This document shows, piece after piece, positions 1-64,000 of a stretch of DNA of 64,000 nucleotides. Under the pieces are notes generated by a model. It saw nothing but the letters and a program-made list of their open reading frames with translations. It was not told the DNA's origin and made no database searches. The stretch is from contig NZ_JAALCR010000006.1 of assembly GCF_011065895.1 (NCBI RefSeq), forward strand, positions 1-64,000. Reading direction: 5' to 3'. Both the position numbers and the translations under genes were made by a program. This DNA is from Paludisphaera rhizosphaerae (lineage in GTDB: Bacteria; Planctomycetota; Planctomycetia; Isosphaerales; Isosphaeraceae). Position 1 is the stretch's first letter. Every line of letters starts with the position of its first letter.

Positions 1-151
1 CCCCCCTCGCGGGGGAAGGTGCCCGCGCAGCGGGCGGATGAGGGGGGATCGGTACGGCATTCGGAACGATCGATCGGACGCGCGTGCGGCGGCGGTCGTC
101 CCCCTCATCTGATCGCTCCGCGATCTGTCTTCCCCCTCCAGGGGGGAAGAC
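1..151. repeat. Paired-hairpin dispersed repeat, copy 1 (cut by window start)
   Basis: Two facing copies of one unit are seen at about 1-48 and 99-151. Each unit contains a C-run/G-run hairpin of the CCCCCT...AGGGGG type, a small GC hairpin, and the end motif GATGAGGGGGA. The two units are inverted relative to each other around a variable spacer of about 50 bases. The same arrangement occurs at 3785-3937 and inside 49264-49391. The left unit may start before the window. The right end overlaps untranslated sequence just past the stop of the small lipoprotein gene at 173. Confidence 0.75.
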
Positions 152-172
152 CGTCCGGCGGCAAGCGGTGCT

Positions 173-421
173 TCAACTGCCCGCGTGGCCGACGGCCCCC
201 GTGCTCCCGAACCCGCCTCGTGCCGAACCCCCGACCGTGGCGGTTCCGCCTCCACCGCCGCCTGTCCGGCCGCCGTGGCCGATGATTGGGTGGGTGACGT
301 GCGCGCCGTGCGAACCGCCGCCGCCTCGCTCCTCGTCGTCTTCGTCGCGCGACGAGCACCCGTAAATCCCCACAACCGAGCCGATGAACACCAGCGAGAT
401 CGCCGCCGTGGACTTCTTCAT
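173..421 (-). CDS. Small glycine-rich lipoprotein
   Basis: An 82-residue product begins MKKSTAAISLVFIGS and reaches a lipobox-type IYGC at about residues 18-21, so it is probably exported and lipidated at the cysteine. After the cysteine come an acidic stretch (SSRDEDDEE) and then a glycine-rich tail with His and Thr but no recognisable domain. The start at 421 was chosen over a longer reading to 613 because it places the signal peptide at the N-terminus and a GGGAGG-like ribosome site lies about 14 bases upstream. Small lipoproteins of this kind are common in planctomycetes; function unknown. Confidence 0.6.
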   Translation of the reverse strand: MKKSTAAISLVFIGSVVGIYGCSSRDEDDEERGGGGSHGAHVTHPIIGHGGRTGGGGGGTATVGGSARGGFGSTGAVGHAGS

Positions 422-611
422 CGAAATCGTCCAATCCGCCTCCCAGGCCCTTCGAGAGCAGCCCGCCCACGCGGACCCTTCGCGACTCTCGAGAATGATG
501 TTCGACGGCCTCCGCCCGGCATTCGGCGAAATCGACCGAATCCACCCCGGATTTTTCACCTGGGTTTTTAGGTGAATTCTCTTGCCTCGGACAAATCTCC
601 GAGTACGATTC

Positions 612-632
612 ACCTAACTTAATAAGTAAGGT
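612..632. promoter_or_regulatory. Palindromic operator, probable BlaI site
   Basis: A 21-base palindrome centred on position 622 has one mismatched pair; its core reads CCTAACTTAATAAGTAAGG. It lies 22 bases before the GTG start of the BlaI-type repressor, just before the Shine-Dalgarno AAGGAGG (641-647). BlaI/MecI repressors bind dyads of this size in their own promoters, so autoregulation is the natural inference. The AT-rich core stands out from the GC-rich surroundings. Confidence 0.6.
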
Positions 633-653
633 TATTCCCGAAGGAGGTGGGGC

Positions 654-1058
654 GTGTCCGAGTCGGAATCGGATCCGAGTCCGAGGGAGTTGGACGTTCT
701 CAAGGCGCTCTGGGAGCTGGGTTCCGGGAGCGTGCGCGAGGTGCACCGGCGGATGTGTCCCGGCGGGGAGCTGGCGTTCAACACGGTGCAGACGCTTTTG
801 CGGATCATGGAAACGAAGGGCCTGGTGCGGCATCGTGCCGAGGGGCGGACGTTCGTCTACGAGCCGACCTACGAGCGGGATCGCGTCACGTCGCGGCTGC
901 TGGATCGGGTGTTCGACGGGGCTCTCGATCAGGTCGTCCTCAGCCTCTTGCAGGTGAAGGACGCCAGCGAGGCCGAGCTGCGCGAGCTGGAAAAGCTCAT
1001 CGCCGAGGCGAGGAAGCGGAAGGCGTCGGGAGGTGGTGCGAAGAAGGAGGGCCGTTGA
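654..1058 (+). CDS. BlaI/MecI/CopY family transcriptional repressor
   Basis: The 134-residue protein matches the BlaI/MecI family in length and layout: a winged helix at about residues 10-75 (LTPREL-like ELDVLKALWELGSGSVREVH, then NTVQTLLRIMETKGLVRH) followed by a C-terminal dimerisation helix ending in a basic tail. The start is GTG at 654 with a strong AAGGAGG seven bases upstream. In the classical system the repressor is cleaved after the partner sensor BlaR1 detects a cell-wall signal; the partner gene begins one base after this stop codon. The palindrome at 612-632 is the likely operator. The true inducer here is unknown; in planctomycetes such pairs are numerous and not necessarily linked to beta-lactam resistance. 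Confidence 0.85.
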   Translation: MSESESDPSPRELDVLKALWELGSGSVREVHRRMCPGGELAFNTVQTLLRIMETKGLVRHRAEGRTFVYEPTYERDRVTSRLLDRVFDGALDQVVLSLLQVKDASEAELRELEKLIAEARKRKASGGGAKKEGR

Positions 1059-1059
1059 G

Positions 1060-3744
1060 ATGGACTGGTACAGCCTGGTCTCGGGAAGGCTCGTGGACGC
1101 GGCCGTCGGGGGGCTGATCGTCCTTGTGGTCGGGAGTCTGGCGGCGAGGCTCTCGCATCAGCCGGTCCGGCGCGTCCGGATCGTGCTGCTGACGCTGCTG
1201 GGAGCGGCCGTCGTGCCGTTCCTGGATCGGTTGCCGGTCGCGCCGCGATGGTCGGTCGGCGTCCTGCCCGCGCCGGCGATCGCGGAACCGAGAGCGACGC
1301 CCCCTGCCCCGCCGGCCCTGCCCTTGGTGGCGACCCGCGTGCCGATGGCGACGGCGGAGATTGGGAATCGCGTGGTCGCGACTCATCGGAACGAGGCGAA
1401 GCCCGAACCCGAGCGCCCGGCGGTCGAGGCTCGAGGCTGGGCAATGCCGTCGATCGGTTCGCTGATGGTCGCCGGGTATGCCGCGGCGGCGGCCGGATTG
1501 GCCGCGTGGTGGTTGTTGGGACAGGCCGCCTTCTGGCGAGTCGTCCGCGCGGCGAGGCCGGCGTCGGAGAAGGTTCGCGACGTCTTCCTGGAGATTGCGG
1601 GACCGGCGGGGCGTCGGGTTCGGCTGCTGGAGAGCGACCAGGTCGACCTGCCGTTCACGAACACCTGGATCCATCCGGTGATCCTGCTGCCGGCCGGCCT
1701 GTGCGACGGCCGCGAAGTCGAGACGCTCCGCTACGCCCTGGCGCACGAGTGGTCGCACGTGGAACGCAGGGATTCGTGGGCGTGGACGCTCGCGATGCTC
1801 TCGGGGATGGTTCTGTTCTACCAGCCCCTGTTCTGGTGGCTGCGGCGACAGCTTCGCCTCGGCCAGGATTTTCTCGCGGACGCCCGCGCCGCCGAGGTGG
1901 GCTCGGCGGAGGACTACGCGGCGTTCCTCGTCCGACTCGCGCGGTCGAAGCAGGCCGGGCCGACGTGGCCCGCGCTGGGGATCGGCGACCGCCGATCGAA
2001 CCTCCACAGGAGGGTTCTCATGCTGGTGCAATCGCAACCGCTGGAGAAGCGCTGCCGGCCCGCCTGGAACGCGGCCGTCGCGCTGCCATCGATCGTCGTC
2101 GTCCTCATCGCGTCGGGCCTGCGCCTCGACGCCGCCCCACCCGCGAAGGAGGAGGCCGCCGTGCAAGACGCCGCCAAGCCGGCTGGCGAGACCCTGCACT
2201 ACAAGGGAACCGTCAGAGACAAGGACACCGGCAAGCCGATCGCCGGGGCCGCGGTGACCGTCCGCCGATCGGACAGTTTGTACCTCGAGAACCGGGTGAT
2301 TGAGGAATCTCGTCACACGACGGCGGCGGACGGGACTTATGAATTCACGATCCCTCCCGAGCAGACGGCCGTGCCCCGGCTCCGAATCGAGTTGGACGTC
2401 TCACACCCGGACTACGCAACCCGCGAGGGATTCGGTTACGCCCTGGGCGTGATCCGCAAGAACGAGAAACTCGGCGAGCAGCCCTTCTTTGAGTCATTCG
2501 AGCTGCGCCCGGCGAAGCCGATCATGGGGAAGGTCGAGACTCCCGAGGGAAAGCCCGCATCCGGTGTCGAGGTTCAGGCCTTCTCCAAGGTTGAGAACCT
2601 GCCGGGAGACGAGTATGAGTACGGTTCTTTCTCAAAGACGAAGACGGATGCGGACGGGTTGTTCCGCCTGCCGATCACAACGCCGGGCTCAGGGGTTTTC
2701 TGGATTTTGCCGACGACGTCCGCCCCGGAGACGCACGTCCTTGCGGATGGTCGGCGCGGCGATCTGGGAACGTTCCGCCTCAAGCCGGGCGTTCGATTGA
2801 GCGGGAAGTCGCTGGACGTCGAAGGCAAGCCAAAGCCCGGCGTGCTGGTGGAGATCCGCCGCATTTACAGCGACGAGCCCGGCGTTGACGTCCTCGGGCG
2901 ACTCGGGGTCGGCGAATACATCCGCAAGATCGTGGAGACGGACGCCGAGGGGCGGTTTGTATCCGAGCCCTTGCCTCTCGGGGTGTACAGGGTGAGGCTC
3001 ACGGACATGGACGATCGTGGGGGGCGTTCGGCGGGATCGAAGCGGAGGGAATCCCCGGGGCCGTATCCTCACTTGGTCGTGTACGTCAAGAAGGGAGAGA
3101 CGCCGACGCCGGTCGAGCTCCGGGAGACGCCGTCCGTGATTCTCGAAGGGGGATGGTTCGACAGCAAGGGCCGGCCCAGAGCCGGATGGCCGAGCATGGT
3201 CGGCGGTTCGCTCGACGGCCTTCCCTGGTACGACGAGACGCAACCAGACGCCCAGGGCCGATTCTCGATGAGGCTTCCTCGCGGTCTGTTGGGAAGCACA
3301 CTTTTTCTCACTCTGACGGAAGACGCCGCCGCGCGGCACCGGGCCGGCAAGGACGCTCCGCTGCTCGAAGGCGATGAGATCAGGATGGGGAGGCTCGATC
3401 GTGATGTGAAGGGTATTGAGATCATTCGCTACAAAGCGCCGGTGATCGTCATCCACGCCGTCACGAAGGATGGCAAGCAGATCAGCGGCTTTCAGGCCGA
3501 CGTGGTGTATACAGGCGAGGCTGGGCTCGGAAGCCACATGGTCGGTCTCGCAGGACACGGCAAGACGTTCGAGAAGGGGATCGAGGACAAACGGAACGAC
3601 GGTCGTTATCGCACCTTCCAACTGCTGCCCGATCGCGAGGTGAAAATCCGCGTGACAGCCGAGGGCTTCGCGCCGGCGGAGCGGACGATGAAGCTGGCCG
3701 AGGGTGTGACGGAGGAGGCGAACTTCGTGCTGGAGCCGAGGTGA
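1060..3744 (+). CDS. BlaR1-type M56 membrane metallopeptidase with carboxypeptidase-regulatory-like repeats
   Basis: The 894-residue protein has membrane segments at about residues 12-30, 40-56, 144-163 and 245-265, and a zinc-protease motif HEWSH at 229-233, typical of M56/BlaR1 sensors. A further hydrophobic segment near 338-356 leads into an extracytoplasmic part of about 530 residues. That part begins with a transthyretin-like fold (GTVRDKDTGKPIAGAAVTV) and continues with several similar beta-rich repeats instead of the penicillin-binding domain of classical BlaR1. The ATG at 1060 is one base after the repressor stop, so the two are co-translated. The protein probably senses an outside signal and cleaves the repressor; the ligand is unknown. 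Confidence 0.8.
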   Translation: MDWYSLVSGRLVDAAVGGLIVLVVGSLAARLSHQPVRRVRIVLLTLLGAAVVPFLDRLPVAPRWSVGVLPAPAIAEPRATPPAPPALPLVATRVPMATAEIGNRVVATHRNEAKPEPERPAVEARGWAMPSIGSLMVAGYAAAAAGLAAWWLLGQAAFWRVVRAARPASEKVRDVFLEIAGPAGRRVRLLESDQVDLPFTNTWIHPVILLPAGLCDGREVETLRYALAHEWSHVERRDSWAWTLAMLSGMVLFYQPLFWWLRRQLRLGQDFLADARAAEVGSAEDYAAFLVRLARSKQAGPTWPALGIGDRRSNLHRRVLMLVQSQPLEKRCRPAWNAAVALPSIVVVLIASGLRLDAAPPAKEEAAVQDAAKPAGETLHYKGTVRDKDTGKPIAGAAVTVRRSDSLYLENRVIEESRHTTAADGTYEFTIPPEQTAVPRLRIELDVSHPDYATREGFGYALGVIRKNEKLGEQPFFESFELRPAKPIMGKVETPEGKPASGVEVQAFSKVENLPGDEYEYGSFSKTKTDADGLFRLPITTPGSGVFWILPTTSAPETHVLADGRRGDLGTFRLKPGVRLSGKSLDVEGKPKPGVLVEIRRIYSDEPGVDVLGRLGVGEYIRKIVETDAEGRFVSEPLPLGVYRVRLTDMDDRGGRSAGSKRRESPGPYPHLVVYVKKGETPTPVELRETPSVILEGGWFDSKGRPRAGWPSMVGGSLDGLPWYDETQPDAQGRFSMRLPRGLLGSTLFLTLTEDAAARHRAGKDAPLLEGDEIRMGRLDRDVKGIEIIRYKAPVIVIHAVTKDGKQISGFQADVVYTGEAGLGSHMVGLAGHGKTFEKGIEDKRNDGRYRTFQLLPDREVKIRVTAEGFAPAERTMKLAEGVTEEANFVLEPR

Positions 3745-3784
3745 GGCGACGGCCGCGCCGATCGGGTATCTTCGAACGGAACTT

Positions 3785-3937
3785 GTCTTCCCCCCTGGAG
3801 GGGGAAGACAGACCCCGCAGGGGTCAGATGAGGGGGACGACCGCGTCGGACGTGCATCCGACGTTCGCTGCGAGACGCATCGCCGATCTCCCCCTCATCC
3901 GGCCCTTCGGGCCACCTTCCCCCTCCAGGGGGGAAGG
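3785..3937. repeat. Paired-hairpin dispersed repeat, copy 2
   Basis: Complete copy of the paired unit. The left unit (3785-3838) has the hairpin CTTCCCCCCTGGAGGGGGAA, a second hairpin GACCCCGCAGGGGTC, and GATGAGGGGGA; the right unit (3889-3937) is its inverted counterpart with GGCCCTTCGGGCC as the second hairpin. The 50-base spacer contains its own stem, CGTCGGA facing TCCGACG. It fills most of the gap between the BlaR1 gene and the oxidoreductase. It may act as a transcription end but has no T-run. Confidence 0.8.
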
Positions 3938-4002
3938 CCGTGGCGAGGACCTCTTCAGGACCTCTGACGGTCAGCGGCTTTCGAAATGGCGAGGCGACGA
4001 GC

Positions 4003-4986
4003 ATGGGCCTGCGATGGGGTTTGTTGAGCTGCGCGAGGATCTGTCGGCGGGGGCTGATCCCGGGGATCCGAGCGTCGGAGACCGGCACGCTGGCGGCGCT
4101 GGCGAGTCGCGACGGCAGCCAGGCGAAGGCCTGGGCGGATGAGTTCGAGATTCCGAGGGCGTACGGCTCATACGATGCGCTGCTCGCCGACCCGGAGGTC
4201 GACGCCGTCTACGTCCCGCTCCCCAACGAGCTGCACAAACCCTGGGTCGAACGCGCGGCCGACGCCGGCAAGCACGTCCTCTGCGAGAAGCCCCTGGCGC
4301 TGAACGCCGACGAGGCGGCGGCGATGGTCGAGTACTGCCGATCGCGCAAGGTCCTGCTGATGGAAGCCTTCATGTGGCGGCATCATCCCCGGACGCTGGC
4401 CGTCAAGAAGCTCGTCGATGAGGGGAAGATCGGCGAGTTGCGCCTGATCCGCTCGTCGTTCTCGTTCCCGATCGACCCGGGGGACTGGCGGCTCGACTCC
4501 AATCGCGGCGGGGGCGCTTTGTGGGACGTCGGCTGCTACGGCGTGAACGCGGCGCGGCTGTTCGCGGGGGACGAACCGGAGCAGATCCAGGCGGCGGCTC
4601 ATATGAAGGGGGGCGTCGACATGAGCCTCGCCGCCGTGATGGAATTCCCCAACGGCGTGTTGGCCTCGGTCGATTGCAGCTTCGAGCAGCCCTTCCGCTG
4701 CTGGTGCGAGATCGTCGGCACGCGCGGCGTGATCGAGATCCCCGACGCCTACCTGCCGCCCGCCTCCGGCCCGATCGCAACGCTTCGGACGATGGCCGAG
4801 CCCTCGGACGTCGGCGCGGGTGACGATCGCATCGAGACCCTCACCTTTACCGACGTCAACCAGTACGCCGCGATGGTCGACGCCTTCGGCAGGTCGGTCG
4901 CCGCCGGCCGGCTGGAAGCCCCCGCCGAGGATGGTCTCCTGCAGATGAAGACCCTCGACGCGATCCTCCGCTCGGCCGGCGGCTGA
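4003..4986 (+). CDS. Gfo/Idh/MocA family NAD(P)-dependent oxidoreductase
   Basis: The 327-residue protein has an N-terminal Rossmann fold starting RWGLLSCARICRR, which resembles the dihydrodiol-dehydrogenase branch where a serine replaces the first glycine of GxGxxG. The family signature CEKPLALNADEA sits near residues 92-103, followed by the C-terminal substrate domain with MEAFMWRHHP and GGGALWDVGCYGVNAAR. The start at 4003 fits a GAGG site upstream and removes a non-conserved extension. Family members oxidise or reduce sugars, inositols or related alcohols; the substrate cannot be told from sequence. It stands alone between the dispersed repeat and the convergent efflux pump gene, whose stop is 9 bases away. 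Confidence 0.88.
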   Translation: MGLRWGLLSCARICRRGLIPGIRASETGTLAALASRDGSQAKAWADEFEIPRAYGSYDALLADPEVDAVYVPLPNELHKPWVERAADAGKHVLCEKPLALNADEAAAMVEYCRSRKVLLMEAFMWRHHPRTLAVKKLVDEGKIGELRLIRSSFSFPIDPGDWRLDSNRGGGALWDVGCYGVNAARLFAGDEPEQIQAAAHMKGGVDMSLAAVMEFPNGVLASVDCSFEQPFRCWCEIVGTRGVIEIPDAYLPPASGPIATLRTMAEPSDVGAGDDRIETLTFTDVNQYAAMVDAFGRSVAAGRLEAPAEDGLLQMKTLDAILRSAGG

Positions 4987-4994
4987 CGAGGTCA

Positions 4995-7900
4995 TCAGAC
5001 TCCGACGGCTTCCAGGGCCGGGGGCGAGACGTGCTCGCCTTCGGCCTTTTCAACTTCATGATGCGGCCGGGACTTCCGCAGCCGGTTCGAGATCCCTCGG
5101 AGGATCACGTAGAAGGCCGGCGTAAGGAAGAGGCCGAAGAACGTCACGCCCAGCATGCCGCTGAAGACGGCCGTTCCCAGGACCTGTCGCATTTCGAAGC
5201 CCGGCCCGACCGCCCTGGCGAGCGGCACCACGCCCAGGATGAACGCGAACGAGGTCATGATGATCGGCCGCAAGCGCAGGCGGCAGGCCTCCACGGCGGC
5301 GGCGATCGGGCTCAGGTGCTCTTCTTCCTCCTGTTGCTTGGCGAACTCGACGATCAAGACGGCGTTCTTGGCCGCCAGGCCGATGAGGACGACGAAGCTG
5401 ATCTGGGTGATGAGGTTGTCGTCCATGCCGCGGGCCCACACGCCGCCGAGGGCGAACGGCAGGCAGACCGGGGCGATGAGGATGATCGCCAGCGGGAGCG
5501 CCCAACTCTCGAACTCGGCCGCGTGGACGAGGAACACGAACAGCACGCAGAGCGGGAAGATGTAGAGCGCGGAATTCCCCGCGAGCTTCTCCTGGTAGGC
5601 GATGTCGGTCCACTCGATCCCCATGCCCTGCGGCAGCACCTCCTTCGCCAGCCGTTCGATCGTCTCGATCGCCTGGCCCGAGCTGTAGCCGGGGGCCGTG
5701 TCGCCCTGGACCTCGGACGAGGGGAACATGTTGTACCGGACCACGCGCTCCGGGCCGGTCTCCCACCGGACGTCCACGACCGAGCCCAGCGGGACCATCT
5801 CGCCGGCCGCGTTCCGCGTTTTGAGCTGGCCGATGTCCTCGTCGGCGTCTCGGAACGATTCCTCGGCCTGGGTCCGCACCTGGAACGTCCGGCCGAATCG
5901 GTTGAAGTCGTTGACGTACGACGAGCCGAGGTTCGACTGGAGCGCGTCGAAGATGTTCTGGATCGGCACGTCGAGCATCTGGGCCTTCACCCGGTCGACG
6001 TCGGCGAAGAGCTGCGGCGTGTTCGCGCCGTAGATCGAGAAGACGCCGGCCAGCGCGGGCTCCTTGCGAGCGGCCGCCAGGAATTCCTGGGTCGCGTCGT
6101 GGAGCGCCCTGGCGCCGTAGCCTTTGCGGTCCTGGATCAGGAACTTGTAGCCGCCGGACGTCCCCAGACCCTGCACCGGCGGCGCGGGGATGACGAAGAC
6201 GTTGGCGTCCGGGATCTGCATCAGTTCGCGCTGGATGTTCGGCAGCTCGGCCAGGATGTTCGGCTGGTCGTGGGCGTGCTCGCGCTCGTGCGGCAGGCGA
6301 GGGCCGAAAAAGACGACCGCCGCGGCCGGGTTGTTCGACCGTGCCGCTCCCGAATAGCCGACGAACTCGACGGTGTGCCCCACGACCGGGTTCTTGCGGA
6401 CGATCTCGCTCACGCGACGGACGACGGCGTCGGTCCGGGACAGCGACGCGCCGTCGGGCAACTGGACCACCGTGATCAGGTAACCCTTGTCCTGCCGGGG
6501 GATGAAGCCCGTCGGCACCGCCTTGAAGCCGTAGAACGTCATGGCGATCAGCGCCCCGTAGACGAGCACCGGGATCGCCAGCCGTCGCAGCAGCCAGCCG
6601 ACCGTCGCGGCGTAGCGGCCGGCCACGCGCTCGAACGTCCGGTTGAACGCCCGGAAGAACCAGCCGAAGGCCAGATCCCAGAGGCGGCCGAGTCGTCCCT
6701 GCTTGGCCCCGTGCGGCGGCAAGAGGATCGCGCACAGGGCCGGGCTGAGCGTCAGCGAGACGAACGCCGAGATCAGGGTCGAGGTCGCGATCGTGAGCGC
6801 GAACTGGCGATAGAACTGGCCGCTGATCCCCGCGATGAACGCCGTGGGGACGAACACGGCCGAGAGCCCGAAGGCGATGGCGATGACCGCGGCGGTCGCC
6901 TCGTCCATCGCCTTGTGGGCGGCCTCGCGGGGCGAGAGCCCGGCGGCGATGTGCCGTTCGACGTTCTCCACCACCACGATGGCGTCGTCGACCACGATGC
7001 CGATGGCCAGCACCAGGCCGAACAGCGACAGCATGTTGAGCGAGAACCCGAACGCCGACATCGCCGCGAACGTCCCCACCAGCGAGACCGGGATCGCCAG
7101 CAGCGGAATCAAGGTCGCCCGCCAGTTCTGGAGGAAGACCAGCACCACGATCACGACCAGCACCGCCGCCTCGTAGAGCGTGTGGATCACGGAGTCGATC
7201 GACTCGCGGACGAACACGGTCGGGTTGTAGGCGATCTTGTAGCTCATCCCTTCGGGGAAGTCCCTGGAGAGCCGCTCGATGGTTTCTTGAAGCGTCTGGG
7301 CGGTCGCCAGCGCGTTCGAGCCGGGGAGCTGCGTGATTGCCATGCCGACGCCGACCTCGCCGTCGACGTAGCCGTTGATCGAGTAGTCGCGGGCCCCCAG
7401 CTCGATCCGGGCGACGTCTCCGACGCGGACGATCCGGCCTTCTTCGCCCGTCTTGACCACGATGTCGTTGAACTGCTCGGGCTCAAGCAGCCGCCCCAGC
7501 GTCTTCACCGTGAGCTGATATTCCCCCGTGGTCGATTGCGGCGCCTGACCGATCACGCCCGAAGCCGCCTGGATGTTCTGGTTCTGGATCGCGCGGATGA
7601 CGTCGGACGGGATCAGCGAGAGGTGCGAGAGCCGCTCCGGGTCGAGCCAGATCCGCATGCTGTATTCACGCAGGCCCGGCATGTTGATCGAGCCCACGCC
7701 CTCGACCCGCGCCAGGGCGTCGCGCACCTGGATGACGGCGTAGTTGCTCAGGTAGAGCTGATCGAACCGGTTGTCGGGCGAGACCAGGTGGATGACCATC
7801 AGGATGTCCGGAGACGACTTGATCGTCGTGACGCCCTGGCGGCGGACCTCTTCAGGCAGGCGCGGCTCGGCGGTCGACACTCGGTTCTGGACGAGCACCT

Positions 7901-8216
7901 GGGCGTTGTCGAGGTCGGTCCCCAGCTTGAAGGTGACGGTCAGCTCCATCTGGCCGTCGACCGTGCACTGCGAGGACATGTAGAGCATGTCCTCCACGCC
8001 GTTGACCTCCTGCTCGATGGGCGTGGCGACGGTCTCGGCGATGACCTCCGGAGAGGCCCCCGGATAGCTCGCCCGGACGATGACCGTCGGCGGGACGACG
8101 TCCGGATACTGGGCCGCCGGCAGCGTCAGGTAGGAGATCGCCCCGAAGATCGTGATGACCAACGAGACGACCGCAGCGAATATCGGCCGGTCGATGAAGA
8201 AGTGGGCGATCCTCAC
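4995..8216 (-). CDS. RND efflux pump, HAE1/AcrB-type inner-membrane permease
   Basis: The 1073-residue product matches AcrB-class transporters in length. It starts with IDRPIFAAVVSLVITIFGAI (first membrane helix), has two large periplasmic loops, and carries the proton-relay signatures: the twin Asp in IGIVVDDAIVVVENV on helix 4 and the Lys in LAAKNAVLIVEFA on helix 10. Twelve membrane helices are expected. It would work as a trimer with the membrane-fusion lipoprotein encoded immediately upstream (ATGA overlap at 8213-8216) to expel hydrophobic drugs or solvents. No outer-membrane TolC-type gene is present in this window. The operon is probably repressed by the MarR gene upstream. Confidence 0.95.
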   Translation of the reverse strand: MRIAHFFIDRPIFAAVVSLVITIFGAISYLTLPAAQYPDVVPPTVIVRASYPGASPEVIAETVATPIEQEVNGVEDMLYMSSQCTVDGQMELTVTFKLGTDLDNAQVLVQNRVSTAEPRLPEEVRRQGVTTIKSSPDILMVIHLVSPDNRFDQLYLSNYAVIQVRDALARVEGVGSINMPGLREYSMRIWLDPERLSHLSLIPSDVIRAIQNQNIQAASGVIGQAPQSTTGEYQLTVKTLGRLLEPEQFNDIVVKTGEEGRIVRVGDVARIELGARDYSINGYVDGEVGVGMAITQLPGSNALATAQTLQETIERLSRDFPEGMSYKIAYNPTVFVRESIDSVIHTLYEAAVLVVIVVLVFLQNWRATLIPLLAIPVSLVGTFAAMSAFGFSLNMLSLFGLVLAIGIVVDDAIVVVENVERHIAAGLSPREAAHKAMDEATAAVIAIAFGLSAVFVPTAFIAGISGQFYRQFALTIATSTLISAFVSLTLSPALCAILLPPHGAKQGRLGRLWDLAFGWFFRAFNRTFERVAGRYAATVGWLLRRLAIPVLVYGALIAMTFYGFKAVPTGFIPRQDKGYLITVVQLPDGASLSRTDAVVRRVSEIVRKNPVVGHTVEFVGYSGAARSNNPAAAVVFFGPRLPHEREHAHDQPNILAELPNIQRELMQIPDANVFVIPAPPVQGLGTSGGYKFLIQDRKGYGARALHDATQEFLAAARKEPALAGVFSIYGANTPQLFADVDRVKAQMLDVPIQNIFDALQSNLGSSYVNDFNRFGRTFQVRTQAEESFRDADEDIGQLKTRNAAGEMVPLGSVVDVRWETGPERVVRYNMFPSSEVQGDTAPGYSSGQAIETIERLAKEVLPQGMGIEWTDIAYQEKLAGNSALYIFPLCVLFVFLVHAAEFESWALPLAIILIAPVCLPFALGGVWARGMDDNLITQISFVVLIGLAAKNAVLIVEFAKQQEEEEHLSPIAAAVEACRLRLRPIIMTSFAFILGVVPLARAVGPGFEMRQVLGTAVFSGMLGVTFFGLFLTPAFYVILRGISNRLRKSRPHHEVEKAEGEHVSPPALEAVGV

Positions 8217-9655
8217 GGCATTCCTCCCGCCGACGGCGCGGCCGGTTCGCGAAGTCCCAGATCAGCGACGCGCCCCGAGGCGGCGTCGGCTCGTCCCGTT
8301 TGCAGATGTGTGTAGGAAGGAGGTCGGCGGTCCTGCGAGAGAGGCCGGACCTCGTCGGGGAGGCCGTCGTCCAGGGCGACCGTCTCCTCACGCGTCGCCT
8401 CCACGACGACGCCCGGCCGGACCCGCTGCAGCCCCCGCAGGACGATCGACTCATCGCCCTGGAGCCCCTCGCGGACGATCCGGAGCCCCCGAGCCTTCCG
8501 GCCGACCTCGACCTTCCGGCGCTCGATCTTCGACCCCTCGCCGACGACCATGACGTACTTCTCGGACTGGTCGGAGCCGACCGCGGAGTCGGGGACGAGC
8601 ACCGCGTCGTATCGGCCGCTCCCCGGGATCCTGACCCGGGCGAACAGCCCCGGCGTCAGCGTGAGGTCCGGGTTGGGCAGGATGGCCCGACCGCGCATGG
8701 TGGCCGTGCCGCGGTCCATCCGGTTGTCCAGGAAGTCGAGGCTCCCCTGGTGCGGGTAGCCGTTGGTCTCGTCGGCCAGGCGGACGAACACCGGCAGCTT
8801 CGTGTCGCGGATGTTGGAGAGCTTCCCGGCTTCGACGAGCCTCGTGTACTTCAGGAACGACCGCTCGTCGGCGTCGAAGTAGCAGTAGATCGGGTCCAGG
8901 GAGACGATGGTCGTCAGCAGCGTGGCCTGGTCGGTCCCGCCGCTGATGAGGTTGCCGACTGTCGCCAGCCGACGGCTGATCCGTCCCCCCACCGGCGCCC
9001 GGACTTCCGTGTAGCCCAGGTTCAACCGGGCCGTCTCCAGCTTGGCCTCGGCGGCCTGGACGTCGGCGGCCGCCGTGACGACGGCCGATTTCGCCAACTC
9101 CACGCGGGCCTTCTTGACGTCGCGATCGGCGACCGCCTGCTTGGAGTCGGTGTCGCGGATGTCCAGCTCCTCCTGCGAGGCCGCGTTCTGGACCACAAGC
9201 CGACGGGCCCTATTTAGAAGCAATGCGGCCAGCTCGCGGCGGGATTCGGCCGAGACGACCTCGGCCTCCGCCTGCATGAGCTGCGCGGCGGCTTCCTGAG
9301 CGCTGGCCTTCGCCCGGGCGAGGTCCGCCTCGGCCTGTGCCACGGCCAGCCGGAACGGCCGCTGGTCGAGGATGCCGAGCAAGTCCCCCTGGCGGACGAT
9401 CTGGCCCTCGATGAAATGCGTCGATTCCAGGTGTCCTCCCACCCGCGCCCGGACTCCGACCTCCTCGATCGGCGCGAGACGCCCGACGTACTCGTCCCAT
9501 TCCACGATGGGCGCCCGGACGGGAGTCGTCGCGACGACCTTGGGAGTGGGAGGCGCGGGCGGCGCCGGCTGGCGGCAGCCGACCATCGGCAGCGTGAGGA
9601 GCCACGCCGCCGCGGCCCCGACGAAGAACCGACGCTTGACGATGGACGCATTCAT
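8213..9655 (-). CDS. RND efflux periplasmic adaptor (membrane fusion protein, lipoprotein)
   Basis: The 480-residue product begins MNASIVKRRFFVGAAAAW and reaches a lipobox PMVGC at about residues 23-27, so it is a lipid-anchored AcrA-type adaptor. Visible parts are the first lipoyl half-motif (GRLAPIEEVGVRARVGGHLE), a long alpha-helical hairpin rich in Ala, Glu and Arg (about residues 100-200), and the returning lipoyl and beta-barrel region (TEVRAPVGGRISRR onward). The start at 9655 was chosen because CGAGGCGACCCT gives a good ribosome site and because it exposes the signal peptide. It overlaps the pump gene by four bases. A MarR-type operator lies about 55 bases before the start. Confidence 0.93.
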   Translation of the reverse strand: MNASIVKRRFFVGAAAAWLLTLPMVGCRQPAPPAPPTPKVVATTPVRAPIVEWDEYVGRLAPIEEVGVRARVGGHLESTHFIEGQIVRQGDLLGILDQRPFRLAVAQAEADLARAKASAQEAAAQLMQAEAEVVSAESRRELAALLLNRARRLVVQNAASQEELDIRDTDSKQAVADRDVKKARVELAKSAVVTAAADVQAAEAKLETARLNLGYTEVRAPVGGRISRRLATVGNLISGGTDQATLLTTIVSLDPIYCYFDADERSFLKYTRLVEAGKLSNIRDTKLPVFVRLADETNGYPHQGSLDFLDNRMDRGTATMRGRAILPNPDLTLTPGLFARVRIPGSGRYDAVLVPDSAVGSDQSEKYVMVVGEGSKIERRKVEVGRKARGLRIVREGLQGDESIVLRGLQRVRPGVVVEATREETVALDDGLPDEVRPLSQDRRPPSYTHLQTGRADAASGRVADLGLREPAAPSAGGMP

Positions 9656-9708
9656 AGGGTCGCCTCGACTTGCCTGACGAGCCGGGATCGCCGGCACCCA
9701 ATGGGTTT

Positions 9709-9720
9709 GTGTATATACAA
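9709..9720. promoter_or_regulatory. Operator-like palindrome before the efflux adaptor
   Basis: The sequence GTGTATATACAA contains a perfect 10-base palindrome TGTATATACA (9710-9719) and closely matches TTGTATATGCAA in the marR promoter at 10234-10245. Extending to the right, both sites continue AACT before a pyrimidine and G. Two near-identical dyads before two genes of one regulated operon point to a MarR binding site. It also supplies a TATA-rich minus-10 region for an internal minus-strand promoter. Confidence 0.6.
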
Positions 9721-9763
9721 CTTGCGTCGTCCGCGGCATCGCTCGACGCGAACCGCGGACCGG

Positions 9764-10207
9764 TCAGGACTTCTCGACTCCGCGAAGGCGGAGTTGCTCG
9801 ACCGTTTTGTAGACCTCACGGGCCAATGACTCGCCGAGGACCTGTTGCACTTCCGTCTGGGCTTCGTCCCAGGCGGGCTTGGCCTTGGAGAGCAAGGCGA
9901 GGCCGGCGTCGGTGATGCTCAGCCGTCGGCCACGACCGGGGCCCGGCGTCGACTCGATCCACCCCTGGGCGACCAGCCGTTCGAGATCCCGGCTGAGAGT
10001 CGACTTGTCCAGGTGCATGATGCGACAGACGTCGGTCGGCGCCAGCGGTCCGCGAGCGGCCACGACCGTGAGGATGCCGAACTGGCTGGAGCGAACCCCG
10101 ATCGGCCGCAGGCGGGCGTCGAGGATCCCGCTGACGACGCGGTTCAGGATCCGGATACGCCCGGCAAGGCATTCTTCCGAGATCTGACGTTCGACGTTCG
10201 CCGCCAT
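9764..10207 (-). CDS. MarR family transcriptional regulator
   Basis: The 147-residue protein has the MarR layout: N-terminal dimerisation helix, a winged helix-turn-helix at about residues 55-85 (LAPTDVCRIMHLDKSTLSRDL), a wing with PGRGRR, and a C-terminal dimerisation helix. It precedes the adaptor and pump genes on the same strand with a 108-base gap. A ribosome site GAGGGAGGA lies upstream. The promoter and a dyad overlapping it are visible at 10233-10260. MarR proteins usually repress a linked efflux operon and release DNA on binding a phenolic or similar ligand, so this is the probable regulator of the pump; the ligand is unknown. Confidence 0.88.
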   Translation of the reverse strand: MAANVERQISEECLAGRIRILNRVVSGILDARLRPIGVRSSQFGILTVVAARGPLAPTDVCRIMHLDKSTLSRDLERLVAQGWIESTPGPGRGRRLSITDAGLALLSKAKPAWDEAQTEVQQVLGESLAREVYKTVEQLRLRGVEKS

Positions 10208-10232
10208 CGCTTGATCCTCCCTCTGCTAGTGT

Positions 10233-10260
10233 ATTGTATATGCAACTCGGCGGGAGTCAA
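10233..10260 (-). promoter_or_regulatory. marR promoter with overlapping operator
   Basis: Reading the minus strand, TTGACT (10255-10260) is followed after 16 bases by TACAAT (10233-10238), a good sigma-70-type promoter. The dyad TTGTATATGCAA (10234-10245) covers the minus-10 box and part of the spacer, so a bound repressor would block polymerase. The same dyad type recurs before the efflux adaptor at 9709-9720. Confidence 0.7.
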
Positions 10261-10275
10261 GCAACAGCCGAGGCC

Positions 10276-10674
10276 TCAGCGGAACATCTGTCCGCGGCCC
10301 GGGGGCTCGAAGGCGTTGCGGTAGTGCTCGATGACGGGCTCGCCCCGGTCGTCGGGCCAGAGGATAGTGACCACGTCGAACCGGCAGGGGTGTTCGAGCA
10401 GGCCGTGGCGCTTGAGGAAGTGGAGCGCGGCGAGGGTCAGCCGGCGTTGCTTTTCCGGCGTGACGGCCTCGGCAGGGTCGCCGCGACGGCGGGATTTGAC
10501 CTCGACGAAGACGAGGACGTCCCCTTCGCGGGCGATGAGGTCGATCTCGCCGCAGAAGACCCGGTAGTTCCGGCGCAGGATGCGTAGGCCCCGTCGACGC
10601 AGGAAGGCGGCCGCGGCGCGTTCGCCGCGATCGCCGAAGACCCGGTTGAGCAGGGCTCGCAGGATCGGGGTCAT
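10276..10674 (-). CDS. yraN: YraN family (UPF0102) nuclease-like protein
   Basis: The 132-residue protein matches the YraN family in length. The conserved block GEIDLIAREGDVLVFVEVKS (about residues 42-61) carries the Asp and Glu-x-Lys of a PD-(D/E)xK-type nuclease core. The N-terminal GDRGERAAAAFLRRRGLRIL is also typical of the family. In other bacteria yraN often lies near rnhB or rplS; here it lies between marR and a small lipoprotein, so context adds nothing. Its in vivo role remains unsettled in the family. Confidence 0.88.
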   Translation of the reverse strand: MTPILRALLNRVFGDRGERAAAAFLRRRGLRILRRNYRVFCGEIDLIAREGDVLVFVEVKSRRRGDPAEAVTPEKQRRLTLAALHFLKRHGLLEHPCRFDVVTILWPDDRGEPVIEHYRNAFEPPGRGQMFR

Positions 10675-10683
10675 CTCATCCCG

Positions 10684-10953
10684 TCACTTGACGCCCAGGC
10701 TGGCCTCGATGTCGCGGGCTTGATCGCTGAGCCCGCTGTGGAGGCGGTTGTTCTTGAAGAAGGGAGACGTTGAGGGGCGACCGTCGGAGGTGACGGCTGT
10801 GGCTTTGCCTTGCGCCTCGTCGGCTTCGCTGATGATTTCTTCCTTCAGCGGTTCGGTCTGCTTACGGGTCGAGGAGTGGAGGGGTTCGCAGCCCACGTGC
10901 AGGGCCGCGCAGATCGCGAGGAGACACGCCGGGCCGAGGATGCGTCGCCGCAT
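10684..10953 (-). CDS. Small lipoprotein, hypothetical
   Basis: An 89-residue product starts MRRRILGPACLLAICAAL and has a lipobox LHVGC near residues 18-22. The mature part is short, polar, and has no recognised domain. The start at 10953 is supported by GGAAGGAAC upstream and by the signal peptide. It ends nine bases before the yraN start, so the two probably share a transcript. I do not recognise a family beyond planctomycete small lipoproteins. Confidence 0.55.
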   Translation of the reverse strand: MRRRILGPACLLAICAALHVGCEPLHSSTRKQTEPLKEEIISEADEAQGKATAVTSDGRPSTSPFFKNNRLHSGLSDQARDIEASLGVK

Positions 10954-11342
10954 GGCCGTTCCTTCCTTGGGTTCAAGCGTCGCGGGCGACTCGGGCGACC
11001 CGGTTGATCCCCAGGGGATCGTCGGGTGCGAGGGGCCGTGACGAAACGTTTCCACAGAAATGGCGGCGTACTCTGCCAGAAGCCTTTAAGGTCGTCCAGC
11101 CCAGAATCTCGGCCGATGAGCCGGCGGAAAAACCGCCGCTCGCGACGCGTTGTTGTTCAACTCCTGCCGTCGATCGCCTGAAATTCCCGGGAAACAAGCC
11201 ATTTCCTTGGATCTCACCGATCGGGACGGGAATTGCACTAATGCTCGCCTCACAGGAATCAGTCTTCCCTCGCGACGCCGCTCAGCCTACGATCGGAGTT
11301 GTGAGATTGAGTCTCTGTGTCAGTTTTCTTGTGAGGATCTTC
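10954..11342. other. Divergent intergenic region
   Basis: This 389-base gap separates the small lipoprotein (minus) and the DUF1559 gene (plus). The only structure seen is a perfect 10-base palindrome GAAACGTTTC at 11043-11052. A TACGAT about 50 bases before the DUF1559 start could be a minus-10 box but has no convincing minus-35. Reading frames through it look non-coding. Confidence 0.5.
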
Positions 11343-12302
11343 ATGAGAAGGACGTCGAGCCGGGCCTTCACCCTGATCGAACTGCTGGTTGTGATCGCGA
11401 TTATCGCCGTCTTGATCGCCCTGCTGCTGCCGGCGGTCCAGTCGGCGCGTGAGGCCGCTCGCCGCGCCCAGTGCAGCAACAATCTGAAGCAGATCGGGAT
11501 CGCCTTTCACAACTACGCCGACGTCCACAACGGCTTTCCGCCGACGGCGTTCAGCATGGGAGGCGCGAATCTGGCGATGGGCGGGGGATGGTGCGTTCAG
11601 ATCCTCGGCTTCATCGAACAGCCGGCGATTTATGCGGCTTACAACTCGAACCTCGCCTTCCACTGGGACCAGAACCAATCGGCCGTGCGGACGGTCATTC
11701 AGACGTACATCTGCCCGTCCTCGCCGCGAAGCATGAACCCGGTCAACAACGTGCCCCGGTTCTCGGGGTCGACCGGCACGCCGGATCCGAATCTCTACGC
11801 CGCGGCGGGCGACTACTTCACGGCGCGGTCGTATGTGGACCCGTTCAACGTGCCGTCGGCCTCGATGGTCGAATACACCGGGGCGCTCGACCAGGCGAAA
11901 TACACGCCGTTGGCGGCCATCTCGGACGGCCTCTCGAACACGATGCTCACCTACGAGTGCGCTGGCAAGCCCGACTACTACGAGCGCGGCAAGTTCGTCC
12001 ACGGCTTCCCGACGCCCAGTTCCTCCTACGCCATCGACAAGTGGTGGGCTCACGGAGCCTGGGCGGGTTATATGAACATGCGAATCGTCAGTTTCACGGG
12101 CGGCCAATACCTGTACGACGGCCCTTGCGTGATCAACTGCCACAACGGTTGGAACGGCGTCTACTCGTTCCACCCCGGCGGGATCGACGCGCTTTCGTGC
12201 GACGGGTCGGTCCGGTTCCTCAAGGAGTCGGTCGCGAAGTCGGTGATCAAGTCCTACGTGAGCCGCGCCGAGGGCGAGATCCTGGACGCATCGCAATGGT
12301 GA
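11343..12302 (+). CDS. DUF1559 pseudopilin-type protein
   Basis: The 319-residue protein has a type IV prepilin signal at its N-terminus (RAFTLIELLVVIAIIAVLIA, residues 8-27), with the prepilin cleavage site ending at the residue before Phe9, then the DUF1559 motif ARRAQCSNNLKQIGIAFHNY. The end carries FHPGGIDALSCDGSVRFLKE, also typical (the H-x-G-G-x-(N/D) DGSVRF motif). DUF1559 proteins are strongly expanded in planctomycetes and are thought to be exported through the pseudopilus machinery; their function is unknown. The start has GAGG upstream. It is followed, with overlap or a six-base gap, by a small lipoprotein, a pairing often seen in this phylum. Confidence 0.92.
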   Translation: MRRTSSRAFTLIELLVVIAIIAVLIALLLPAVQSAREAARRAQCSNNLKQIGIAFHNYADVHNGFPPTAFSMGGANLAMGGGWCVQILGFIEQPAIYAAYNSNLAFHWDQNQSAVRTVIQTYICPSSPRSMNPVNNVPRFSGSTGTPDPNLYAAAGDYFTARSYVDPFNVPSASMVEYTGALDQAKYTPLAAISDGLSNTMLTYECAGKPDYYERGKFVHGFPTPSSSYAIDKWWAHGAWAGYMNMRIVSFTGGQYLYDGPCVINCHNGWNGVYSFHPGGIDALSCDGSVRFLKESVAKSVIKSYVSRAEGEILDASQW

Positions 12303-12307
12303 GCGGT

Positions 12308-12796
12308 ATGGCGAGACGAATGTTCGCAGTCCTGACCTCGGCGGTTGCTTTGATCGGATGCGGGGAGTCCGGTACGCCCCGCGTGGCGTTGCAGCCGACC
12401 TCGGGCAAGGTGACGGTCGACGGCCAGCCGACGGCGGGTGTGGAGGTGCGTTTCCGTCCGGCCGACGCCCCCGGTTCCCTCGACGCCCTGGTCCCGTTCG
12501 CCACGACGGGCGACGACGGCGGCTTCAAGTTAGGGACATACGAGAAGGGCGACGGCGCGCCGGAGGGCCGCTACAAGGTCACCCTCTTCTGGCCCGATCG
12601 TCCCCCCGGGCCGCAGCCTGCCGAGGATCAACTCGGCGGGACCTACGCCCTGGCCGAGAAGACGCCTCTCGAAGCCACGGTCGCCAAGGGCGAGAACACG
12701 ATTCCGACGATCGAGGTCCCGAAATCCGCCGTCAGGACGACCAAGCCCGGCAAGCCCAGGCGAGGGACGCGGGGCGACAGCGACGGGCTTGAGTGA
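12308..12796 (+). CDS. Small lipoprotein with carboxypeptidase-regulatory-like fold
   Basis: The 162-residue product begins MARRMFAVLTSAVALIGCGE with lipobox ALIGC at about residues 14-18. The mature part starts PTSGKVTVDGQPTAGVEVRF, a transthyretin-like beta-sandwich pattern, and ends in a basic tail. An upstream in-frame ATG at 12296 overlaps the DUF1559 stop, so coupled translation from there (four residues longer) is possible. The gene follows the DUF1559 gene directly and is probably in the same operon. Function is not known. Confidence 0.7.
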   Translation: MARRMFAVLTSAVALIGCGESGTPRVALQPTSGKVTVDGQPTAGVEVRFRPADAPGSLDALVPFATTGDDGGFKLGTYEKGDGAPEGRYKVTLFWPDRPPGPQPAEDQLGGTYALAEKTPLEATVAKGENTIPTIEVPKSAVRTTKPGKPRRGTRGDSDGLE

Positions 12797-12842
12797 CGGA
12801 CCACCGTCGCCATTCATCGAAGATTCGACAGGAAAAGCTCCC

Positions 12843-14951
12843 ATGATTTCAACGTCCGCCTGCGTTCTGGTCCTGGCCCTTTCCGCGACGTCCGCCGCGC
12901 CCGAACCTCCACTTGTCCGATCGGCCGCGAGCGGCGCATGGTCGGACGCCAAGATCTGGGAGGGAGGCGCCGTCCCGGCGGCCGGCTCGCGGGTCCAGAT
13001 TCGCGAGGGGCACGCCGTCGTCTACGACGTCTCGGACGACCGGGTGATCCGCTCGATCCACGTCGCGGGGACGCTCGATTTCGCGCGGGATCGCGATACG
13101 AAGCTGACGGTCGGCCTCATCAAGATCCAGGCGGGCGACGATCCTTCGGAGAACGGCTTCGACTGCGAGGCCCACCCCCCGGCCGCCGTCGAGCCCGGCG
13201 CTCCGCGGCCGACGCTCCGCGTGGGGACGGCCGAGGAACCCATCCCCGCCGGCAAGACGGCCCTGATCCGGCTGGCCTACGTCGAAGGGATGGACAAGGA
13301 GACCTGCCCGGCGATCGTCGATTGCGGCGGGCGGATGGAATTCCACGGCGCGGCGATCGCCAAGACCTGGACGAAGCTTGCCCGCGAGGCCTACCGCAAC
13401 GAGCCGATCATCCTCGTGCCATACGCGGCCGTTGAGGGCTGGAAGCCCGGCGATCAGTTGGTGGTCACCGGGACGACCCACCAGTTCGGCTACAAGGACA
13501 CGCGCACCCACAGCGTCGCCGAGCGTCCCGCCACCGAGACGCGGCGGATCGTGAAGATCAACAAGTACAACGAGCTGGAAACGCCGCTGGCTCGGATCAT
13601 CCTCGACAAGCCCCTGGAAGGCGACCACCGCGCCCAGGACCAGTATCGGGCCGAGGTCGCGAACCTGTCGCGGAACGTCGTGATCGAGTCGGCCGACCCG
13701 GACGGCGTCCGCGGCCACACGATGTACCACCGGAATTCGACCGGGTCGGTCTCGTACACCGAGTTCCGCCATCTGGGGAAGGAAGGGGTGCTCGGCAAGT
13801 ACAGCCTCCACTTCCACCTGGCCGGCGAGACGATGCGTGGGGCGTCCGTGGTGGGGGCGTCGTTCTGGGACAGCAAGAACCGCTGGATCACGATCCACGG
13901 CACGAGCTACCTGGTCGTCCGCGACTGCGTCGGCTACAAGTCGGTCGGCCACGGCTTCTTCCTGGAGGACGGGACCGAGACCCGCAACATCCTGGACGGC
14001 AACCTGGCGATCATGGCCCTCCGCGGCAAGCCCCTGCCCGACCAGATGCTCCCCTACGACCAGAACCTGGGATCGGGCTTCTGGTGGGCGAACAGCCTGA
14101 ACGCCTTCACGAACAACGTGGCCGCCGAGTGCGATCAGGACGGCTATCGCTTCGAGGTCTTCGCCGGCGACGGCTTCGACCCGGTCCGGGCCGTTCTCCA
14201 GCCCGACGGCGGCCGCAAGCCGGTCGACATCCGCACGCTGCCGTTCATCCGGTTCGACGACAACGAGGCCCACTGCATGCGGTTCTTCGGTATGAACCTG
14301 GGCGGCTTCAACGACGGCGGCGTCCCCGCGTATCCGGGCGAGAAACAGGTCTCCAACGCCACCGGCAACTCGACGGCCAACTACGCCGGCACCGAGAAGA
14401 AGAAGAACGTGGACGTGGAAGGGATCGGTCCAGACTCGAAGCACCCGTTCCTGATCCGCCGCTTCCGGGCCTGGGACACCCACTGGGCCTTCCACGGCGG
14501 ATCCCCTTCAGTCCGCGTCGACGGCATGGACCTTTACGACTCGCAGTACGGGATCTGGCGGACGGTGATCGACGGCCATGAGTACTCCGACCTGAAGATG
14601 GATCGGATCATCTCGCGGCAGATCTTCTTCCCCCGTCCGGGCAACGCCAAGACGGAGGGGATCGCCTTCCTCAACCCGGTCGACGACCTGCCGCCGTCCA
14701 CGGTGATCACCGACGTTCGCCTGAAGGACAAGCTGGACCCCTCCGGCCCACTGATCGTCCGCGGCTCGACCTGCGACGACTACGGCGTACTTAAGGTCGT
14801 CGTCAACAACCGCCAGGCGAACGCCCTGCGGCCGAACTTCGCCGAGTGGGAGGTCGAACTCGTCGCGCCGGCGAACGGATGGATCGAGGCGTCGGCCCAG
14901 GACTCGACGGGGAACTTCGAGCGGACTCCGCACCGGGTCCACGTCCCTTGA
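12843..14951 (+). CDS. Secreted G8-domain protein with parallel beta-helix
   Basis: The 702-residue product begins with a signal peptide (MISTSACVLVLALSATSAA). A G8 domain follows at about residues 28-150, with the start WSDAKIWEGGAVPAAGSRV and the strand HVAGTLDFARDRDTKLTV. The rest, about residues 200-640, has the regular short-strand pattern of a right-handed beta-helix (for example HNRNSTGSVSYTEF-like and FHLAGETMRGASVVGASFWD). G8 plus beta-helix is the layout of CEMIP/TMEM2-type hyaluronan-binding or degrading proteins, but bacterial members are uncharacterised. ATG 12843 has AGGAAA upstream. It is probably an extracellular polysaccharide-acting protein. Confidence 0.78.
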   Translation: MISTSACVLVLALSATSAAPEPPLVRSAASGAWSDAKIWEGGAVPAAGSRVQIREGHAVVYDVSDDRVIRSIHVAGTLDFARDRDTKLTVGLIKIQAGDDPSENGFDCEAHPPAAVEPGAPRPTLRVGTAEEPIPAGKTALIRLAYVEGMDKETCPAIVDCGGRMEFHGAAIAKTWTKLAREAYRNEPIILVPYAAVEGWKPGDQLVVTGTTHQFGYKDTRTHSVAERPATETRRIVKINKYNELETPLARIILDKPLEGDHRAQDQYRAEVANLSRNVVIESADPDGVRGHTMYHRNSTGSVSYTEFRHLGKEGVLGKYSLHFHLAGETMRGASVVGASFWDSKNRWITIHGTSYLVVRDCVGYKSVGHGFFLEDGTETRNILDGNLAIMALRGKPLPDQMLPYDQNLGSGFWWANSLNAFTNNVAAECDQDGYRFEVFAGDGFDPVRAVLQPDGGRKPVDIRTLPFIRFDDNEAHCMRFFGMNLGGFNDGGVPAYPGEKQVSNATGNSTANYAGTEKKKNVDVEGIGPDSKHPFLIRRFRAWDTHWAFHGGSPSVRVDGMDLYDSQYGIWRTVIDGHEYSDLKMDRIISRQIFFPRPGNAKTEGIAFLNPVDDLPPSTVITDVRLKDKLDPSGPLIVRGSTCDDYGVLKVVVNNRQANALRPNFAEWEVELVAPANGWIEASAQDSTGNFERTPHRVHVP

Positions 14952-15052
14952 CGCTTTCGGGAGCCTTGCCGCGTTCGGTATGATCGTCGTCGAGGGGCCG
15001 CGCTCGCGACCCCTCGCGAGGAATCCCCGGCGCGGTGGAGAGGCTTAAGGCA

Positions 15053-16372
15053 ATGGGCGAGGCGGCGGGGCTAGCGGCGAGAATCCGGCGCGGCGACGTG
15101 AAAGTCGGGGTGATCGGGCTGGGCTACGTTGGGCTCCCCCTGGCGCGGGCGTTCGTCGAGAAGGGCGTCCCCGTCCTGGGCTTCGACGTCGACCCGGCGA
15201 AGATCGCCAGGCTTCGCGAGGGCCAGAGCTACATCGGCCACATCGACGGCGAGGTTGTCCGCTCGATGCGCGCGAAGGGCTTCGACGCCACGGCCGATTT
15301 CGGCCGGCTGGACGAGCCCGACGCCATCCTGATCTGCGTCCCGACGCCGCTGACCGACAGCCGCGACCCGGACCTGAGCTACGTCGTCCAGTCCACCCGC
15401 GCCATCGCGGCGAAGCTCCGGCCCGGGCAGCTTGTGGTGCTGGAGAGCACGACCTACCCCGGCACCACCCGCGACGTCGTCCTGCCGATCCTGGCGGAGA
15501 CCGGCCTGAAGCTGGGCGAGGACTTCCTGCTCGCCTTCAGCCCCGAGCGCGAGGACCCCGGCAATCCGGACTTCTCCGCCCCGACGATCCCCAAGGTCGT
15601 CGGCGGGGTCGACGCCGCCAGCGGCGAGGCCGCCGAGGCGCTCTATTCGCGGATCGTCGTCCGCGTCGTCCCGGTCTCCACGGCCGAGGTCGCCGAGGCC
15701 TGCAAGATCCTGGAGAACACGTATCGAGCCGTGAACATCGCCCTGGTCAATGAGCTGAAAGTGCTCTACGACCGGATGGGGATCGACGTCTGGGAGGTGA
15801 TCGAGGCCGCCAAGTCGAAACCGTTCGGCTTCCAGGCGTTCTATCCGGGACCGGGGCTCGGGGGGCACTGCATCCCCATCGATCCGTTCTACCTGACGTG
15901 GGTCGCCCGCAAGCACGGCATGGCGACGCGGTTCATCGAGCTGGCCGGCGAGATCAATACGTCGATGCCGGGCTACGTCGTCGACCGGGTGGCCGACGTG
16001 CTCAACGACCTGGGGAAGCCGGTCCGCGGCAGCAAGATCCTGATCCTGGGGATGGCCTACAAGAAGGACGTGGACGATCCCCGCGAGTCCCCCGGCTTCG
16101 AGCTGATGGAGCTGCTCATCAAGAAAGGGGCGGAGGTCGAGTACAACGATCCTCACATCCCCAAACTTCCGCTGATGCGTAAGTATCCCGACCTGGGCAT
16201 GTCCAGCCGCGAGCTGACGCCGGAATTCCTGCGCTCGCGCGACTGCGTCCTGATCGCCACCAACCATTCCGCCTACGACTGGCCGAGCATCGTCGCCGAG
16301 GCCCCGCTGATCGTCGACACCCGCAACGCTCTCAGGGGGATCGACGGCCCGGCGAAGATCGTCCGGGCCTGA
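15053..16372 (+). CDS. Nucleotide-sugar dehydrogenase (UDP-GlcNAc/ManNAc 6-dehydrogenase type)
   Basis: The 439-residue protein has the N-terminal NAD fold KVGVIGLGYVGLPLARAF (about residues 17-34), the middle helical domain ending in PGPGLGGHCIPIDPFYL with the catalytic Cys, and a C-terminal UDP-binding domain (KILILGMAYKKDVDDPRESP). The pattern fits the WecC/TviB/WbpA group that oxidises C6 of a UDP-amino sugar to a uronic acid with two NAD+. GTG at 15035 would add six residues, but the GAGAGG site favours 15053. The epimerase gene starts 28 bases downstream, so the two probably supply one activated sugar for a polysaccharide. Confidence 0.9.
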   Translation: MGEAAGLAARIRRGDVKVGVIGLGYVGLPLARAFVEKGVPVLGFDVDPAKIARLREGQSYIGHIDGEVVRSMRAKGFDATADFGRLDEPDAILICVPTPLTDSRDPDLSYVVQSTRAIAAKLRPGQLVVLESTTYPGTTRDVVLPILAETGLKLGEDFLLAFSPEREDPGNPDFSAPTIPKVVGGVDAASGEAAEALYSRIVVRVVPVSTAEVAEACKILENTYRAVNIALVNELKVLYDRMGIDVWEVIEAAKSKPFGFQAFYPGPGLGGHCIPIDPFYLTWVARKHGMATRFIELAGEINTSMPGYVVDRVADVLNDLGKPVRGSKILILGMAYKKDVDDPRESPGFELMELLIKKGAEVEYNDPHIPKLPLMRKYPDLGMSSRELTPEFLRSRDCVLIATNHSAYDWPSIVAEAPLIVDTRNALRGIDGPAKIVRA

Positions 16373-16400
16373 ACCGACTGACCGTCCGTCCGAGGAACGC

Positions 16401-17354
16401 ATGAGCCGCAACGATCGCGAAAGGGTACTCGTCACCGGAGGCGCAGGGTTCATCGGCTCGCACCTCGTCGAGGCGCTCTTGGCTGATGGGCATCCCGTCC
16501 GCGTGCTCGACGACCTGTCGACCGGCCGAGCAGCGAACCTGGACGCCGTCCGCGACCGGATCGAGTTCATCGAGGCGAGCGCCTCGGATTTCTCGGCCTG
16601 CCAGCGCGCGACGAAGGACGTCGCCTACGTCTTCCACGAAGCGGCGATCCCGAGCGTCCCCCGGTCGGTGGCCGAGCCTCTCCCCTCGCACGAGAGCGGG
16701 CCGACGGCGACGCTCAACGTTCTGGAGGCGTCCCGTCTCGCCGGCGTTCGACGGGTGATGTTCGCCGCGTCCAGCAGCGCGTATGGGGAATCGCCGACGC
16801 TTCCCAAGGTCGAAACGATGCTGCCGGATCCGCTCAGCCCGTATGCGGCCGGGAAGCTCGCCGGCGAGCATTACGTGCGGGTCTACGCCCGGACGATGGG
16901 GCTCGACGGTGTGAGCCTGCGGTATTTCAACGTCTTCGGCCCGCGACAGGATCCGTCGAGCCCGTACTCAGGGGTGATCTCGCTGTTCATCAAGGCGATG
17001 GCGCGCGGCGATCGGCCGAAGATCTACGGCGACGGCCTCCAGACTCGCGACTTCACCTACGTCGCCGACGTCGTCCAGGCGAACCTGGCCGCGATGCGTC
17101 GGGAGGAACCCCTCGAAGGCCGGGCGCTGAACGTCGGCGGCGGCCGACGCGTCAGCCTGCTCGACCTCGTCGCGGCTCTGAACGCGATCCTGGGGACGGC
17201 CCTCCAGCCTGAACTCCTCCCGGCGCGCGCGGGGGACGTCCGCGATTCGCTCGCGGGGCTGGATCGGATCGCGGAGGAACTGGGCTACAAGCCCTCGGTC
17301 GATTTCGCCGAGGGCCTGCGGCGCACGGTCGCCTCGGTCGTCGAGGCGGGCTGA
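16401..17354 (+). CDS. NAD-dependent sugar epimerase (GalE/WbpP-like SDR)
   Basis: The 317-residue extended short-chain dehydrogenase has VTGGAGFIGSHLVEALL (residues 10-26) for NAD binding, SSSAYG and YAAGK with the catalytic Tyr and Lys, and RYFNVFGPRQDPSSPYSGVIS with the substrate loop. This matches UDP-hexose or UDP-HexNAc 4-epimerases (the WbpP/TviC group) better than dTDP-glucose dehydratases. Co-directional with the preceding UDP-sugar dehydrogenase at a 28-base distance, suggesting joint production of a UDP-GalNAcA-like precursor. The precise sugar is inference. Confidence 0.88.
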   Translation: MSRNDRERVLVTGGAGFIGSHLVEALLADGHPVRVLDDLSTGRAANLDAVRDRIEFIEASASDFSACQRATKDVAYVFHEAAIPSVPRSVAEPLPSHESGPTATLNVLEASRLAGVRRVMFAASSSAYGESPTLPKVETMLPDPLSPYAAGKLAGEHYVRVYARTMGLDGVSLRYFNVFGPRQDPSSPYSGVISLFIKAMARGDRPKIYGDGLQTRDFTYVADVVQANLAAMRREEPLEGRALNVGGGRRVSLLDLVAALNAILGTALQPELLPARAGDVRDSLAGLDRIAEELGYKPSVDFAEGLRRTVASVVEAG

Positions 17355-17368
17355 GACCGGCCGTGACC

Positions 17369-17387
17369 GATCTCAGAGGCCCTTGCC
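17369..17387. repeat. 19-base direct repeat, copy a
   Basis: The sequence GATCTCAGAGGCCCTTGCC is repeated exactly at 17552-17570, where it encodes the last codons and stop of the small basic protein on the minus strand. The copy here is not attached to a reading frame. The two copies flank the palindromic element at 17401-17505, with about 13 and 46 bases between. Confidence 0.85.
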
Positions 17388-17400
17388 TCCGATGTCCCAG

Positions 17401-17505
17401 GGGTGCCACGGCCACGCTGACGTGGCCATGAACCGGTGCGGGACGGCGCTGAACGACCATCGCCGATCACATGGCCAGCCTTAAGCGTGGCCATGGCTGG
17501 CACCC
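17401..17505. repeat. Imperfect inverted-repeat element between convergent genes
   Basis: The left arm begins GGGTGCCACGGCCACG and the right arm ends with the inverted counterpart CGTGGCCATGGCTGGCACCC. Within the left arm is a perfect hairpin GGCCACG-CTGA-CGTGGCC (17410-17427). The element sits between the convergent epimerase gene and the small basic gene, so it may also serve as a transcription end, although there is no T-run. It resembles a short non-autonomous palindromic element. Confidence 0.6.
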
Positions 17506-17555
17506 GCCTTCGCGTCTCGCCGTTGAGGTTGAGCGAGGACGGGGCGAATTGGATC

Positions 17556-17699
17556 TCAGAGGCCCTTGCCGCCGAGGTGCTTGCGCTTGCGGGGGCTGCG
17601 GACGCCGTGGAACTTCGTGCGACGGCCCTTGGCTACCGGCGACGAGTTGGCCTTCTTGCGCCACTTGCTGCTCTTGCGGTTCTTCGTCTTGACCTTCAT
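17556..17699 (-). CDS. Very basic 47-residue protein, probably ribosome- or nucleic-acid-associated
   Basis: The 47-residue product has 19 or so Lys/Arg residues, beginning MKVKTKNRKSSKWRKKAN and ending RKRKHLGGKGL. It has no signal or membrane segment. The composition and length resemble small ribosomal proteins (bL36, bL34, bTHX size class), but I cannot assign it to one. ATG 17699 is the only sensible start. Codon choice is strongly CTG/AAG/CGC-biased as in translation genes. The last codons and stop are part of a 19-base direct repeat shared with 17369-17387. Best called a conserved-looking small basic protein of unknown function. Confidence 0.65.
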   Translation of the reverse strand: MKVKTKNRKSSKWRKKANSSPVAKGRRTKFHGVRSPRKRKHLGGKGL

Positions 17700-17802
17700 G
17701 ACGGCCTGCTCGTTTCTGTCTGACTGTCCGGAACGTCGACGGGTCGACCCGTTCGAAAGAACGGCGATTATGCCATGACTCGCCCCCGCCGTGCAACCCG
17801 AG

Positions 17803-18642
17803 TCATGTTGTGTGGGGAGCGACGACCTTGACGATGAAGACGCCGCTGGATTTGCCGACGTGCCCAAGCTCGTCGACGGCCCGGATCCGCAGGCGGTGCG
17901 TGCCGAGATCCAGCGGCGTGCTGAGCGTGAGCGTGTAGTGGCCGTACTGGCCGGCGGGGGCCTGGCCGTACACCTCGTTGGTGTCGGCGTCGATGATCTG
18001 CATCGTGGCCTGGGCCTGGTAGGTGCCGAGGAACTCCGGCTGCGACTGGGTCGTGACGCTGTGCTGGGCGTCGACCTGATGGCCCGAGGCCCTTGCGATC
18101 GACGGCACGCTCGGCGCGGGCATCGGCCGACCGACGATCAGCGTCATCTGAAGGACCGTGGCGTAGTCGTTGGTTGTGAGGAAGACCGGCTCGGACTGGG
18201 TCGTGTTGACGGTCGTCGCCAGCGTCTTCAGGTTAGTCGAGAGCAGATCGATCTCGGAGGTCGTCGCCCCCGCGGAGACCAGAACCTGGGTCAATGCGTT
18301 GTTCAGCGCCTGTGCGTCCTGGGCCCGGAGCGAAGGGCGGCTGACGACGTCGCGGAGGACGTTGTTGAACATCTTGACCGCGGTCGGCGAGGCCGAGCCC
18401 AGGCTGCTGAGGGCCTGCGTCATCCCTTCCTGGATCCCGGTGATGAGCTCCTTGGGGAGCGGCCGGTTGGGATTCAGGGCCCGCAGGTTGGTGGGGAGGC
18501 GGTCGATCCGCTCCAGCTTCTGCTGGATCGTGTACGGCAGGTTGGTGGTGGTCGCGGTCGTCGTGAGGGCGGCGGTCGCCGTGGAGAGCATCATTCGGCC
18601 CTCCATGTTTTCCGGCCCGGGAATGAAACGGCGGCGATCCAT
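17803..18642 (-). CDS. Secreted planctomycete protein with ENMEGRMMLS-type N-terminus
   Basis: The 279-residue product starts MDRRRFIPGPENMEGRMMLS, a variant of the planctomycete N-terminal motif (basic run, then E-x-L-E-x-R-x-L-L-S) found on exported or surface proteins. A helical, polar region (about residues 40-160) is followed by a beta-rich C-terminal part (about 190-279: AQATMQIIDADTNEVY, GHYTLTLSTPLDLGTHRLRI) that looks like an Ig-like or cadherin-like domain. AAGGAG nine bases before ATG 18642 supports the start. No enzymatic motif is seen. It is transcribed towards the small basic gene. Confidence 0.75.
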   Translation of the reverse strand: MDRRRFIPGPENMEGRMMLSTATAALTTTATTTNLPYTIQQKLERIDRLPTNLRALNPNRPLPKELITGIQEGMTQALSSLGSASPTAVKMFNNVLRDVVSRPSLRAQDAQALNNALTQVLVSAGATTSEIDLLSTNLKTLATTVNTTQSEPVFLTTNDYATVLQMTLIVGRPMPAPSVPSIARASGHQVDAQHSVTTQSQPEFLGTYQAQATMQIIDADTNEVYGQAPAGQYGHYTLTLSTPLDLGTHRLRIRAVDELGHVGKSSGVFIVKVVAPHTT

Positions 18643-19034
18643 CGCACCTGTCTCCTTGGCGGACGCGTCTCGCCTCTCCACGCGGCGGTTCGCGGGGAAG
18701 ACGGCGGACGGGGCGCGAGGGCGACCGGAAGGACATGACGTCCGGCTCCTCTCCGCCCGGCTCTGATTCGATCGAAAGGCTGTCGTCGAGGTGTCGTCCG
18801 CGCCCCGCTCTGGGGGGCGGACCGGCCGGATCTCTACCAGAACCGCGCAATCCCGCCTAGAGCGTCTTGAGCGGAACTCGATGAAAGGAATCCCGGCGAA
18901 CTCTGGGAATCCCCCGTGAAGGGCTGCTAAGATGAGCCGTCGCGGACCGTCCACCTCCCCCGTCGGCTCGCCTCGTCCCTCGGCGGCCCCCTCGGCCCTG
19001 CGTCACCGACCGAACCCACATCTGGAGGACGCTC
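18643..19034. other. Divergent intergenic region, no structure seen
   Basis: The 392 bases between the ENMEGR protein (minus) and the M28 peptidase (plus) must hold both promoters, but I see no convincing minus-35/minus-10 pair, dyad or terminator. Open frames across it show no signal peptide or family motif. Confidence 0.4.
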
Positions 19035-20906
19035 ATGCATCGCATTCGCGGAACGGTCCCGGCGCTCGCCGTCGCGGGCCTGCTCGGATTCAGCACCGGC
19101 GCGCGGGCTCAGGCCCCCGTTGCGCCGCAGACGGAAGCACCGAAGACGGAGGCCGCCGCTGCATCGTCGGCCGATCCGATCGATCGGATCAAGGAGGAGG
19201 GCGAGAAGCGGTCGCAGGTGATGGCGACCCTCAGCACGCTCACCGACGTCATCGGTCCCCGGCTCACCGGCTCTCCCGGACTGAAGCGGGCTAACGAGTG
19301 GACCCGCGACCAGATGGTGCGCTGGGGGATGGAGAACGGCCACCTGGAGGCCTGGGGCCCGTTCGGTCGGGGTTGGACGCTCAAGCGGTTCTCGGCGCAG
19401 GTGGTCTCGCCCCAGTGCATCCCGCTGATCGCCGTCCCCAAGGCGTGGTCCCCCTCGCTGGAGAACTTCACCGCCGAGGTGATCCACCTCGATGTGAAGA
19501 CCGACGCCGATTTCGAGAAGTACAAAGGGAAGCTCAAGGGAGCCGTCGTCCTGACCGCCCCGGCCGTCGACGTCGCCGCCCGTTTCGAGCCCCTCGCGCG
19601 GCGCCAGACCGACAGCGAACTCCTCAACCTGGCCGATGCCGGCGAACCCGGAGCGGGCGGCCGCCGTCCTCGGACCGCGATGGCCGGCGCTCCCGGCGCT
19701 CCGGGTGCTCCTGGCGCTCCGGCTGCTCCCGGTACTCCCCCCGCACCCGGCGCTCCGCCGGCCCCGGGGCAACCCGGCTTCCCTGGTCGTCTGGCGATGG
19801 GCGACATGAGGGCCCAGATGGAATTGGCGGCGAAGAGGACGCGATTCCTGGCTGAGGAAGGCGTCGCGCTGCTGATCGATCCCAGCCGCAGCGGCGACGG
19901 CGGCACGCTGTTCGTGCAGTCGGCGTCGGTGGCCTCGCCGGCTCTCCCGCCGGGTTCGGGGCCGGGCCAGGGCGGCGGACCGGGCGCTCGTCGGGTCTCG
20001 GCCTGGGACAAGGAGGCCAAGGTCATCCCCCAGGTCACGATGGCCAAGGAACACTACAACCGCCTGGTCCGGATGCTCGCCGCCGGTGAGAAGATCAAGA
20101 TGAACGTCGACCTCGCCGTCGAGTTCCAGGACGAGGACATGAACTCGTACAACACGGTCGCCGAGATCCCCGGCACCGACCTGAAGGACGAGATCGTGAT
20201 GCTGGGCGGCCACCTCGACTCGTGGCACGGCGGCACCGGCACCACCGACAACGCCGCGGGCTGCTCCGTGGCGATGGAAGCGGCCCGGATCATCAAGGCG
20301 CTCGACCTCAAGCCCCGCCGGACGATCCGCGTCGCCCTCTGGACGGGTGAGGAACAGGGGATCTTCGGGTCCAAGGCGTACGTCGACGAGCACTTCCGCA
20401 AGGCCCCGGCCCGTGGCGGCTTCGGCGGGCCGGGCGGATCTCCTCCGCCGGCCTCCGAGGAGAAGGAAGAGACCAAGCCCGAGTACGAGAAGCTTTCCGG
20501 CTACTTCAACCTGGACAACGGCACCGGCAAGATCCGGGGCGTTTACCTCCAGGGGAATGAGGCTGTCCGGCCGATCTTCCGCAAGTGGCTCCAGCCCTTC
20601 CGCGAGATGGGCGCGAACACGCTCTCGCTGTCGAACACCGGCGGCACCGACCACCTGTCGTTCGACGCCGTCGGCCTCCCCGGCTTCCAGTTCATCCAGG
20701 ATGAGATCGAGTACGACACTCGCACTCACCACTCGAACATGGACGTCTACGACCGCGCCCAGGCCGACGACCTGAAGCAGGCCTCCATCATCATGGCCGC
20801 CTTCGTCTACAACACCGCCATGATGGACGAGAAGCTCCCCCGCAAGCCGCAGGCCCGCCCGGCCCAGCGGCCGGAGACCCGCGCGGCGGGGGCTGCTGGA
20901 AATTAA
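19035..20906 (+). CDS. Secreted M28 family zinc aminopeptidase
   Basis: The 623-residue product has a signal peptide ([20 protein letters not shown], cleaved near ARAQA). Metal-binding motifs of M28 are visible: [20 protein letters not shown] with the first His near residue 393, then [13 protein letters not shown], and the late [19 protein letters not shown]-type insert ([11 protein letters not shown]) is present near residue 165. An unusual Gly-Ala-Pro collagen-like stretch, [20 protein letters not shown], near residues 217-250 interrupts the PA-like region, and a second Gly/Pro loop is near 455. The protein should release N-terminal residues from peptides outside the cytoplasm. GGAGG precedes the ATG. 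Confidence 0.9.
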
Positions 20907-20914
20907 CACTGGGA

Positions 20915-20952
20915 CAGCCGAACGTCTGCTGTTGATCGGCGACGTTCGGCTG
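20915..20952. terminator. 12-bp hairpin after the M28 peptidase gene
   Basis: A perfect stem CAGCCGAACGTC (20915-20926) pairs with GACGTTCGGCTG (20941-20952) across a 14-base loop, eight bases after the peptidase stop. There is no T-run on either strand, so it may pause or protect a transcript end instead of acting as a true intrinsic terminator. It lies between convergent genes. Confidence 0.5.
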
Positions 20953-21011
20953 GAGTTCCTCGCGGACGTGAATGATACAGGCCGAAGGCTGGCTCTACAG
21001 CAACCGTCTGG

Positions 21012-21524
21012 TCAGAGCCAGTCGTTGGTCACGGACATGACGCTGATCAATTGGCATCCGATCGAAAACCACGCTGCCGCGGTCGAGATCCCAAGGATGA
21101 TGATCCACTCGGATGCCGAGCGGAAGCGATCCAGCAAGGTAAATCCGAGCGGAAGCAAGAGCCAGGGGATCAATCCGATCACCAAAGCTGGCCATTCTCG
21201 CGCGACGCCCGAATTGCGGAAGACGATCCCGAACGCGAGCAGGAGGATCGGTACCGCGAGAGGGGAAAGCATCCAGAGCGATCGTAAACGCCAGACCCGT
21301 CGATCGGCGACTGCCGCAATCAGGGCGACGATCGAGGCCGCGCCAGCCGCGCGGGCCAACCTCGGAAAGAAGTAGCAGCTCGCTTCGACCGCCTGCGAGG
21401 CCCACCACCAGATGCCGGCCCGTCCGGCCCATGTGAGGACGGCGAAGACAACGGCCATGCCCGCAACCCAAGCCATGAGTCGCTGTACGCTGGAAATCGG
21501 TCGTCTCGTCGTCGGGGTGGTCAT
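21012..21524 (-). CDS. Integral membrane protein, hypothetical
   Basis: The 170-residue product has four predicted membrane helices: about residues 15-35, 55-72, 84-102 and 112-130, with a fifth hydrophobic stretch near 138-158. There is a short basic N-terminus (MTTPTTRRPISSVQRLM). No family motif is recognised. It follows leuA on the same strand, 165 bases away, but a hairpin at 21645-21680 lies between them, so separate transcription is likely. Confidence 0.6.
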   Translation of the reverse strand: MTTPTTRRPISSVQRLMAWVAGMAVVFAVLTWAGRAGIWWWASQAVEASCYFFPRLARAAGAASIVALIAAVADRRVWRLRSLWMLSPLAVPILLLAFGIVFRNSGVAREWPALVIGLIPWLLLPLGFTLLDRFRSASEWIIILGISTAAAWFSIGCQLISVMSVTNDWL

Positions 21525-21644
21525 CGGGAGAGCTCCCTCACTCGCGTGGAAGTCGCTGCGGACTTCTCCCGAGGTTTCGTCGGTAGGCGAGCCGTGAGGT
21601 GAGGTCTCGAAGATCGGTTGCAGCAGAACTCGTCGTGATGAGGC

Positions 21645-21680
21645 CGACGCCTCGGCCTTGTTGGCTCGGCCGAGGCGTCG
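21645..21680 (-). terminator. Hairpin after leuA
   Basis: A perfect 13-bp stem CGACGCCTCGGCC (21645-21657) and GGCCGAGGCGTCG (21668-21680) with a 10-base loop begins ten bases after the leuA stop codon. No T-run follows, so it is a terminator-like or stabilising structure. Confidence 0.6.
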
Positions 21681-21689
21681 CGAATCTCG

Positions 21690-23297
21690 TTACAGCCCCG
21701 CCCCCGGGCGGCCGGCGACCTCGCGGGTCTGGCCGCGTTCCTTGCGGGCGGCGATGGCGTTGACGGCGTTGACGTAGGCCAGGGCCGACGCCTCAATAAT
21801 GTCGGTGGAGGCCGCGCGGCCGCGGAAGCTGGTCTCGTCGCTCTCGACTTCCAACTCCAGAGTCACCTCGCCCTGGGCGTCCTTCCCCTGGCTGACGCTT
21901 CGGACGACGAACTCGTGCAGGTTGGCGTGGACGCCGGTGACGCGCTCGACGGCCTTGAAGATGGCGTCGACCGGGCCGTCGCCGATGGCCGCGTCCTGGA
22001 CGACCTCGCCGTCGGGACGGCGGATCGAGACGGTCGCCGTGGGCAGGACGCTGGTGCCGGCCGTGGTGTGCAGGCTCAGCAACTGCCAGGACGCCGGGAC
22101 GTCGCCCTCGCCCAGGTGCCGCTCGACCAGGACGGCCAGGTCCTCGTCGTAGACTTCCTTCTTCTTGTCAGCCAGCGCCTTGAAGTCTTTGAAGACGGCC
22201 TCGACCTGCTCGTCGTTGAGCGTGTAGCCCATCTCGACGATCCGGTCGCGCAGGGCGTGGCGGCCGGAGTGCTTGCCCAGGACCAGGTCGGTCTGGGGGA
22301 CGCCGACGTCCTCGGGCCGCATGATCTCGTAGGTCGACCGGTTCTTCAGCATCCCGTCCTGGTGGATGCCCGACTCGTGCGCGAACGCGTTGCGGCCGAC
22401 GATCGCCTTGTTGCGCTGGACCGTCAGGCCGGTGATCGAGGAGAGCATCCGGCTGACCGGGTACAACCGCTCGGTCTTGATGCCCGTGTCGACGCCGAAG
22501 TACTCGCGATGGGTCTTGATCGCCATCACCAGTTCTTCCAGCGCCGCGTTGCCGGCTCGTTCGCCGATGCCGTTGATGGTGCATTCCATCTGCCGGGCGC
22601 CGGCCGCGACCCCCGCCAGGGTGTTGGCGACGGCCAGGCCCAGGTCGTCGTGGCAGTGGGTGCTGATGACGGCCTTGCCGATGTTGGGGACGTTCTTGAC
22701 CAGGTCGGCGATCATCGCCCCGTACTGGGCGGGCATCAGGTAGCCGACGGTGTCCGGGATGTTCACGGTCGTCGCGCCGGCCTCGATGACGGCCTGGATC
22801 ACCTCGCGCAGGAATTCGGGCTCGGTGCGGCCGGCGTCCTCGGGGCTGAACTCGACGTCCTTGCAGAGCCCGACGGCGCGGCGGACCCCGGCGACGGCCC
22901 GCTCAACGACCTGCTCGCGGCTCATCCGCAGCTTGTGCTCGCGGTGGATCGGCGAGGTCGCCAGGAAGACGTGGATCCGAGGGCTCTGGGCGTACTGGAC
23001 GGCTTCCCAGGCGCGGTCGATGTCGCGGTCGTTGCAGCGGGCCAGGCCGCAGACGGTCGAGCCGGTGATCTCCGCGGCGATGGCGCGGACGGACTCGAAG
23101 TCGCCGACGGAGGCGATTGGGAACCCGGCCTCGATCACGTCCACCCCCAGGCCGGCGAGAGCCCGCGCGAACTCCAGCTTCTCGCCCAGGTTCATGCTCG
23201 CGCCCGGCGACTGCTCGCCGTCGCGGAGGGTCGTGTCGAAGATCCGAACGCGGTCGGCCGAGGTCTTCGAGGCGGTCGGGGACGAATCGGCGCTCAT
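21690..23297 (-). CDS. leuA: 2-isopropylmalate synthase
   Basis: The 535-residue product condenses acetyl-CoA with 2-oxoisovalerate, the first committed step of leucine synthesis. The catalytic N-terminal TIM barrel starts VRIFDTTLRDGEQSPGASM (residues 17-35) and includes STHCHDDLGLAVANT with the metal-binding His-x-His; the flexible subdomain and C-terminal LeuA allosteric domain (about 400-535, ending before PGAGL) are present, so leucine feedback is expected. ATG 23297 places the conserved core correctly; longer readings run into the leader region. Upstream is a leucine-rich leader ORF and an intrinsic terminator, a probable attenuator. No leuB/C/D genes are nearby. Confidence 0.96.
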   Translation of the reverse strand: MSADSSPTASKTSADRVRIFDTTLRDGEQSPGASMNLGEKLEFARALAGLGVDVIEAGFPIASVGDFESVRAIAAEITGSTVCGLARCNDRDIDRAWEAVQYAQSPRIHVFLATSPIHREHKLRMSREQVVERAVAGVRRAVGLCKDVEFSPEDAGRTEPEFLREVIQAVIEAGATTVNIPDTVGYLMPAQYGAMIADLVKNVPNIGKAVISTHCHDDLGLAVANTLAGVAAGARQMECTINGIGERAGNAALEELVMAIKTHREYFGVDTGIKTERLYPVSRMLSSITGLTVQRNKAIVGRNAFAHESGIHQDGMLKNRSTYEIMRPEDVGVPQTDLVLGKHSGRHALRDRIVEMGYTLNDEQVEAVFKDFKALADKKKEVYDEDLAVLVERHLGEGDVPASWQLLSLHTTAGTSVLPTATVSIRRPDGEVVQDAAIGDGPVDAIFKAVERVTGVHANLHEFVVRSVSQGKDAQGEVTLELEVESDETSFRGRAASTDIIEASALAYVNAVNAIAARKERGQTREVAGRPGAGL

Positions 23298-23461
23298 GGC
23301 TGGGCTCGTTCCTGAGGTTCGGGCTCGGGCGCTCCCGATTGGGGAGTCGCCGTCGCGCGGATTGGGGCGCTTTCGAGTGTACGACGCCGGGTGGCTGGGC
23401 CGCAAAGGCGAACGCGGAGGCGAGACGCCGGGCCGGGGGATCGTCGGGGCCGTCGACGAAA

Positions 23462-23515
23462 AAAAGCGAAGCCCCGAGACCCACCGTCTCGGGTGGGTCT
23501 CGGGGCTTCGCTTTT
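23462..23515 (-). terminator. leuA leader intrinsic terminator (attenuator)
   Basis: Perfect 24-bp stem: arms 23462-23485 and 23492-23515, loop of six bases (GTCTCG). On the minus strand the stem is followed directly by seven T residues (positions 23465 down to 23459), the signature of a strong rho-independent terminator. It lies 164 bases before the leuA start and 26 bases after the leader ORF stop, with no other minus-strand gene upstream to terminate. It is therefore best read as the attenuator of leuA. On the plus strand it has only four T residues after it. Confidence 0.85.
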
Positions 23516-23541
23516 CGTCTCTTATCGAGAAGCTCGCAGCC

Positions 23542-23613
23542 CTAAGACGATCCACCCTGACGGCCGATAAGGCCCAGGAGAAGGATGTCAAGGCTGGCAA
23601 GCGACAGGATCAT
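23542..23613 (-). CDS. Leucine-rich leader peptide of leuA
   Basis: A 23-codon frame opens with ATG 23613 and ends TAG. Leucine is encoded at codons 3, 5, 8, 11, 12, 13 and 15, with a run of three (CTT CTC CTG), and isoleucine at 2, 10 and 16, so ten of 23 residues are Leu or Ile. GGAG lies ten bases before the ATG. An in-frame ATG at 23637 would add eight residues. The minus-strand promoter lies just upstream and the terminator just downstream. Ribosome stalling at the Leu run under leucine shortage would be expected to prevent formation of the terminator, as in known leu attenuators. No frame of this size would normally be annotated. Confidence 0.75.
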   Translation of the reverse strand: MILSLASLDILLLGLIGRQGGSS

Positions 23614-23657
23614 TTGCAGGCGGCTCCGGCGATCCATCGACCTGATGGATCTACCGC

Positions 23658-23687
23658 ATCGTAGGCGAATCGACGGACGATGGTCAA
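23658..23687 (-). promoter_or_regulatory. Probable leuA promoter
   Basis: On the minus strand TTGACC (23682-23687) is separated by 18 bases from TACGAT (23658-23663). Transcription would begin near 23651, about 38 bases before the leader ATG. It agrees with a short attenuation leader. Confidence 0.65.
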
Positions 23688-23740
23688 GTCTGGGGATGGA
23701 AATCCTTGACCATTCCGCGAGACTCCGTCTTTCAATCGAC

Positions 23741-23769
23741 TTGACGGGGCCTTCACAGGGCCTTAAGCT
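23741..23769 (+). promoter_or_regulatory. Possible rpsR promoter
   Basis: TTGACG (23741-23746) and TAAGCT (23764-23769) are separated by 17 bases. The minus-10 match is weak. Transcription would start about 95 bases before rpsR, back to back with the leuA promoter. Confidence 0.35.
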
Positions 23770-23870
23770 GTCAGCTTGCCAGACGTCGGCGCTCCATGCG
23801 CGGCGGGGCCGTCGCGGTGTCGCCGGCGCCTCCTCTTTGTTTTACGTAAGCGGCTGAGGACAGAAGGTTT

Positions 23871-24113
23871 ATGCCCCGTAAGAAGTTCGGACGCAACCGC
23901 AAGAATCGCTGCCGGTTCTGCACGAAAGAGGGCTGCCCCCGCCCGGCCTATGTCGACTACAAGGACATCGGCCTGCTGAAGAAGCTCTGCACCAACCAGA
24001 GCAAGATGTTCTCCCGCAAGCGGAGCGGCAACTGCGCCGCCTTCCAGCGGGCTTCGAGCGCCGCCGTCAAGCGGGCTCGCTTCATGGCTCTGCTGCCGTA
24101 CGTCGGCGAGTGA
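23871..24113 (+). CDS. rpsR: 30S ribosomal protein bS18
   Basis: The 80-residue protein shows the S18 core DYKDIGLLKKL and TGTCA-like SGNCAAFQRASSAAVKRAR, ending FMALLPYVGE. The N-terminus (CRFCTKEGCPRP) carries cysteines of a zinc-ribbon-like form seen in some bacterial S18 proteins. It binds the platform of the small subunit near S6 and 16S rRNA. A GAAGG site precedes the ATG. The usual neighbours rpsF, ssb and rplI are absent, so the gene stands alone here. Confidence 0.94.
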   Translation: MPRKKFGRNRKNRCRFCTKEGCPRPAYVDYKDIGLLKKLCTNQSKMFSRKRSGNCAAFQRASSAAVKRARFMALLPYVGE

Positions 24114-24165
24114 GTCGGTCCGGCCGGGGCGGCGCCGAGGGATCCGGGCCCCCCGCATGGACCTC

Positions 24166-25683
24166 TCAACGCCTGGGCTCGGGGGCGTAAGACGCCTTGA
24201 GCCGGCGTTCGATCTCGCTCACAGGGATGCCGAGGCGGTCCTCCAGTGATCGCCCCGAGCCTCTCTTGATGCGCCCGCCGTAAGCGTCGTGGACGTAGTC
24301 CAGGAACGGCTCACGGTACGCGCCTCGGTCGGCCTGCATCAGGAAGACCGCCAGGGCCATCGCCTGCTGATAGTTGACGTAAATCCGCTCCGTGCGGTTG
24401 AAAGCGGCCTGATCCTGGCGAAGGAAGTCGCCCAGGGACAGGAACTTGCGCGCGTCGAGCGAGTTCACGGCTTCCTGGAGCCGAGGGCCGACCAGGCCGC
24501 CGACCTCGATCGCGCCGTCCTCGGTCGGTGTCGTGGTCTCGAAGTAGGTGCCGAGCCCTTCGAACACCCAGTAGTCGCCGGTGTTCGCCAGGTAGGCGTT
24601 GCGCCCGGCCGACTCGAACAGGAGCTGGTGCGAGACCTCGTGATAGAGCGTGGCCTCGACGGGAAGCTCGCCGCCGGCGTCTCGGAAGAAGTAGGCTGGG
24701 CGACGGTTCCCCTTGCCGCCGGGGCCTTTGGGGTCGTAATAGCCAAGGCTTTCTGCCCCGACCCGGTCGCCCGCCACGGGCCGCAGGCGCTCGTGGTATT
24801 CATTCCGGTCGGTGTAGAAGATCACCGTGTGGGGACGGTAGCTGTCGTCAGGTACAAGTTCCGGCGACTTGAAGCGCCTGGCCAATGGCAGTTCGTCGCC
24901 GATCACGTCGGCCATCAGGGTGAAGAAAAGGTCGTGGAAGGCCTCCAGCCGGCGGCCGAATTTGATTGCCTCGGCGAGGGGGACGTCGGCGCGGATTTCG
25001 AAGTGCTCGGTGTTGATCTGCCAGGGGTTGCGCCAGTTCGACCGCAGCCCGTCCGCCTGGGCGGCGGGGAGCCATGTCGTTGGGCGGCCTCGAACGGCCG
25101 GCGCGGGGAGTTCGCCCAGTTCCAGGTGGCGGATCCAGTCCTCGGGGACCCAGCCATAGGTCGGGTGCAACAGGTTCCCCGCCTTGAGCCTCTCGACGGC
25201 GAACGGTCGGGCCCAGCCGCCTTCATGCGGGACGTAGCCCAGCAGCCGACGGACTTCGGCGTCGTCCGGAATTCGGGCGACCGCTTCGCGAAGCGCGAAG
25301 GCCGCACGAGCCATGTGGGGCGGATCCGCGGCGGCCGCTTTCCGGGCCAGGTCGAGGAACGCCTCGCCAGCCGGCTTGCGGATCGCTTCGACGTCTTTTC
25401 CCCAGTCAGCGGGAGTGGTGGATCGGGGGGGCGTGACCTCCGGCAGGACGACCAGCCGGACGGGGCCGCCGTCGTCCGGAGCGGGGATCAGCTTGCGGAT
25501 TTCGGCTGCTCCACGGGCTTCGCCCTGCTTGGAGAGGCGATCGGCCAGGGAGCGGAGGGCCTCGGATTCGCGGTCGACGATCGCGCGAGCCTCGGCTTCG
25601 AGCGCCCGGGCGGAGTCCGTCCCCGACATGGGGGCGGGGACCTGAAACGCCAGGGCGGCCAGGGCGAGGAGCGTCGTGGTCAT
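24166..25683 (-). CDS. Secreted zincin-like metallopeptidase (DUF1570-type)
   Basis: The 505-residue product starts with a short hydrophobic signal (MTTTLLALAALAFQVPAPM). A helical region (about residues 25-200) precedes a domain with the zinc motif HEVSH at 348-352, in LYHEVSHQLLFESAG, followed by WVFEGLGTYFET with the likely downstream Glu. This matches the peptidase-MA-like/DUF1570 group, widespread in planctomycetes and uncharacterised. The end is rich in helices. Its start is 134 bases from the divergent gene at 25818. The substrate is unknown. Confidence 0.75.
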   Translation of the reverse strand: MTTTLLALAALAFQVPAPMSGTDSARALEAEARAIVDRESEALRSLADRLSKQGEARGAAEIRKLIPAPDDGGPVRLVVLPEVTPPRSTTPADWGKDVEAIRKPAGEAFLDLARKAAAADPPHMARAAFALREAVARIPDDAEVRRLLGYVPHEGGWARPFAVERLKAGNLLHPTYGWVPEDWIRHLELGELPAPAVRGRPTTWLPAAQADGLRSNWRNPWQINTEHFEIRADVPLAEAIKFGRRLEAFHDLFFTLMADVIGDELPLARRFKSPELVPDDSYRPHTVIFYTDRNEYHERLRPVAGDRVGAESLGYYDPKGPGGKGNRRPAYFFRDAGGELPVEATLYHEVSHQLLFESAGRNAYLANTGDYWVFEGLGTYFETTTPTEDGAIEVGGLVGPRLQEAVNSLDARKFLSLGDFLRQDQAAFNRTERIYVNYQQAMALAVFLMQADRGAYREPFLDYVHDAYGGRIKRGSGRSLEDRLGIPVSEIERRLKASYAPEPRR

Positions 25684-25817
25684 GGCGGCGGCTGGCTCCC
25701 GGGTCGGCGGTTGGTCTGGACGGCTTCGGCGACGGCCCGCACAATGCGGGCCCGGGAAGATCGACCCAGGCGACCGGACGTCGCGGCTGGGCCCGGCGAC
25801 GAGACACGGAGGAGACG

Positions 25818-26393
25818 ATGATGAACGCGACGCGCCCTCGGCTGGGTTCCGTGGTCTGGTTGGCCGTCGGTCTGATCCTGGGCGTGGGGCTTGCCGGCGG
25901 ACGGCCGCAGGAGCTTCGCGCCGGAGGAGGCGACCGCTCGGGCGAGTCGATCGTGGCCACCGGGCCGATCGCCGTCCGCTTCGACGAGGGGAACAAGGTG
26001 CAGATCCCCGAAGACGCTCTCTATTATCTCGACTACCGGGCCGGGAAGCTGAAGGCGACGGTCCCCACCTATCGCATGATCGGGGGCACCACCAAGCACC
26101 TTGAGGCGTTCGCCGAGCGCGATCTCGTGGCCGATTTCGGGATCGACGTCGACAACGGGCTCAAGCCGCACTTCCTGATGACGACCGGGCAACTGGGAAC
26201 TCTCGGGGCCGGCTGGGCGCCCCTCTTCGTGATCGAGACGAGTACCGGCAAGGCGGCCGTCTACCGGATTCAGCAGGCGTTCGGAATCAGGAACCAGCTC
26301 CGCATCGACCTGCTGGAAATCCGTTCGACCAACCCCGAGGATGCGACCGCCGCCGCATCCGCCGACCCGATCGCCTCCCCTGTCGTCCCCTGA
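25818..26393 (+). CDS. Secreted or membrane-anchored hypothetical protein
   Basis: The 191-residue product begins with Met-Met and a signal or anchor (VVWLAVGLILGVGLAGG, about residues 12-28). The mature part is beta-rich (DALYYLDYRAGKLKATVPTY; LVADFGIDVDNGLKPHFLMT) and ends in an Ala/Pro tail. I do not recognise a family. The layout is typical of planctomycete periplasmic proteins. GGAGACG upstream of the ATG can serve as the ribosome site. Confidence 0.6.
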   Translation: MMNATRPRLGSVVWLAVGLILGVGLAGGRPQELRAGGGDRSGESIVATGPIAVRFDEGNKVQIPEDALYYLDYRAGKLKATVPTYRMIGGTTKHLEAFAERDLVADFGIDVDNGLKPHFLMTTGQLGTLGAGWAPLFVIETSTGKAAVYRIQQAFGIRNQLRIDLLEIRSTNPEDATAAASADPIASPVVP

Positions 26394-26413
26394 ATCGAAC
26401 GCGCTATGCTCGC

Positions 26414-27199
26414 TTAATTCGGCGTTCCGAAGGGGGCGGCCGGAGCCACCGAGCCCCCGATCGGCCGCGAGTTGGTCGTCCCCGGGGCCGCGTCCACCGC
26501 CGGGGCCCCTTCTCCGCCGCCAGCGGGCAGACCGCCGCCGCCGCTACCGCCTTCTTCGAGGATCGCCCCTTCGCCGTAGGGGCGAAGCTCCTGCTTGTCG
26601 ATCAGCCAGCGGCCCTTGGGGTCGAACAGGTGGACCTGCATGAACTGATTGCCGGTCTTGCCGTAGGTGCTGTACGGGTCGCGGACGCCGGAGCCGTAGC
26701 GAGCGAAGATGTCGCCGGTGGTGTACTGGAAGAATCCCAGCCAGCCGTGGTCGATCCCCATGCCGAACGGCGGCTTGGTGTTGTAGTTGATGTAGCCAAA
26801 GACGTTCTTGTGCACCGGCGCGGCGTGGAAGGCCAGCAGGATGATCGCGAAGGTCACGACCGTCGTGCCGAACGAGAAGACCAGCCGGGTGAGGTGATAC
26901 ACCGGGTTCGGGAACCGCACCATCGCCGGCGCCAGCGACTCCGTCGCCAGGCGGAGCAAGAGCACCGAGGCGCAGAAGATCAGCATCATCGCCAGGGTGT
27001 CGGAGAAGCTCCAGCCGATCCCGGTGGAGTCGATCAGTTCGGCCAACGGCTCATAGAAGTTGAACGCGATCAGGCCGCCGAACAGGACGTTGAAGAACAT
27101 CAGGGCCGCGCCCCAGGCCCCCTCGCTCGTCAGGACGTACGTCATGAAGAGCATGAGGGCGACGAGGAGCGTGTCGAGCAGGGCTGGGGGCACGGACAT
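26414..27199 (-). CDS. CvpA family membrane protein
   Basis: The 261-residue product has four membrane helices in the first 130 residues (about 10-28, 32-50, 70-90, 105-128), matching CvpA in spacing, followed by a soluble part and a C-terminal tail rich in Gly, Ala and Pro. CvpA-like proteins are needed for colicin V export and envelope stress in E. coli. Here it is the last gene of a row on the minus strand after pilT and the PilB-type ATPase, with a 59-base gap, so co-transcription is likely. Confidence 0.75.
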   Translation of the reverse strand: MSVPPALLDTLLVALMLFMTYVLTSEGAWGAALMFFNVLFGGLIAFNFYEPLAELIDSTGIGWSFSDTLAMMLIFCASVLLLRLATESLAPAMVRFPNPVYHLTRLVFSFGTTVVTFAIILLAFHAAPVHKNVFGYINYNTKPPFGMGIDHGWLGFFQYTTGDIFARYGSGVRDPYSTYGKTGNQFMQVHLFDPKGRWLIDKQELRPYGEGAILEEGGSGGGGLPAGGGEGAPAVDAAPGTTNSRPIGGSVAPAAPFGTPN

Positions 27200-27258
27200 G
27201 GGTGGTTTTCCCGTTCTGCTGGGCTGAGGTCGGCGGTCGGTTCCTGTTCCGGTTCGGG

Positions 27259-29025
27259 TTACTTGACGACGCGGAGCAATTCCTCGATCGAGGTCCGCCC
27301 CTGGATGACCTGGCGGAGACCGTCTTCCTGGAGGTAGATCATGCCGCCGCGGCGAGCCTCGGCCTTGATCTTGGTGAGCGACGGGTTTTCACGGAGCATC
27401 TCGCGGATCGGCTCGGTGAGGACCAGCAGCTCGAAGATGCCGGCGCGGCCGAAGTAGCCGGTGCCGCCGCACTGTGGGCAGACCTGCTCGGGGTTCTCGG
27501 GCCGTCGATAGAAGACGTCGACCTTGTCGACGGGGAGGTTGGCCTTCTTGAGGAACTCGGGCTTGGGCTTGTAGGGTTCCTTGCAGGATTCGCAGAGGAG
27601 CCGCACGAGCCGCTGGCCGAGCACCGCCGTGAGGGCCGAGGCGATCATGAACGGCTCGACGCCCAGGTCGAGGAGCCGGAAGAGCGCGGTCACGGCGTCG
27701 TTGGAGTGGACCGTGGAGAAGACCATGTGGCCCGTGTTGGCCGCCTGGCAGGCAATGTTCGCCGTCTCCTGGTCGCGGACCTCGCCGATCATGATGACGT
27801 CGGGGTCTTGCCGCAGGATCGACCGCAGGCTGGTGGCGAAGGTCTGGCCGGCCTTGGTGTTGACCTCCATCTGGGTCACGTTGTCGAGGTGGTACTCGAT
27901 CGGGTCCTCGACCGTGATGATGTTCCGCTGATAGCGGTCGATCTCGCGGAGGGCCGCGTACAACGTGGTCGACTTACCCGAGCCGGTCGGACCGCAGGAC
28001 AGGATCATGCCGTGCGGCTGGGTAACCAGGCTGCGGAGCTGTTCGACGAGCTTGGGCCGCATCCCCAGGTCTTCCAGCTTGGTGATCCCGGCCGAGTTGT
28101 CCAGGATTCGCATGACCAGCTTCTCGCCGGCCTTCGAGCCCGAGGTGGCGACGCGGAAGTCGAGGTCTCGGCCCTGGAGTTTAGCCGCGAACGAACCGTC
28201 CTGGGGCTTGCGCTTCTCGGAGATGTCCATCGCCGAGAGAACCTTGAAGACGTTGATGACGGCGTCGCCGGTGGCGCGGTCGAACGGCTCGGCGGAGTGC
28301 AGGATGCCGTCGATTCGGTAGCGGACCGAGAGCTGGTCGGAAGTCGGCTCCAGGTGGATGTCGGTCGCGCGGCGGAGAACGGCGTCGTAGACCAGTTCCT
28401 TGGCCGCCATGAACGACCGCGACTCCTCAGCCTGGCGGACCCGGCTGGGATCCTCCTTGGAGTTCACGCCCGTGGACTTGCCGATGAAGACGATCGGCGG
28501 CCCGGCGCGGTCGACCGACCCCCCGTCTCGATTGAACCAGGGCCGCATCCCCATCCGGGCCAGGATGTCGTTGGCGACTTCGCCCAGGTGGTAGGGGGTC
28601 AGCACCTTGCGGTCGTCGGAGACCGTCTGATTTCGAACGAAGATGTAAGTGAGGATCGGTACGAAGTACGACAACAGCAGAAGCGTCATCCCGACGGGGT
28701 AGATGGGGATCGAGAAGACCATCGCCAGGCCGAGAACCCCCGCGAAGAAGACCACGCTGTTCCAGGTCTCGGACTTGGGGTTGTTCAGCTCCTTGCCGTC
28801 GTGCTCGACCCAGTCGGTCGTCCAGGTCCAGAGGAGATAGATCAGGACGACCGGGACGAATTTGTAGAGGTTCAGATAGAACCCCGGGCCGCGCGGGATC
28901 ACCGGCGCCGCGGTCTGGGCGAGCAGCGGTATGAAGCCCCCGACCGCTTCAGCCGCCTCGGACCCGGCGGCGACGCCGAGCGTCCCGAGCAGAAACGTCG
29001 CGAGCACCAGAGACGGACGACTCAT
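27259..29025 (-). CDS. PilB/GspE-type assembly ATPase with N-terminal membrane anchor
   Basis: The 588-residue product has a C-terminal GspE/PilB core: RRATDIHLEPTSDQLSVRYRI (218-238), Walker A GPTGSGKST (345-353), the Asp box and Walker B (PDVIMIGEVRDQET), and a zinc-binding pair CESC and CPQC further on. Such ATPases power type IV pilus extension or type II secretion. Unusual is the N-terminal 130 residues: a signal-like segment (3-22) and three hydrophobic stretches (about 52-68, 90-106, 112-130) in place of the usual cytoplasmic N1 domain. ATG 29025 has AAAGG upstream. It lies between pilT and cvpA. Confidence 0.88.
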   Translation of the reverse strand: MSRPSLVLATFLLGTLGVAAGSEAAEAVGGFIPLLAQTAAPVIPRGPGFYLNLYKFVPVVLIYLLWTWTTDWVEHDGKELNNPKSETWNSVVFFAGVLGLAMVFSIPIYPVGMTLLLLSYFVPILTYIFVRNQTVSDDRKVLTPYHLGEVANDILARMGMRPWFNRDGGSVDRAGPPIVFIGKSTGVNSKEDPSRVRQAEESRSFMAAKELVYDAVLRRATDIHLEPTSDQLSVRYRIDGILHSAEPFDRATGDAVINVFKVLSAMDISEKRKPQDGSFAAKLQGRDLDFRVATSGSKAGEKLVMRILDNSAGITKLEDLGMRPKLVEQLRSLVTQPHGMILSCGPTGSGKSTTLYAALREIDRYQRNIITVEDPIEYHLDNVTQMEVNTKAGQTFATSLRSILRQDPDVIMIGEVRDQETANIACQAANTGHMVFSTVHSNDAVTALFRLLDLGVEPFMIASALTAVLGQRLVRLLCESCKEPYKPKPEFLKKANLPVDKVDVFYRRPENPEQVCPQCGGTGYFGRAGIFELLVLTEPIREMLRENPSLTKIKAEARRGGMIYLQEDGLRQVIQGRTSIEELLRVVK

Positions 29026-29216
29026 TGCTGACCTTTCTTGGCTGCGTGATCGCGGGGAAGGCGGCGGTCGGCGCGCGACGATCGGGAACGTCGGCGCGAA
29101 GCCCAACCGAGGCGGCGGGCCCGGCCCTCGCCGGTCGGGCCCCTTTTGGCTTTCGTTGAGGCCGTCGGACGGACCCGACGCCCCCGGGCGAGGGCCGTCG
29201 GGACGTCGAGAAACCG

Positions 29217-30368
29217 TTATAGGATACCAGGCTGGTTGATGGTAATCCCCTTGAGGGCCATTTTCAAAGACTCGGGGCTGGGGGCGACTTCGAAGGCCAC
29301 GGCCCGCTCGATCTTCTCGGCGACGACGAGCTGGCGGAGGCTCTCCGTGAAGTCCTGCATCCCTTCCGACATGCCGATCCGGATCGCGTCGCCGAGCTTC
29401 GTGTCTTCCTCGTTGAGGATCAGCTTCTTGACCGTCGGATTCATCCGCATGATTTCGTTGGTCGGGACGCGGGTCACCCCCTTCTCGGCCCACTCCTTCG
29501 TGGTCGGCAGGAGCTTCTGAGCGACGACCGCCTTGAGGTTGAACGCCAGCGACTGCCGCAGCGACGAGTGCATGTCGCGTGGGAAGAGGTCCAGAAGACG
29601 GCTGATCGTCGAGGGCGCCGTGCCGGCGTGGATCGTGCCGAACACGAGGTGGCCGGTCTCGGCCGCGTGCATGGCGGCGTTGAACGTGTCGCGGTCGCGA
29701 AGCTCGCCCACCAGGATGATGTCCGGATCTTGCCGCACCGCGTGCTTCAGCGCGATGTCCCAGTCGATGACGTCGATCCCGACCTCACGCTGGTTGATGA
29801 CCGACTTGTCGTCCTTGTAGGTGTATTCGATCGGGTCCTCGATCGTCACGATGTGCATCCGCTCGCGCTCGTTGACGTACTGGAGCATCGAGGCGATCGA
29901 GGTCGACTTCCCGGAGCCGGTCACGCCGGCGAAGATGATGATCCCCTGGTCGTACTGGGTGATCTCGGCCAGGCTCGGCGGCAGGTGGAGCTGTTCGAAG
30001 GTCGGGATCTTGTTGCTCACGCGCCGGGCGACCAGGCTGAGCCGTCCCCGCGCCTTGAAGAGATTGACGCGGAATCGGGTCTCGACGTCGCCGTCGAGGA
30101 TGATGTGGGCGAAGTCGACGCCCCCCTCCTCGTCCAGAATCCCTCGCTGACGAGGGTTGAGGAGCGGGTACATCAACCGCTCCATGTCGTGAGTCGTCAG
30201 AGGCGGCAGTTGCATCTGCCGGAGGACGCCGGCCAGGCGCATCGAGGGGGCCAGGCCGACCTTCAGGTGGAGGTCCGAGCCCTGATACTTGATGCACATG
30301 CGGAACAGTTTGTTCGCCTCGGGCTCGTTGGCCGGAGCGTCGGTCTTGGATTCGACGGCTGTGGACAT
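29217..30368 (-). CDS. pilT: PilT-type retraction ATPase
   Basis: The 383-residue protein fits PilT in length and motifs: QGSDLHLKVGLAPSMRLAG (29-47), Walker A GVTGSGKS (148-155), Asp box EDPIEYTY, Walker B QDPDIILVGELRDRDT, and the AIRxG-like block DAIRIGMSEGM near residue 330. PilT hexamers drive depolymerisation of type IV pili for twitching. It precedes the PilB-like gene on the same strand with a 191-base gap that contains GC-rich inverted repeats. It follows hisF by 83 bases. Confidence 0.92.
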   Translation of the reverse strand: MSTAVESKTDAPANEPEANKLFRMCIKYQGSDLHLKVGLAPSMRLAGVLRQMQLPPLTTHDMERLMYPLLNPRQRGILDEEGGVDFAHIILDGDVETRFRVNLFKARGRLSLVARRVSNKIPTFEQLHLPPSLAEITQYDQGIIIFAGVTGSGKSTSIASMLQYVNERERMHIVTIEDPIEYTYKDDKSVINQREVGIDVIDWDIALKHAVRQDPDIILVGELRDRDTFNAAMHAAETGHLVFGTIHAGTAPSTISRLLDLFPRDMHSSLRQSLAFNLKAVVAQKLLPTTKEWAEKGVTRVPTNEIMRMNPTVKKLILNEEDTKLGDAIRIGMSEGMQDFTESLRQLVVAEKIERAVAFEVAPSPESLKMALKGITINQPGIL

Positions 30369-30451
30369 GGGCTCTCCTCGGGTCGGTCGAGATCGAGTCG
30401 AATCGAGATGCGATCAGATCGGATCGGAGGGGACGGGCCGGGACGGACGTC

Positions 30452-31243
30452 TCAGGAGGCTCGGGCGGCGGCCTCGGGCCGGCGGACCGGCACGCCGTGC
30501 TCCGCCAGGTAGTCCTTGGTCTCCCGGATCGAATGCTCCTTGTAATGGAAGATGCTCGCGGCCAGAGCGGCGCTGGCGCCCGCCTCGGCCAAGACAGCCC
30601 GCAGATGTTCGGGAGAGCCGGCCCCGCCGGAGGCGACGACCGGGATCGACACGGCGTCGACCACCGCGTGGGTCATCGGCAGATCGTAACCGTTCTTGGT
30701 GCCGTCGGCGTCCATGCTGGTCAGGACGATCTCGCCGGCGCCCAGCCGCTCGACTTCCTGCGCCCAGGCGACGGCTTCCAGACCGGTCGAGACCCGGCCG
30801 CCGTTGATGTGGACTTCCCACACCTCCCGGCCGTCTCGTGAGACGCGTTTGGGGTCGATGTTGACCACGATGCACTGGCTGCCGAATTTTCGGGCCGCCT
30901 TGCGGATCAGCTCGGGATCGCGGACGGCGGCCGAGTTGATCGAGACCTTGTCGGCCCCCGCCTTCAATAGGGCGCGGACGTCTTCGAGGGTTCGGATCCC
31001 GCCGCCGACGGTCAACGGCATGAAGCAGACTTCAGACGTCCGCCGGACGACGTCCCAGAGGATCTCTCTCTGCTCATGGCTGGCCGTGATGTCGAGGAAG
31101 ACCAGTTCGTCGGCCCCTTCCTCGTCGTAACGCCGCGCGACCTCGACCGGATCGCCGGCATCGCGAAGGTTGAGGAAGTTGGTCCCCTTGACCACGCGGC
31201 CTTGATTGACGTCCAGGCAGGGGATGATCCGCTTGGCCAGCAT
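30452..31243 (-). CDS. hisF: Imidazole glycerol phosphate synthase subunit HisF
   Basis: The 263-residue beta/alpha barrel begins [20 protein letters not shown] with the catalytic Asp11 and carries the paired catalytic Asp in VVNIDPKRV near residue 130; phosphate loops are LTVGGGIRT and [11 protein letters not shown]. HisF uses ammonia from HisH to form imidazole-glycerol phosphate and AICAR in histidine synthesis. No hisH or other his genes are nearby, which is common in planctomycetes. It is the first of a minus-strand run with pilT downstream. Confidence 0.95.
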
Positions 31244-32225
31244 GGGCGACCCCGTCTCCAGCGAAGGGCCGGGCCTCGGCCGCCTCCCGGGCGTCCGAAC
31301 CGATTTCGACGCGTACCGTTGCGCCCGAATCCCCGCAAAGTGCGACGGAGTATTCTATAACAGTCCCGGCACGGAAGCCTAGGGGGGCAACGAAAGTTCC
31401 CGGACTCCCGCCGGCGCCTTCGATCCGACTCGGCGCCTCCCCTCCTCCCTCCACGTCCCTCCATCGCGGAAACGAGCGAGCCCCACGAAGAAACCGCGAG
31501 GCGTCGATCGCTTGCGCGGCCTGGACCCGGGCGGCGTTGCCGACAGCCTCGATGGAGGCAAGATCGGGCCCGAGAATGAAGCGATGGATCCGACTGAAAT
31601 GGGATGAGTCGGGGTTCATCGTCCCTGGTACGTCGGGCAGACGCGGCGAGTCTCCACCGTTTCGAGGCGGGCGGTGAAAGCTTTGTGTTGAATTTGCGGG
31701 TTGCAGAGGTTTGGTGGGCCGTGCGCAGGTTTTGTCGGGGCTGATCGAGCTCATCGCTCCGTCGTCAGGCTCCCGGTTATGCGGCGTTCGTGCTTCGAGT
31801 TGGAGATTTGAGCATGCGTATTCATGATGCTTTCAGGTCGAAAGTCAGGCGCAGTGAAGGGAACCAGTCGGGCTCGGAATTGGGCTCGGCCGCTACGGCG
31901 ATTCATCGGTCGGAATGTTGCTTTTCTAGGCTGCAAAGGGACTTGCGCGTTGGAGTCCCTCGACGTCGAAAGAGCGGAATTGATGGGGCAGGACGTGATT
32001 TTGAAGTCAATGTATGTGGATGCAATAGATTTTGCGGTGGGTGCAGATTTTTTTCTCTGAGGGGAGAGGGTGGTTGCGTTTTGAGGATGAGAATCCCATT
32101 TTAGCATCCTGTGCGAGGCAAGCACGGGATGCCGAATGGGGTTGCTCCCGGATTCGGGTTTGGTTCCGGCGGTTACGGGCGCGGCGCGGTGCCGTGTCGC
32201 TCGCACGACACAAGGAGTTCAACCG
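31244..32225. other. Intergenic region with a low-GC block
   Basis: About 980 bases separate hisF (minus) and the CAP protein (plus). From about 31650 to 32100 the base composition is clearly less GC-rich than the neighbours, including TTTTTT and AT-rich runs. Frames on both strands (for example 31824-32060 plus, 31751-32206 minus) have no signal, motif or ribosome site that I trust. The last 15 bases hold the strong AAGGAG of the next gene. Confidence 0.5.
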
Positions 32226-32876
32226 TTGTCCATCTCCACCTTTGAGTTTCGCAGCGCTTTGCGGCTGATCCTATCCCTTGTTGCGGTGTTCTCGGCCGTC
32301 CTCAGCGCGGATGCTCAACAGTATCAGTATCAGACCGTCGCTCCGACGGTTCCCACCTACACCTACCAGACCACGCAGCCTACCGCGACTCAGCCGACCT
32401 ACCAGGTCGCTCAGCCCACCCAATACGTTCAGCAGCCCGCGGCTCCCGTATATTACTACCAGAGCGCTTACGCCGGCATGGATGCGACGACGCAGCCCGC
32501 GCCGGTCGCTGCGGCACCTGAAGCCGCCGCTGCCGCTCCGGCCGCCGCGGAGGCTCCCGCCGCTGCCTACGGCGATCCCTACGGCTTCACCGCCTGGCTG
32601 AACGGCGTTCGCGCTTCGTACGGCCTGGGCCCTGTCGGCCATGATCCGAACCTGTCGAGCTGGGCGGCGATGAACAACGCCCAGCAGGCGGCCCGCGGTC
32701 TGGGCCACCACGTGATGGGCCCCGCGCGTCGCCAGAACTCGGCGATGGGCGGATTCCCGGGGATCGAGGCGATGTGGATGGCCTCCCCCGCTCACCGGGC
32801 GGCTCTGCTCGATCCGACGATCACCTGGATCGGGATCGCCGGCGCCGGCGCCTGGTGGACCTTCAACGCCAACTGA
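32226..32876 (+). CDS. Secreted CAP/SCP-like domain protein
   Basis: The 216-residue product probably starts at TTG 32226: AAGGAG lies 8 bases upstream and the frame then opens with a signal peptide (SISTFEFRSALRLILSLVAV) cleaved near ADAQQ. No ATG in this position fits. A Gln/Pro/Thr/Tyr-rich linker follows (residues 38-100), then an Ala-rich stretch, and a CAP-like domain from about 120: WLNGVRASYGLGPVGHDPNL, WAAMNN, GLGHHV and WMASPAHRAALLDPTITWIG. It resembles CAP proteins of planctomycetes. No role is known. A perfect palindrome lies after the gene. Confidence 0.75.
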   Translation: MSISTFEFRSALRLILSLVAVFSAVLSADAQQYQYQTVAPTVPTYTYQTTQPTATQPTYQVAQPTQYVQQPAAPVYYYQSAYAGMDATTQPAPVAAAPEAAAAAPAAAEAPAAAYGDPYGFTAWLNGVRASYGLGPVGHDPNLSSWAAMNNAQQAARGLGHHVMGPARRQNSAMGGFPGIEAMWMASPAHRAALLDPTITWIGIAGAGAWWTFNAN

Positions 32877-32894
32877 CGTCCACGACGTCGATCG

Positions 32895-32918
32895 GACCCG
32901 GGAATGCATTCCCGGGTC
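32895..32918. terminator. Perfect 24-base palindrome after the CAP gene
   Basis: GACCCGGGAATG is followed at once by its reverse complement CATTCCCGGGTC, 18 bases after the CAP gene stop. It could form a long hairpin in RNA or cruciform in DNA. No T-run follows, so termination is only a guess; it might be a protein-binding site. Confidence 0.45.
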
Positions 32919-33014
32919 GATCCGACCTTGGACGGAGCCTTTTCCGAAGCGTTGAAGGACCGCGACGGAAAAGACCGTTCGTGGTTGGATCGCCTGCTCT
33001 TCGCTCCTCTGATC

Positions 33015-33626
33015 TCAGAGGAAGAAGGCGCTGCGGATTCCGGAGAGGATCGCCTGTTCTAGGTTGGCGTCACGTCCTCTGGGGATCCATCCCACGGGAA
33101 CCGGCACGGGGCCGACGGTCTCGCGCGTGCGGTTCACGGGGAAGTCGTTGTTGAACACGGCCCGGCCGGCCATCTGGCGGTCGGGTTTGACCAGATCTTC
33201 GAGTTCCTTGTGGACTTCTACTTTCACAAGGAATCCGCCGTTGGGGGCCGGTTCGATCTTGATGATCGCGCGTCGTCGGGTCGTCTGCAAGGTGGCCTCG
33301 AGCCGGTCTCCCAGCGTTCGGGTGTCTCCCAGCCAGGGCTCCAGCAGCGTGGCGCTGATTTTGGGCTCCGTGATGATCGTCCGCGAGAGCCGATTCTCCT
33401 CCGCCACGTCGAAGTAGGCTCCCACCTCGGCGACCGTCTTGTTCCAGACGGCCTCGAAGTCGTTGACGGGGACCCGCAGGGGATTCTCGGCGACGGGCTC
33501 GGGGGCGAAGATCCGCGTGACCCGCGAGGTCGGGATCCATCCCGAGGCGCACCCTGTCGGTGCGATCGCCAAGGCCGTCATTCCGACGAGCCCCGCCATC
33601 CTGGCGATGATCCGCGACTTGCGCAT
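33015..33626 (-). CDS. Lipoprotein, hypothetical
   Basis: The 203-residue product starts MRKSRIIARMAGLVGMTALA and has a lipobox APTGC at about residues 22-26. The mature part is compact and mixed alpha/beta (FEAVWNKTVAEVGAYFDVAE; RRRAIIKIEPAPNGGFLVKV). An in-frame ATG five codons upstream (33641) is possible, but GAGG favours 33626. The mature fold is not assigned. It is transcribed away from the GGDEF gene. Confidence 0.65.
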   Translation of the reverse strand: MRKSRIIARMAGLVGMTALAIAPTGCASGWIPTSRVTRIFAPEPVAENPLRVPVNDFEAVWNKTVAEVGAYFDVAEENRLSRTIITEPKISATLLEPWLGDTRTLGDRLEATLQTTRRRAIIKIEPAPNGGFLVKVEVHKELEDLVKPDRQMAGRAVFNNDFPVNRTRETVGPVPVPVGWIPRGRDANLEQAILSGIRSAFFL

Positions 33627-33935
33627 GGTTCTGGGCCTCATCCTGCCTGGCCTTCCCGGCTCGCCGGGATCCGCACGCCCGAAGGTCGTTCGATCCTTCC
33701 GGGTCGTCTCTCTTTCTATCGGCGTCCGGGCCCGGTCGAGGACATGAAAGCGGGCTGGACGAGACCGACCTGAGGCGTCGAGGCCACAGTCGGGGCGATA
33801 GGCCGCGGCATTCTGCCGGAACATTCCGAACTCGGCAAGGCCAATCCACGGCACATGGCGCAGTCGTAACCTAGGGTATTCATGGAGGATGCCGGACCCC
33901 CCTGGTCGGGAAGTGATCGAGCGAGGTGCGCCATA
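33627..33935. other. Divergent intergenic region, no structure seen
   Basis: The 309 bases between the lipoprotein (minus) and the GGDEF-like gene (plus) contain no clear promoter, dyad or repeat that I can support. Confidence 0.35.
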
Positions 33936-34979
33936 ATGAAGTCGGAACGTGAATGGAGATGGGACGCGCCGAATCCGCCGAAGAGCTCCTGGGAGACTGG
34001 GACGCAGGACGTGGCAGGCCAGACATTGGCGGCGGCGACTGTGGCGGAGGCTTCGATCCATGACTTCACCGCCGTGGCCGCCGCCGCGGCCGACGTCGAA
34101 GTGCTGCGCGGGGCGCTGGTCGCAGCGGTGAAGTGGGTGTCGGACGGGGCCCCGGCGAGCCTGATCCTGGACTCGGTCGTCGAAGAGTGCGAGCCGCCGC
34201 GGTTCGGGTCTGGCCCGGGATCGTCGGCTGTTCTCCCCATCCGCACCCACGGCGGCAAGACCTGGGGAGCGATCCTGCTGGGGAAACAACCGGATGAGCC
34301 CGCCTGCGCGACCGGTCTGACGAGGCGCCGCCTGGAGACCCTGGCGGCGATCGCGGCCCTGGCCTTTGATCGCCTGGCGATGACTCCCCGACGGTCCGAG
34401 CCCGTCGAGGTCGCGGACACGCCGGCCGATACGGTTGAGGCCGTCCACGACGCCACGTTGCTGAGCGCAGTGCTCCCCTTCGCCCTGGGACAGGCGCGTC
34501 GGAACAAGGAGCCGCTGTCGATCCTTTGCGTCGCGATCAACCAGTTGCGGGGGATCCGGGAACTGTTCGGCAAGGATGAGGCCGACCGGATCGTCGCTGG
34601 CGTGGGGGCGCGGATCGCCGGCCTGCTCCGATCCAGCGATCTTGTCTGCCGCCTCGACGATGATCGAGTGATGGTCGTTCTGCCCCGCGTCGAACTGCGA
34701 GACGCGGTTCGGGTGGGAGAGAAGCTGGCCCGGAAGATCGCCGATTCCGGCGAGATCCTGGGTGTGCCCATCGCGATCACGCTGGCGGTGGGGGCCGCCT
34801 CGCTGCCGACGAGCGCGACGACGCTCGGGGGGCTGCTGGACGCCGTCGACCTCGCCCTCTGCGAGGCTCGGCGACGCCGTCCTGGAAGCGTCGCCGCCGC
34901 GCCGCTGGTTGTGTCGGCCCGCGGCGACGAGGAGCCGACGCGGCTCCTCGTCGCCGACCGGGACGAACTTACTTGCTGA
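33936..34979 (+). CDS. Degenerate GGDEF-domain protein
   Basis: The 347-residue protein has a GAF-like N-terminal part (about residues 30-165: LRGALVAAVKWVSDGAPASL, THGGKTWGAILLGKQ) and a C-terminal GGDEF-type fold (about 185-325). The signature is lost: where GGDEF would be expected after an Arg, the sequence is RLDDDRVMVVLPRV. Without the two glycines and the Glu it should not make cyclic di-GMP and may instead bind nucleotide or act as a regulator. The start at 33936 has GAGG upstream. It converges on and overlaps the end of the Gly-rich protein by 11 bases. Confidence 0.72.
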   Translation: MKSEREWRWDAPNPPKSSWETGTQDVAGQTLAAATVAEASIHDFTAVAAAAADVEVLRGALVAAVKWVSDGAPASLILDSVVEECEPPRFGSGPGSSAVLPIRTHGGKTWGAILLGKQPDEPACATGLTRRRLETLAAIAALAFDRLAMTPRRSEPVEVADTPADTVEAVHDATLLSAVLPFALGQARRNKEPLSILCVAINQLRGIRELFGKDEADRIVAGVGARIAGLLRSSDLVCRLDDDRVMVVLPRVELRDAVRVGEKLARKIADSGEILGVPIAITLAVGAASLPTSATTLGGLLDAVDLALCEARRRRPGSVAAAPLVVSARGDEEPTRLLVADRDELTC

Positions 34980-36720
34980 AGCTCAGACCGGGATCGTTCG
35001 CCCCTCCTCCAAGGGCCTGGAAGACGAAGTGAGAGTCGTCTTTCCAGGTCACTCGGCCGACCATGGCGTCGTTATCACCGCCGTTCCGGGCCAGAGTTAG
35101 GACGCCCGAGCCGTAGGTGTAGGTGCCGGTGATCGGCTGAGTGCGGCCCTGCTGGGTGACGTTCCAGGTGAAGCCGCCGTCGCCGTTCAGCGTCAGCCCG
35201 ATGGTCGTATTTCCGTCGGGCGCAGCCTTCCAGGCTCCCACCAGGCTGAACTCCTGGCCCGGAGGCTGAGCGGGAGCCCCGGGTTGTGCGGCGGCGTCGG
35301 GTTGAGGTTGCGCGGCCGCGGGCTGCTGCTGGTCGCCGGCGCTGGTCAGAGCGGCGACGATCTGCTTGGCCAGGGCGTCGTTGGGTTCCAGCTTCACGAC
35401 CTCGTTGAATTCGCGGACGGCCGCGTCGGTGTGGCCCTGGGTCAGATAGTGATAGGCCAGGACGAAGCGAGCCTGGGGCGAATCCAGGTGGGCGGAGCGA
35501 TAATCCTCCAGGGCCCGGAGTTGGGCCGTGTACGTGTCGACGTCGGGATACAGGCTGATCAGGGTCGTCCAGTCCCAGCCGGGGCCGACCGAGAGAACGG
35601 CGTAGAGTACTCCGGCGGACTGATCGTACTGCTTCAGGGCGAAGAGGCAGAGCGCGCGGAACTCATGGACGGCGGCGTCGTTGGGCATCGCCTTGAGCGC
35701 CTCGTCGGTCTGCTTGAGGGCCCCGGCATAGTCGCCGGCCTTGAACGAGGCGCGGGCGGCGTCGAAGGTCTGGAGAGCCGGGTCGTTCGCCGGGGCTTCG
35801 GCGTCTCCCCCGGCGGACTTCAGCGGCTGCGAGTAATCGTAGGCCGACTGATCCTCGATCACCTGCTGCTGGACCGGCTGGCCGACGACCACCGGCTGCT
35901 GGATCACCACCGGCTGAGTGGCCACCATGGCGTAGGGGTTGGAGTACGGCAGGTATCCCCAGTTGTAATAGGACGAGGTCAGCCCCCAGCCAGCGAGGCC
36001 GCCGAGAGCCATCCCGCCCCAGAAGGCGCCGCCGTTGTTCCAGAAGTTGTTGTTTTGGCCGTGCCAGTAGCCGTTGACCCAGGCCTGGTGGTTGTTCCAC
36101 CCGGGCCGGCCGCCCCAGGCCGGCGGTGGGTTCCAGCCGGGCGGGCGTCCAGCGATGTTTCCGGGCGGGCGACCACCGGGATATCCAGGATAACCCGGGC
36201 CCCCGGGACCGCCGGGAGGACGAATGCCAGGGTTGCCAGGGCCTGCGATGGGAGGCCGTCCGCCGCCAGGCACTCCTCCGGGCTGATTGAGGCCCGGACC
36301 GAGATTGGGGCGATTTCCCGGCGTCTGCGGCCGCGCGACTCCCGGCTGATTCGCAGCGGGGAAGTTCGGCCGCTGGGCTGGCGTCGAGGGCCGCATCTGA
36401 CCCTGCCACCCTCCGCCGCCCGCTCCGGGGTTGTATCCGCCGCCGTAGTTCGGGCGCTGGATGTTTCCCGGAGTGGTGAACGACGGGGTCCGGTTGAACG
36501 ACGGCTGGCCCATGCCGCCCCCGTATCCGCCGCCCCCGTATCCGCCGCCGCCGCGCATGCCCCCCCCGCCGTAACCGCCGCCGCCGCCGCGCATGCCGCC
36601 GCCGCCGCCGCGCATGCTGCCTCCCCCACGTCCGCCGCGTTGGGCTGATGCGGGGACGGTCTGAAGACAGAGGCAACCGGCGACGAGGCCCGCGAGGGCC
36701 GTGCGAGTCCATTTGCTCAT
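34969..36720 (-). CDS. Secreted Gly-rich, TPR-containing protein
   Basis: The 583-residue product has a signal peptide (TALAGLVAGCLCLQTVPASA), then a Gly/Arg/Tyr-rich region of MRGGGGG and GYGGGG repeats (about residues 28-75), a Pro/Gly/Asn-rich stretch to about 240, and a hydrophobic patch with YYNWGYLPYSNPY. TPR-like helices occupy about 300-450 (ASFKAGDYAGALKQTDEALK; FVLAYHYLTQGHTDAAVREF). The end (480-583) is a lipocalin-like beta domain (LVGAWKAAPDGNTTIGLTLN). It overlaps the NTF2-like gene upstream by four bases, so the two are co-translated. Probably a cell-surface scaffold; function unknown. Confidence 0.72.
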   Translation of the reverse strand: MSKWTRTALAGLVAGCLCLQTVPASAQRGGRGGGSMRGGGGGMRGGGGGYGGGGMRGGGGYGGGGYGGGMGQPSFNRTPSFTTPGNIQRPNYGGGYNPGAGGGGWQGQMRPSTPAQRPNFPAANQPGVARPQTPGNRPNLGPGLNQPGGVPGGGRPPIAGPGNPGIRPPGGPGGPGYPGYPGGRPPGNIAGRPPGWNPPPAWGGRPGWNNHQAWVNGYWHGQNNNFWNNGGAFWGGMALGGLAGWGLTSSYYNWGYLPYSNPYAMVATQPVVIQQPVVVGQPVQQQVIEDQSAYDYSQPLKSAGGDAEAPANDPALQTFDAARASFKAGDYAGALKQTDEALKAMPNDAAVHEFRALCLFALKQYDQSAGVLYAVLSVGPGWDWTTLISLYPDVDTYTAQLRALEDYRSAHLDSPQARFVLAYHYLTQGHTDAAVREFNEVVKLEPNDALAKQIVAALTSAGDQQQPAAAQPQPDAAAQPGAPAQPPGQEFSLVGAWKAAPDGNTTIGLTLNGDGGFTWNVTQQGRTQPITGTYTYGSGVLTLARNGGDNDAMVGRVTWKDDSHFVFQALGGGANDPGLSFSK

Positions 36721-37721
36721 GGCTTGCTCCCGGGAAGCTTGGAAGTCGGAGAGGCGGGCGAGGTCGCGACGGCCCTTGGCGCGGGGGGCTGACGCACGAG
36801 CGTGATCGTCTCAGAGTCCGGCAGAGCGGCGCCGCCGAGCGTTCGGTCGACCGACGCCCAGCGAACGACGTCGCGACCGGAGCGGGTCAGGATGTTGGTC
36901 GCCGAAACGGTCCGACCGTCCTTGAGGACGCCCGTCGACTTGGCGATCCAGCGATCGCTCCCCGGATCTCGCGACCAGACGGCCTCGGAGAAGCCCCCTT
37001 CGGAGTCGAAGGTCCAGGAGCGGAACTGCTTCAGCCGGGGATCCCAGCCAATCCGCTGGACCCCCTTCATCACGACGTCGCTCCCGACTTTGACCTGAAA
37101 CTTGCGGGTCAGGAACGCGCCGTCTTCGGCCCAGTCGCAGGAGGTCTCGACCCGGGCGGAGTCGTCCTCGTCGAGCCACTCGCCGATCAGCCAGGCCAGA
37201 TCGGCGAGATGGTCGCGCGGCGATTTGTCGGCGTCGGGGCTGGAGGCGGGATAGTCGTGGATGCAGTCCTGAAGCCACTTGCCGTCCTTGCGGACGTAGG
37301 ACGCTGAATACTGGTAGCGAACCGCGTCCTCGGGATTGTCGCCCGCGCCGGAGGTCGCCACGACCGCGGAGCCCTCCTCAAGTGCGGCGTCGGCCCCCAG
37401 AAGTCTGAGGTGCTCCGTCTTCACGACGATCGTCCGGCCGGGGTCGGCGGCGAAACGTTCGGCGAAGAGCTTCTGGATGGCGGCGCGACCTTCGATGGCT
37501 GGGGAGCCCTCGGTTTCGATCCGGGCCCCCTCGGTGAACAGGGCGGCGACCGCCGCAGCGTCCCCCGCGTTGAAGGCCCGGACGAATTCCGCGACCACGG
37601 CCTCGATCGCCCTGCGATCGGTTTCACCCTGAGCGGCGGGAGCTTCCTCCGCCGCGAGCGACCGAGCGATTCCCAGCGGGAAAACCCCCGCAAGCATCAG
37701 CGCCGTCGCGATCCTGAACAT
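36717..37721 (-). CDS. Secreted NTF2-like (SnoaL/SgcJ-type) protein
   Basis: The 334-residue product has a signal peptide (MFRIATALMLAGVFPLGIAR, cleaved near SLAAEE). A cone-shaped NTF2-like domain is visible at about residues 35-165 (AIEAVVAEFVRAFNAGDAAAVAALF; YSASYVRKDGKWLQDCI), and a second, related or lipocalin-like domain at about 180-310 (LAWLIGEWLDEDDSARVETS). The pairing recurs in planctomycetes. No catalytic residues can be named. ATG 37721 was chosen for the signal peptide. The stop overlaps the following Gly-rich gene. Confidence 0.75.
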   Translation of the reverse strand: MFRIATALMLAGVFPLGIARSLAAEEAPAAQGETDRRAIEAVVAEFVRAFNAGDAAAVAALFTEGARIETEGSPAIEGRAAIQKLFAERFAADPGRTIVVKTEHLRLLGADAALEEGSAVVATSGAGDNPEDAVRYQYSASYVRKDGKWLQDCIHDYPASSPDADKSPRDHLADLAWLIGEWLDEDDSARVETSCDWAEDGAFLTRKFQVKVGSDVVMKGVQRIGWDPRLKQFRSWTFDSEGGFSEAVWSRDPGSDRWIAKSTGVLKDGRTVSATNILTRSGRDVVRWASVDRTLGGAALPDSETITLVRQPPAPRAVATSPASPTSKLPGSKP

Positions 37722-38012
37722 GGACGACCCCCTGACTCCGCCCCGGGGGGCGGTTCTCACATAGCCTTTCGCCGTCACTCCTGAACTCCATCAGGAAGCA
37801 TAAGCGGCGCCGTCGTTCGGTGCGAGCGTCGGCGTCAGGGATCGGTTCGGATTCCTTCACGTCGGCCGATGAGGTTTCCAGGCCGCTCTGGCGGGGATAT
37901 GATGGACCCCTCGAGATGCTCGACCGCAGCGCGCCGAGCGTCCGCAACCCCAACCCCGGACGACGATCCTCGCCGAACCGGCGCCGCCACCGCTTTAACC
38001 TCCGGACTTCGA

Positions 38013-38774
38013 ATGGCTTTCGACTTCGCGGCCGTGATCGCGATCCTCAAGATCATCCTCTATGATCTGGCTCTCTCCGGGGACAACGCCGCCGTCATCG
38101 GTCTGGCCGCCCACCGGCTCCCGGCGAAGCAGCGCAGGCAGGCGATGATCTGGGGCTGCGGCCTCGCCATCATCATGCGGATCGCGTTCACGCTGGTGGT
38201 TTACAAGCTGCTGGACGTTCCCGGGCTCCGTTTCGTCGGAGCGATCCTCCTGGTCGTCATCGCTTGCAAGCTGATGCAGGAGGAGGTCCACGCCGCCTCC
38301 AACCCCGACGCCGCGCCGGCCTCGCTCTTCAAGGCCGTCCAGCGCATCGCCGCCGCCGACTTTATTATGAGCCTGGACAACGTCCTGGCCATCGCCAGCG
38401 CGGCGCGGACCTGGTCGGAGATTATCATCGGGCTGATCCTGTCGATCATCATGCTGCTGTTCCTCAGCGCGTTGATCACGGAGGTCATGCGCCGGTGGCG
38501 GTTCATCGCCTATCTGGCAGTGGCCCTGCTGGCCGCGGCGGCCGGGGAAATGATGGCTCACGACGTGCACGACTTCTTCCACTATCTCCAGAGCCATTAC
38601 TCGCCGGGATGGCCGGAGTTCCCCAGGTGGGCGAAGTGGGCCCTTGAAGCGGGGCTCGTCGTTCTTTGCCTCACCGTCAACTGGTGGTGGCCCGCGGCTC
38701 CGCACGTCCCCGAAGGGACGGCGGCCGAGCCTGGGCTCGAAGCCGATCCCGTCGAGCACCCCGCCGAAGCCTGA
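38013..38774 (+). CDS. TerC/YjbE family integral membrane protein
   Basis: The 253-residue product has about seven membrane helices. It carries the two TerC acidic motifs: LSGDNAAVIGLA near residues 20-31 and MSLDNVLAIASAA near 117-129. TerC-like proteins are linked to tellurium resistance and to manganese or calcium efflux. The start at 38013 fits the family; the ribosome site is weak. TATGAT at about 37899 with TTTCCA 17 bases before could be its promoter, but I do not see a yybP-ykoY-type riboswitch. The C-terminus is a soluble Glu/Pro tail. Confidence 0.85.
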   Translation: MAFDFAAVIAILKIILYDLALSGDNAAVIGLAAHRLPAKQRRQAMIWGCGLAIIMRIAFTLVVYKLLDVPGLRFVGAILLVVIACKLMQEEVHAASNPDAAPASLFKAVQRIAAADFIMSLDNVLAIASAARTWSEIIIGLILSIIMLLFLSALITEVMRRWRFIAYLAVALLAAAAGEMMAHDVHDFFHYLQSHYSPGWPEFPRWAKWALEAGLVVLCLTVNWWWPAAPHVPEGTAAEPGLEADPVEHPAEA

Positions 38775-38851
38775 TCACAGCGCATGCGAACGCCCCCGGG
38801 GGACCAAGGTCGACCCGGGGGCGTTTTCGCGCGCGGCGAAGGACGTTGCCG

Positions 38852-40105
38852 TCAGGCTCGTCGCGGCGGCGATCGCGGATGGGGTCGACGGCCGGTCGGG
38901 TCCGAGCGGCGACGGCCGCGGTCGGAGGCCCGGGGACGAACGCTGACCGTCCGACTCGATCGAATCGGGCCGGACGAGGTCCTGCGCGTCCGTAGGCAGC
39001 GGAGGCGACCAGGTCGCTCCCGACGAAGGGACGGCCTTCGGCTCGCGTCGCGGTCGACTGGTCTTGCGGCCGCCCGCAGCGAGACGGTCGAGACCCCCAG
39101 GGGCGTGGAACGCCCCAGAGGCTTCGGCGCGATCGCGGTGGACGGACCCGCATGGGCGGCCGACGCCCCCGACCTTTCCTCGAAACCGACTTGCTCCTGA
39201 ACGTCGTCCCGGCGATCGTCCTCGACGGCGGGCGCGGGCTCGTCGTCGGCGAAGGCTTCGGGAAGGGCCTCGGGCTCCCACGTCTCGGCGAGTGCAGAGG
39301 GCGCGTTGCCATACTCCTCGTCGAAGGGACCGGCGAGTGCAGAGGGCGCGTTGCCATACTCCTCGTCGGATTCCGTGGGGGCCGCTTCGAAGGCGTCGGT
39401 CGATTCGTCCGGCGATGACTCGTCGGACTCCTCGAGACACGGCTCCGCGGGCGTCGCTTCCGTGAGCGTCGGCGATTCGACGGTCTCACGCTCCGGCGTC
39501 GATTCGAGATCGGCCGGGGGGGCGTCTTCGGATTGGGTCGGGTTCTCGGTTTCGGCGGGGGGCTCGGCCTGAACGTCGGCCCGGACGAACTTGCCGGGAC
39601 CGACGCGGATCCAGGTCGGTTGCGACGACGACGCCTCGGCCAGGGCCGCCGCCTTCGCCGCTCGCTTCCCCTTGCCCCGTTTTTTACGGGGCTTGGATGG
39701 CGACGGTTCGGCGGTGGGCTCAACCGGCGCTGAGGACTCGACGTTCTCGACGACCCCCGCCTCGTCCACGTCGACTCCTTCAGCGGTCCCGTGAGAGACC
39801 GTTGCAAGGGCGTCGTCGGAGGATGGAAGCGAGGGAGTCGGATCGACGGCCTTTCGCGGCCGGGGCGTGGCGAAGATCAGGACCATCGCGGCCATGTAGA
39901 CGGGGACCAGCCAGACCGAGATCGTCGCCACCACCAGGCTCGTCGCACCCGTCAGGACCAACAGGCCGACCAGTCCCCAGACCCTTCCCGAACGCAGCCC
40001 TGTGTCGGCCGCTTCGGCAAGTTTCGGGGGAGATTGGAGGGCGTCTGCGGTCCGATCGTGTCGCGATCGGCGTCCGGCGCGGCGCTGGGTCGAAGTCTCG
40101 TTCAA
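38852..40105 (-). CDS. Membrane protein with long acidic low-complexity tail and 15-residue duplication
   Basis: The 417-residue product has two membrane segments (about residues 43-61 and 63-79) after a basic N-terminus. The rest is disordered: a Lys/Arg patch (PRKKRGKGKRAAKAA) and then a long stretch rich in Glu, Asp, Ser, Pro and Ala, ending in an Arg/Pro-rich tail. A 15-residue unit, DEEYGNAPSALAGPF, is repeated directly as DEEYGNAPSALAETW; the DNA of 38 bases is identical in both. No enzymatic motif is seen. The Arg-rich end could belong to a frame read past the natural end, but no break is visible. Confidence 0.55.
   Translation of the reverse strand: MNETSTQRRAGRRSRHDRTADALQSPPKLAEAADTGLRSGRVWGLVGLLVLTGATSLVVATISVWLVPVYMAAMVLIFATPRPRKAVDPTPSLPSSDDALATVSHGTAEGVDVDEAGVVENVESSAPVEPTAEPSPSKPRKKRGKGKRAAKAAALAEASSSQPTWIRVGPGKFVRADVQAEPPAETENPTQSEDAPPADLESTPERETVESPTLTEATPAEPCLEESDESSPDESTDAFEAAPTESDEEYGNAPSALAGPFDEEYGNAPSALAETWEPEALPEAFADDEPAPAVEDDRRDDVQEQVGFEERSGASAAHAGPSTAIAPKPLGRSTPLGVSTVSLRAAARPVDRDASRRPSLRRERPGRLRCLRTRRTSSGPIRSSRTVSVRPRASDRGRRRSDPTGRRPHPRSPPRRA
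39286..39368. repeat. Tandem in-frame 45-base duplication
   Basis: Two copies of an identical 38-base block start at 39286 and 39331, a period of 45 bases. It encodes the repeated DEEYGNAPSALA unit in the protein above. The exact identity points to a recent duplication. Confidence 0.85.
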
Positions 40106-40498
40106 GGCGGAACCATCCTGAATGGCACGAGGCCGCGCCGAGGCTTTGCGGTCGCCCAGGTTTCCCCAGGCGTCGCGAGCCTGCGAGCCGGCAAGGTTTG
40201 CTCGTCCCGATCCGTCGTCGGGGGTGGGTTCGGTTCGACGAGCGAGCCGTTCCTCCCCCCTACCGTTGATCGGCCCGGGCGCGGAGTCGATTGACGTTTT
40301 CGAAGCGCCCCGCCGCCCCCTCCCCTCACCGCGTCGCGCAGAACGCTTACCGCCGGATTACCCGTTCCCGACGGCCGTCGAATTGACGAAATCCCGTGGG
40401 TTTCGGCGCGGGCCGTGTGAGATTGCCCTTGCGGTCTCAACCTTCGCGCGCGATCCTCTGACACTCGTCGATCTTTCGTTTTTCCGCGAGTTCCCTTC
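40106..40498. other. Divergent intergenic region, little seen
   Basis: The 393 bases between the acidic membrane protein (minus) and the gene at 40499 (plus) contain no repeat or dyad that I can support. TTGACG at about 40290 and 40385 could be minus-35 boxes, but no matching minus-10 is clear. Confidence 0.35.
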
Positions 40499-41065
40499 AT
40501 GAGCCCACGTCGCAAGCGATTGTTGGCGATCCTCCTGATCGTGCCGGCCTTGATCGGGCTGGAAGTGGGTGTGCGGCTGCTGCGACGACCGCGGGTGGCG
40601 ATCGTGCTGGTCAATGAGACCGGATCGACGGCGCGGAACGTTCGGGCTGTCTACGGCCTGGTGAAGTCTCCTCTCGGCGATGTGAGTCCGGGCGGGTCGT
40701 CGCTCGTCCGGCTCGAGAACGGCCCTGAAGAAGACGTGACCCTGAGTTTCGAGCAGACGGCCAATCCGGTGCCCGGCATCGTGGTCGGCGGACCCGAGTT
40801 GGAACAGGCGCGTCGCGACGGCCTGCGGATGGTGTTGACCCTCAAGCCCAATGAGGTCATCCGCTATCTGGAGGAAGACCCCGACGCCGACGTCTCATTC
40901 CTCATGCGACTCTTCCGTCAGATCCGAGACGCCGTTATGCCCGAGGAACCGACGCCGGGCGTCAGTCCTCCCTCGCGATTGCCTCGCATCCTTCGCCAAC
41001 TTCTCGGACAGACCTTGCCCGATGACGCCCGGCGTGGGATTCTGGCGAGTGGTGCGAGTGCATGA
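40499..41065 (+). CDS. Membrane-anchored hypothetical protein
   Basis: The 188-residue product has one N-terminal membrane helix (RLLAILLIVPALIGLEVGVR, about residues 6-25), so most of it lies outside the cytoplasm. The mature part starts with a beta-rich domain (RVAIVLVNETGSTARNVRAVY) and ends in helices. I recognise no family. It is followed 30 bases later by thpR on the same strand. Confidence 0.6.
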   Translation: MSPRRKRLLAILLIVPALIGLEVGVRLLRRPRVAIVLVNETGSTARNVRAVYGLVKSPLGDVSPGGSSLVRLENGPEEDVTLSFEQTANPVPGIVVGGPELEQARRDGLRMVLTLKPNEVIRYLEEDPDADVSFLMRLFRQIRDAVMPEEPTPGVSPPSRLPRILRQLLGQTLPDDARRGILASGASA

Positions 41066-41095
41066 ATAATCGTTAACTTTACGCGACGGCGCGAA

Positions 41096-41713
41096 ATGGC
41101 TCAGACGACCCGGACCTTCCTGGCGATCGATGTTCCACCGACGATCGCCGATCGGCTGACCAAGCTTCAGCACAAACTCGCGCCGCTAGTTCCGGCGTTT
41201 CGGTGGGTCGATGCGACGCCGTTCCATCTGACGCTCGCCTTCCTGGGGGACGTACCGTTCGCCGACCTGAACGAGGTCTGCGCGGCGGCGACTCGCGCGG
41301 CGAGGGCCTCGAAGCGGTTCGAGATCCAGGTCGCCGGCCTGGGGTCGTTCCCGAAACCGGAGCGGCCCCGCGTCGCCTGGACGGGATTCGCCGGCCCCGG
41401 GCTGGAACCGCTCGCCGCGCTGCACCGGACGCTGATCTCCGAACTCCGGAAGATCGGCCAGCCGCCGGAGGATCCCCGGTTCACCCCCCACATCACCCTC
41501 GGCCGCCTGAAGGCCGGCGCGGGTCGAGGCAAGACGCCCGTCCCGCCGCCCGACCTCTCTGCTCTCGTCGAGGAATACCGCGAGTGGAGTCCGGGCTCCT
41601 TCGTCATCGGGGAGATCGTGGCCTACTCCTCCACTCTCACTCCGGAGGGTCCGACATACGCCGCTCTCGCCCGCGCCCCTCTGGCCTCCGCTCGCGCTCG
41701 AACGGATACTTGA
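41096..41713 (+). CDS. thpR: RNA 2',3'-cyclic phosphodiesterase (ThpR/LigT)
   Basis: The 205-residue protein belongs to the 2H phosphoesterases. Both His-x-Thr motifs are present: FHLTLAFLGD near residues 42-51 and FTPHITLGRLK near 127-137. The enzyme opens 2',3'-cyclic phosphates in RNA and can join tRNA halves in vitro. Its stop at 41713 lies inside the recA promoter (minus-35 at 41710), so recA is transcribed separately or in addition. Confidence 0.9.
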   Translation: MAQTTRTFLAIDVPPTIADRLTKLQHKLAPLVPAFRWVDATPFHLTLAFLGDVPFADLNEVCAAATRAARASKRFEIQVAGLGSFPKPERPRVAWTGFAGPGLEPLAALHRTLISELRKIGQPPEDPRFTPHITLGRLKAGAGRGKTPVPPPDLSALVEEYREWSPGSFVIGEIVAYSSTLTPEGPTYAALARAPLASARARTDT

Positions 41714-41738
41714 CCAATACGCCGCGGCGTGCTACAGT
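41710..41738 (+). promoter_or_regulatory. recA promoter
   Basis: TTGACC (41710-41715) and TACAGT (41733-41738) are separated by the ideal 17 bases, about 48 bases before the recA start. A second TACAG follows near 41751, so a repressor site could overlap, but I cannot identify an SOS box with confidence. Confidence 0.7.
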
Positions 41739-41785
41739 AGTGATCGGGCGTACAGAACTCAGGCGGTCATGAAGGAGCCGAGGTC

Positions 41786-42874
41786 GTGGCGAAGCGACAG
41801 GGTGCAACCGAGGCGAAGGCGGCGCCGATCTCCGCCGAAGCAAAGGCGCTGAACACCACGATCAGCCAGATCGAGAAGGCGTTCGGCGCGGGCTCGATCA
41901 TGAAACTCGGCGAGGGGAGCCACCTGGAGGTCGAAGGGATCTCCACGGGGGCTCTGTCGCTCGACCTGGCGTTGGGGGGCAAGGGGCTGCCTCGGGGCCG
42001 GATCGTGGAGCTGTTCGGACCTGAGTCCAGCGGCAAGACGACGATCGCCCTGCAGACGATCGCCAACGCCCAACGCAACGGCGGCGTGGCGGCGTTCATC
42101 GACGCCGAGCACGCGCTTGATCCCTCGTGGTGCAAGCGGCTTGGGGTGGACATCGAGTCGCTGCTGGTCAGCCAGCCGGGGAGTGCCGAAGAGGCCCTGC
42201 AGATCGCCGAGATGCTGGTGATGTCCAATGCCGTGGACATCGTGGTCATCGACTCGGTGGCCGCCCTGGTGCCGAAGGCTGAGATGGAGGGCGAGATCGG
42301 CGACAGCCACGTCGGCCTCCAGGCCCGCTTGATGAGCCAGGCCTTGCGCAAGCTGACCGGCGGCGTGTCGCGGTCGAAGTGCGTGATGGTCTTCATCAAC
42401 CAGATCCGCGAGAAGATCGGTGTGATGTTCGGCAGCCCGGAGACGACTCCCGGCGGCCGCGCCCTGAAGTTCTACAGCTCGTGCCGGGTGGACGTCCGCC
42501 GGATCGGCCCCGTGAAGGACGGCGAGGAAGTCGTCGGTTCGCGGGTGAAGGTCAAGATCGTCAAGAACAAGGTCGCGCCGCCGTTCCGGACGTGCGAGTT
42601 CGACATGATGTACACCAACGGCATCTCGCGCGAGGGCGACGTCCTCGACATGGCCCTGGCCGACAAGCTCGTCGAGAAGTCGGGCTCGTGGTTCAACTAC
42701 GGCGACCTGCGACTTGGCCAGGGGCGCGAAAAGGCCAAGGACTACCTCCGCGAGAACCCCGCCGTCGCCGAGGAGATCGCCGCCAAGGTCATGGCCAACC
42801 GGGCCGGGCACCTCGCCGCCGTCACTCATGGGCCGGGCGTCGACGAGGACGATGACGAGTTCGAGGAGGAGTGA
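41786..42874 (+). CDS. recA: Recombinase RecA
   Basis: The 362-residue protein drives homologous strand exchange and promotes LexA cleavage. Walker A is GPESSGKTT (residues 78-86), the second motif is [10 protein letters not shown], and loop L2 has [14 protein letters not shown]; the end is acidic ([10 protein letters not shown]), as in most RecA proteins. It begins with GTG at 41786 after GGAGCCGAGG. No intein is present. The stop is seven bases from the stop of the convergent AsmA-like gene. A good promoter lies upstream. Confidence 0.98.
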
Positions 42875-42881
42875 CCCTCAG

Positions 42882-44249
42882 TCAGTTCGCCCCCATCGCC
42901 CGGGAAGGCCGCGGAGCGGCGTCCTGGGGGGTGGGGAGGCAGAGCAAGACCCGCGACTCGGAGGTCAGCGGCACGAGGACGCCGGGGCGGGCGTCGGACG
43001 CGACCAGGGCCTTGATCAGCCCGTGGACGCTCGAAGCGCCCTCGGGGGCGTGGATCAGGGCGTTCACCCCGGCGGCCAGGACGGCGTCGGGCGGGTGTTC
43101 GTGGCCGAGCGCTCCGGACAGGTGGATCTCGCCGTCGGGACGGACATCAAAGGCCAGGCCCAGCGAGCCGAACTCGACCTCCGTCTTTCGGGGGTCGATT
43201 CGGCCGTGACGGCTCGACGGACGGAACTTCATCTCCCGCGTCAGGGCTGAGATCAGGTCCACCCCCGCGCTCCCCGGCCCGGCGACGAGCCTGCCGCGGG
43301 CTTCAATCCAGCCGGCCCCCTGCCCCGGCCGGTCGCCCCATCGGGCGGCCTCGATCGCGACCCTCGCCTTGCCGGTGAGTCGACGGCCGGGGAATCGGCT
43401 GGCGACCATCGCCGCGAGGTCCACGTCGTGGAGATCCCCGACGAACTCTCCCTCCCAGGGGCTCACCCCAGATCGCCGCAGCGTTAATCGGCCGTCGACG
43501 CGAGCCGCCTCGCCGATCCAGTCGGTCGCGTCGAAGAAGACGTTGAGCACGCGGCCGGGGAGCGGCGAGCCTTCGAGCGTCTTGAGGGCGAGCGTCGTCT
43601 GCACTGGGTCGGTGCGGCGGTCGCGAGCCAGCGTCAACTCGCACCGCGTCTTCGAGCCCGGCTCGGCAAGCTTGTACGAGGCCCGCAGCGTCGGCCCGCC
43701 GGCCTCGGTCGTGAGCGTCGTGGCGAGGTCCTGCACCTGGAAGGCCAGGTTTGGGCCGAGTTCGACTCGGGCGGTCGGGGCGGTCAGCGCAACGCGGTCG
43801 TAGAGGACTTCGCCCGAGCGCTGGAGGAAGCCGCCGAGCTGGTTCACGCCCTGATCGGGGCTCTCTCCACGGAGGGCGAGTTCCTCGGCGTGGACGACCA
43901 ACTCGCGGCCTGAGGGGACCAGGTGAAGGGACTTCGCGCGGGCGATCTCCGCCAACCCCTTGCCGCGCGGTTCCTCCTGGCGGAGGACGATCCCCCGGTA
44001 GAGGATCTCGCCGGGCTGAGGATACGTGACCGAGTCGAGCGTGACCTGGAGCCCCAGCCGCCGGCCCAGGGTGATCTCCACGTCGCGAACGTGGCCCGGG
44101 CGGTTGATCCGCCAGGCGTGGAACGCGGTGAAGCCGGTGGGCAGGACCGTGAGAACCGTCAGCGCGGCCGTCGCCAGCCCCTGACGGGCCGGGCGCGATA
44201 GGGGGAACATCCCTGCCTCCCTCGGGTCGATCGCGCCGGGGAGATCCAT
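42882..44249 (-). CDS. AsmA-like/AsmA2 membrane-anchored protein
   Basis: The 455-residue product has one N-terminal membrane helix (about residues 25-45: GLATAALTVLTVLPTGFTAF), then a long beta-rich extracytoplasmic part. Strand patterns such as LGLQVTLDSVTYPQPGEILY and RVDGRLTLRRSGVSPWEGEF resemble AsmA/TamB-type bridge proteins, which move lipids or support outer-membrane assembly. A shorter start at the Met of MFPLSRPARQG is also possible. It lies between recA and aroC. Confidence 0.55.
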   Translation of the reverse strand: MDLPGAIDPREAGMFPLSRPARQGLATAALTVLTVLPTGFTAFHAWRINRPGHVRDVEITLGRRLGLQVTLDSVTYPQPGEILYRGIVLRQEEPRGKGLAEIARAKSLHLVPSGRELVVHAEELALRGESPDQGVNQLGGFLQRSGEVLYDRVALTAPTARVELGPNLAFQVQDLATTLTTEAGGPTLRASYKLAEPGSKTRCELTLARDRRTDPVQTTLALKTLEGSPLPGRVLNVFFDATDWIGEAARVDGRLTLRRSGVSPWEGEFVGDLHDVDLAAMVASRFPGRRLTGKARVAIEAARWGDRPGQGAGWIEARGRLVAGPGSAGVDLISALTREMKFRPSSRHGRIDPRKTEVEFGSLGLAFDVRPDGEIHLSGALGHEHPPDAVLAAGVNALIHAPEGASSVHGLIKALVASDARPGVLVPLTSESRVLLCLPTPQDAAPRPSRAMGAN

Positions 44250-44364
44250 CGGGCCCCGACTCCTCCGGGCGGCCGACGGCGGGCGCGATACTCCCTTTGT
44301 ATCGTTTCGGCCGATCCGGGGAATTCAGCGGTGTTCGGCTCCTCGAGGTGGACCAGTTCCGGTT

Positions 44365-45519
44365 TTACGGGCGGTCGGCCCAGTGGTCGAGCTTCTCGCG
44401 GTTCAGGGTGTGGACGGCGGCCATCGTCGCCTTGAGCGAATCGAGGCTGGAGCCGTCGTAACGCTCGAGCAAGGCGGCGGCGATCTCGAAGCCCACCACG
44501 TTCTCCACGATGACGCTCGCGGCGGGGACGGCGCAGACGTCCGAGCGTTCATAAGCGGCCGGTGATTCGTCCTTGGTCGCCATGTTGATGGACGGCCCGC
44601 GCTTGGCCAGGGTGCTGATCGGCTTCTTGGAGGCCCGCACGAGAATGGGCTCGCCGTTGGAGGTGCCCCCCTCGATGCCGCCGGCGTTGTTGCTGGGTCG
44701 TCGGAAGCCGTAGCGGCGGTCGTCGGCGTCGTGGTTCGCGTCGTATCGGATCGGGTCCATGACCTTGGAGCCCGGCCGGCGGGCGGCCTCGACGCCCAGG
44801 CCGATCTCGACGGCCTTGATCGCCTGGATCCCCATCACGGCGCAGGCGAGGCGGGCGTCCAGCCGGCGGTCGGGCTGGACGTGGCTCCCCAGGCCGATCG
44901 GGCAGTTGGTCACGATCGTCTCCACGACCCCTCCCAGCGTGTCGCCGGCCTCGCGAGCGGCGTCGATGGCCGCGACGATCGCCGCGTCGGCCTCGGGGTT
45001 GAGCGTGTAGACCGGGCTGGCGTCGCGGACGGCGATGTCATTCGAGGTCGGCGGCGCGGCGATCCCCCCCAGCTCGGCGACGTAGCCGAAGACGTGGATC
45101 CCCACCTCCCGCAGCACCAGCCGGGCGAGCGCACCGGCCGCCACCCGCACGGCCGTCTCGCGGGCGCTGGCGCGTTCGAGGACCTGCCGGATGCCGGTCT
45201 GATAGCTGATCGAGCCGGCCAGGTCGATGTGCCCCCCGCGCGGGGCTGCGGGCTCGGCCAGGCGCTCGAGCTTGTAGTCGTTGTTGATGAGCCGGAGCGT
45301 GATCGGGGCCCCGGTGCTGATCCCCTTGAACGTGCCGGACTCGATGAAGACGCGGTCGGTCTCCAGCTTCTGGCGCTTGCCTCGGCCGTAGCCCCCCTGC
45401 CGCCTCTCCAACTCGCGGTCGATGAACGTCTTGTCGAGCGTCACCCCGGCGGGGAAACCTTCGACGATCGCGGTCAGGGCGGCGCCGTGCGATTCACCGG
45501 CGGTCAGCATGCGGAGCAT
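44365..45519 (-). CDS. aroC: Chorismate synthase
   Basis: The 384-residue enzyme converts EPSP to chorismate using reduced FMN, the last step of the shikimate pathway. Signatures: GESHGAALTAIVEGFPAG (residues 8-25), GYGRGKRQK, RASARETA in mid-sequence, and RRPSNNAGGIEGGTSNGEPI near residue 280. Length and order agree with the family. No other aro gene is nearby. Upstream is the inverted-repeat element at 45540-45849, which separates it from purC on the same strand. Confidence 0.96.
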   Translation of the reverse strand: MLRMLTAGESHGAALTAIVEGFPAGVTLDKTFIDRELERRQGGYGRGKRQKLETDRVFIESGTFKGISTGAPITLRLINNDYKLERLAEPAAPRGGHIDLAGSISYQTGIRQVLERASARETAVRVAAGALARLVLREVGIHVFGYVAELGGIAAPPTSNDIAVRDASPVYTLNPEADAAIVAAIDAAREAGDTLGGVVETIVTNCPIGLGSHVQPDRRLDARLACAVMGIQAIKAVEIGLGVEAARRPGSKVMDPIRYDANHDADDRRYGFRRPSNNAGGIEGGTSNGEPILVRASKKPISTLAKRGPSINMATKDESPAAYERSDVCAVPAASVIVENVVGFEIAAALLERYDGSSLDSLKATMAAVHTLNREKLDHWADRP

Positions 45520-45539
45520 GGGCGGGGTCTTTCAGATCA

Positions 45540-45849
45540 GAGTCGGTTCCAAAAGGGCCGGGGACTGTCCCAATTTTGCGGAGTCCGCGGAGCAAAATGG
45601 GACTGTCCCGAATGCCACGAAGTTAAGCCGTAAGTCTTGCTGAATAAAAGCTTTGTGCATGGCGACTCGGAAGGCAAACTTTCTGTTTCCGAAAGGTGCT
45701 CTCTGAAAAACCCGGGGAATACACGACTTGCCAACCCCTGGCCACAGTCAGTTGCTCTGCCGCAACATATTGAATTTCAGCGATTTGCGTCTTAGCTTCG
45801 TGGCATTCGGGACTGTCCCCTTCTCCCGGAGCTCTTTTGGAACCGACTC
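45540..45849. mobile_element. Non-autonomous inverted-repeat (MITE-like) element
   Basis: The ends are perfect 16-base inverted repeats: GAGTCGGTTCCAAAAG (45540-45555) and CTTTTGGAACCGACTC (45834-45849). Inside lie GGGACTGTCCC palindromes and a second pair of arms, CGAATGCCACGAAGTTAAG (45609-45627) and its inverted copy with one change (45791-45809). The centre is AT-rich compared with the flanks. No intact transposase is encoded. Similar GGGACTGTCCC-rich elements accompany REP-type repeats elsewhere. It separates aroC from purC. Confidence 0.7.
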
Positions 45850-45882
45850 GCAGCCTTCTCATGGGGGCGGGTGATGCGTCTG

Positions 45883-46797
45883 TCAGCGCCAGGGGAACGG
45901 GCGGCCGGTCAGCCGCTCGTAGGCCTCGATGTACTTGGAACGGGTGCCGGCGACGACCGATTCAGGAAGCTCCGGCGGCGGGCTGGCCTTGTCCCAGCCG
46001 GTCGTCTCCAGCCAGTCGCGGACGAACTGCTTGTCGAACGACGGCTGCGGCCCGCCGGGATGGTAGGCGTCGATCGCCCAGTATCGCGAGCTGTCCGGCG
46101 TCAGGGCTTCGTCGATCAGCAGCAGCTCGCCGTTCTGCTCGTCGAAGCCCCATTCGAACTTCGTGTCGGCCAGGATCAGGCCCCTGCTCCGAGCGTACTC
46201 GGCGGCCTGGGTGTAGACGTCCAGGCTCTTGTCGCGGAGCGTCGCGGCGACGTCATACCCCAGGGCGTTCGCCATCACGTCGAACGAGACGTTCTCGTCG
46301 TGGCCGGTCTCGGCCTTGGTGGCGGGGGTGAAGATCGGGTCGATGCGGTCGCTCTCAACGAGGCCCGACGGCAGCGAGACCCCGCAGACTGAGCCCGACT
46401 TGCGATACTCCTTCCAGCCCGAGCCGGAGAGGTATCCGCGAACGACGCACTCGAACGGGGCGACCTGCGCCTTGCGGACGAGCATCGCCCGGCCGCGGAG
46501 GTTCTTGCGGGTCGCGTCGTCGAGCGCCAGGGGGAAGTCGTCGACGTTCGAGGAGATCAGGTGGTTCGTCACGCCCAGGCGGTCGAACCAGAATTCGCTG
46601 AGGCTCGACAGCACGCGGCCCTTGTCGGGAATGGGCGTCGGCAGGACCCAGTCGAACGCGCTGATGCGGTCCGAGGCGACCAGCAAAAGCCGGTCGCCCA
46701 GGTCATAAACGTCGCGCACCTTGCCCTGTTTCCTGGGGAGCCCTTCAAGCCCCGTCTGCGAGATCGCCACGGCCGCCTCCGCCCAACATCCGTTCAT
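45883..46797 (-). CDS. purC: Phosphoribosylaminoimidazole-succinocarboxamide synthase
   Basis: The 304-residue enzyme joins CAIR and aspartate with ATP in purine synthesis. It has GKVRDVYDLGDRLLLVASDRISAFD (residues 25-49), VRGYLSGSGWKEY, DENVSFDVM and LADTKFEWGFDE. The length of about 300 is that of the longer (yeast-type) PurC class. ATG 46797 was preferred over the TTG just before it. GGGGTG is the only ribosome-like site. The gene stands alone, followed by the 45540-45849 element. Confidence 0.95.
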   Translation of the reverse strand: MNGCWAEAAVAISQTGLEGLPRKQGKVRDVYDLGDRLLLVASDRISAFDWVLPTPIPDKGRVLSSLSEFWFDRLGVTNHLISSNVDDFPLALDDATRKNLRGRAMLVRKAQVAPFECVVRGYLSGSGWKEYRKSGSVCGVSLPSGLVESDRIDPIFTPATKAETGHDENVSFDVMANALGYDVAATLRDKSLDVYTQAAEYARSRGLILADTKFEWGFDEQNGELLLIDEALTPDSSRYWAIDAYHPGGPQPSFDKQFVRDWLETTGWDKASPPPELPESVVAGTRSKYIEAYERLTGRPFPWR

Positions 46798-47830
46798 CAA
46801 CGCACCCCGATGAGTCTAGTCAATGCCGGCTGCCCCGGCAATGGCTGAACGTCATCCCTCGCCTCCCCACCTCCTCGCCCGGCTCCGATTGGGTCTGATC
46901 GCTCGTCGTGGATCGTCTGGGCTACACGTGAAAGTGTATTCCTCAAAGGCACTTGCGACGGTCCTGGCGATGCACAGAATTGGCTCCGGTCGCCCACTTT
47001 CCGGAGCATGCAGCTCTTCGTTCCCCCAGATGCGACTGTCGGCCCATGAATCCCGATACACCGATGCTCTGTCTGCTCACATACCCAGCCCACCCCACCA
47101 TCGCCGCCCCGGCTTCGATTGGGTCCGATTGTGCTCCCGCCTGTTGTCGAGATCAGAGAGGAAAGGTTGTTCAGGTAAGGATTTAGGTGCGATGTGTGCC
47201 TTCGTGATTTGGGTTCGATCGGCCATTTTCGTCTACCTCTTTCCATCCTCGATCGCCCCCGAAGATCCATACCCGCCCGGCCGCCACATGCCGCTTGGCC
47301 GGGCCCTCCGTAAAGTATAGTGGGCTCCAATCGCCTTTGATTTCAAAGGAAAGACGGCAGTACGCCCCCTGCATAACCTGCCCGACACGCAAATCAGGCC
47401 CTTAAGGCACGAACTTGCCCCCGGTTCCGTGGAACCCAGCAGTACGCACCTCAGAACGATTCTGTTTCTCCCAGAATCTCCAGAATGGCCATATCGGGTG
47501 CATGGCCACTGACCAGCCTTTAACCCGCCCGACACAGATATCAGGTCCTTTAGGGACGACCTTCGCCCCGCCGGGGCCGGGAATCATGACGAATACGCGA
47601 TTCAGGAGAGTCCTGCTTCGCCAAGGTTTCCTAAATAGACATGTTAGGCGTATGGCCGCTGGCCCGGACGAATCGAATCAGGCGGGAAATTGAACTGACG
47701 CCGAATTTCTCTGCGTCGAAGATCGACGGCACGGGACCGTCCGGCGAATTGTCGGTTCGTCTCAGCACCTCGCCCGGCTGTTGCTGTGGTTGTCGCCCTG
47801 ACCGGCGGCGAACGAACCATCGCGCACGAT
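46798..47830. other. Gene-poor region with diverged tandem repeats
   Basis: About 1 kb between purC (minus) and the stop of the GH105-like gene (minus). It holds diverged internal repeats. One has a period near 147-150: CCCGACAC followed by ATCAGG at 47381 and again at 47528, and CATGGCCACTG-like at 47501 and again at 47651. Another, GATTGGGTC followed by (C/T)GAT, occurs near 46886 and 47124. Composition is less GC-rich than the coding neighbours. Short frames on both strands lack motifs. It looks like decayed repetitive DNA. Confidence 0.5.
47381..47670. repeat. Diverged tandem repeat, period about 147-150
   Basis: Comparable blocks are CCCGACACGCAAATCAGG at 47381 and CCCGACACAGATATCAGG at 47528; and GGTGCATGGCCACTG near 47498 with GGCGTATGGCCGCTG near 47648. 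Identity is roughly 70 to 80 percent by eye. Confidence 0.55.
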
Positions 47831-49024
47831 TCAGCCACCGTGCAGATTGTCGGTTGTCAGGAGTTCGACAGAAAAGATCAGCCCCATCGCGCCGCCCCGG
47901 TCGTCACGGCCGTTGATGGCAGGGCGGGTAAGGTAGTCCTGGAGCGACTTTTGCTTACCGGTGCCTGTGCAGACGTTGACCAGTTTCCCATCGGGACCTG
48001 TCCGTTCCAGGATGGCCCGCCAGGCGCGGACGACGCACGGCCCGTACTCCTCCTTCGCCAGCCAACCGCGACGGATCCCACGCTGCATGGCGCAGCCGAT
48101 CATGCAGGTGCAGGTGTATTCGTCGTAGCTCTCGGGATGGTCGACCACCTGGTGCCAGCACCCGGTCCTGGCGTCCTGGTGAGTCTTGAGCGCGGCCATG
48201 TGCTTCCGGAAATCGGCGAGGACGCCATTCCGAGCAGGGTGATCTTCGGGCCAGTCGCTCAGCGCGAACGCGAGGCCGAGCGCCGGGAAGCCGTTGCCGC
48301 GACCCCAGGCGGCTTCACAGAGCGGCGAGTGACGGTAGAGGCCGTCGGGACGGAGGCAGAACTCGCGCATCGAGGCGAAGTGCGCCGCGGCGGCGTTGAA
48401 GTACTTCCGCTCGCCCGTCAGCTTGCCGGTTGCGGCCAGGATCGGCCCGGCCATGAAGACCGCGTCACTCATCTCATTGTGGAAGGGCATAACCTGCAAC
48501 GGCATGTCGTCCTTGCCGAAGATTTGATCCGCCGCGGACCGGCAAAGCCGGATCCAGTGCCTCCGATCCTCGCCCTGTGCTCGCGACGCCAGCTCCGCAA
48601 AGACCAGATGACCCGCCTGTTCGGATCCGGATTTCGGTACGGGAGACGCCTCTTCGCGACGAAATGGGGCGACGAGATCATCAACCCATTCAGAATACTT
48701 CATGTCGCCGGTCAACTCGCTCAATCGTAGCTTGGCAATGAGTGGCAGAGCGGGAATGTAGGCAACCTGCTCGAAACGCATTCCGTAGACGGCAGCGAGT
48801 TGCTCGGCAAGCTGGCGTGGCGTGCGCGTGAGTCGATCGCCCCGCGGCTTCACCGATTCCTTGATCGATGGGTCCTGGACGGTGGCACGAGCCTGCAGGG
48901 CAGAGTTCAGGCCGACGCCGAACACTCCCGAGCACCCAACAAAAATGGCCTCGCGACGAGTGATGCCGCTACCATCTTGGAGGCCGTGCCGGCCAGGAGA
49001 GTCGATCGCCGATGGAGTCGCCAT
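47831..49024 (-). CDS. Glycoside hydrolase family 88/105-like (unsaturated glucuronyl/rhamnogalacturonyl hydrolase-like)
   Basis: The 397-residue product probably has a twin-arginine type signal (SGITRREAIFVGCSGVFGVG). The alpha6/alpha6-barrel pattern is visible: NEMSDAVFMAGPILAATGKL, SPLCEAAWGRGNGFPALGLA and GCWHQVVDHPESYDEYTCTC, typical of YteR/YesR enzymes. They release unsaturated sugars from pectin-derived oligosaccharides by hydration. ATG 49024 has GGGAG upstream. A longer reading frame enters the adjacent repeat and was rejected. No linked sugar transport genes are seen. Confidence 0.8.
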   Translation of the reverse strand: MATPSAIDSPGRHGLQDGSGITRREAIFVGCSGVFGVGLNSALQARATVQDPSIKESVKPRGDRLTRTPRQLAEQLAAVYGMRFEQVAYIPALPLIAKLRLSELTGDMKYSEWVDDLVAPFRREEASPVPKSGSEQAGHLVFAELASRAQGEDRRHWIRLCRSAADQIFGKDDMPLQVMPFHNEMSDAVFMAGPILAATGKLTGERKYFNAAAAHFASMREFCLRPDGLYRHSPLCEAAWGRGNGFPALGLAFALSDWPEDHPARNGVLADFRKHMAALKTHQDARTGCWHQVVDHPESYDEYTCTCMIGCAMQRGIRRGWLAKEEYGPCVVRAWRAILERTGPDGKLVNVCTGTGKQKSLQDYLTRPAINGRDDRGGAMGLIFSVELLTTDNLHGG

Positions 49025-49205
49025 GGTGGTTTCTCCCAGGTACACGTTCCGACACATCTTCATCGCGTGTTTTGGCGACGTTTTTCCGATCATTGAACTG
49101 CGAACTCCGGGGCGTGCCAACGTGGGCCGGACCAGGTGTTGCGTCCAGATCAGCACGTTCGGGACGAGTTGCTCGGCCGGAAGTTCGATGGCGCTCGGAA
49201 AGCCT

Positions 49206-49447
49206 ACCCATGGAACAATACTGTTCGGCACGACTTGCATATAAGCCATCGGAGGCGATTGCCTCCCTTCTCCCCTGGTGGGAGAAGGTGCCCCGTAGGG
49301 GCGGATGAGGGGGGGCATAACCGTCGGCGGACGTTGGGATCCCCCTCATCCGGCCTTCGGCCACCTTCTCCCACCAGGGGAGAAGGGAGGTTACCATCGC
49401 TTCTTCTGAAGCTCAATTCCCGTGCCGAACAGTATTGACCCATGGAA
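49206..49447. mobile_element. MITE-like element with 16-base inverted ends and 10-base flanking duplication
   Basis: The ends are perfect inverted repeats CAATACTGTTCGGCAC (49216-49231) and GTGCCGAACAGTATTG (49422-49437). They are flanked by the identical 10-base direct repeat ACCCATGGAA at 49206-49215 and 49438-49447, a probable target-site duplication. The 222-base body carries no transposase and holds two facing copies of the dispersed hairpin repeat. This is the structure of a short non-autonomous transposon mobilised in trans. It lies between the hydrolase gene start and the minisatellite. Confidence 0.8.
49264..49391. repeat. Paired-hairpin dispersed repeat, copy 3 (inside the MITE)
   Basis: The left unit (about 49264-49315) has CTTCTCCCCTGGTGGGAGAA, then GCCCCGTAGGGGC and GGATGAGGGGGG; the right unit (about 49339-49391) is inverted, with GGCCTTCGGCC as its small hairpin. 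The large hairpin sequence differs from copies 1 and 2 (TTCTCCC instead of TTCCCCC), but the order of parts is the same. Confidence 0.8.
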
Positions 49448-49568
49448 TTTCTCGTCTTCAAGGTCGCGGTGCTTTCCGAGCTGTCCTTCGTACCAGTTGC
49501 CTGCCTCCCAACTTTTCCTCGTGCGGGCCGTCGGGCCGGGTCGCCCGGGAGGATTGCTCCCGCCCAGC

Positions 49569-49720
49569 GGGCCGTCGGTGTCAAGCGGGCCGTCGGTGTC
49601 CGGGCCGTCGGTGTCGGCGTCCGGGCCGTCGGTGTCCGGGCCGTCGGTGTCAGTTCATTTTCCGCCTCGACACGGGCCGTCGGTGTCAGTTCATTTTCCG
49701 CCTCGACAGGCCGTCGACGT
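49569..49720. repeat. Minisatellite of GGGCCGTCGGTGTC
   Basis: Six exact copies of GGGCCGTCGGTGTC start at 49569, 49587, 49602, 49623, 49638 and 49674, and a changed copy ends at 49720. The last copies include a longer duplicated block with TTCATTTTCCGCCTCGAC. Spacings of the exact copies (18, 15, 21, 15, 36) are all multiples of three. On the minus strand they read as DTDGP units, but no start codon or known gene uses that frame. Confidence 0.8.
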
Positions 49721-49822
49721 CGGGGGCGTCTATGCGGGATGGTCGGAAGGCAGTAGCCTCGCTTCCTAACCTTCGAAGATGAAGTCGATGTTCGCCCTGG
49801 ACGGGAACCGGAGGAGCCCCGG

Positions 49823-51328
49823 CTAGCGTCTGAGGAAAGCCCGCTTCTCGATCATCCCGAACATGGCTTCGATGGCCAGGGCCAGCACGGCGGCTGGGAT
49901 GGCGCCTTCGAGCATGAGGGGGACGTCGAACTTGTCGATCCCGCGCAGGATGGGACGGCCGTAGCCGCCGGCGCCGATGAAGCCGCCGAGCGTGGCCGTG
50001 CCCACGTTGATCACGGCGGCCGTCCGCACGCCGGCCAGGATGGTCGCGGCTGAGAGGGGGAGCTCGACGCGCCAGAGCACGGCCCTCGGCGGCAGCCCGA
50101 GCGCCTCGGCCGATTCGCGGAGTGATCGGGGGACGCTCGTCAGGCCGGCGTATGTGTTCCGCACGACGGGGAGCAGGCTGTAGAGGAACAGGGCGGCGAT
50201 CGCCGGCGGTGCGCCGGTCCCCCGCCCCACCAGCCACATCATCACCGGGATCATGAAGAGCAAAAGCGCGAGCGAAGGGATCGTCTGGATCACCCCGGCC
50301 GAGGCCAGGACGAACCGCCCCAACGTCGGTCGGCGGGCGGCGATCACTCCCAGCGGGATTCCCACCAGCACCGCGGCCAGCAGTGACGGGACGACGAGGA
50401 CCAGGTGCTCAAGGGTCGTGGCCGTCACGCGCCCGGCCAGCGTGTCCTCGCCCGATGAAGACCCGAGCCCCAACTCGGACCGGATGAACTCGGCCGCGAC
50501 TTCGCGCTCGTCGCGCTTGTCCACCTGGACGGCGGCGTTCATCCGTTGCATCGCCTCCTCGGAGATGCGGCCTTCCAGCCGACGGAGCTGGTCCGCGACC
50601 GCGGGCCGCCGGACTTCGAGGTCCTCGCGATACAACCAGACCGCCTCGTAAGCCGGGAAGAAGTTCAGGTCGTCCGGCAGCACCAGGAGGTCGTACTGCG
50701 CGATCTCGCCGTCGGTGGTGTAAACCTCGGTCACGTCGAGCGCCTTCTCCACCACGGCGCGATACGCCAGGGTATGGTTCATCCCCTGGACGTTGGCCTG
50801 CGGCAGGCCGTAGCGACGCTTCAAACCCGGCCAGCCGTCGGGCCGATCGAGGAACTCGTGGATGAAGCCGCACCGCAGTTCTGGATGGTCGCGGAGGTCG
50901 GACGTCTTCGTGATGCCCAGGGAGGCGGCGACGTCCTTGCGCATGCCGAGCGCGTAGTTGTTGCGGAAGCCGAGCGGTCGGCCGAGGCGGACCCCGTGCT
51001 TCGCCAGCGCGGCGGCGAGGTCCGGCGGATCGTCCCTGAGGATCTGCCGAGTGATGGTGCCGGTGTACTCGGCATAGGCGTCGATGTCGCCCTGGGTCAG
51101 CGCCAGCCAGAGCGCGGGAGTCCCGCCGAGGTCGTCACGCCGCGCCGGCACCCCCGCGAGGCGGGCCATGAGGACGCCGATCTCGGAGAGGATCACCGAC
51201 TCGGTGAACTTCTTCGCACCGATCACGGTCGGCTTCGGAGCCCGAGTGCAGCCGGACGCGACGAGACCCGCGACCAGGATGCAAGCGGAGAGCCTGGCGA
51301 TGAGGAAGGGAAGCCGCCGGGGCCTCAT
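49823..51328 (-). CDS. OpuB/EgtU-like ABC importer: fused substrate-binding lipoprotein and permease
   Basis: The 501-residue product begins with a lipoprotein signal (lipobox ASGC, residues 24-27). An OpuBC/OpuCC-type binding domain follows (about 33-290; VIGAKKFTESVILSEIG, then YTTDGEIAQYDLLVLPDD). The permease domain occupies about 305-495, with the EAA loop SLRESAEALGLPPRAVLWRV near 402-421. Family members import glycine betaine, choline or similar trimethylammonium compounds; the EgtU branch imports ergothioneine. In the known EgtU the permease precedes the binding domain; here the order is reversed. It overlaps the ATPase gene by four bases and lies downstream of egtB and egtD. Ligand is inference. 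Confidence 0.85.
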   Translation of the reverse strand: MRPRRLPFLIARLSACILVAGLVASGCTRAPKPTVIGAKKFTESVILSEIGVLMARLAGVPARRDDLGGTPALWLALTQGDIDAYAEYTGTITRQILRDDPPDLAAALAKHGVRLGRPLGFRNNYALGMRKDVAASLGITKTSDLRDHPELRCGFIHEFLDRPDGWPGLKRRYGLPQANVQGMNHTLAYRAVVEKALDVTEVYTTDGEIAQYDLLVLPDDLNFFPAYEAVWLYREDLEVRRPAVADQLRRLEGRISEEAMQRMNAAVQVDKRDEREVAAEFIRSELGLGSSSGEDTLAGRVTATTLEHLVLVVPSLLAAVLVGIPLGVIAARRPTLGRFVLASAGVIQTIPSLALLLFMIPVMMWLVGRGTGAPPAIAALFLYSLLPVVRNTYAGLTSVPRSLRESAEALGLPPRAVLWRVELPLSAATILAGVRTAAVINVGTATLGGFIGAGGYGRPILRGIDKFDVPLMLEGAIPAAVLALAIEAMFGMIEKRAFLRR

Positions 51329-52062
51329 GCGGGGATCTCCGGGGCCCTGTGGGCCTGGACGAAGCGGGTGACGAAGGCGTCCGCGGGGCGACGCCACAGG
51401 TCGGCCGGGCTCCCATCCTGCACGATCCGCCCGTCGCGGAGGAGGACGACCCGGTCGGCGAAGAACGTCGCCTCGCCCAGGTCGTGCGTCACGAGGACCA
51501 CGGTCTTGCCCAGCTCGCGGAAGATGTCGCGGAGTTCGTCCTGGAGATCGGCGCGGACGAGCGGATCGAGCGCGCCGAGCGGCTCGTCGAGCAGCAGCGC
51601 GTCCGGTTCCAGCATCAGGGCTCGCATCAGCCCGACTCGCTGCCGTTGCCCGCCCGAGAGCTGATCCGGATACCGGTCGAGCCCCTCGGCGGGAAAGCGG
51701 GCCAGCGTCGCCAACTCGTCCACGCGATCCGCGATCCAACGGCGATCCCTCCCGAGATAACGCGCCATCAGCGTCACGTTTTCGCGCGCCGTCAGGTGGG
51801 GGAAGAGGCCTCCCTCCTGGATCACGTAGCCGACCCGGAGCCGCACCGAGCCGATCGTCTCGGGCGTGACGGGTTCGCCGTCGAAGCGGACTTCCCCGGC
51901 GTCCGGGACGACCAGGCCGATGAGGAGCCGCAGGAGAGTTGATTTCCCACAGCCGCTGGGCCCGATCAGCACGGTCGTCCGCCCGGCTGGCAGGTCCAGC
52001 GAGAGCGGGCCGAGGGCCGTCCGGTCCGCATAAGATTTCTCGACGCCTCGCAGCGTGAACAT
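51325..52062 (-). CDS. ABC importer ATPase (OpuA/EgtV-like)
   Basis: The 245-residue ATPase has Walker A GPSGCGKST near residue 34, signature LSGGQRQRVGLMRAL, Walker B ALLLDEPLGALD, and the H-loop LVTHD. It lacks the C-terminal CBS domains of osmoregulated OpuA-type ATPases, which argues against osmotic gating. It ends in a four-base overlap with the binding-protein/permease fusion, and starts 40 bases after the egtD stop. The transporter is therefore most likely co-transcribed with egtB-egtD. Confidence 0.9.
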   Translation of the reverse strand: MFTLRGVEKSYADRTALGPLSLDLPAGRTTVLIGPSGCGKSTLLRLLIGLVVPDAGEVRFDGEPVTPETIGSVRLRVGYVIQEGGLFPHLTARENVTLMARYLGRDRRWIADRVDELATLARFPAEGLDRYPDQLSGGQRQRVGLMRALMLEPDALLLDEPLGALDPLVRADLQDELRDIFRELGKTVVLVTHDLGEATFFADRVVLLRDGRIVQDGSPADLWRRPADAFVTRFVQAHRAPEIPA

Positions 52063-52102
52063 CGAATTATCACCGTGTTTTGACGTGATCGCCTCCGCGA
52101 TC

Positions 52103-53055
52103 TCAGGCCGTGGGCGTCGCCGTGAAGTGGAGGACGGCGAAGTAGCCGCGAGCGTCGGTCCAGGTATCATCGAGGCGAAGCCCGCACGCTCCGGCCCGGA
52201 CGGCGAGTTCGGCGACGTCGTACTTGTATGAGTTCTCGGTGTGGATCGACTCGCCGGCGCGGAAGTCGAACGTCGTGGAGCCGACGGTCGCCTGCTGCTC
52301 CGAATCGCTCACGAGGTGCATCTCGATCCTCGATTCCTCGCGGTTGTAGTAGGCGACGTGGCGGAAGGCCTGCACGTCGAAGTCGGCCCCCAACTCGCGG
52401 TTGATTCGGACGAGAAGGTTACGGTTGAATGCGGCGGTCACGCCGGCCGCATCGTTGTAGGCTCGCTCCAGGACTTCCGGGTCCTTTCGCAGGTCGACGC
52501 CCAGCAGCAGCCCTCCCCCTTCGCCGACGAGGTGGGCGATGCGTCGGAGGAGGGCGTCGGCCTCGGGCGGGTCGAAATTGCCGATCGTCGAGCCGGGGAA
52601 ATAGACCACGCGCCTCCGCGAGGGCCGCTCGGGGACTGCGAACCGGGTCGTGAAGTCAGCGACGACGGGGACGATGTCCAGGTACGGATAGTCGGCGGCC
52701 AGGGTCGCGGCGGCCGCGCGGAGGTGTTCCCCCGAGACGTCCACCGGCACGTATCCGGCCGCCCGGTCGAGCCGATCCAGCAGGATCCGGACTTTCGTCG
52801 CGCTGCCGGCGCCGAGTTCGATCAGCAGGCAACGCGAGCCGCAACGCTCGGAGATCGCCCCGGCGTTTGCGTGCATGATGCCGATCTCGGTGCGCGTTGG
52901 GTAGTACTCGGGGAGGTCGGTGATGCGGTCGAACAAGCGAGACCCGACGGCGTCGTAGAAATACTTTGACGGCAGCCGCTTCCGCCGCAGGGAGAGCCCG
53001 GCGAGGACGTCGGATCGGAGGCATTTGTTGGCGCGCGTTGCGATCAGGGCGTTCA

Positions 53056-53059
<4 letters not shown>
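52103..53059 (-). CDS. egtD: L-histidine N(alpha)-methyltransferase
   Basis: The 318-residue enzyme trimethylates histidine to hercynine with three SAM molecules, the first committed step of ergothioneine synthesis. It starts LSLRRKRLPSKYFYDAVGSRLFDRI, has the SAM motif LIELGAGSATKVRILLD near residue 80, and SIGNFDP-like GSTIGNFDPPEA. These match the EgtD/DUF2260-type family. The start overlaps the egtB stop by four bases, so the two are co-translated. A second in-frame Met directly follows the first. Confidence 0.93.
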
Positions 53060-54318
<1,259 letters not shown>

Positions 54319-54832
54319 GTCGTCTCCTGGGCGATCGAGATCGAATTGGGGAGCCAGCTCCAAAGGCGACCATGCCGAGGTGCATCGGGATGAGACCCCA
54401 TCCCGCAACACGACGACTCCCCCGGGAGCTTCGGCCCGGGAGAGCGACACGTGATTCTGCGGGTGAGGACAAGTGCCACGCATGAGTGATGTTGGGCCTC
54501 GCACGGCTCTCGGTTGGCGGAAACCATTCAATCGGCGCGCCGTTGAGAGCTTACTCAGGTGGCTCTCGAGTGGTTCGGGTGGGGGCAGACAAGCCGTTCG
54601 GCAACGTTTGGCGAGATGCACGCGTTGACTGGCATCGCTGTCGGGATTGGCGATCTCGCTGGGATTCTCGCGGCTTTCTCATGTCGACTGGCCGACGCAC
54701 CGCCCACGGAGCGAGTTTGGATGTTTCGCGACGTCGATCGGGGTTGAGAGAAAACAAAACTGTTAGGATCGAAGGCCGCTCGGGCGGGTGGGGCCGCCGA
54801 GTTTTCGTGGTCGGCGGCGGAGGCTTGGCGTC
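54319..54832. other. Divergent region between egtB and the SLOG gene
   Basis: The 514 bases must carry promoters for both genes. The plus-strand Shine-Dalgarno GGAGG (54819-54823) sits at its right end. A short A-rich stretch (near 54750-54765) stands out from the GC-rich background and may be part of a promoter. Frames across it have no supporting motif. Confidence 0.4.
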
Positions 54833-56017
54833 GTGCAGTCTCTGGGCATCGTGTTGATGTGCGTGGCCGCGGCGGTCTGCTACGGGATCGTTCACGATCA
54901 GGTGACGGCCCGGGTGTGCGTCGAGTATTTCACCGTTGGCCATCCGCCGGTGTTCGGCACCGACGACCCGACCCTGCTCGGCCTCGGCTGGGGCGTGATT
55001 GCGACGTGGTGGGCCGGCCTGCTGGTTGGGATCCCGTTGGCCCTGGTCGCCCGCGCCGGGTCGCGACCCAGGCGGACGGTCGGGTCGCTGGTTCGGCCGG
55101 TCGCCGGGCTGCTCGCCGTCATGGCGGTGTGCGCCTTCGCGGCCGGCGTGGTCGGTTGGCTGCTGGCGTCCGCCGGGCTGGTGGTTCTGGTCGGTCCGAT
55201 CGCCCAGGAACTGCCGGCCGAAAGGCACGTGCCGTTCCTCGCGGACCTCTGGGCGCACTCGGCCAGCTATTTCTTCGGCTTCGCCGGCGGCGTCGTGGTC
55301 ATGGTGATGGTGTGGCGCTCGCGGGGCCGAGCGGCCAGGGTTCAGAGCACCGGACTGGACGCGGCCGCCGACCATCGGAGCACGACGGGGAACGCGAGTC
55401 TTTCATCGGCGGCGACCGGCGGGGGCTTCGATCAGGAGGCGAGGCGCATTGAAGCGACGCTGCCGCCCGGACCGCGGGTCGCGATTCTGGGGAGCACCGA
55501 TTTCTGGCATGCCGACAGCGAGCGGACCTGCGCCCGGATCGGCCAGTTGCTCGCAGGCATCCGCGGACTGGTACTGCTGACTGGCGGGGTCGAGGGGATC
55601 GGCGAAGCGGTCGGTCGCAGCTTCTTCCGGGCCCGTTGCGAATCCGGACAGGAGCCGCGCGTCTATCACGTACTCCCCGAGGGCGAGGAAGCGTGGGACT
55701 ACGGTGAGACGCTCTTCGCCGGGGCCGACATGACCGAGCGGCGCGAAGTTCTGGGGCGGCTCTCGAAGGTCTTCTTGATGGTCGAAGGCGGGCCGCGAGC
55801 AGGACACGAGGCCGACGTCGCCGCCGCCCACGGCGCGGTCGTCATCCCGGTCGGCCGATCCGGCGGCCATGCCGCTGCCCTGTTCGGCAAAATGAGCCGG
55901 CCGCCCGCCATCGACTCCGACGCGTGGGCAACCCTGGGGTCGAATCAATCCACGCCCGAGGAGGCGGCGACGGCGGCGATCCGTGCCGTTCAGGCGTGCG
56001 TCGACTCAACAAGCTAA
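54833..56017 (+). CDS. Four-helix membrane module fused to a SLOG (LOG/DprA-like) domain
   Basis: The 394-residue product starts at GTG 54833, with GGAGG nine bases upstream. Residues 2-20, 50-73, 90-122 and 143-161 are membrane segments; a conserved-looking loop VCVEYFTVGHPPVFGTDDP lies after the first. From about 213 a Rossmann-like SLOG domain follows: VAILGSTDFWHADSERT, TGGVEGIGEAVGRSF (250-264), MVEGGPRAGHEADVAAAHGA (317-336). SLOG domains bind nucleotide-like ligands and occur in conflict systems and cytokinin-type enzymes. The membrane part is known alone elsewhere; the fusion suggests a membrane sensor or effector. No partner nucleotide cyclase is nearby. Confidence 0.72.
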   Translation: MQSLGIVLMCVAAAVCYGIVHDQVTARVCVEYFTVGHPPVFGTDDPTLLGLGWGVIATWWAGLLVGIPLALVARAGSRPRRTVGSLVRPVAGLLAVMAVCAFAAGVVGWLLASAGLVVLVGPIAQELPAERHVPFLADLWAHSASYFFGFAGGVVVMVMVWRSRGRAARVQSTGLDAAADHRSTTGNASLSSAATGGGFDQEARRIEATLPPGPRVAILGSTDFWHADSERTCARIGQLLAGIRGLVLLTGGVEGIGEAVGRSFFRARCESGQEPRVYHVLPEGEEAWDYGETLFAGADMTERREVLGRLSKVFLMVEGGPRAGHEADVAAAHGAVVIPVGRSGGHAAALFGKMSRPPAIDSDAWATLGSNQSTPEEAATAAIRAVQACVDSTS

Positions 56018-56059
56018 CCCCACAACGCCGCAGCCTTGACGCACGGACCGCGTATTACG

Positions 56060-56135
56060 CCATTGGAGAGGCGCCGGCCCGTGGCCAACCACCGGCCCCC
56101 GTTGGGTGCGTGGCCACCGGCCGGGCCGGTGCGTG
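56060..56135. terminator. GC-rich inverted repeat between convergent genes
   Basis: GTGGCCA (from 56081) and TGGCCAC (from 56110), with outer complementary GGCCGG-type stretches, can form a nested hairpin between the SLOG gene stop and the nitrilase gene stop. There is no T-run. Confidence 0.4.
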
Positions 56136-56144
56136 ACAACGCCC

Positions 56145-57098
56145 TTACCTGGGACGCGAGTCGGCATGTAGGAGAGGGCGGAAGGTGGTCGCGTAGTAGG
56201 TTCGCCCGAGATCGTTGAAGGCGTCCCACCTCTCCAGCGTCTTCGAGGGGATCTCGACCGTCCAAAAGTCGTCGGGGATCGGCGCGAGATCGCCCTGGAC
56301 GCGGCCGGGGGCGATCTCCGCGGTGACGATGCCCTCGCCATCCTCATCCGCCAGGCGGGCGAGGACGTTGCCGTGACCGTCGACGATCTGCGCCTCGCCG
56401 AGGAATCGGGAGTCGTAGGTGCGACCTTCGACGCCCGGAATCAGTCCGATGAACTCGCCCGCCTGGGCGGCGTGCACGACGGGGACGCCGAGCCTCCTCG
56501 CCAACTCGCCTGGAGCCTGCCGGAGCATGCCTCGGAGTCGCGCCTGGTCGTCCACCTGCTCAGGGGCTACGGGAAGAGGCACGTCCCACCAGCACGAGCC
56601 GCCGACGACGAGGTCCACTTTCCCCAGGAGCCTGCGCGCAGTTCGGGAACGGATCAGCTCCCAGCACAGGGCCGCGCCCACAGGCCCGGCCGGGGTCCTG
56701 AGGACGCCGTCGTCCGAGCCGCCGATGTAATAGCTGTTCTCCCACATCGTCGGCAGGTCTTTGTCGTGGCGATAGTACCGGCCGTCGGGGAAGACGAGCA
56801 GGAAGCTGTTGAAGCAGTCGTCACCTGACTTCGCCAGGAACGACCCGCCAATGACGCTGTCGTGCTTCCGCGAGAGCTTGCGCAGCATCTCCAGGGCGGG
56901 GCCTTCGAGCGGCAGCCACGCCGACAGCATCGCCGGGCTGAACGCTGCGGGAGAGGTGAAGAACTCGGGCAAGATCACCCATTGAGCCCCGTCGCGAAAC
57001 GCCTGGCGCGCCAGCGACTCTGCGTGCGAAAGGTTGTCGGCCACGTCGCCAACCTTCGCCCGCAGCTGGATTGCTGCGATCCGGATTGCTTCCGCCAT
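56145..57098 (-). CDS. Carbon-nitrogen hydrolase (nitrilase superfamily)
   Basis: The 317-residue protein has the catalytic triad Glu45 (WVILPEFF), Lys113 (HDKDLPTMWEN) and Cys145 (AALCWELIR) and an N-terminus IRIAAIQLRAKVGDVADNL typical of the superfamily. Members hydrolyse nitriles or amides; the substrate is unknown. GGGAGGAGGG precedes ATG 57098. The start is 294 bases from the divergent SBD-HNH gene and the stop faces the SLOG gene. A longer upstream frame was rejected. Confidence 0.88.
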   Translation of the reverse strand: MAEAIRIAAIQLRAKVGDVADNLSHAESLARQAFRDGAQWVILPEFFTSPAAFSPAMLSAWLPLEGPALEMLRKLSRKHDSVIGGSFLAKSGDDCFNSFLLVFPDGRYYRHDKDLPTMWENSYYIGGSDDGVLRTPAGPVGAALCWELIRSRTARRLLGKVDLVVGGSCWWDVPLPVAPEQVDDQARLRGMLRQAPGELARRLGVPVVHAAQAGEFIGLIPGVEGRTYDSRFLGEAQIVDGHGNVLARLADEDGEGIVTAEIAPGRVQGDLAPIPDDFWTVEIPSKTLERWDAFNDLGRTYYATTFRPLLHADSRPR

Positions 57099-57391
57099 TG
57101 CCCTCCTCCCGCCCATCGCCGAAGAATCGAAGCCTCGGTCGTCAATTCGGCCAAGCCGACCGACCAATGAGTCGACTGCCCGGTCTGGGAAAGGCTGTGC
57201 TTCGCGTGCGTCAAATGACGGGGGAGCCCAGCGCTGATTTAACCACGGCGGAATCCGGCCGCAAGCAGAATCCAGGTGATCGACCCCAGGCCCCGCCTTT
57301 GGACACGCACCGAAAGGGCCGTATTGCGTGCCAGCCGGCACGGTGGCGATGGGCCGACGAGTGGGTTACGCTCTCCTCTACGGGGAGAGCC

Positions 57392-58303
57392 ATGTCCGAC
57401 GAAGCGGTGCTGAAACGGTTCGACGAGCTGGGCATCTGGAGGCAAGGCGGCCAGCGTGCGCCACACAAGCCGCTGCTCGTTCTCTACGCCCTGGGCCGGT
57501 GGCAGGCAGGTCAGAAGGATGTCGGCTTTCGGCAGGTTGAGACGGATCTGACCGCCCTGCTCCGCGAGTTCGGGCCGTCGAGGAAGCGAGATCTCCCCGA
57601 GCAGCCGTTCTGGCGACTCCAGCGCGACGGCGTCTGGGCGGTTCACGCTCCGTCTGGCATCGCCATGAAGACCGGCGACGATATTCCGCGGGCGACCGCC
57701 TTACGGTCGAACGACGTCCGCGCCGAGTTCACGGCAGACGTCCAGGCCGCATTATCGGCCGATTCCGGGCTCGCAGCCTCCATCGCGGTTCGGGTGCTTG
57801 AACAGCACTTTCCCGAATCGCTCCACCCCGACATTCTCAACGCGGTCGGCCTGTCGCTGGAAACCGCCGTCACGAAACGCAAACGCGATCCGGCTTTCCG
57901 GCAGAAGGTGCTGAAAGCCTACGAATACCGCTGCGCGGTCTGCGGCTTCGATCTGCGCATCGGCGCCACGTCCATCGCCCTGGACGCCGCCCACATCCGT
58001 TGGCATCAGGCGGGCGGCCCAGAGACGGAAGACAACGGCCTCGCCCTCTGCGTCCTGCATCACAAGACGTTCGACCTGGGAGCGTTCACGGTTCAGGACG
58101 GCCTGCTGCTGGTGTCGGACCAGGCCAACGGCTCGACGGGCTTTCAGGAGGCCTTGATGGCCTACCACGGCAAGCCGATCCGGACAGCCCAGCGCCCCGA
58201 CTGGACGCCGCATCCGGAGCACCTTGGTTGGCACGGGCGCGAGGTCTTCAAGGGCGAGGCGAGGCACGTGCTCCGCGAGAAGAGAATGAATCGAATCTAT
58301 TAA
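57392..58303 (+). CDS. Phosphorothioate-DNA-dependent HNH restriction endonuclease (SBD-HNH)
   Basis: The 303-residue protein has an N-terminal sulfur-binding domain with the family pattern RAPHKPLLVLYALGRWQAG (22-40) and LLREFGPSRKRDLPEQPFWR (56-75), and a C-terminal HNH nuclease with CAVCGF (181-186), AAHIRWH (His201), an Asn in DNGLALC (Asn215) and a His in LHH. Such type IV enzymes cleave DNA that carries phosphorothioate (Dnd) modification. No dnd genes are in this window, which fits a defence against modified foreign DNA. ATG 57392 follows a GGGGAGAG site. It converges on a small gene at 58318. Confidence 0.88.
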   Translation: MSDEAVLKRFDELGIWRQGGQRAPHKPLLVLYALGRWQAGQKDVGFRQVETDLTALLREFGPSRKRDLPEQPFWRLQRDGVWAVHAPSGIAMKTGDDIPRATALRSNDVRAEFTADVQAALSADSGLAASIAVRVLEQHFPESLHPDILNAVGLSLETAVTKRKRDPAFRQKVLKAYEYRCAVCGFDLRIGATSIALDAAHIRWHQAGGPETEDNGLALCVLHHKTFDLGAFTVQDGLLLVSDQANGSTGFQEALMAYHGKPIRTAQRPDWTPHPEHLGWHGREVFKGEARHVLREKRMNRIY

Positions 58304-58317
58304 ATTGATATCATATT

Positions 58318-58608
58318 TTATTCCTTAAATAGAACGGCCATCGCCTTTCGTCCCGAAAAGACGTTGTCCGGGTTGGCGGAGCTGAAGCAGTATCCGAATG
58401 GGTTGCCCGGGATGACAGCAATCTGTTCACCCTTGGACGATTCGAAATAGACGCCCTCGACGCGATCCCCCACCGCCATGAGCAAATCGACGACGAAGGA
58501 GGTCCAGGTCTGATAGACGCGGGGCTCGACGTACCAGTCGGGGGGCGAGTAGGGATAAGGACTTAAGGGTTCGCCGTCCAATCCCACGACGAGCTTCCAG
58601 GTGGACAT
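58318..58608 (-). CDS. Small hypothetical cytoplasmic protein
   Basis: The 96-residue product starts MSTWKLVVGLDGEPLSPYPY and is rich in aromatic residues, with the pattern YQTWTSFVVDLLMAVGDRVE. No signal or membrane segment is seen. AGGAGGAC eight bases before ATG 58608 is a strong ribosome site. It ends 14 bases from the SBD-HNH stop, in an AT-rich gap. I do not recognise the family. Confidence 0.65.
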   Translation of the reverse strand: MSTWKLVVGLDGEPLSPYPYSPPDWYVEPRVYQTWTSFVVDLLMAVGDRVEGVYFESSKGEQIAVIPGNPFGYCFSSANPDNVFSGRKAMAVLFKE

Positions 58609-58767
58609 GGTCGGGTCCTCCTGCCAATGTAAACCCGGTTGGCTCCCCTGCATTGTTCGTGCCAACGTCTGTATTTCTGTGGGCATTTTCATGTGGTCAG
58701 TCGCGAATTTCCTGAAACTTCGCAAACGCTCGCCGTACAGAACGACCCAGCGGAACGGGGACCGCTC

Positions 58768-59394
58768 ATGACGACGCGACGGATCACCATTTTCGATGTG
58801 ATGACGCTGGTCGCCGCGACCGCCTTCGGTCTCTGGCTGGCGCGGTTCAGCTTCGTGGACAGGCCCGCGGCCCCAGCGGGTTGGACGTTCACCTGGCCGC
58901 TTACCCCGAGTGCGGGCGGCTACGCCTCAAAGCGGTGGTTGATTCCGATCGCGGAGAAGCTGGTTCCAGTCCTGCCGTGTCTTTCGACGTGGAGCGGCGC
59001 GATCCTCGTGATCCGGCTGATTCCGCCGAGACCGAGGCGTAGGAGACTGGTCGGCCAACCGGGCTTCGTCGCGGCGGTCGTCGTGGTCGTCGTCGTTCTC
59101 GTCGAGTCGGCGCTGCTGGTGGGATCGGCGAAGCTGGATGGGAGATTCGGCTGGTCGAGCCCGTCCGACGCGGCCCGGTTCGCAGCCAACGGGTTCGTCA
59201 TGCTCGCGCATCACGCGGGCTGGGCCGTCGCAGCGTCATGGCTGACGCTCGCCCTTGTCGGCCGCTGGCGTTCGGAGGCGGGATGGATCGACCGCCTGGG
59301 GCGAGTCCTCGGCGTCGTCTGGATCATGATCGGACCGCCGGCGAGCCTGCTGCTCGACCATGCGGCGTGGTGGGGGAACTTCCTGACGCCTTGA
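58768..59394 (+). CDS. Integral membrane protein, hypothetical
   Basis: The 208-residue product has four or five membrane helices (about 7-27, 62-80, 92-112, 130-155, 172-192). The N-terminus MTTRRITIFDVMTLVAATAF resembles a pattern (short basic start, then IxDxMxLVAATA) seen in many planctomycete membrane proteins. No functional motif is recognised. It is divergent from the small gene at 58318-58608. Confidence 0.62.
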   Translation: MTTRRITIFDVMTLVAATAFGLWLARFSFVDRPAAPAGWTFTWPLTPSAGGYASKRWLIPIAEKLVPVLPCLSTWSGAILVIRLIPPRPRRRRLVGQPGFVAAVVVVVVVLVESALLVGSAKLDGRFGWSSPSDAARFAANGFVMLAHHAGWAVAASWLTLALVGRWRSEAGWIDRLGRVLGVVWIMIGPPASLLLDHAAWWGNFLTP

Positions 59395-59441
59395 AACCCT
59401 GCGTGGTGAGCGCCGTCCAAGGTGGGGTGGCGAGCGAAGGC

Positions 59442-59744
59442 TCACCTGCGCCAGAGGGGGAACTTCTGGAAAGCCTTGTCGAGCGAGGCGAAAAGCGTCT
59501 GGGTCTCGTCGATCTTGGTATTGGTCCGGGCCAGGCTCAGGTTGGTCTGTTCCAGCTTGCGACTGGTCTCCGCCAACTTCTCCTGCATCTCGGCGATCTG
59601 GCGATTGGCGGCAAGGAGCTGGGTGTTCGCCTGCGAGATCCCGGCGTTCGTCTTCTCCACGCAGTCGATCACACGGTCGATGCGAGTCACGGTGAAATAG
59701 CCGGCGCCGAGCAGGGCGAAGGCGAGGATGATCTGGCGTCCCAT
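59442..59744 (-). CDS. Small membrane-anchored coiled-coil protein
   Basis: The 100-residue product has one membrane segment (MGRQIILAFALLGAGYFTVT) and then a helix with heptad-like spacing (QLLAANRQIAEMQEKLAETS; LEQTNLSLARTNTKIDETQ), predicted to form a coiled coil. ATG 59744 has GGAG eight bases upstream. No family is recognised. It may form a membrane-tethered oligomer. Confidence 0.6.
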   Translation of the reverse strand: MGRQIILAFALLGAGYFTVTRIDRVIDCVEKTNAGISQANTQLLAANRQIAEMQEKLAETSRKLEQTNLSLARTNTKIDETQTLFASLDKAFQKFPLWRR

Positions 59745-59980
59745 ATTCGGCTCCGTCGAGGGTGCGACTCCTAAAGACGTGAAAATTCTCGAATGCAACT
59801 GCGGTGCCAATCGAATGCGGAGAGGGCCCAGCCTCCGATCGAGAGAGGTTCATGGTGCGCCACGCATCACGCGATCCGTGACCGTCGGCATGCTCTCTTC
59901 TCGAACCATCTGGGTTCTGAAAGAATCTACATGGTGTTGTCGCTGGCCTCGTTGAGCCTCGGTGAAAGGGCAACCATCCC

Positions 59981-60502
59981 ATGGGCCACTCTCGTCTCAT
60001 CCCCCAGTTCACCGTGCTCCGGTTGATGGTCTCCATTGCGGTCGTCGCGGGGGGCCTGGCTTATCTCGTGAACACCAAGGGGGCCTACTGGGCTGCTCTC
60101 TCCAACGTCCCGCTTCGATTCACGATCCTTGACGACGCGAGCGGCCGGCCGATCCCGCACGCTTCCGTGAGGCTCCCTGGGACCCCCGTCTACGAGTCCC
60201 CTCCCACCGGCGACGACGGCCAGACGACGGTCGTCGTCAGCGTGATGTGCAGCGGCGAGACGGGCCTCCTGCGCAAGACCCGCCACGCGAACTTCGGCCC
60301 CTGGCGCATCCGGGTTGTGGCTCCCGGCTACAAGACGTTCGTGGAGAGCCTGGAGGATCACACGCAAGACGCCCGGTTCCACGAGGAGAACCCCAACCCG
60401 CCTCCCATCGTCATCCGAATGCAACGCGAGCCCGAGCGCCCGGCTTCGGGTGGCGACGGAGGAGCGACCGGGGCTGTGGGGACGCCCGGAACTCCTGGTT
60501 GA
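59981..60502 (+). CDS. Membrane-anchored carboxypeptidase-regulatory-like protein
   Basis: The 173-residue product has one N-terminal membrane helix (LRLMVSIAVVAGGLAYLVNT, about residues 13-32). The outer part has a transthyretin-like sandwich (PLRFTILDDASGRPIPHASV; TGDDGQTTVVVSVM) and a Gly/Pro-rich end. This is a frequent type in planctomycetes. Function unknown. Confidence 0.65.
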   Translation: MGHSRLIPQFTVLRLMVSIAVVAGGLAYLVNTKGAYWAALSNVPLRFTILDDASGRPIPHASVRLPGTPVYESPPTGDDGQTTVVVSVMCSGETGLLRKTRHANFGPWRIRVVAPGYKTFVESLEDHTQDARFHEENPNPPPIVIRMQREPERPASGGDGGATGAVGTPGTPG

Positions 60503-60562
60503 TCAGGTTCAGGTTCGCGGCCGAGGCCGCTTCCGTCGGGCCTGGGCCCCGCGTGGCTCGGT

Positions 60563-61966
60563 TCAGGCAAACAGGCCGGGGATCGGTTCCCAGCCGATCA
60601 TGGTCTGGGAGAATTCGCGCGGGAGGCTGGGGACGAGTCGAAGCTGGGAGACGTCGAACAGCGTGTGCATGATCGTGGCGATCAGGTGGCGGGGGGTGAC
60701 GGCCTGAGACTGAGGCGCGGAGCCGTCGCGGTTGGAGAGGCCGATGACCTGGCCGGCGGGGAGGCCGCCGCCGGTCAGGAGCAAGGGGCCGAGGTTCCCC
60801 CAGTGGTCGCGTCCTCCCTGGCCGTTGATCCGGGGGGATCGACCCATCTCACCGCAGGCGACGAGCAGGATCTTTTCATCCAGGCCTCGCGCGTGCAGGT
60901 CGTCGATGAAGGCGGACAAGGCGTGGTCCAGCGGGGGGCCCATGTAGCGCATCCCCTCTTCCATCGTGGCGTTGTTCTGGTCGGCGTGCATGTCCCAGAC
61001 GAAGTTGGTCGTCACCGTGACGAACCCGCAGCCGCGCTCGCAAAGGCGACGAGCCAGGAGCAGCAGCTTGCCCAGCGACTTGGCGTTGTCCGCGTAGTTC
61101 TTGTGGTTGTTCCACTTCTTGTCGATGGCGTCCGGTCGGACGAGGGGGGCGGTGTCGTAGCGGGCCACGAGCCGAGGGTCTTCCCGTTCCAGGTCGAACG
61201 CCTCGGCCAACCCGCCGCTGAGCAGCCGGCAGGCCTGGTCCCACATCCCGTCCACCCCTTCGAGCGTCCGATCGTGATCGAGCCGACGCGCGAGCCCGTC
61301 CAGCGAGGCGAGCAGGGCGCGGCGGTCGTCGAGCCGTTCGCGAGGAAAGGCCAGGCTCATCGAACCGGCCCCGTCCCCCTGACTGGGGTCGAACGGCGCG
61401 TGCGCCGCGGAGAGCGGGCCGGTCGCGTTGAAGCGGCCGAAGCTCGTCGTCACGGGCCGCGTGGAGGAGTCCACGGCGCGAGGGAATAGGACGACGTTCG
61501 TCGGCATTCCGGTCCGAGGGTCGTTGGCCCCAGCGACTCGCGAATACACCGAGCCGAGGTTCGAGCCGAAGCTGTCGCGACCCACCAGCGGCTTGAGGTC
61601 GTGGTTGGCGTCGCCCGGCACGAACGACCGGACGATGTTCAGCCGGTCGGCCCTCGCGGCCAGGCCGGGGAACGAACCGCCGAAGGTGACCCCCGGAATG
61701 CTCGTGGCGAGCTCGCCCGTGGCGCTCCGGATCCGGTCGGGCATCCCCATCTTCGGGTCGAAGGTCTCGAACTGGCTCGGCCCGCCGTGGAGGAAGAGGA
61801 AGATGACCGACTTCCCCGTGAGCACCCCCGGAATCGTCTCGGCCCGAGCCCGCAGCGCGGCCAGGTCCGACAGGCTCAGTCCCCCGGCGGCGATCGCGGC
61901 CGAGCCGCCGATCTTCAGGAAGCTCCGTCGATTCTGTCGGGCGTCCCGATCGAAGAGCGTCAACAT
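60563..61966 (-). CDS. DUF1501 Tat-exported protein (sulfatase-like fold)
   Basis: The 467-residue product has a twin-arginine signal, NRRSFLKIGGSAAIAAGGLS. The DUF1501 pattern follows: VIFLFLHGGPSQFETFDPK, then GCGFVTVTTNFVWDMHADQN, LVACGEMGRSPRIN and GGRDHWGNLGPLLLTGGGLP, with His and Asp residues placed as in alkaline-phosphatase-type metal enzymes. DUF1501 is massively expanded in planctomycetes, often beside DUF1549/DUF1553 cytochrome-like genes, which are absent here. The substrate is unknown. ATG 61966 was chosen for the Tat signal. Confidence 0.92.
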   Translation of the reverse strand: MLTLFDRDARQNRRSFLKIGGSAAIAAGGLSLSDLAALRARAETIPGVLTGKSVIFLFLHGGPSQFETFDPKMGMPDRIRSATGELATSIPGVTFGGSFPGLAARADRLNIVRSFVPGDANHDLKPLVGRDSFGSNLGSVYSRVAGANDPRTGMPTNVVLFPRAVDSSTRPVTTSFGRFNATGPLSAAHAPFDPSQGDGAGSMSLAFPRERLDDRRALLASLDGLARRLDHDRTLEGVDGMWDQACRLLSGGLAEAFDLEREDPRLVARYDTAPLVRPDAIDKKWNNHKNYADNAKSLGKLLLLARRLCERGCGFVTVTTNFVWDMHADQNNATMEEGMRYMGPPLDHALSAFIDDLHARGLDEKILLVACGEMGRSPRINGQGGRDHWGNLGPLLLTGGGLPAGQVIGLSNRDGSAPQSQAVTPRHLIATIMHTLFDVSQLRLVPSLPREFSQTMIGWEPIPGLFA

Positions 61967-62231
61967 GGCGAGCCTCGCACTCTCAGACGATCGAGGGCCA
62001 TGGACGAAGCGCTCGCCGCCGCGTCTCATGGGCCGTCAGCCGAGGCGATTAGAACCGATCGCGCTCCCGGAAGCCACCGGATAATCACCCCCGAACCCGT
62101 GGCGTCGTGGGATCGGCGACGGACCATTCGCGGCCCAGCTTGCTCTGAGGCATGATGACGTCCTACTATTTTCTTAGTGGCGATTCCGACGCCAAGGCTT
62201 GCCAACGCTCTTCAGCACGGAGCCCCTCTCG

Positions 62232-63656
62232 ATGCGACCGATGCTCGCCATCTGCTTGACCTTGCTGGCCTCGTACGCGGCGGCGCAAGATGACAGGCCG
62301 ATCCCGCAAGACCACGCCAAGATGGAAGCGCTCGACCGCGAATGCCGGGAGTGGCACCTCCAGACGTTCCCGCAGGCGTACGATCGTGTCGGCAAAAAGA
62401 ACCCCAAGTGGGACGACCTGGCCCGAGGCGCCCTGGATCTACTCGCTCGCAAGGCCTCGGATCAAATCGATCCGCCCATCACGGACGCTGATATTCGCGA
62501 CGCGATGAAGAAGGCGGTCGACGCCGGCTGCGACGACCCGCTCGTCCGCTTTTATCTCGCCTTTCTCTCGCCGCCCGCGAAGGCGGAGATGGCGGAGTTC
62601 ACGAAGAAACTACGGGCGATCTCTGACGCGATGAAGCAGAGTGCCTACCCGCCGATCCGTAAAGCGTTCGTCTTCCTCGCCGCCGCGGATTATGCGTCGT
62701 TGAAGGAGAACATCAGCGAGGACGAAAAGAAGCAGGTCGCGCGAGAACTCGACGGCGTCCTGGAATTACTGCCCAAGAGCATGGCCGAGGATCCGAGGGG
62801 CGAGCAATGGTATTACCGCTGGAATCAGATCATCCGGTCCGCCGTCGCCATCAACAAAGTGCTCTCCGGCGACCATAAGGCCGCCTTCGACCGCGTCGAC
62901 TCCAAGCTCGCCAAGTTCGGGGGGGCCGAATACTCGCGACTGGCGGCCAAGGGGGCCTTCTACATCGATTGGGCGTGGGAAGCGCGGGGCGGCGGTTACG
63001 CCAACACGGTCACCGAGGAGGGATTTCGCCTCTTCGATTCGCGGCTCAACGCGGCCAGGGAGGCCCTGGAGCAGGCATGGAAACTGAACCCGGCCAGCAC
63101 GATCGTGCCGAACCTGATGCTGACCGTCGAGACGGGGAACGGGGGCGGCGATCGCGAGGCGATGGAGACGTGGTTCGAGCGTGCGATGCGGAACAACGGG
63201 AACGATCACCGTTCATGCTCGGCGAAACTGAACTGGTTGGATCCCAAGTGGTACGGGGATGAGGAAGGCGAGGAGATGGTGGCTTTCGGCAGGGCTTGCG
63301 CCGCCACCAAGAACTGGGGCGTCGGCCTCCCGATCCTCGCCCTGGACGCTCATTACCGCCGTTTCACGAGGATGGAACCCGGCGAATGGAAGACTTACAT
63401 CAGGAAGCCGGACGTGTGGGCGGATTTCTCGACGGTCTACCCCGAACACCTGAAGCGACACCCCGACGACCATATCGTGCGGAGCAAGTACGCCATGGCG
63501 TGTTTCACGAGCGAGCACTTCCAGGAAGCGAAGGAGCAGTTCGATATCCTGGGCGACAACCTCTGCGAGTGGATCACGGGGCCGAGATGGGATCTTGAGG
63601 AACTGAAGCGATGCCGCGAGGAGACCACGAAGTACCTCGCGTCCCAGAAGAAATAA
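62232..63656 (+). CDS. Secreted helical-repeat (TPR/DUF4034-like) protein
   Basis: The 474-residue product has a signal peptide (MRPMLAICLTLLASYAAAQD). The mature part is almost all helical: AFVFLAAADYASLKENISED, NAAREALEQAWKLNPASTIV, FTSEHFQEAKEQFDILGDNL resemble TPR hairpins, and AWEARGGGYANTVTEEGF is a conserved-looking spot. The general layout recalls DUF4034-type proteins, but the assignment is tentative. It is divergent from the DUF1501 gene. Confidence 0.65.
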   Translation: MRPMLAICLTLLASYAAAQDDRPIPQDHAKMEALDRECREWHLQTFPQAYDRVGKKNPKWDDLARGALDLLARKASDQIDPPITDADIRDAMKKAVDAGCDDPLVRFYLAFLSPPAKAEMAEFTKKLRAISDAMKQSAYPPIRKAFVFLAAADYASLKENISEDEKKQVARELDGVLELLPKSMAEDPRGEQWYYRWNQIIRSAVAINKVLSGDHKAAFDRVDSKLAKFGGAEYSRLAAKGAFYIDWAWEARGGGYANTVTEEGFRLFDSRLNAAREALEQAWKLNPASTIVPNLMLTVETGNGGGDREAMETWFERAMRNNGNDHRSCSAKLNWLDPKWYGDEEGEEMVAFGRACAATKNWGVGLPILALDAHYRRFTRMEPGEWKTYIRKPDVWADFSTVYPEHLKRHPDDHIVRSKYAMACFTSEHFQEAKEQFDILGDNLCEWITGPRWDLEELKRCREETTKYLASQKK

Positions 63657-63919
63657 GCCGACCTGCCAGGGCGGGGCGCCCGACACCGACCGCCTCGCCT
63701 CGCCCCGCCACGGCCTTGGCGACGACGATCAGGCGGTTGAATCGGCTTCGACGAAGCGCGTGGTGAGCGGGCTGGAACGGCCGTAAGTTCGATCGTCACT
63801 CCACCGTGAATACACCGACCCCAATGCCGGCCGCGGCGGAAAGCGTCAGGGTCGTCAGCCAGAACCGTCGGATGGAAGTCTCGCTGGGCAGCGGTCGCGT
63901 CCCGGATCGTTGAGGGCGG
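63657..63919. other. Intergenic region at the right end
   Basis: After the TPR-like gene there is GC-rich sequence without a clear terminator. A minus-strand frame from about 63924 to 63796 would encode a 42-residue peptide with one membrane helix (TTLTLSAAAGIGVGVFTVE), but it would need an ATT or similar start. It is left unassigned. Confidence 0.35.
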
Positions 63920-64000
63920 TCAATTCCTCTCGCGGACGTTCTCCTGGTTGAGCGAGAAATCCATGAAGCGAACGGTGAGCGGTTCCTTCGAGGCGTTGGA
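63920..64000 (-). CDS. C-terminal end of a gene continuing past the window
   Basis: The last 26 codons of a minus-strand frame end at TGA (63920-63922), reading EPLTVRFMDFSLNQENVRE near the end. The frame is open to the window edge. Too little is visible to name the product. Confidence 0.45.
   Translation of the reverse strand, partial: SNASKEPLTVRFMDFSLNQENVRERN

Follow-up and report, generated by a model that had tools for sequence, protein, structure and literature searches.

Comparative analysis and modelling of a 64,000-nt stretch of the Paludisphaera rhizosphaerae genome (contig NZ_JAALCR010000006.1, positions 1 to 64,000; hereafter the window) indicate that leuA is very probably controlled by a ribosome-mediated transcription attenuator responding to charged leucyl-tRNA. 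The anatomy of the locus, its conservation, its covariation and the geometry of its alternative structures together comprise, in silico, an ORF rich in codons for the end product, a terminator ahead of the gene, an antiterminator that excludes the terminator, and a modelled ribosome that masks the antiterminator at the stop codon and frees it at Leu codons. These results support the original prediction, which had interpreted the locus as a leucine attenuator of leuA.

The regulated gene (Table 1) is identified by two equivalog models, NF002086 (789 bits, cut-off 532) and TIGR00973 (728 bits, cut-off 599), and starts at the ATG at 23297, approximately 165 nt downstream of the terminator hairpin. 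The divergent neighbour rpsR occupies 23871-24113 on the plus strand, and no same-strand gene lies between it and the leader. As predicted, the leader, hairpin and T run are located upstream of leuA and on its strand, and so is the promoter-like pair, the sole promoter-like site in 3.5 kb (0.2 expected). The proposed 23-codon frame is also present, encoding MILSLASLDILLLGLIGRQGGSS with seven Leu codons (four of them CTT, and one LLL run) and three Ile codons; its final Leu is codon 15, which is followed by eight Leu-free codons. An alternative in-frame ATG 24 nt upstream would extend the peptide to 31 aa; within the genus, however, it is the downstream ATG that is conserved.

Table 1. Coordinates of the leuA leader features in the window.
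Feature	Position	Strand	Detail or evidence
Sigma-70-type promoter, TTGACC-18-TACGAT	23658..23687	-	TTGACC 23687-23682; TACGAT 23663-23658
Leader peptide ORF, MILSLASLDILLLGLIGRQGGSS, 23 codons, 7 Leu	23542..23613	-	ORF reading and relatives
Protecting (1:2-type) hairpin within the leader, around GGGCCTTATCGGCC	23561..23579	-	RNAalifold on family alignment, covariation
Antiterminator 5' strand GGGTGGATCGTCTTAGGGCTGCG: last leader codons, TAG stop, 7 nt beyond	23535..23557	-	Pairing, covariation, ribosome-position model
CGAAGCCCCGAGACCCACC, common to antiterminator (3' strand) and terminator (5' arm)	23492..23510	-	Pairing and covariation
Intrinsic terminator: 24-bp stem, loop of 6, T7 (23465-23459)	23459..23515	-	Folding; covariation in family
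leuA, 2-isopropylmalate synthase, 535 aa, regulated gene	21690..23297	-	NF002086, TIGR00973

The leader folds with a free energy of -109.5 kcal/mol, compared with -70 kcal/mol in shuffled sequences (z -8.2). Its hairpin had been described as a perfect 24-bp stem followed by seven T; the uninterrupted helix of 24-25 bp holds, but the stem ahead of the T run amounts to about 20 bp because some of T7 is taken up by the outermost A-U pairs. The hairpin is palindromic and could work on both strands. Its sequence is found a single time in the genome (8.05 Mb), where the only match to the covariance model of the leader (R1) is the leuA leader locus itself.

The pairing of GGGCTGCG with CGAAGCCC, put forward as the antiterminator, can form as described but makes up just the inner end of a more extensive structure, in which the terminator's entire 5' arm pairs with the last part of the leader, its UAG stop and the bases that follow. 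Both structures need this arm and are therefore mutually exclusive. The 5' strand of the antiterminator is nearly a copy of the 3' arm of the terminator, as fits two strands that compete for one partner. Pairing counted from the stop codon onward is already found in most genomes. An antiterminator starting at the stop codon, however, had weak support in single genomes, because the pairing begins about 15 nt further upstream, and it was replaced by the longer strand. With the latter, members of the family (Isosphaeraceae) average 16.9 antiterminator pairs where shuffles give 9.7 (p = 1.5e-11), and for other families the corresponding means are 10.6 and 4.6 (p = 3e-7). Taken individually, many genomes fall short of significance: p<=0.05 is reached in 16 of 36 from the family.

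Covariation in the family alignment is found for the antiterminator (14 cells changed on both sides, 5 expected), the terminator (16, 1.8 expected) and the candidate 1:2 protector hairpin (12, 2.6 expected), the outer pairs of which extend to the stop-codon region. The antiterminator score is equalled by none of 500 shuffles, which ignore relatedness, and drops when the register is slid, a control that preserves relatedness; each of the three structures is best in its unslid register.

Folding with the ribosome at different positions was modelled for the window leader with an assumed footprint of 12-13 nt beyond the A site. With any of Leu codons 3-15 placed in the A site, 17-20 antiterminator pairs would remain free (-34 to -44 kcal/mol), and this number declines steadily to zero when the stop codon occupies the A site. 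The model thus reproduces the predicted masking of the antiterminator by a ribosome at the stop codon, and this effect appears fuller than had been proposed, since the antiterminator strand includes the stop codon itself. On thermodynamics alone the terminator is always favoured, so that the attenuation model needs co-transcriptional kinetics.

Transcription start, leader translation, ribosome pausing and the leucine response would then be connected as follows. Transcription probably starts near 23651, as judged from the promoter, and a ribosome would read the 23-codon leader while trailing the polymerase. When charged leucyl-tRNA is scarce, the ribosome would stall at a Leu codon, several of which are the rare CTT, leaving exposed the strand that runs from the last leader codons through the stop to 7 nt beyond it; this strand could pair with the emerging 5' arm of the terminator, block terminator formation and allow transcription of leuA. 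When leucine is ample, the ribosome would reach the UAG stop and mask the antiterminator strand, the terminator would form and transcription would stop at the T run.

The composition of the leaders is consistent with such a role. Leucine accounts for 30% of leader residues versus 6.7% in LeuA, and, in 11 genomes compared, the codons CTT and CTA make up 31 of 76 Leu codons in the leaders but 5 of 389 in leuA (p = 2e-22). Among family leaders, Leu frequency reaches up to 0.75 at upstream positions and falls to 0-0.03 in the last five codons, a Leu-free tail that would provide the spacing needed by a ribosome footprint. The Ile codons are not conserved, which points to leucine as the signal. TAG ends 32 of 36 leaders within the family and 22 of 30 outside it; this prevalence would be expected if the stop forms part of the antiterminator stem.

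Conservation of the Leu codons, frame and stem in relatives, named beforehand as a check of the prediction, holds in the family and across the class Planctomycetia. LeuA was searched in 45 Isosphaeraceae genomes, and the upstream DNA of 41 leuA loci was examined besides that of the window. Including the latter, 36 of 42 loci contain a Leu-rich ORF ending near a conserved terminator-type hairpin, and all 36 family genomes with the element have a TTGAC.-17/18-TAnn.T promoter 106-173 nt ahead of the leader stop. Differences within genera are more numerous at the third codon position of the leader (140) than at the first (81) or the second (60). T runs are short or interrupted in many family terminators, and two genomes (G024 and G025) have leaders in which Pro dilutes Leu and the stop is displaced. 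The six remaining loci comprise a weak case (G004), a second leuA cut by a contig end (G020) and those of four genomes of genus g18, which have leuA but no leader; leuA regulation in this genus must therefore differ. Many family leaders share a Leu-Arg-Leu motif, LRL(R), in which the Arg codon between the Leu codons is a nearly invariant, otherwise uncommon CGA; the genus of the window has Asp in place of this Arg (LDL/LDI).

Beyond the family, 40 genomes were sampled from 15 other families of Planctomycetia, and the leuA upstream region contains a terminator in 31 of them. A strict test, which asked for a Leu-rich ORF lying 5-60 nt upstream of a terminator, was passed by 28 genomes, and a slightly looser screen by 30, whereas neither the antisense strand (0/40) nor 10 shuffled sets yielded any; since the sampling aimed at breadth, these counts are not prevalences. 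Run for all 20 amino acids, the strict test returned 28 genomes for Leu, one for Cys and none for the others. Among 40 genomes sampled from the rest of the phylum, five pass the looser screen and several others have the ORF alone, while 8 of 74 leuA loci picked by similarity from many phyla pass, five of which are planctomycetes. One genome of another family (G254, family f63, L118) has two tandem units of Leu-rich ORF and terminator ahead of a single leuA, with leaders ending in SLKLLLLSPSCGRE and TLLLLALLLLGLP. A Gemmataceae record (L150, 1-665) has a Leu-rich ORF, MTAARLLPGLLLLGRQARGGPASRDG, a GC-rich hairpin and a weak T run ahead of leuA, which suggests a looser version of the leucine leader in that family.

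A related arrangement was found ahead of another biosynthetic gene. Weak R1 matches elsewhere in the family pointed to the DAHP-synthase gene (PRK08673), which is preceded by a Trp/Tyr/Phe-rich leader and then an intrinsic terminator in about 28 of the 30 Isosphaeraceae examined. The per-genome maximum of aromatic residues per 24 codons is 4-10, versus 1-4 on the antisense strand. In the window's own genome this leader, located within the minus-strand region 139993-144000 of contig C8, ends in TFGLFATYFTGSYLGWRYWFFTSAASGRRAVCGGCS. The element is a candidate attenuator that would respond to all three aromatic amino acids. The other family matches were rejected as additional leucine attenuators, those with clear gene context preceding DAHP synthase; one match (G009:C481) resembles neither the leucine nor the DAHP synthase leader.

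Three other explanations were considered, each less consistent with the results than leucine attenuation. The hairpin might instead serve constitutively to terminate other transcription, such as read-through or transcription antisense to rpsR, beside an ORF that is Leu-rich by chance. Its palindromic sequence could indeed serve both strands, and a same-strand gene ends at 24166; however, the Leu-rich ORF, terminator and promoter co-occur 5' of leuA in dozens of genomes, the antisense and shuffled controls yielded none, and the antiterminator covaries, which makes this explanation highly improbable. Nor is a peptide that stalls ribosomes in response to a signal other than leucyl-tRNA, be it an antibiotic or a general slowing of translation, at all probable. 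The frequency of LRL in the family, with its almost invariant CGA codon, would suit such a peptide, since an Arg-Leu-Arg motif occurs in antibiotic-sensing leader peptides (PMC8632094), but the motif is missing from the window's genus and from other families, while Leu richness is common to all and leuA is the regulated gene in every case.

Translational control, or Rho-dependent termination coupled to translation of the leader, with the hairpin secondary, is very unlikely. Such a route has been discussed for the actinobacterial LEU element of leuA, in which Leu codons turned out to be unimportant. It has a precedent in Streptomyces, where mutations of the Leu codons in a similar-looking leuA leader reportedly did not give the behaviour of a classical attenuator (PMC1262725), and it would accommodate the weak T runs of several family members. 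In contrast, the distance between hairpin and leuA start, the covariation of both terminator and antiterminator and the Leu-free tail, which fits ribosome masking of the antiterminator, argue for transcription attenuation by leucine.

Leucine attenuation of the leu operon in enterobacteria relies on a leader (leuL) with Leu codons, among which rare ones are favoured, and on alternative antiterminator and terminator structures. The planctomycete element resembles leuL in its short leader with rare Leu codons, its alternative structures and its control of the first leucine gene. It differs in that the antiterminator strand holds the UAG stop and the last codons, and in that no leuBCD lies directly downstream of leuA in the window. 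None of the Rfam 15 families matched the window or nine relatives at gathering score, and the weak matches include no leucine leader; the T-box covariance model likewise gave no match at gathering score or among matches with E<=5. Actinobacterial leuA leaders also have a Leu-rich ORF ahead of the gene, but the LEU element is a proposed pseudoknot with a base stem pairing Leu codons with the leuA Shine-Dalgarno box (PMC1262725), whereas the planctomycete element has a terminator hairpin between leader and gene and a covarying antiterminator, a contrast by architecture. The leuA, aroF and ilvBNC leaders of Corynebacterium (PMC4046766, PMC11857589) similarly place amino-acid leader peptides before leuA and the DAHP synthase gene, although in a different phylum and with Phe-Tyr-Phe where the planctomycete aroF leader mixes Trp, Tyr and Phe. 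A leucine-rich attenuator peptide of Staphylococcus aureus takes part in branched-chain amino-acid control but in another operon as well as another phylum (PMC5794164).

Open-access full text reports leader-peptide attenuation in Proteobacteria, Actinobacteria and Firmicutes; according to the 2010 paper describing a Firmicutes case (PMC2965389), none had been shown until then outside the first two phyla. A search of the same literature for Planctomycetes found no report, in agreement with the original prediction. The kind of control is thus known, while the member and the phylum appear to be new.

It is likely that Planctomycetia inherited a lineage-specific attenuator with the UAG stop in the antiterminator stem (GUCUUAGG paired with CCUGAGAC or similar), together with a wider use of attenuation that includes the Trp/Tyr/Phe leader of DAHP synthase. 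The finding would extend amino-acid leader-peptide attenuation to a phylum that, as far as open-access literature goes, had no described case, and conservation of the element throughout a whole class allows the mechanism to be read from covariation; a model of the planctomycete leucine leader could join Rfam. Separation of transcription and translation is debated in planctomycetes, and the cell organisation of Gemmataceae is disputed. The leader provides a simple reporter of how transcription and translation are coupled in these bacteria and, if the proposal is true, a lineage-specific attenuator would require this coupling to be close, possibly including in Gemmataceae.
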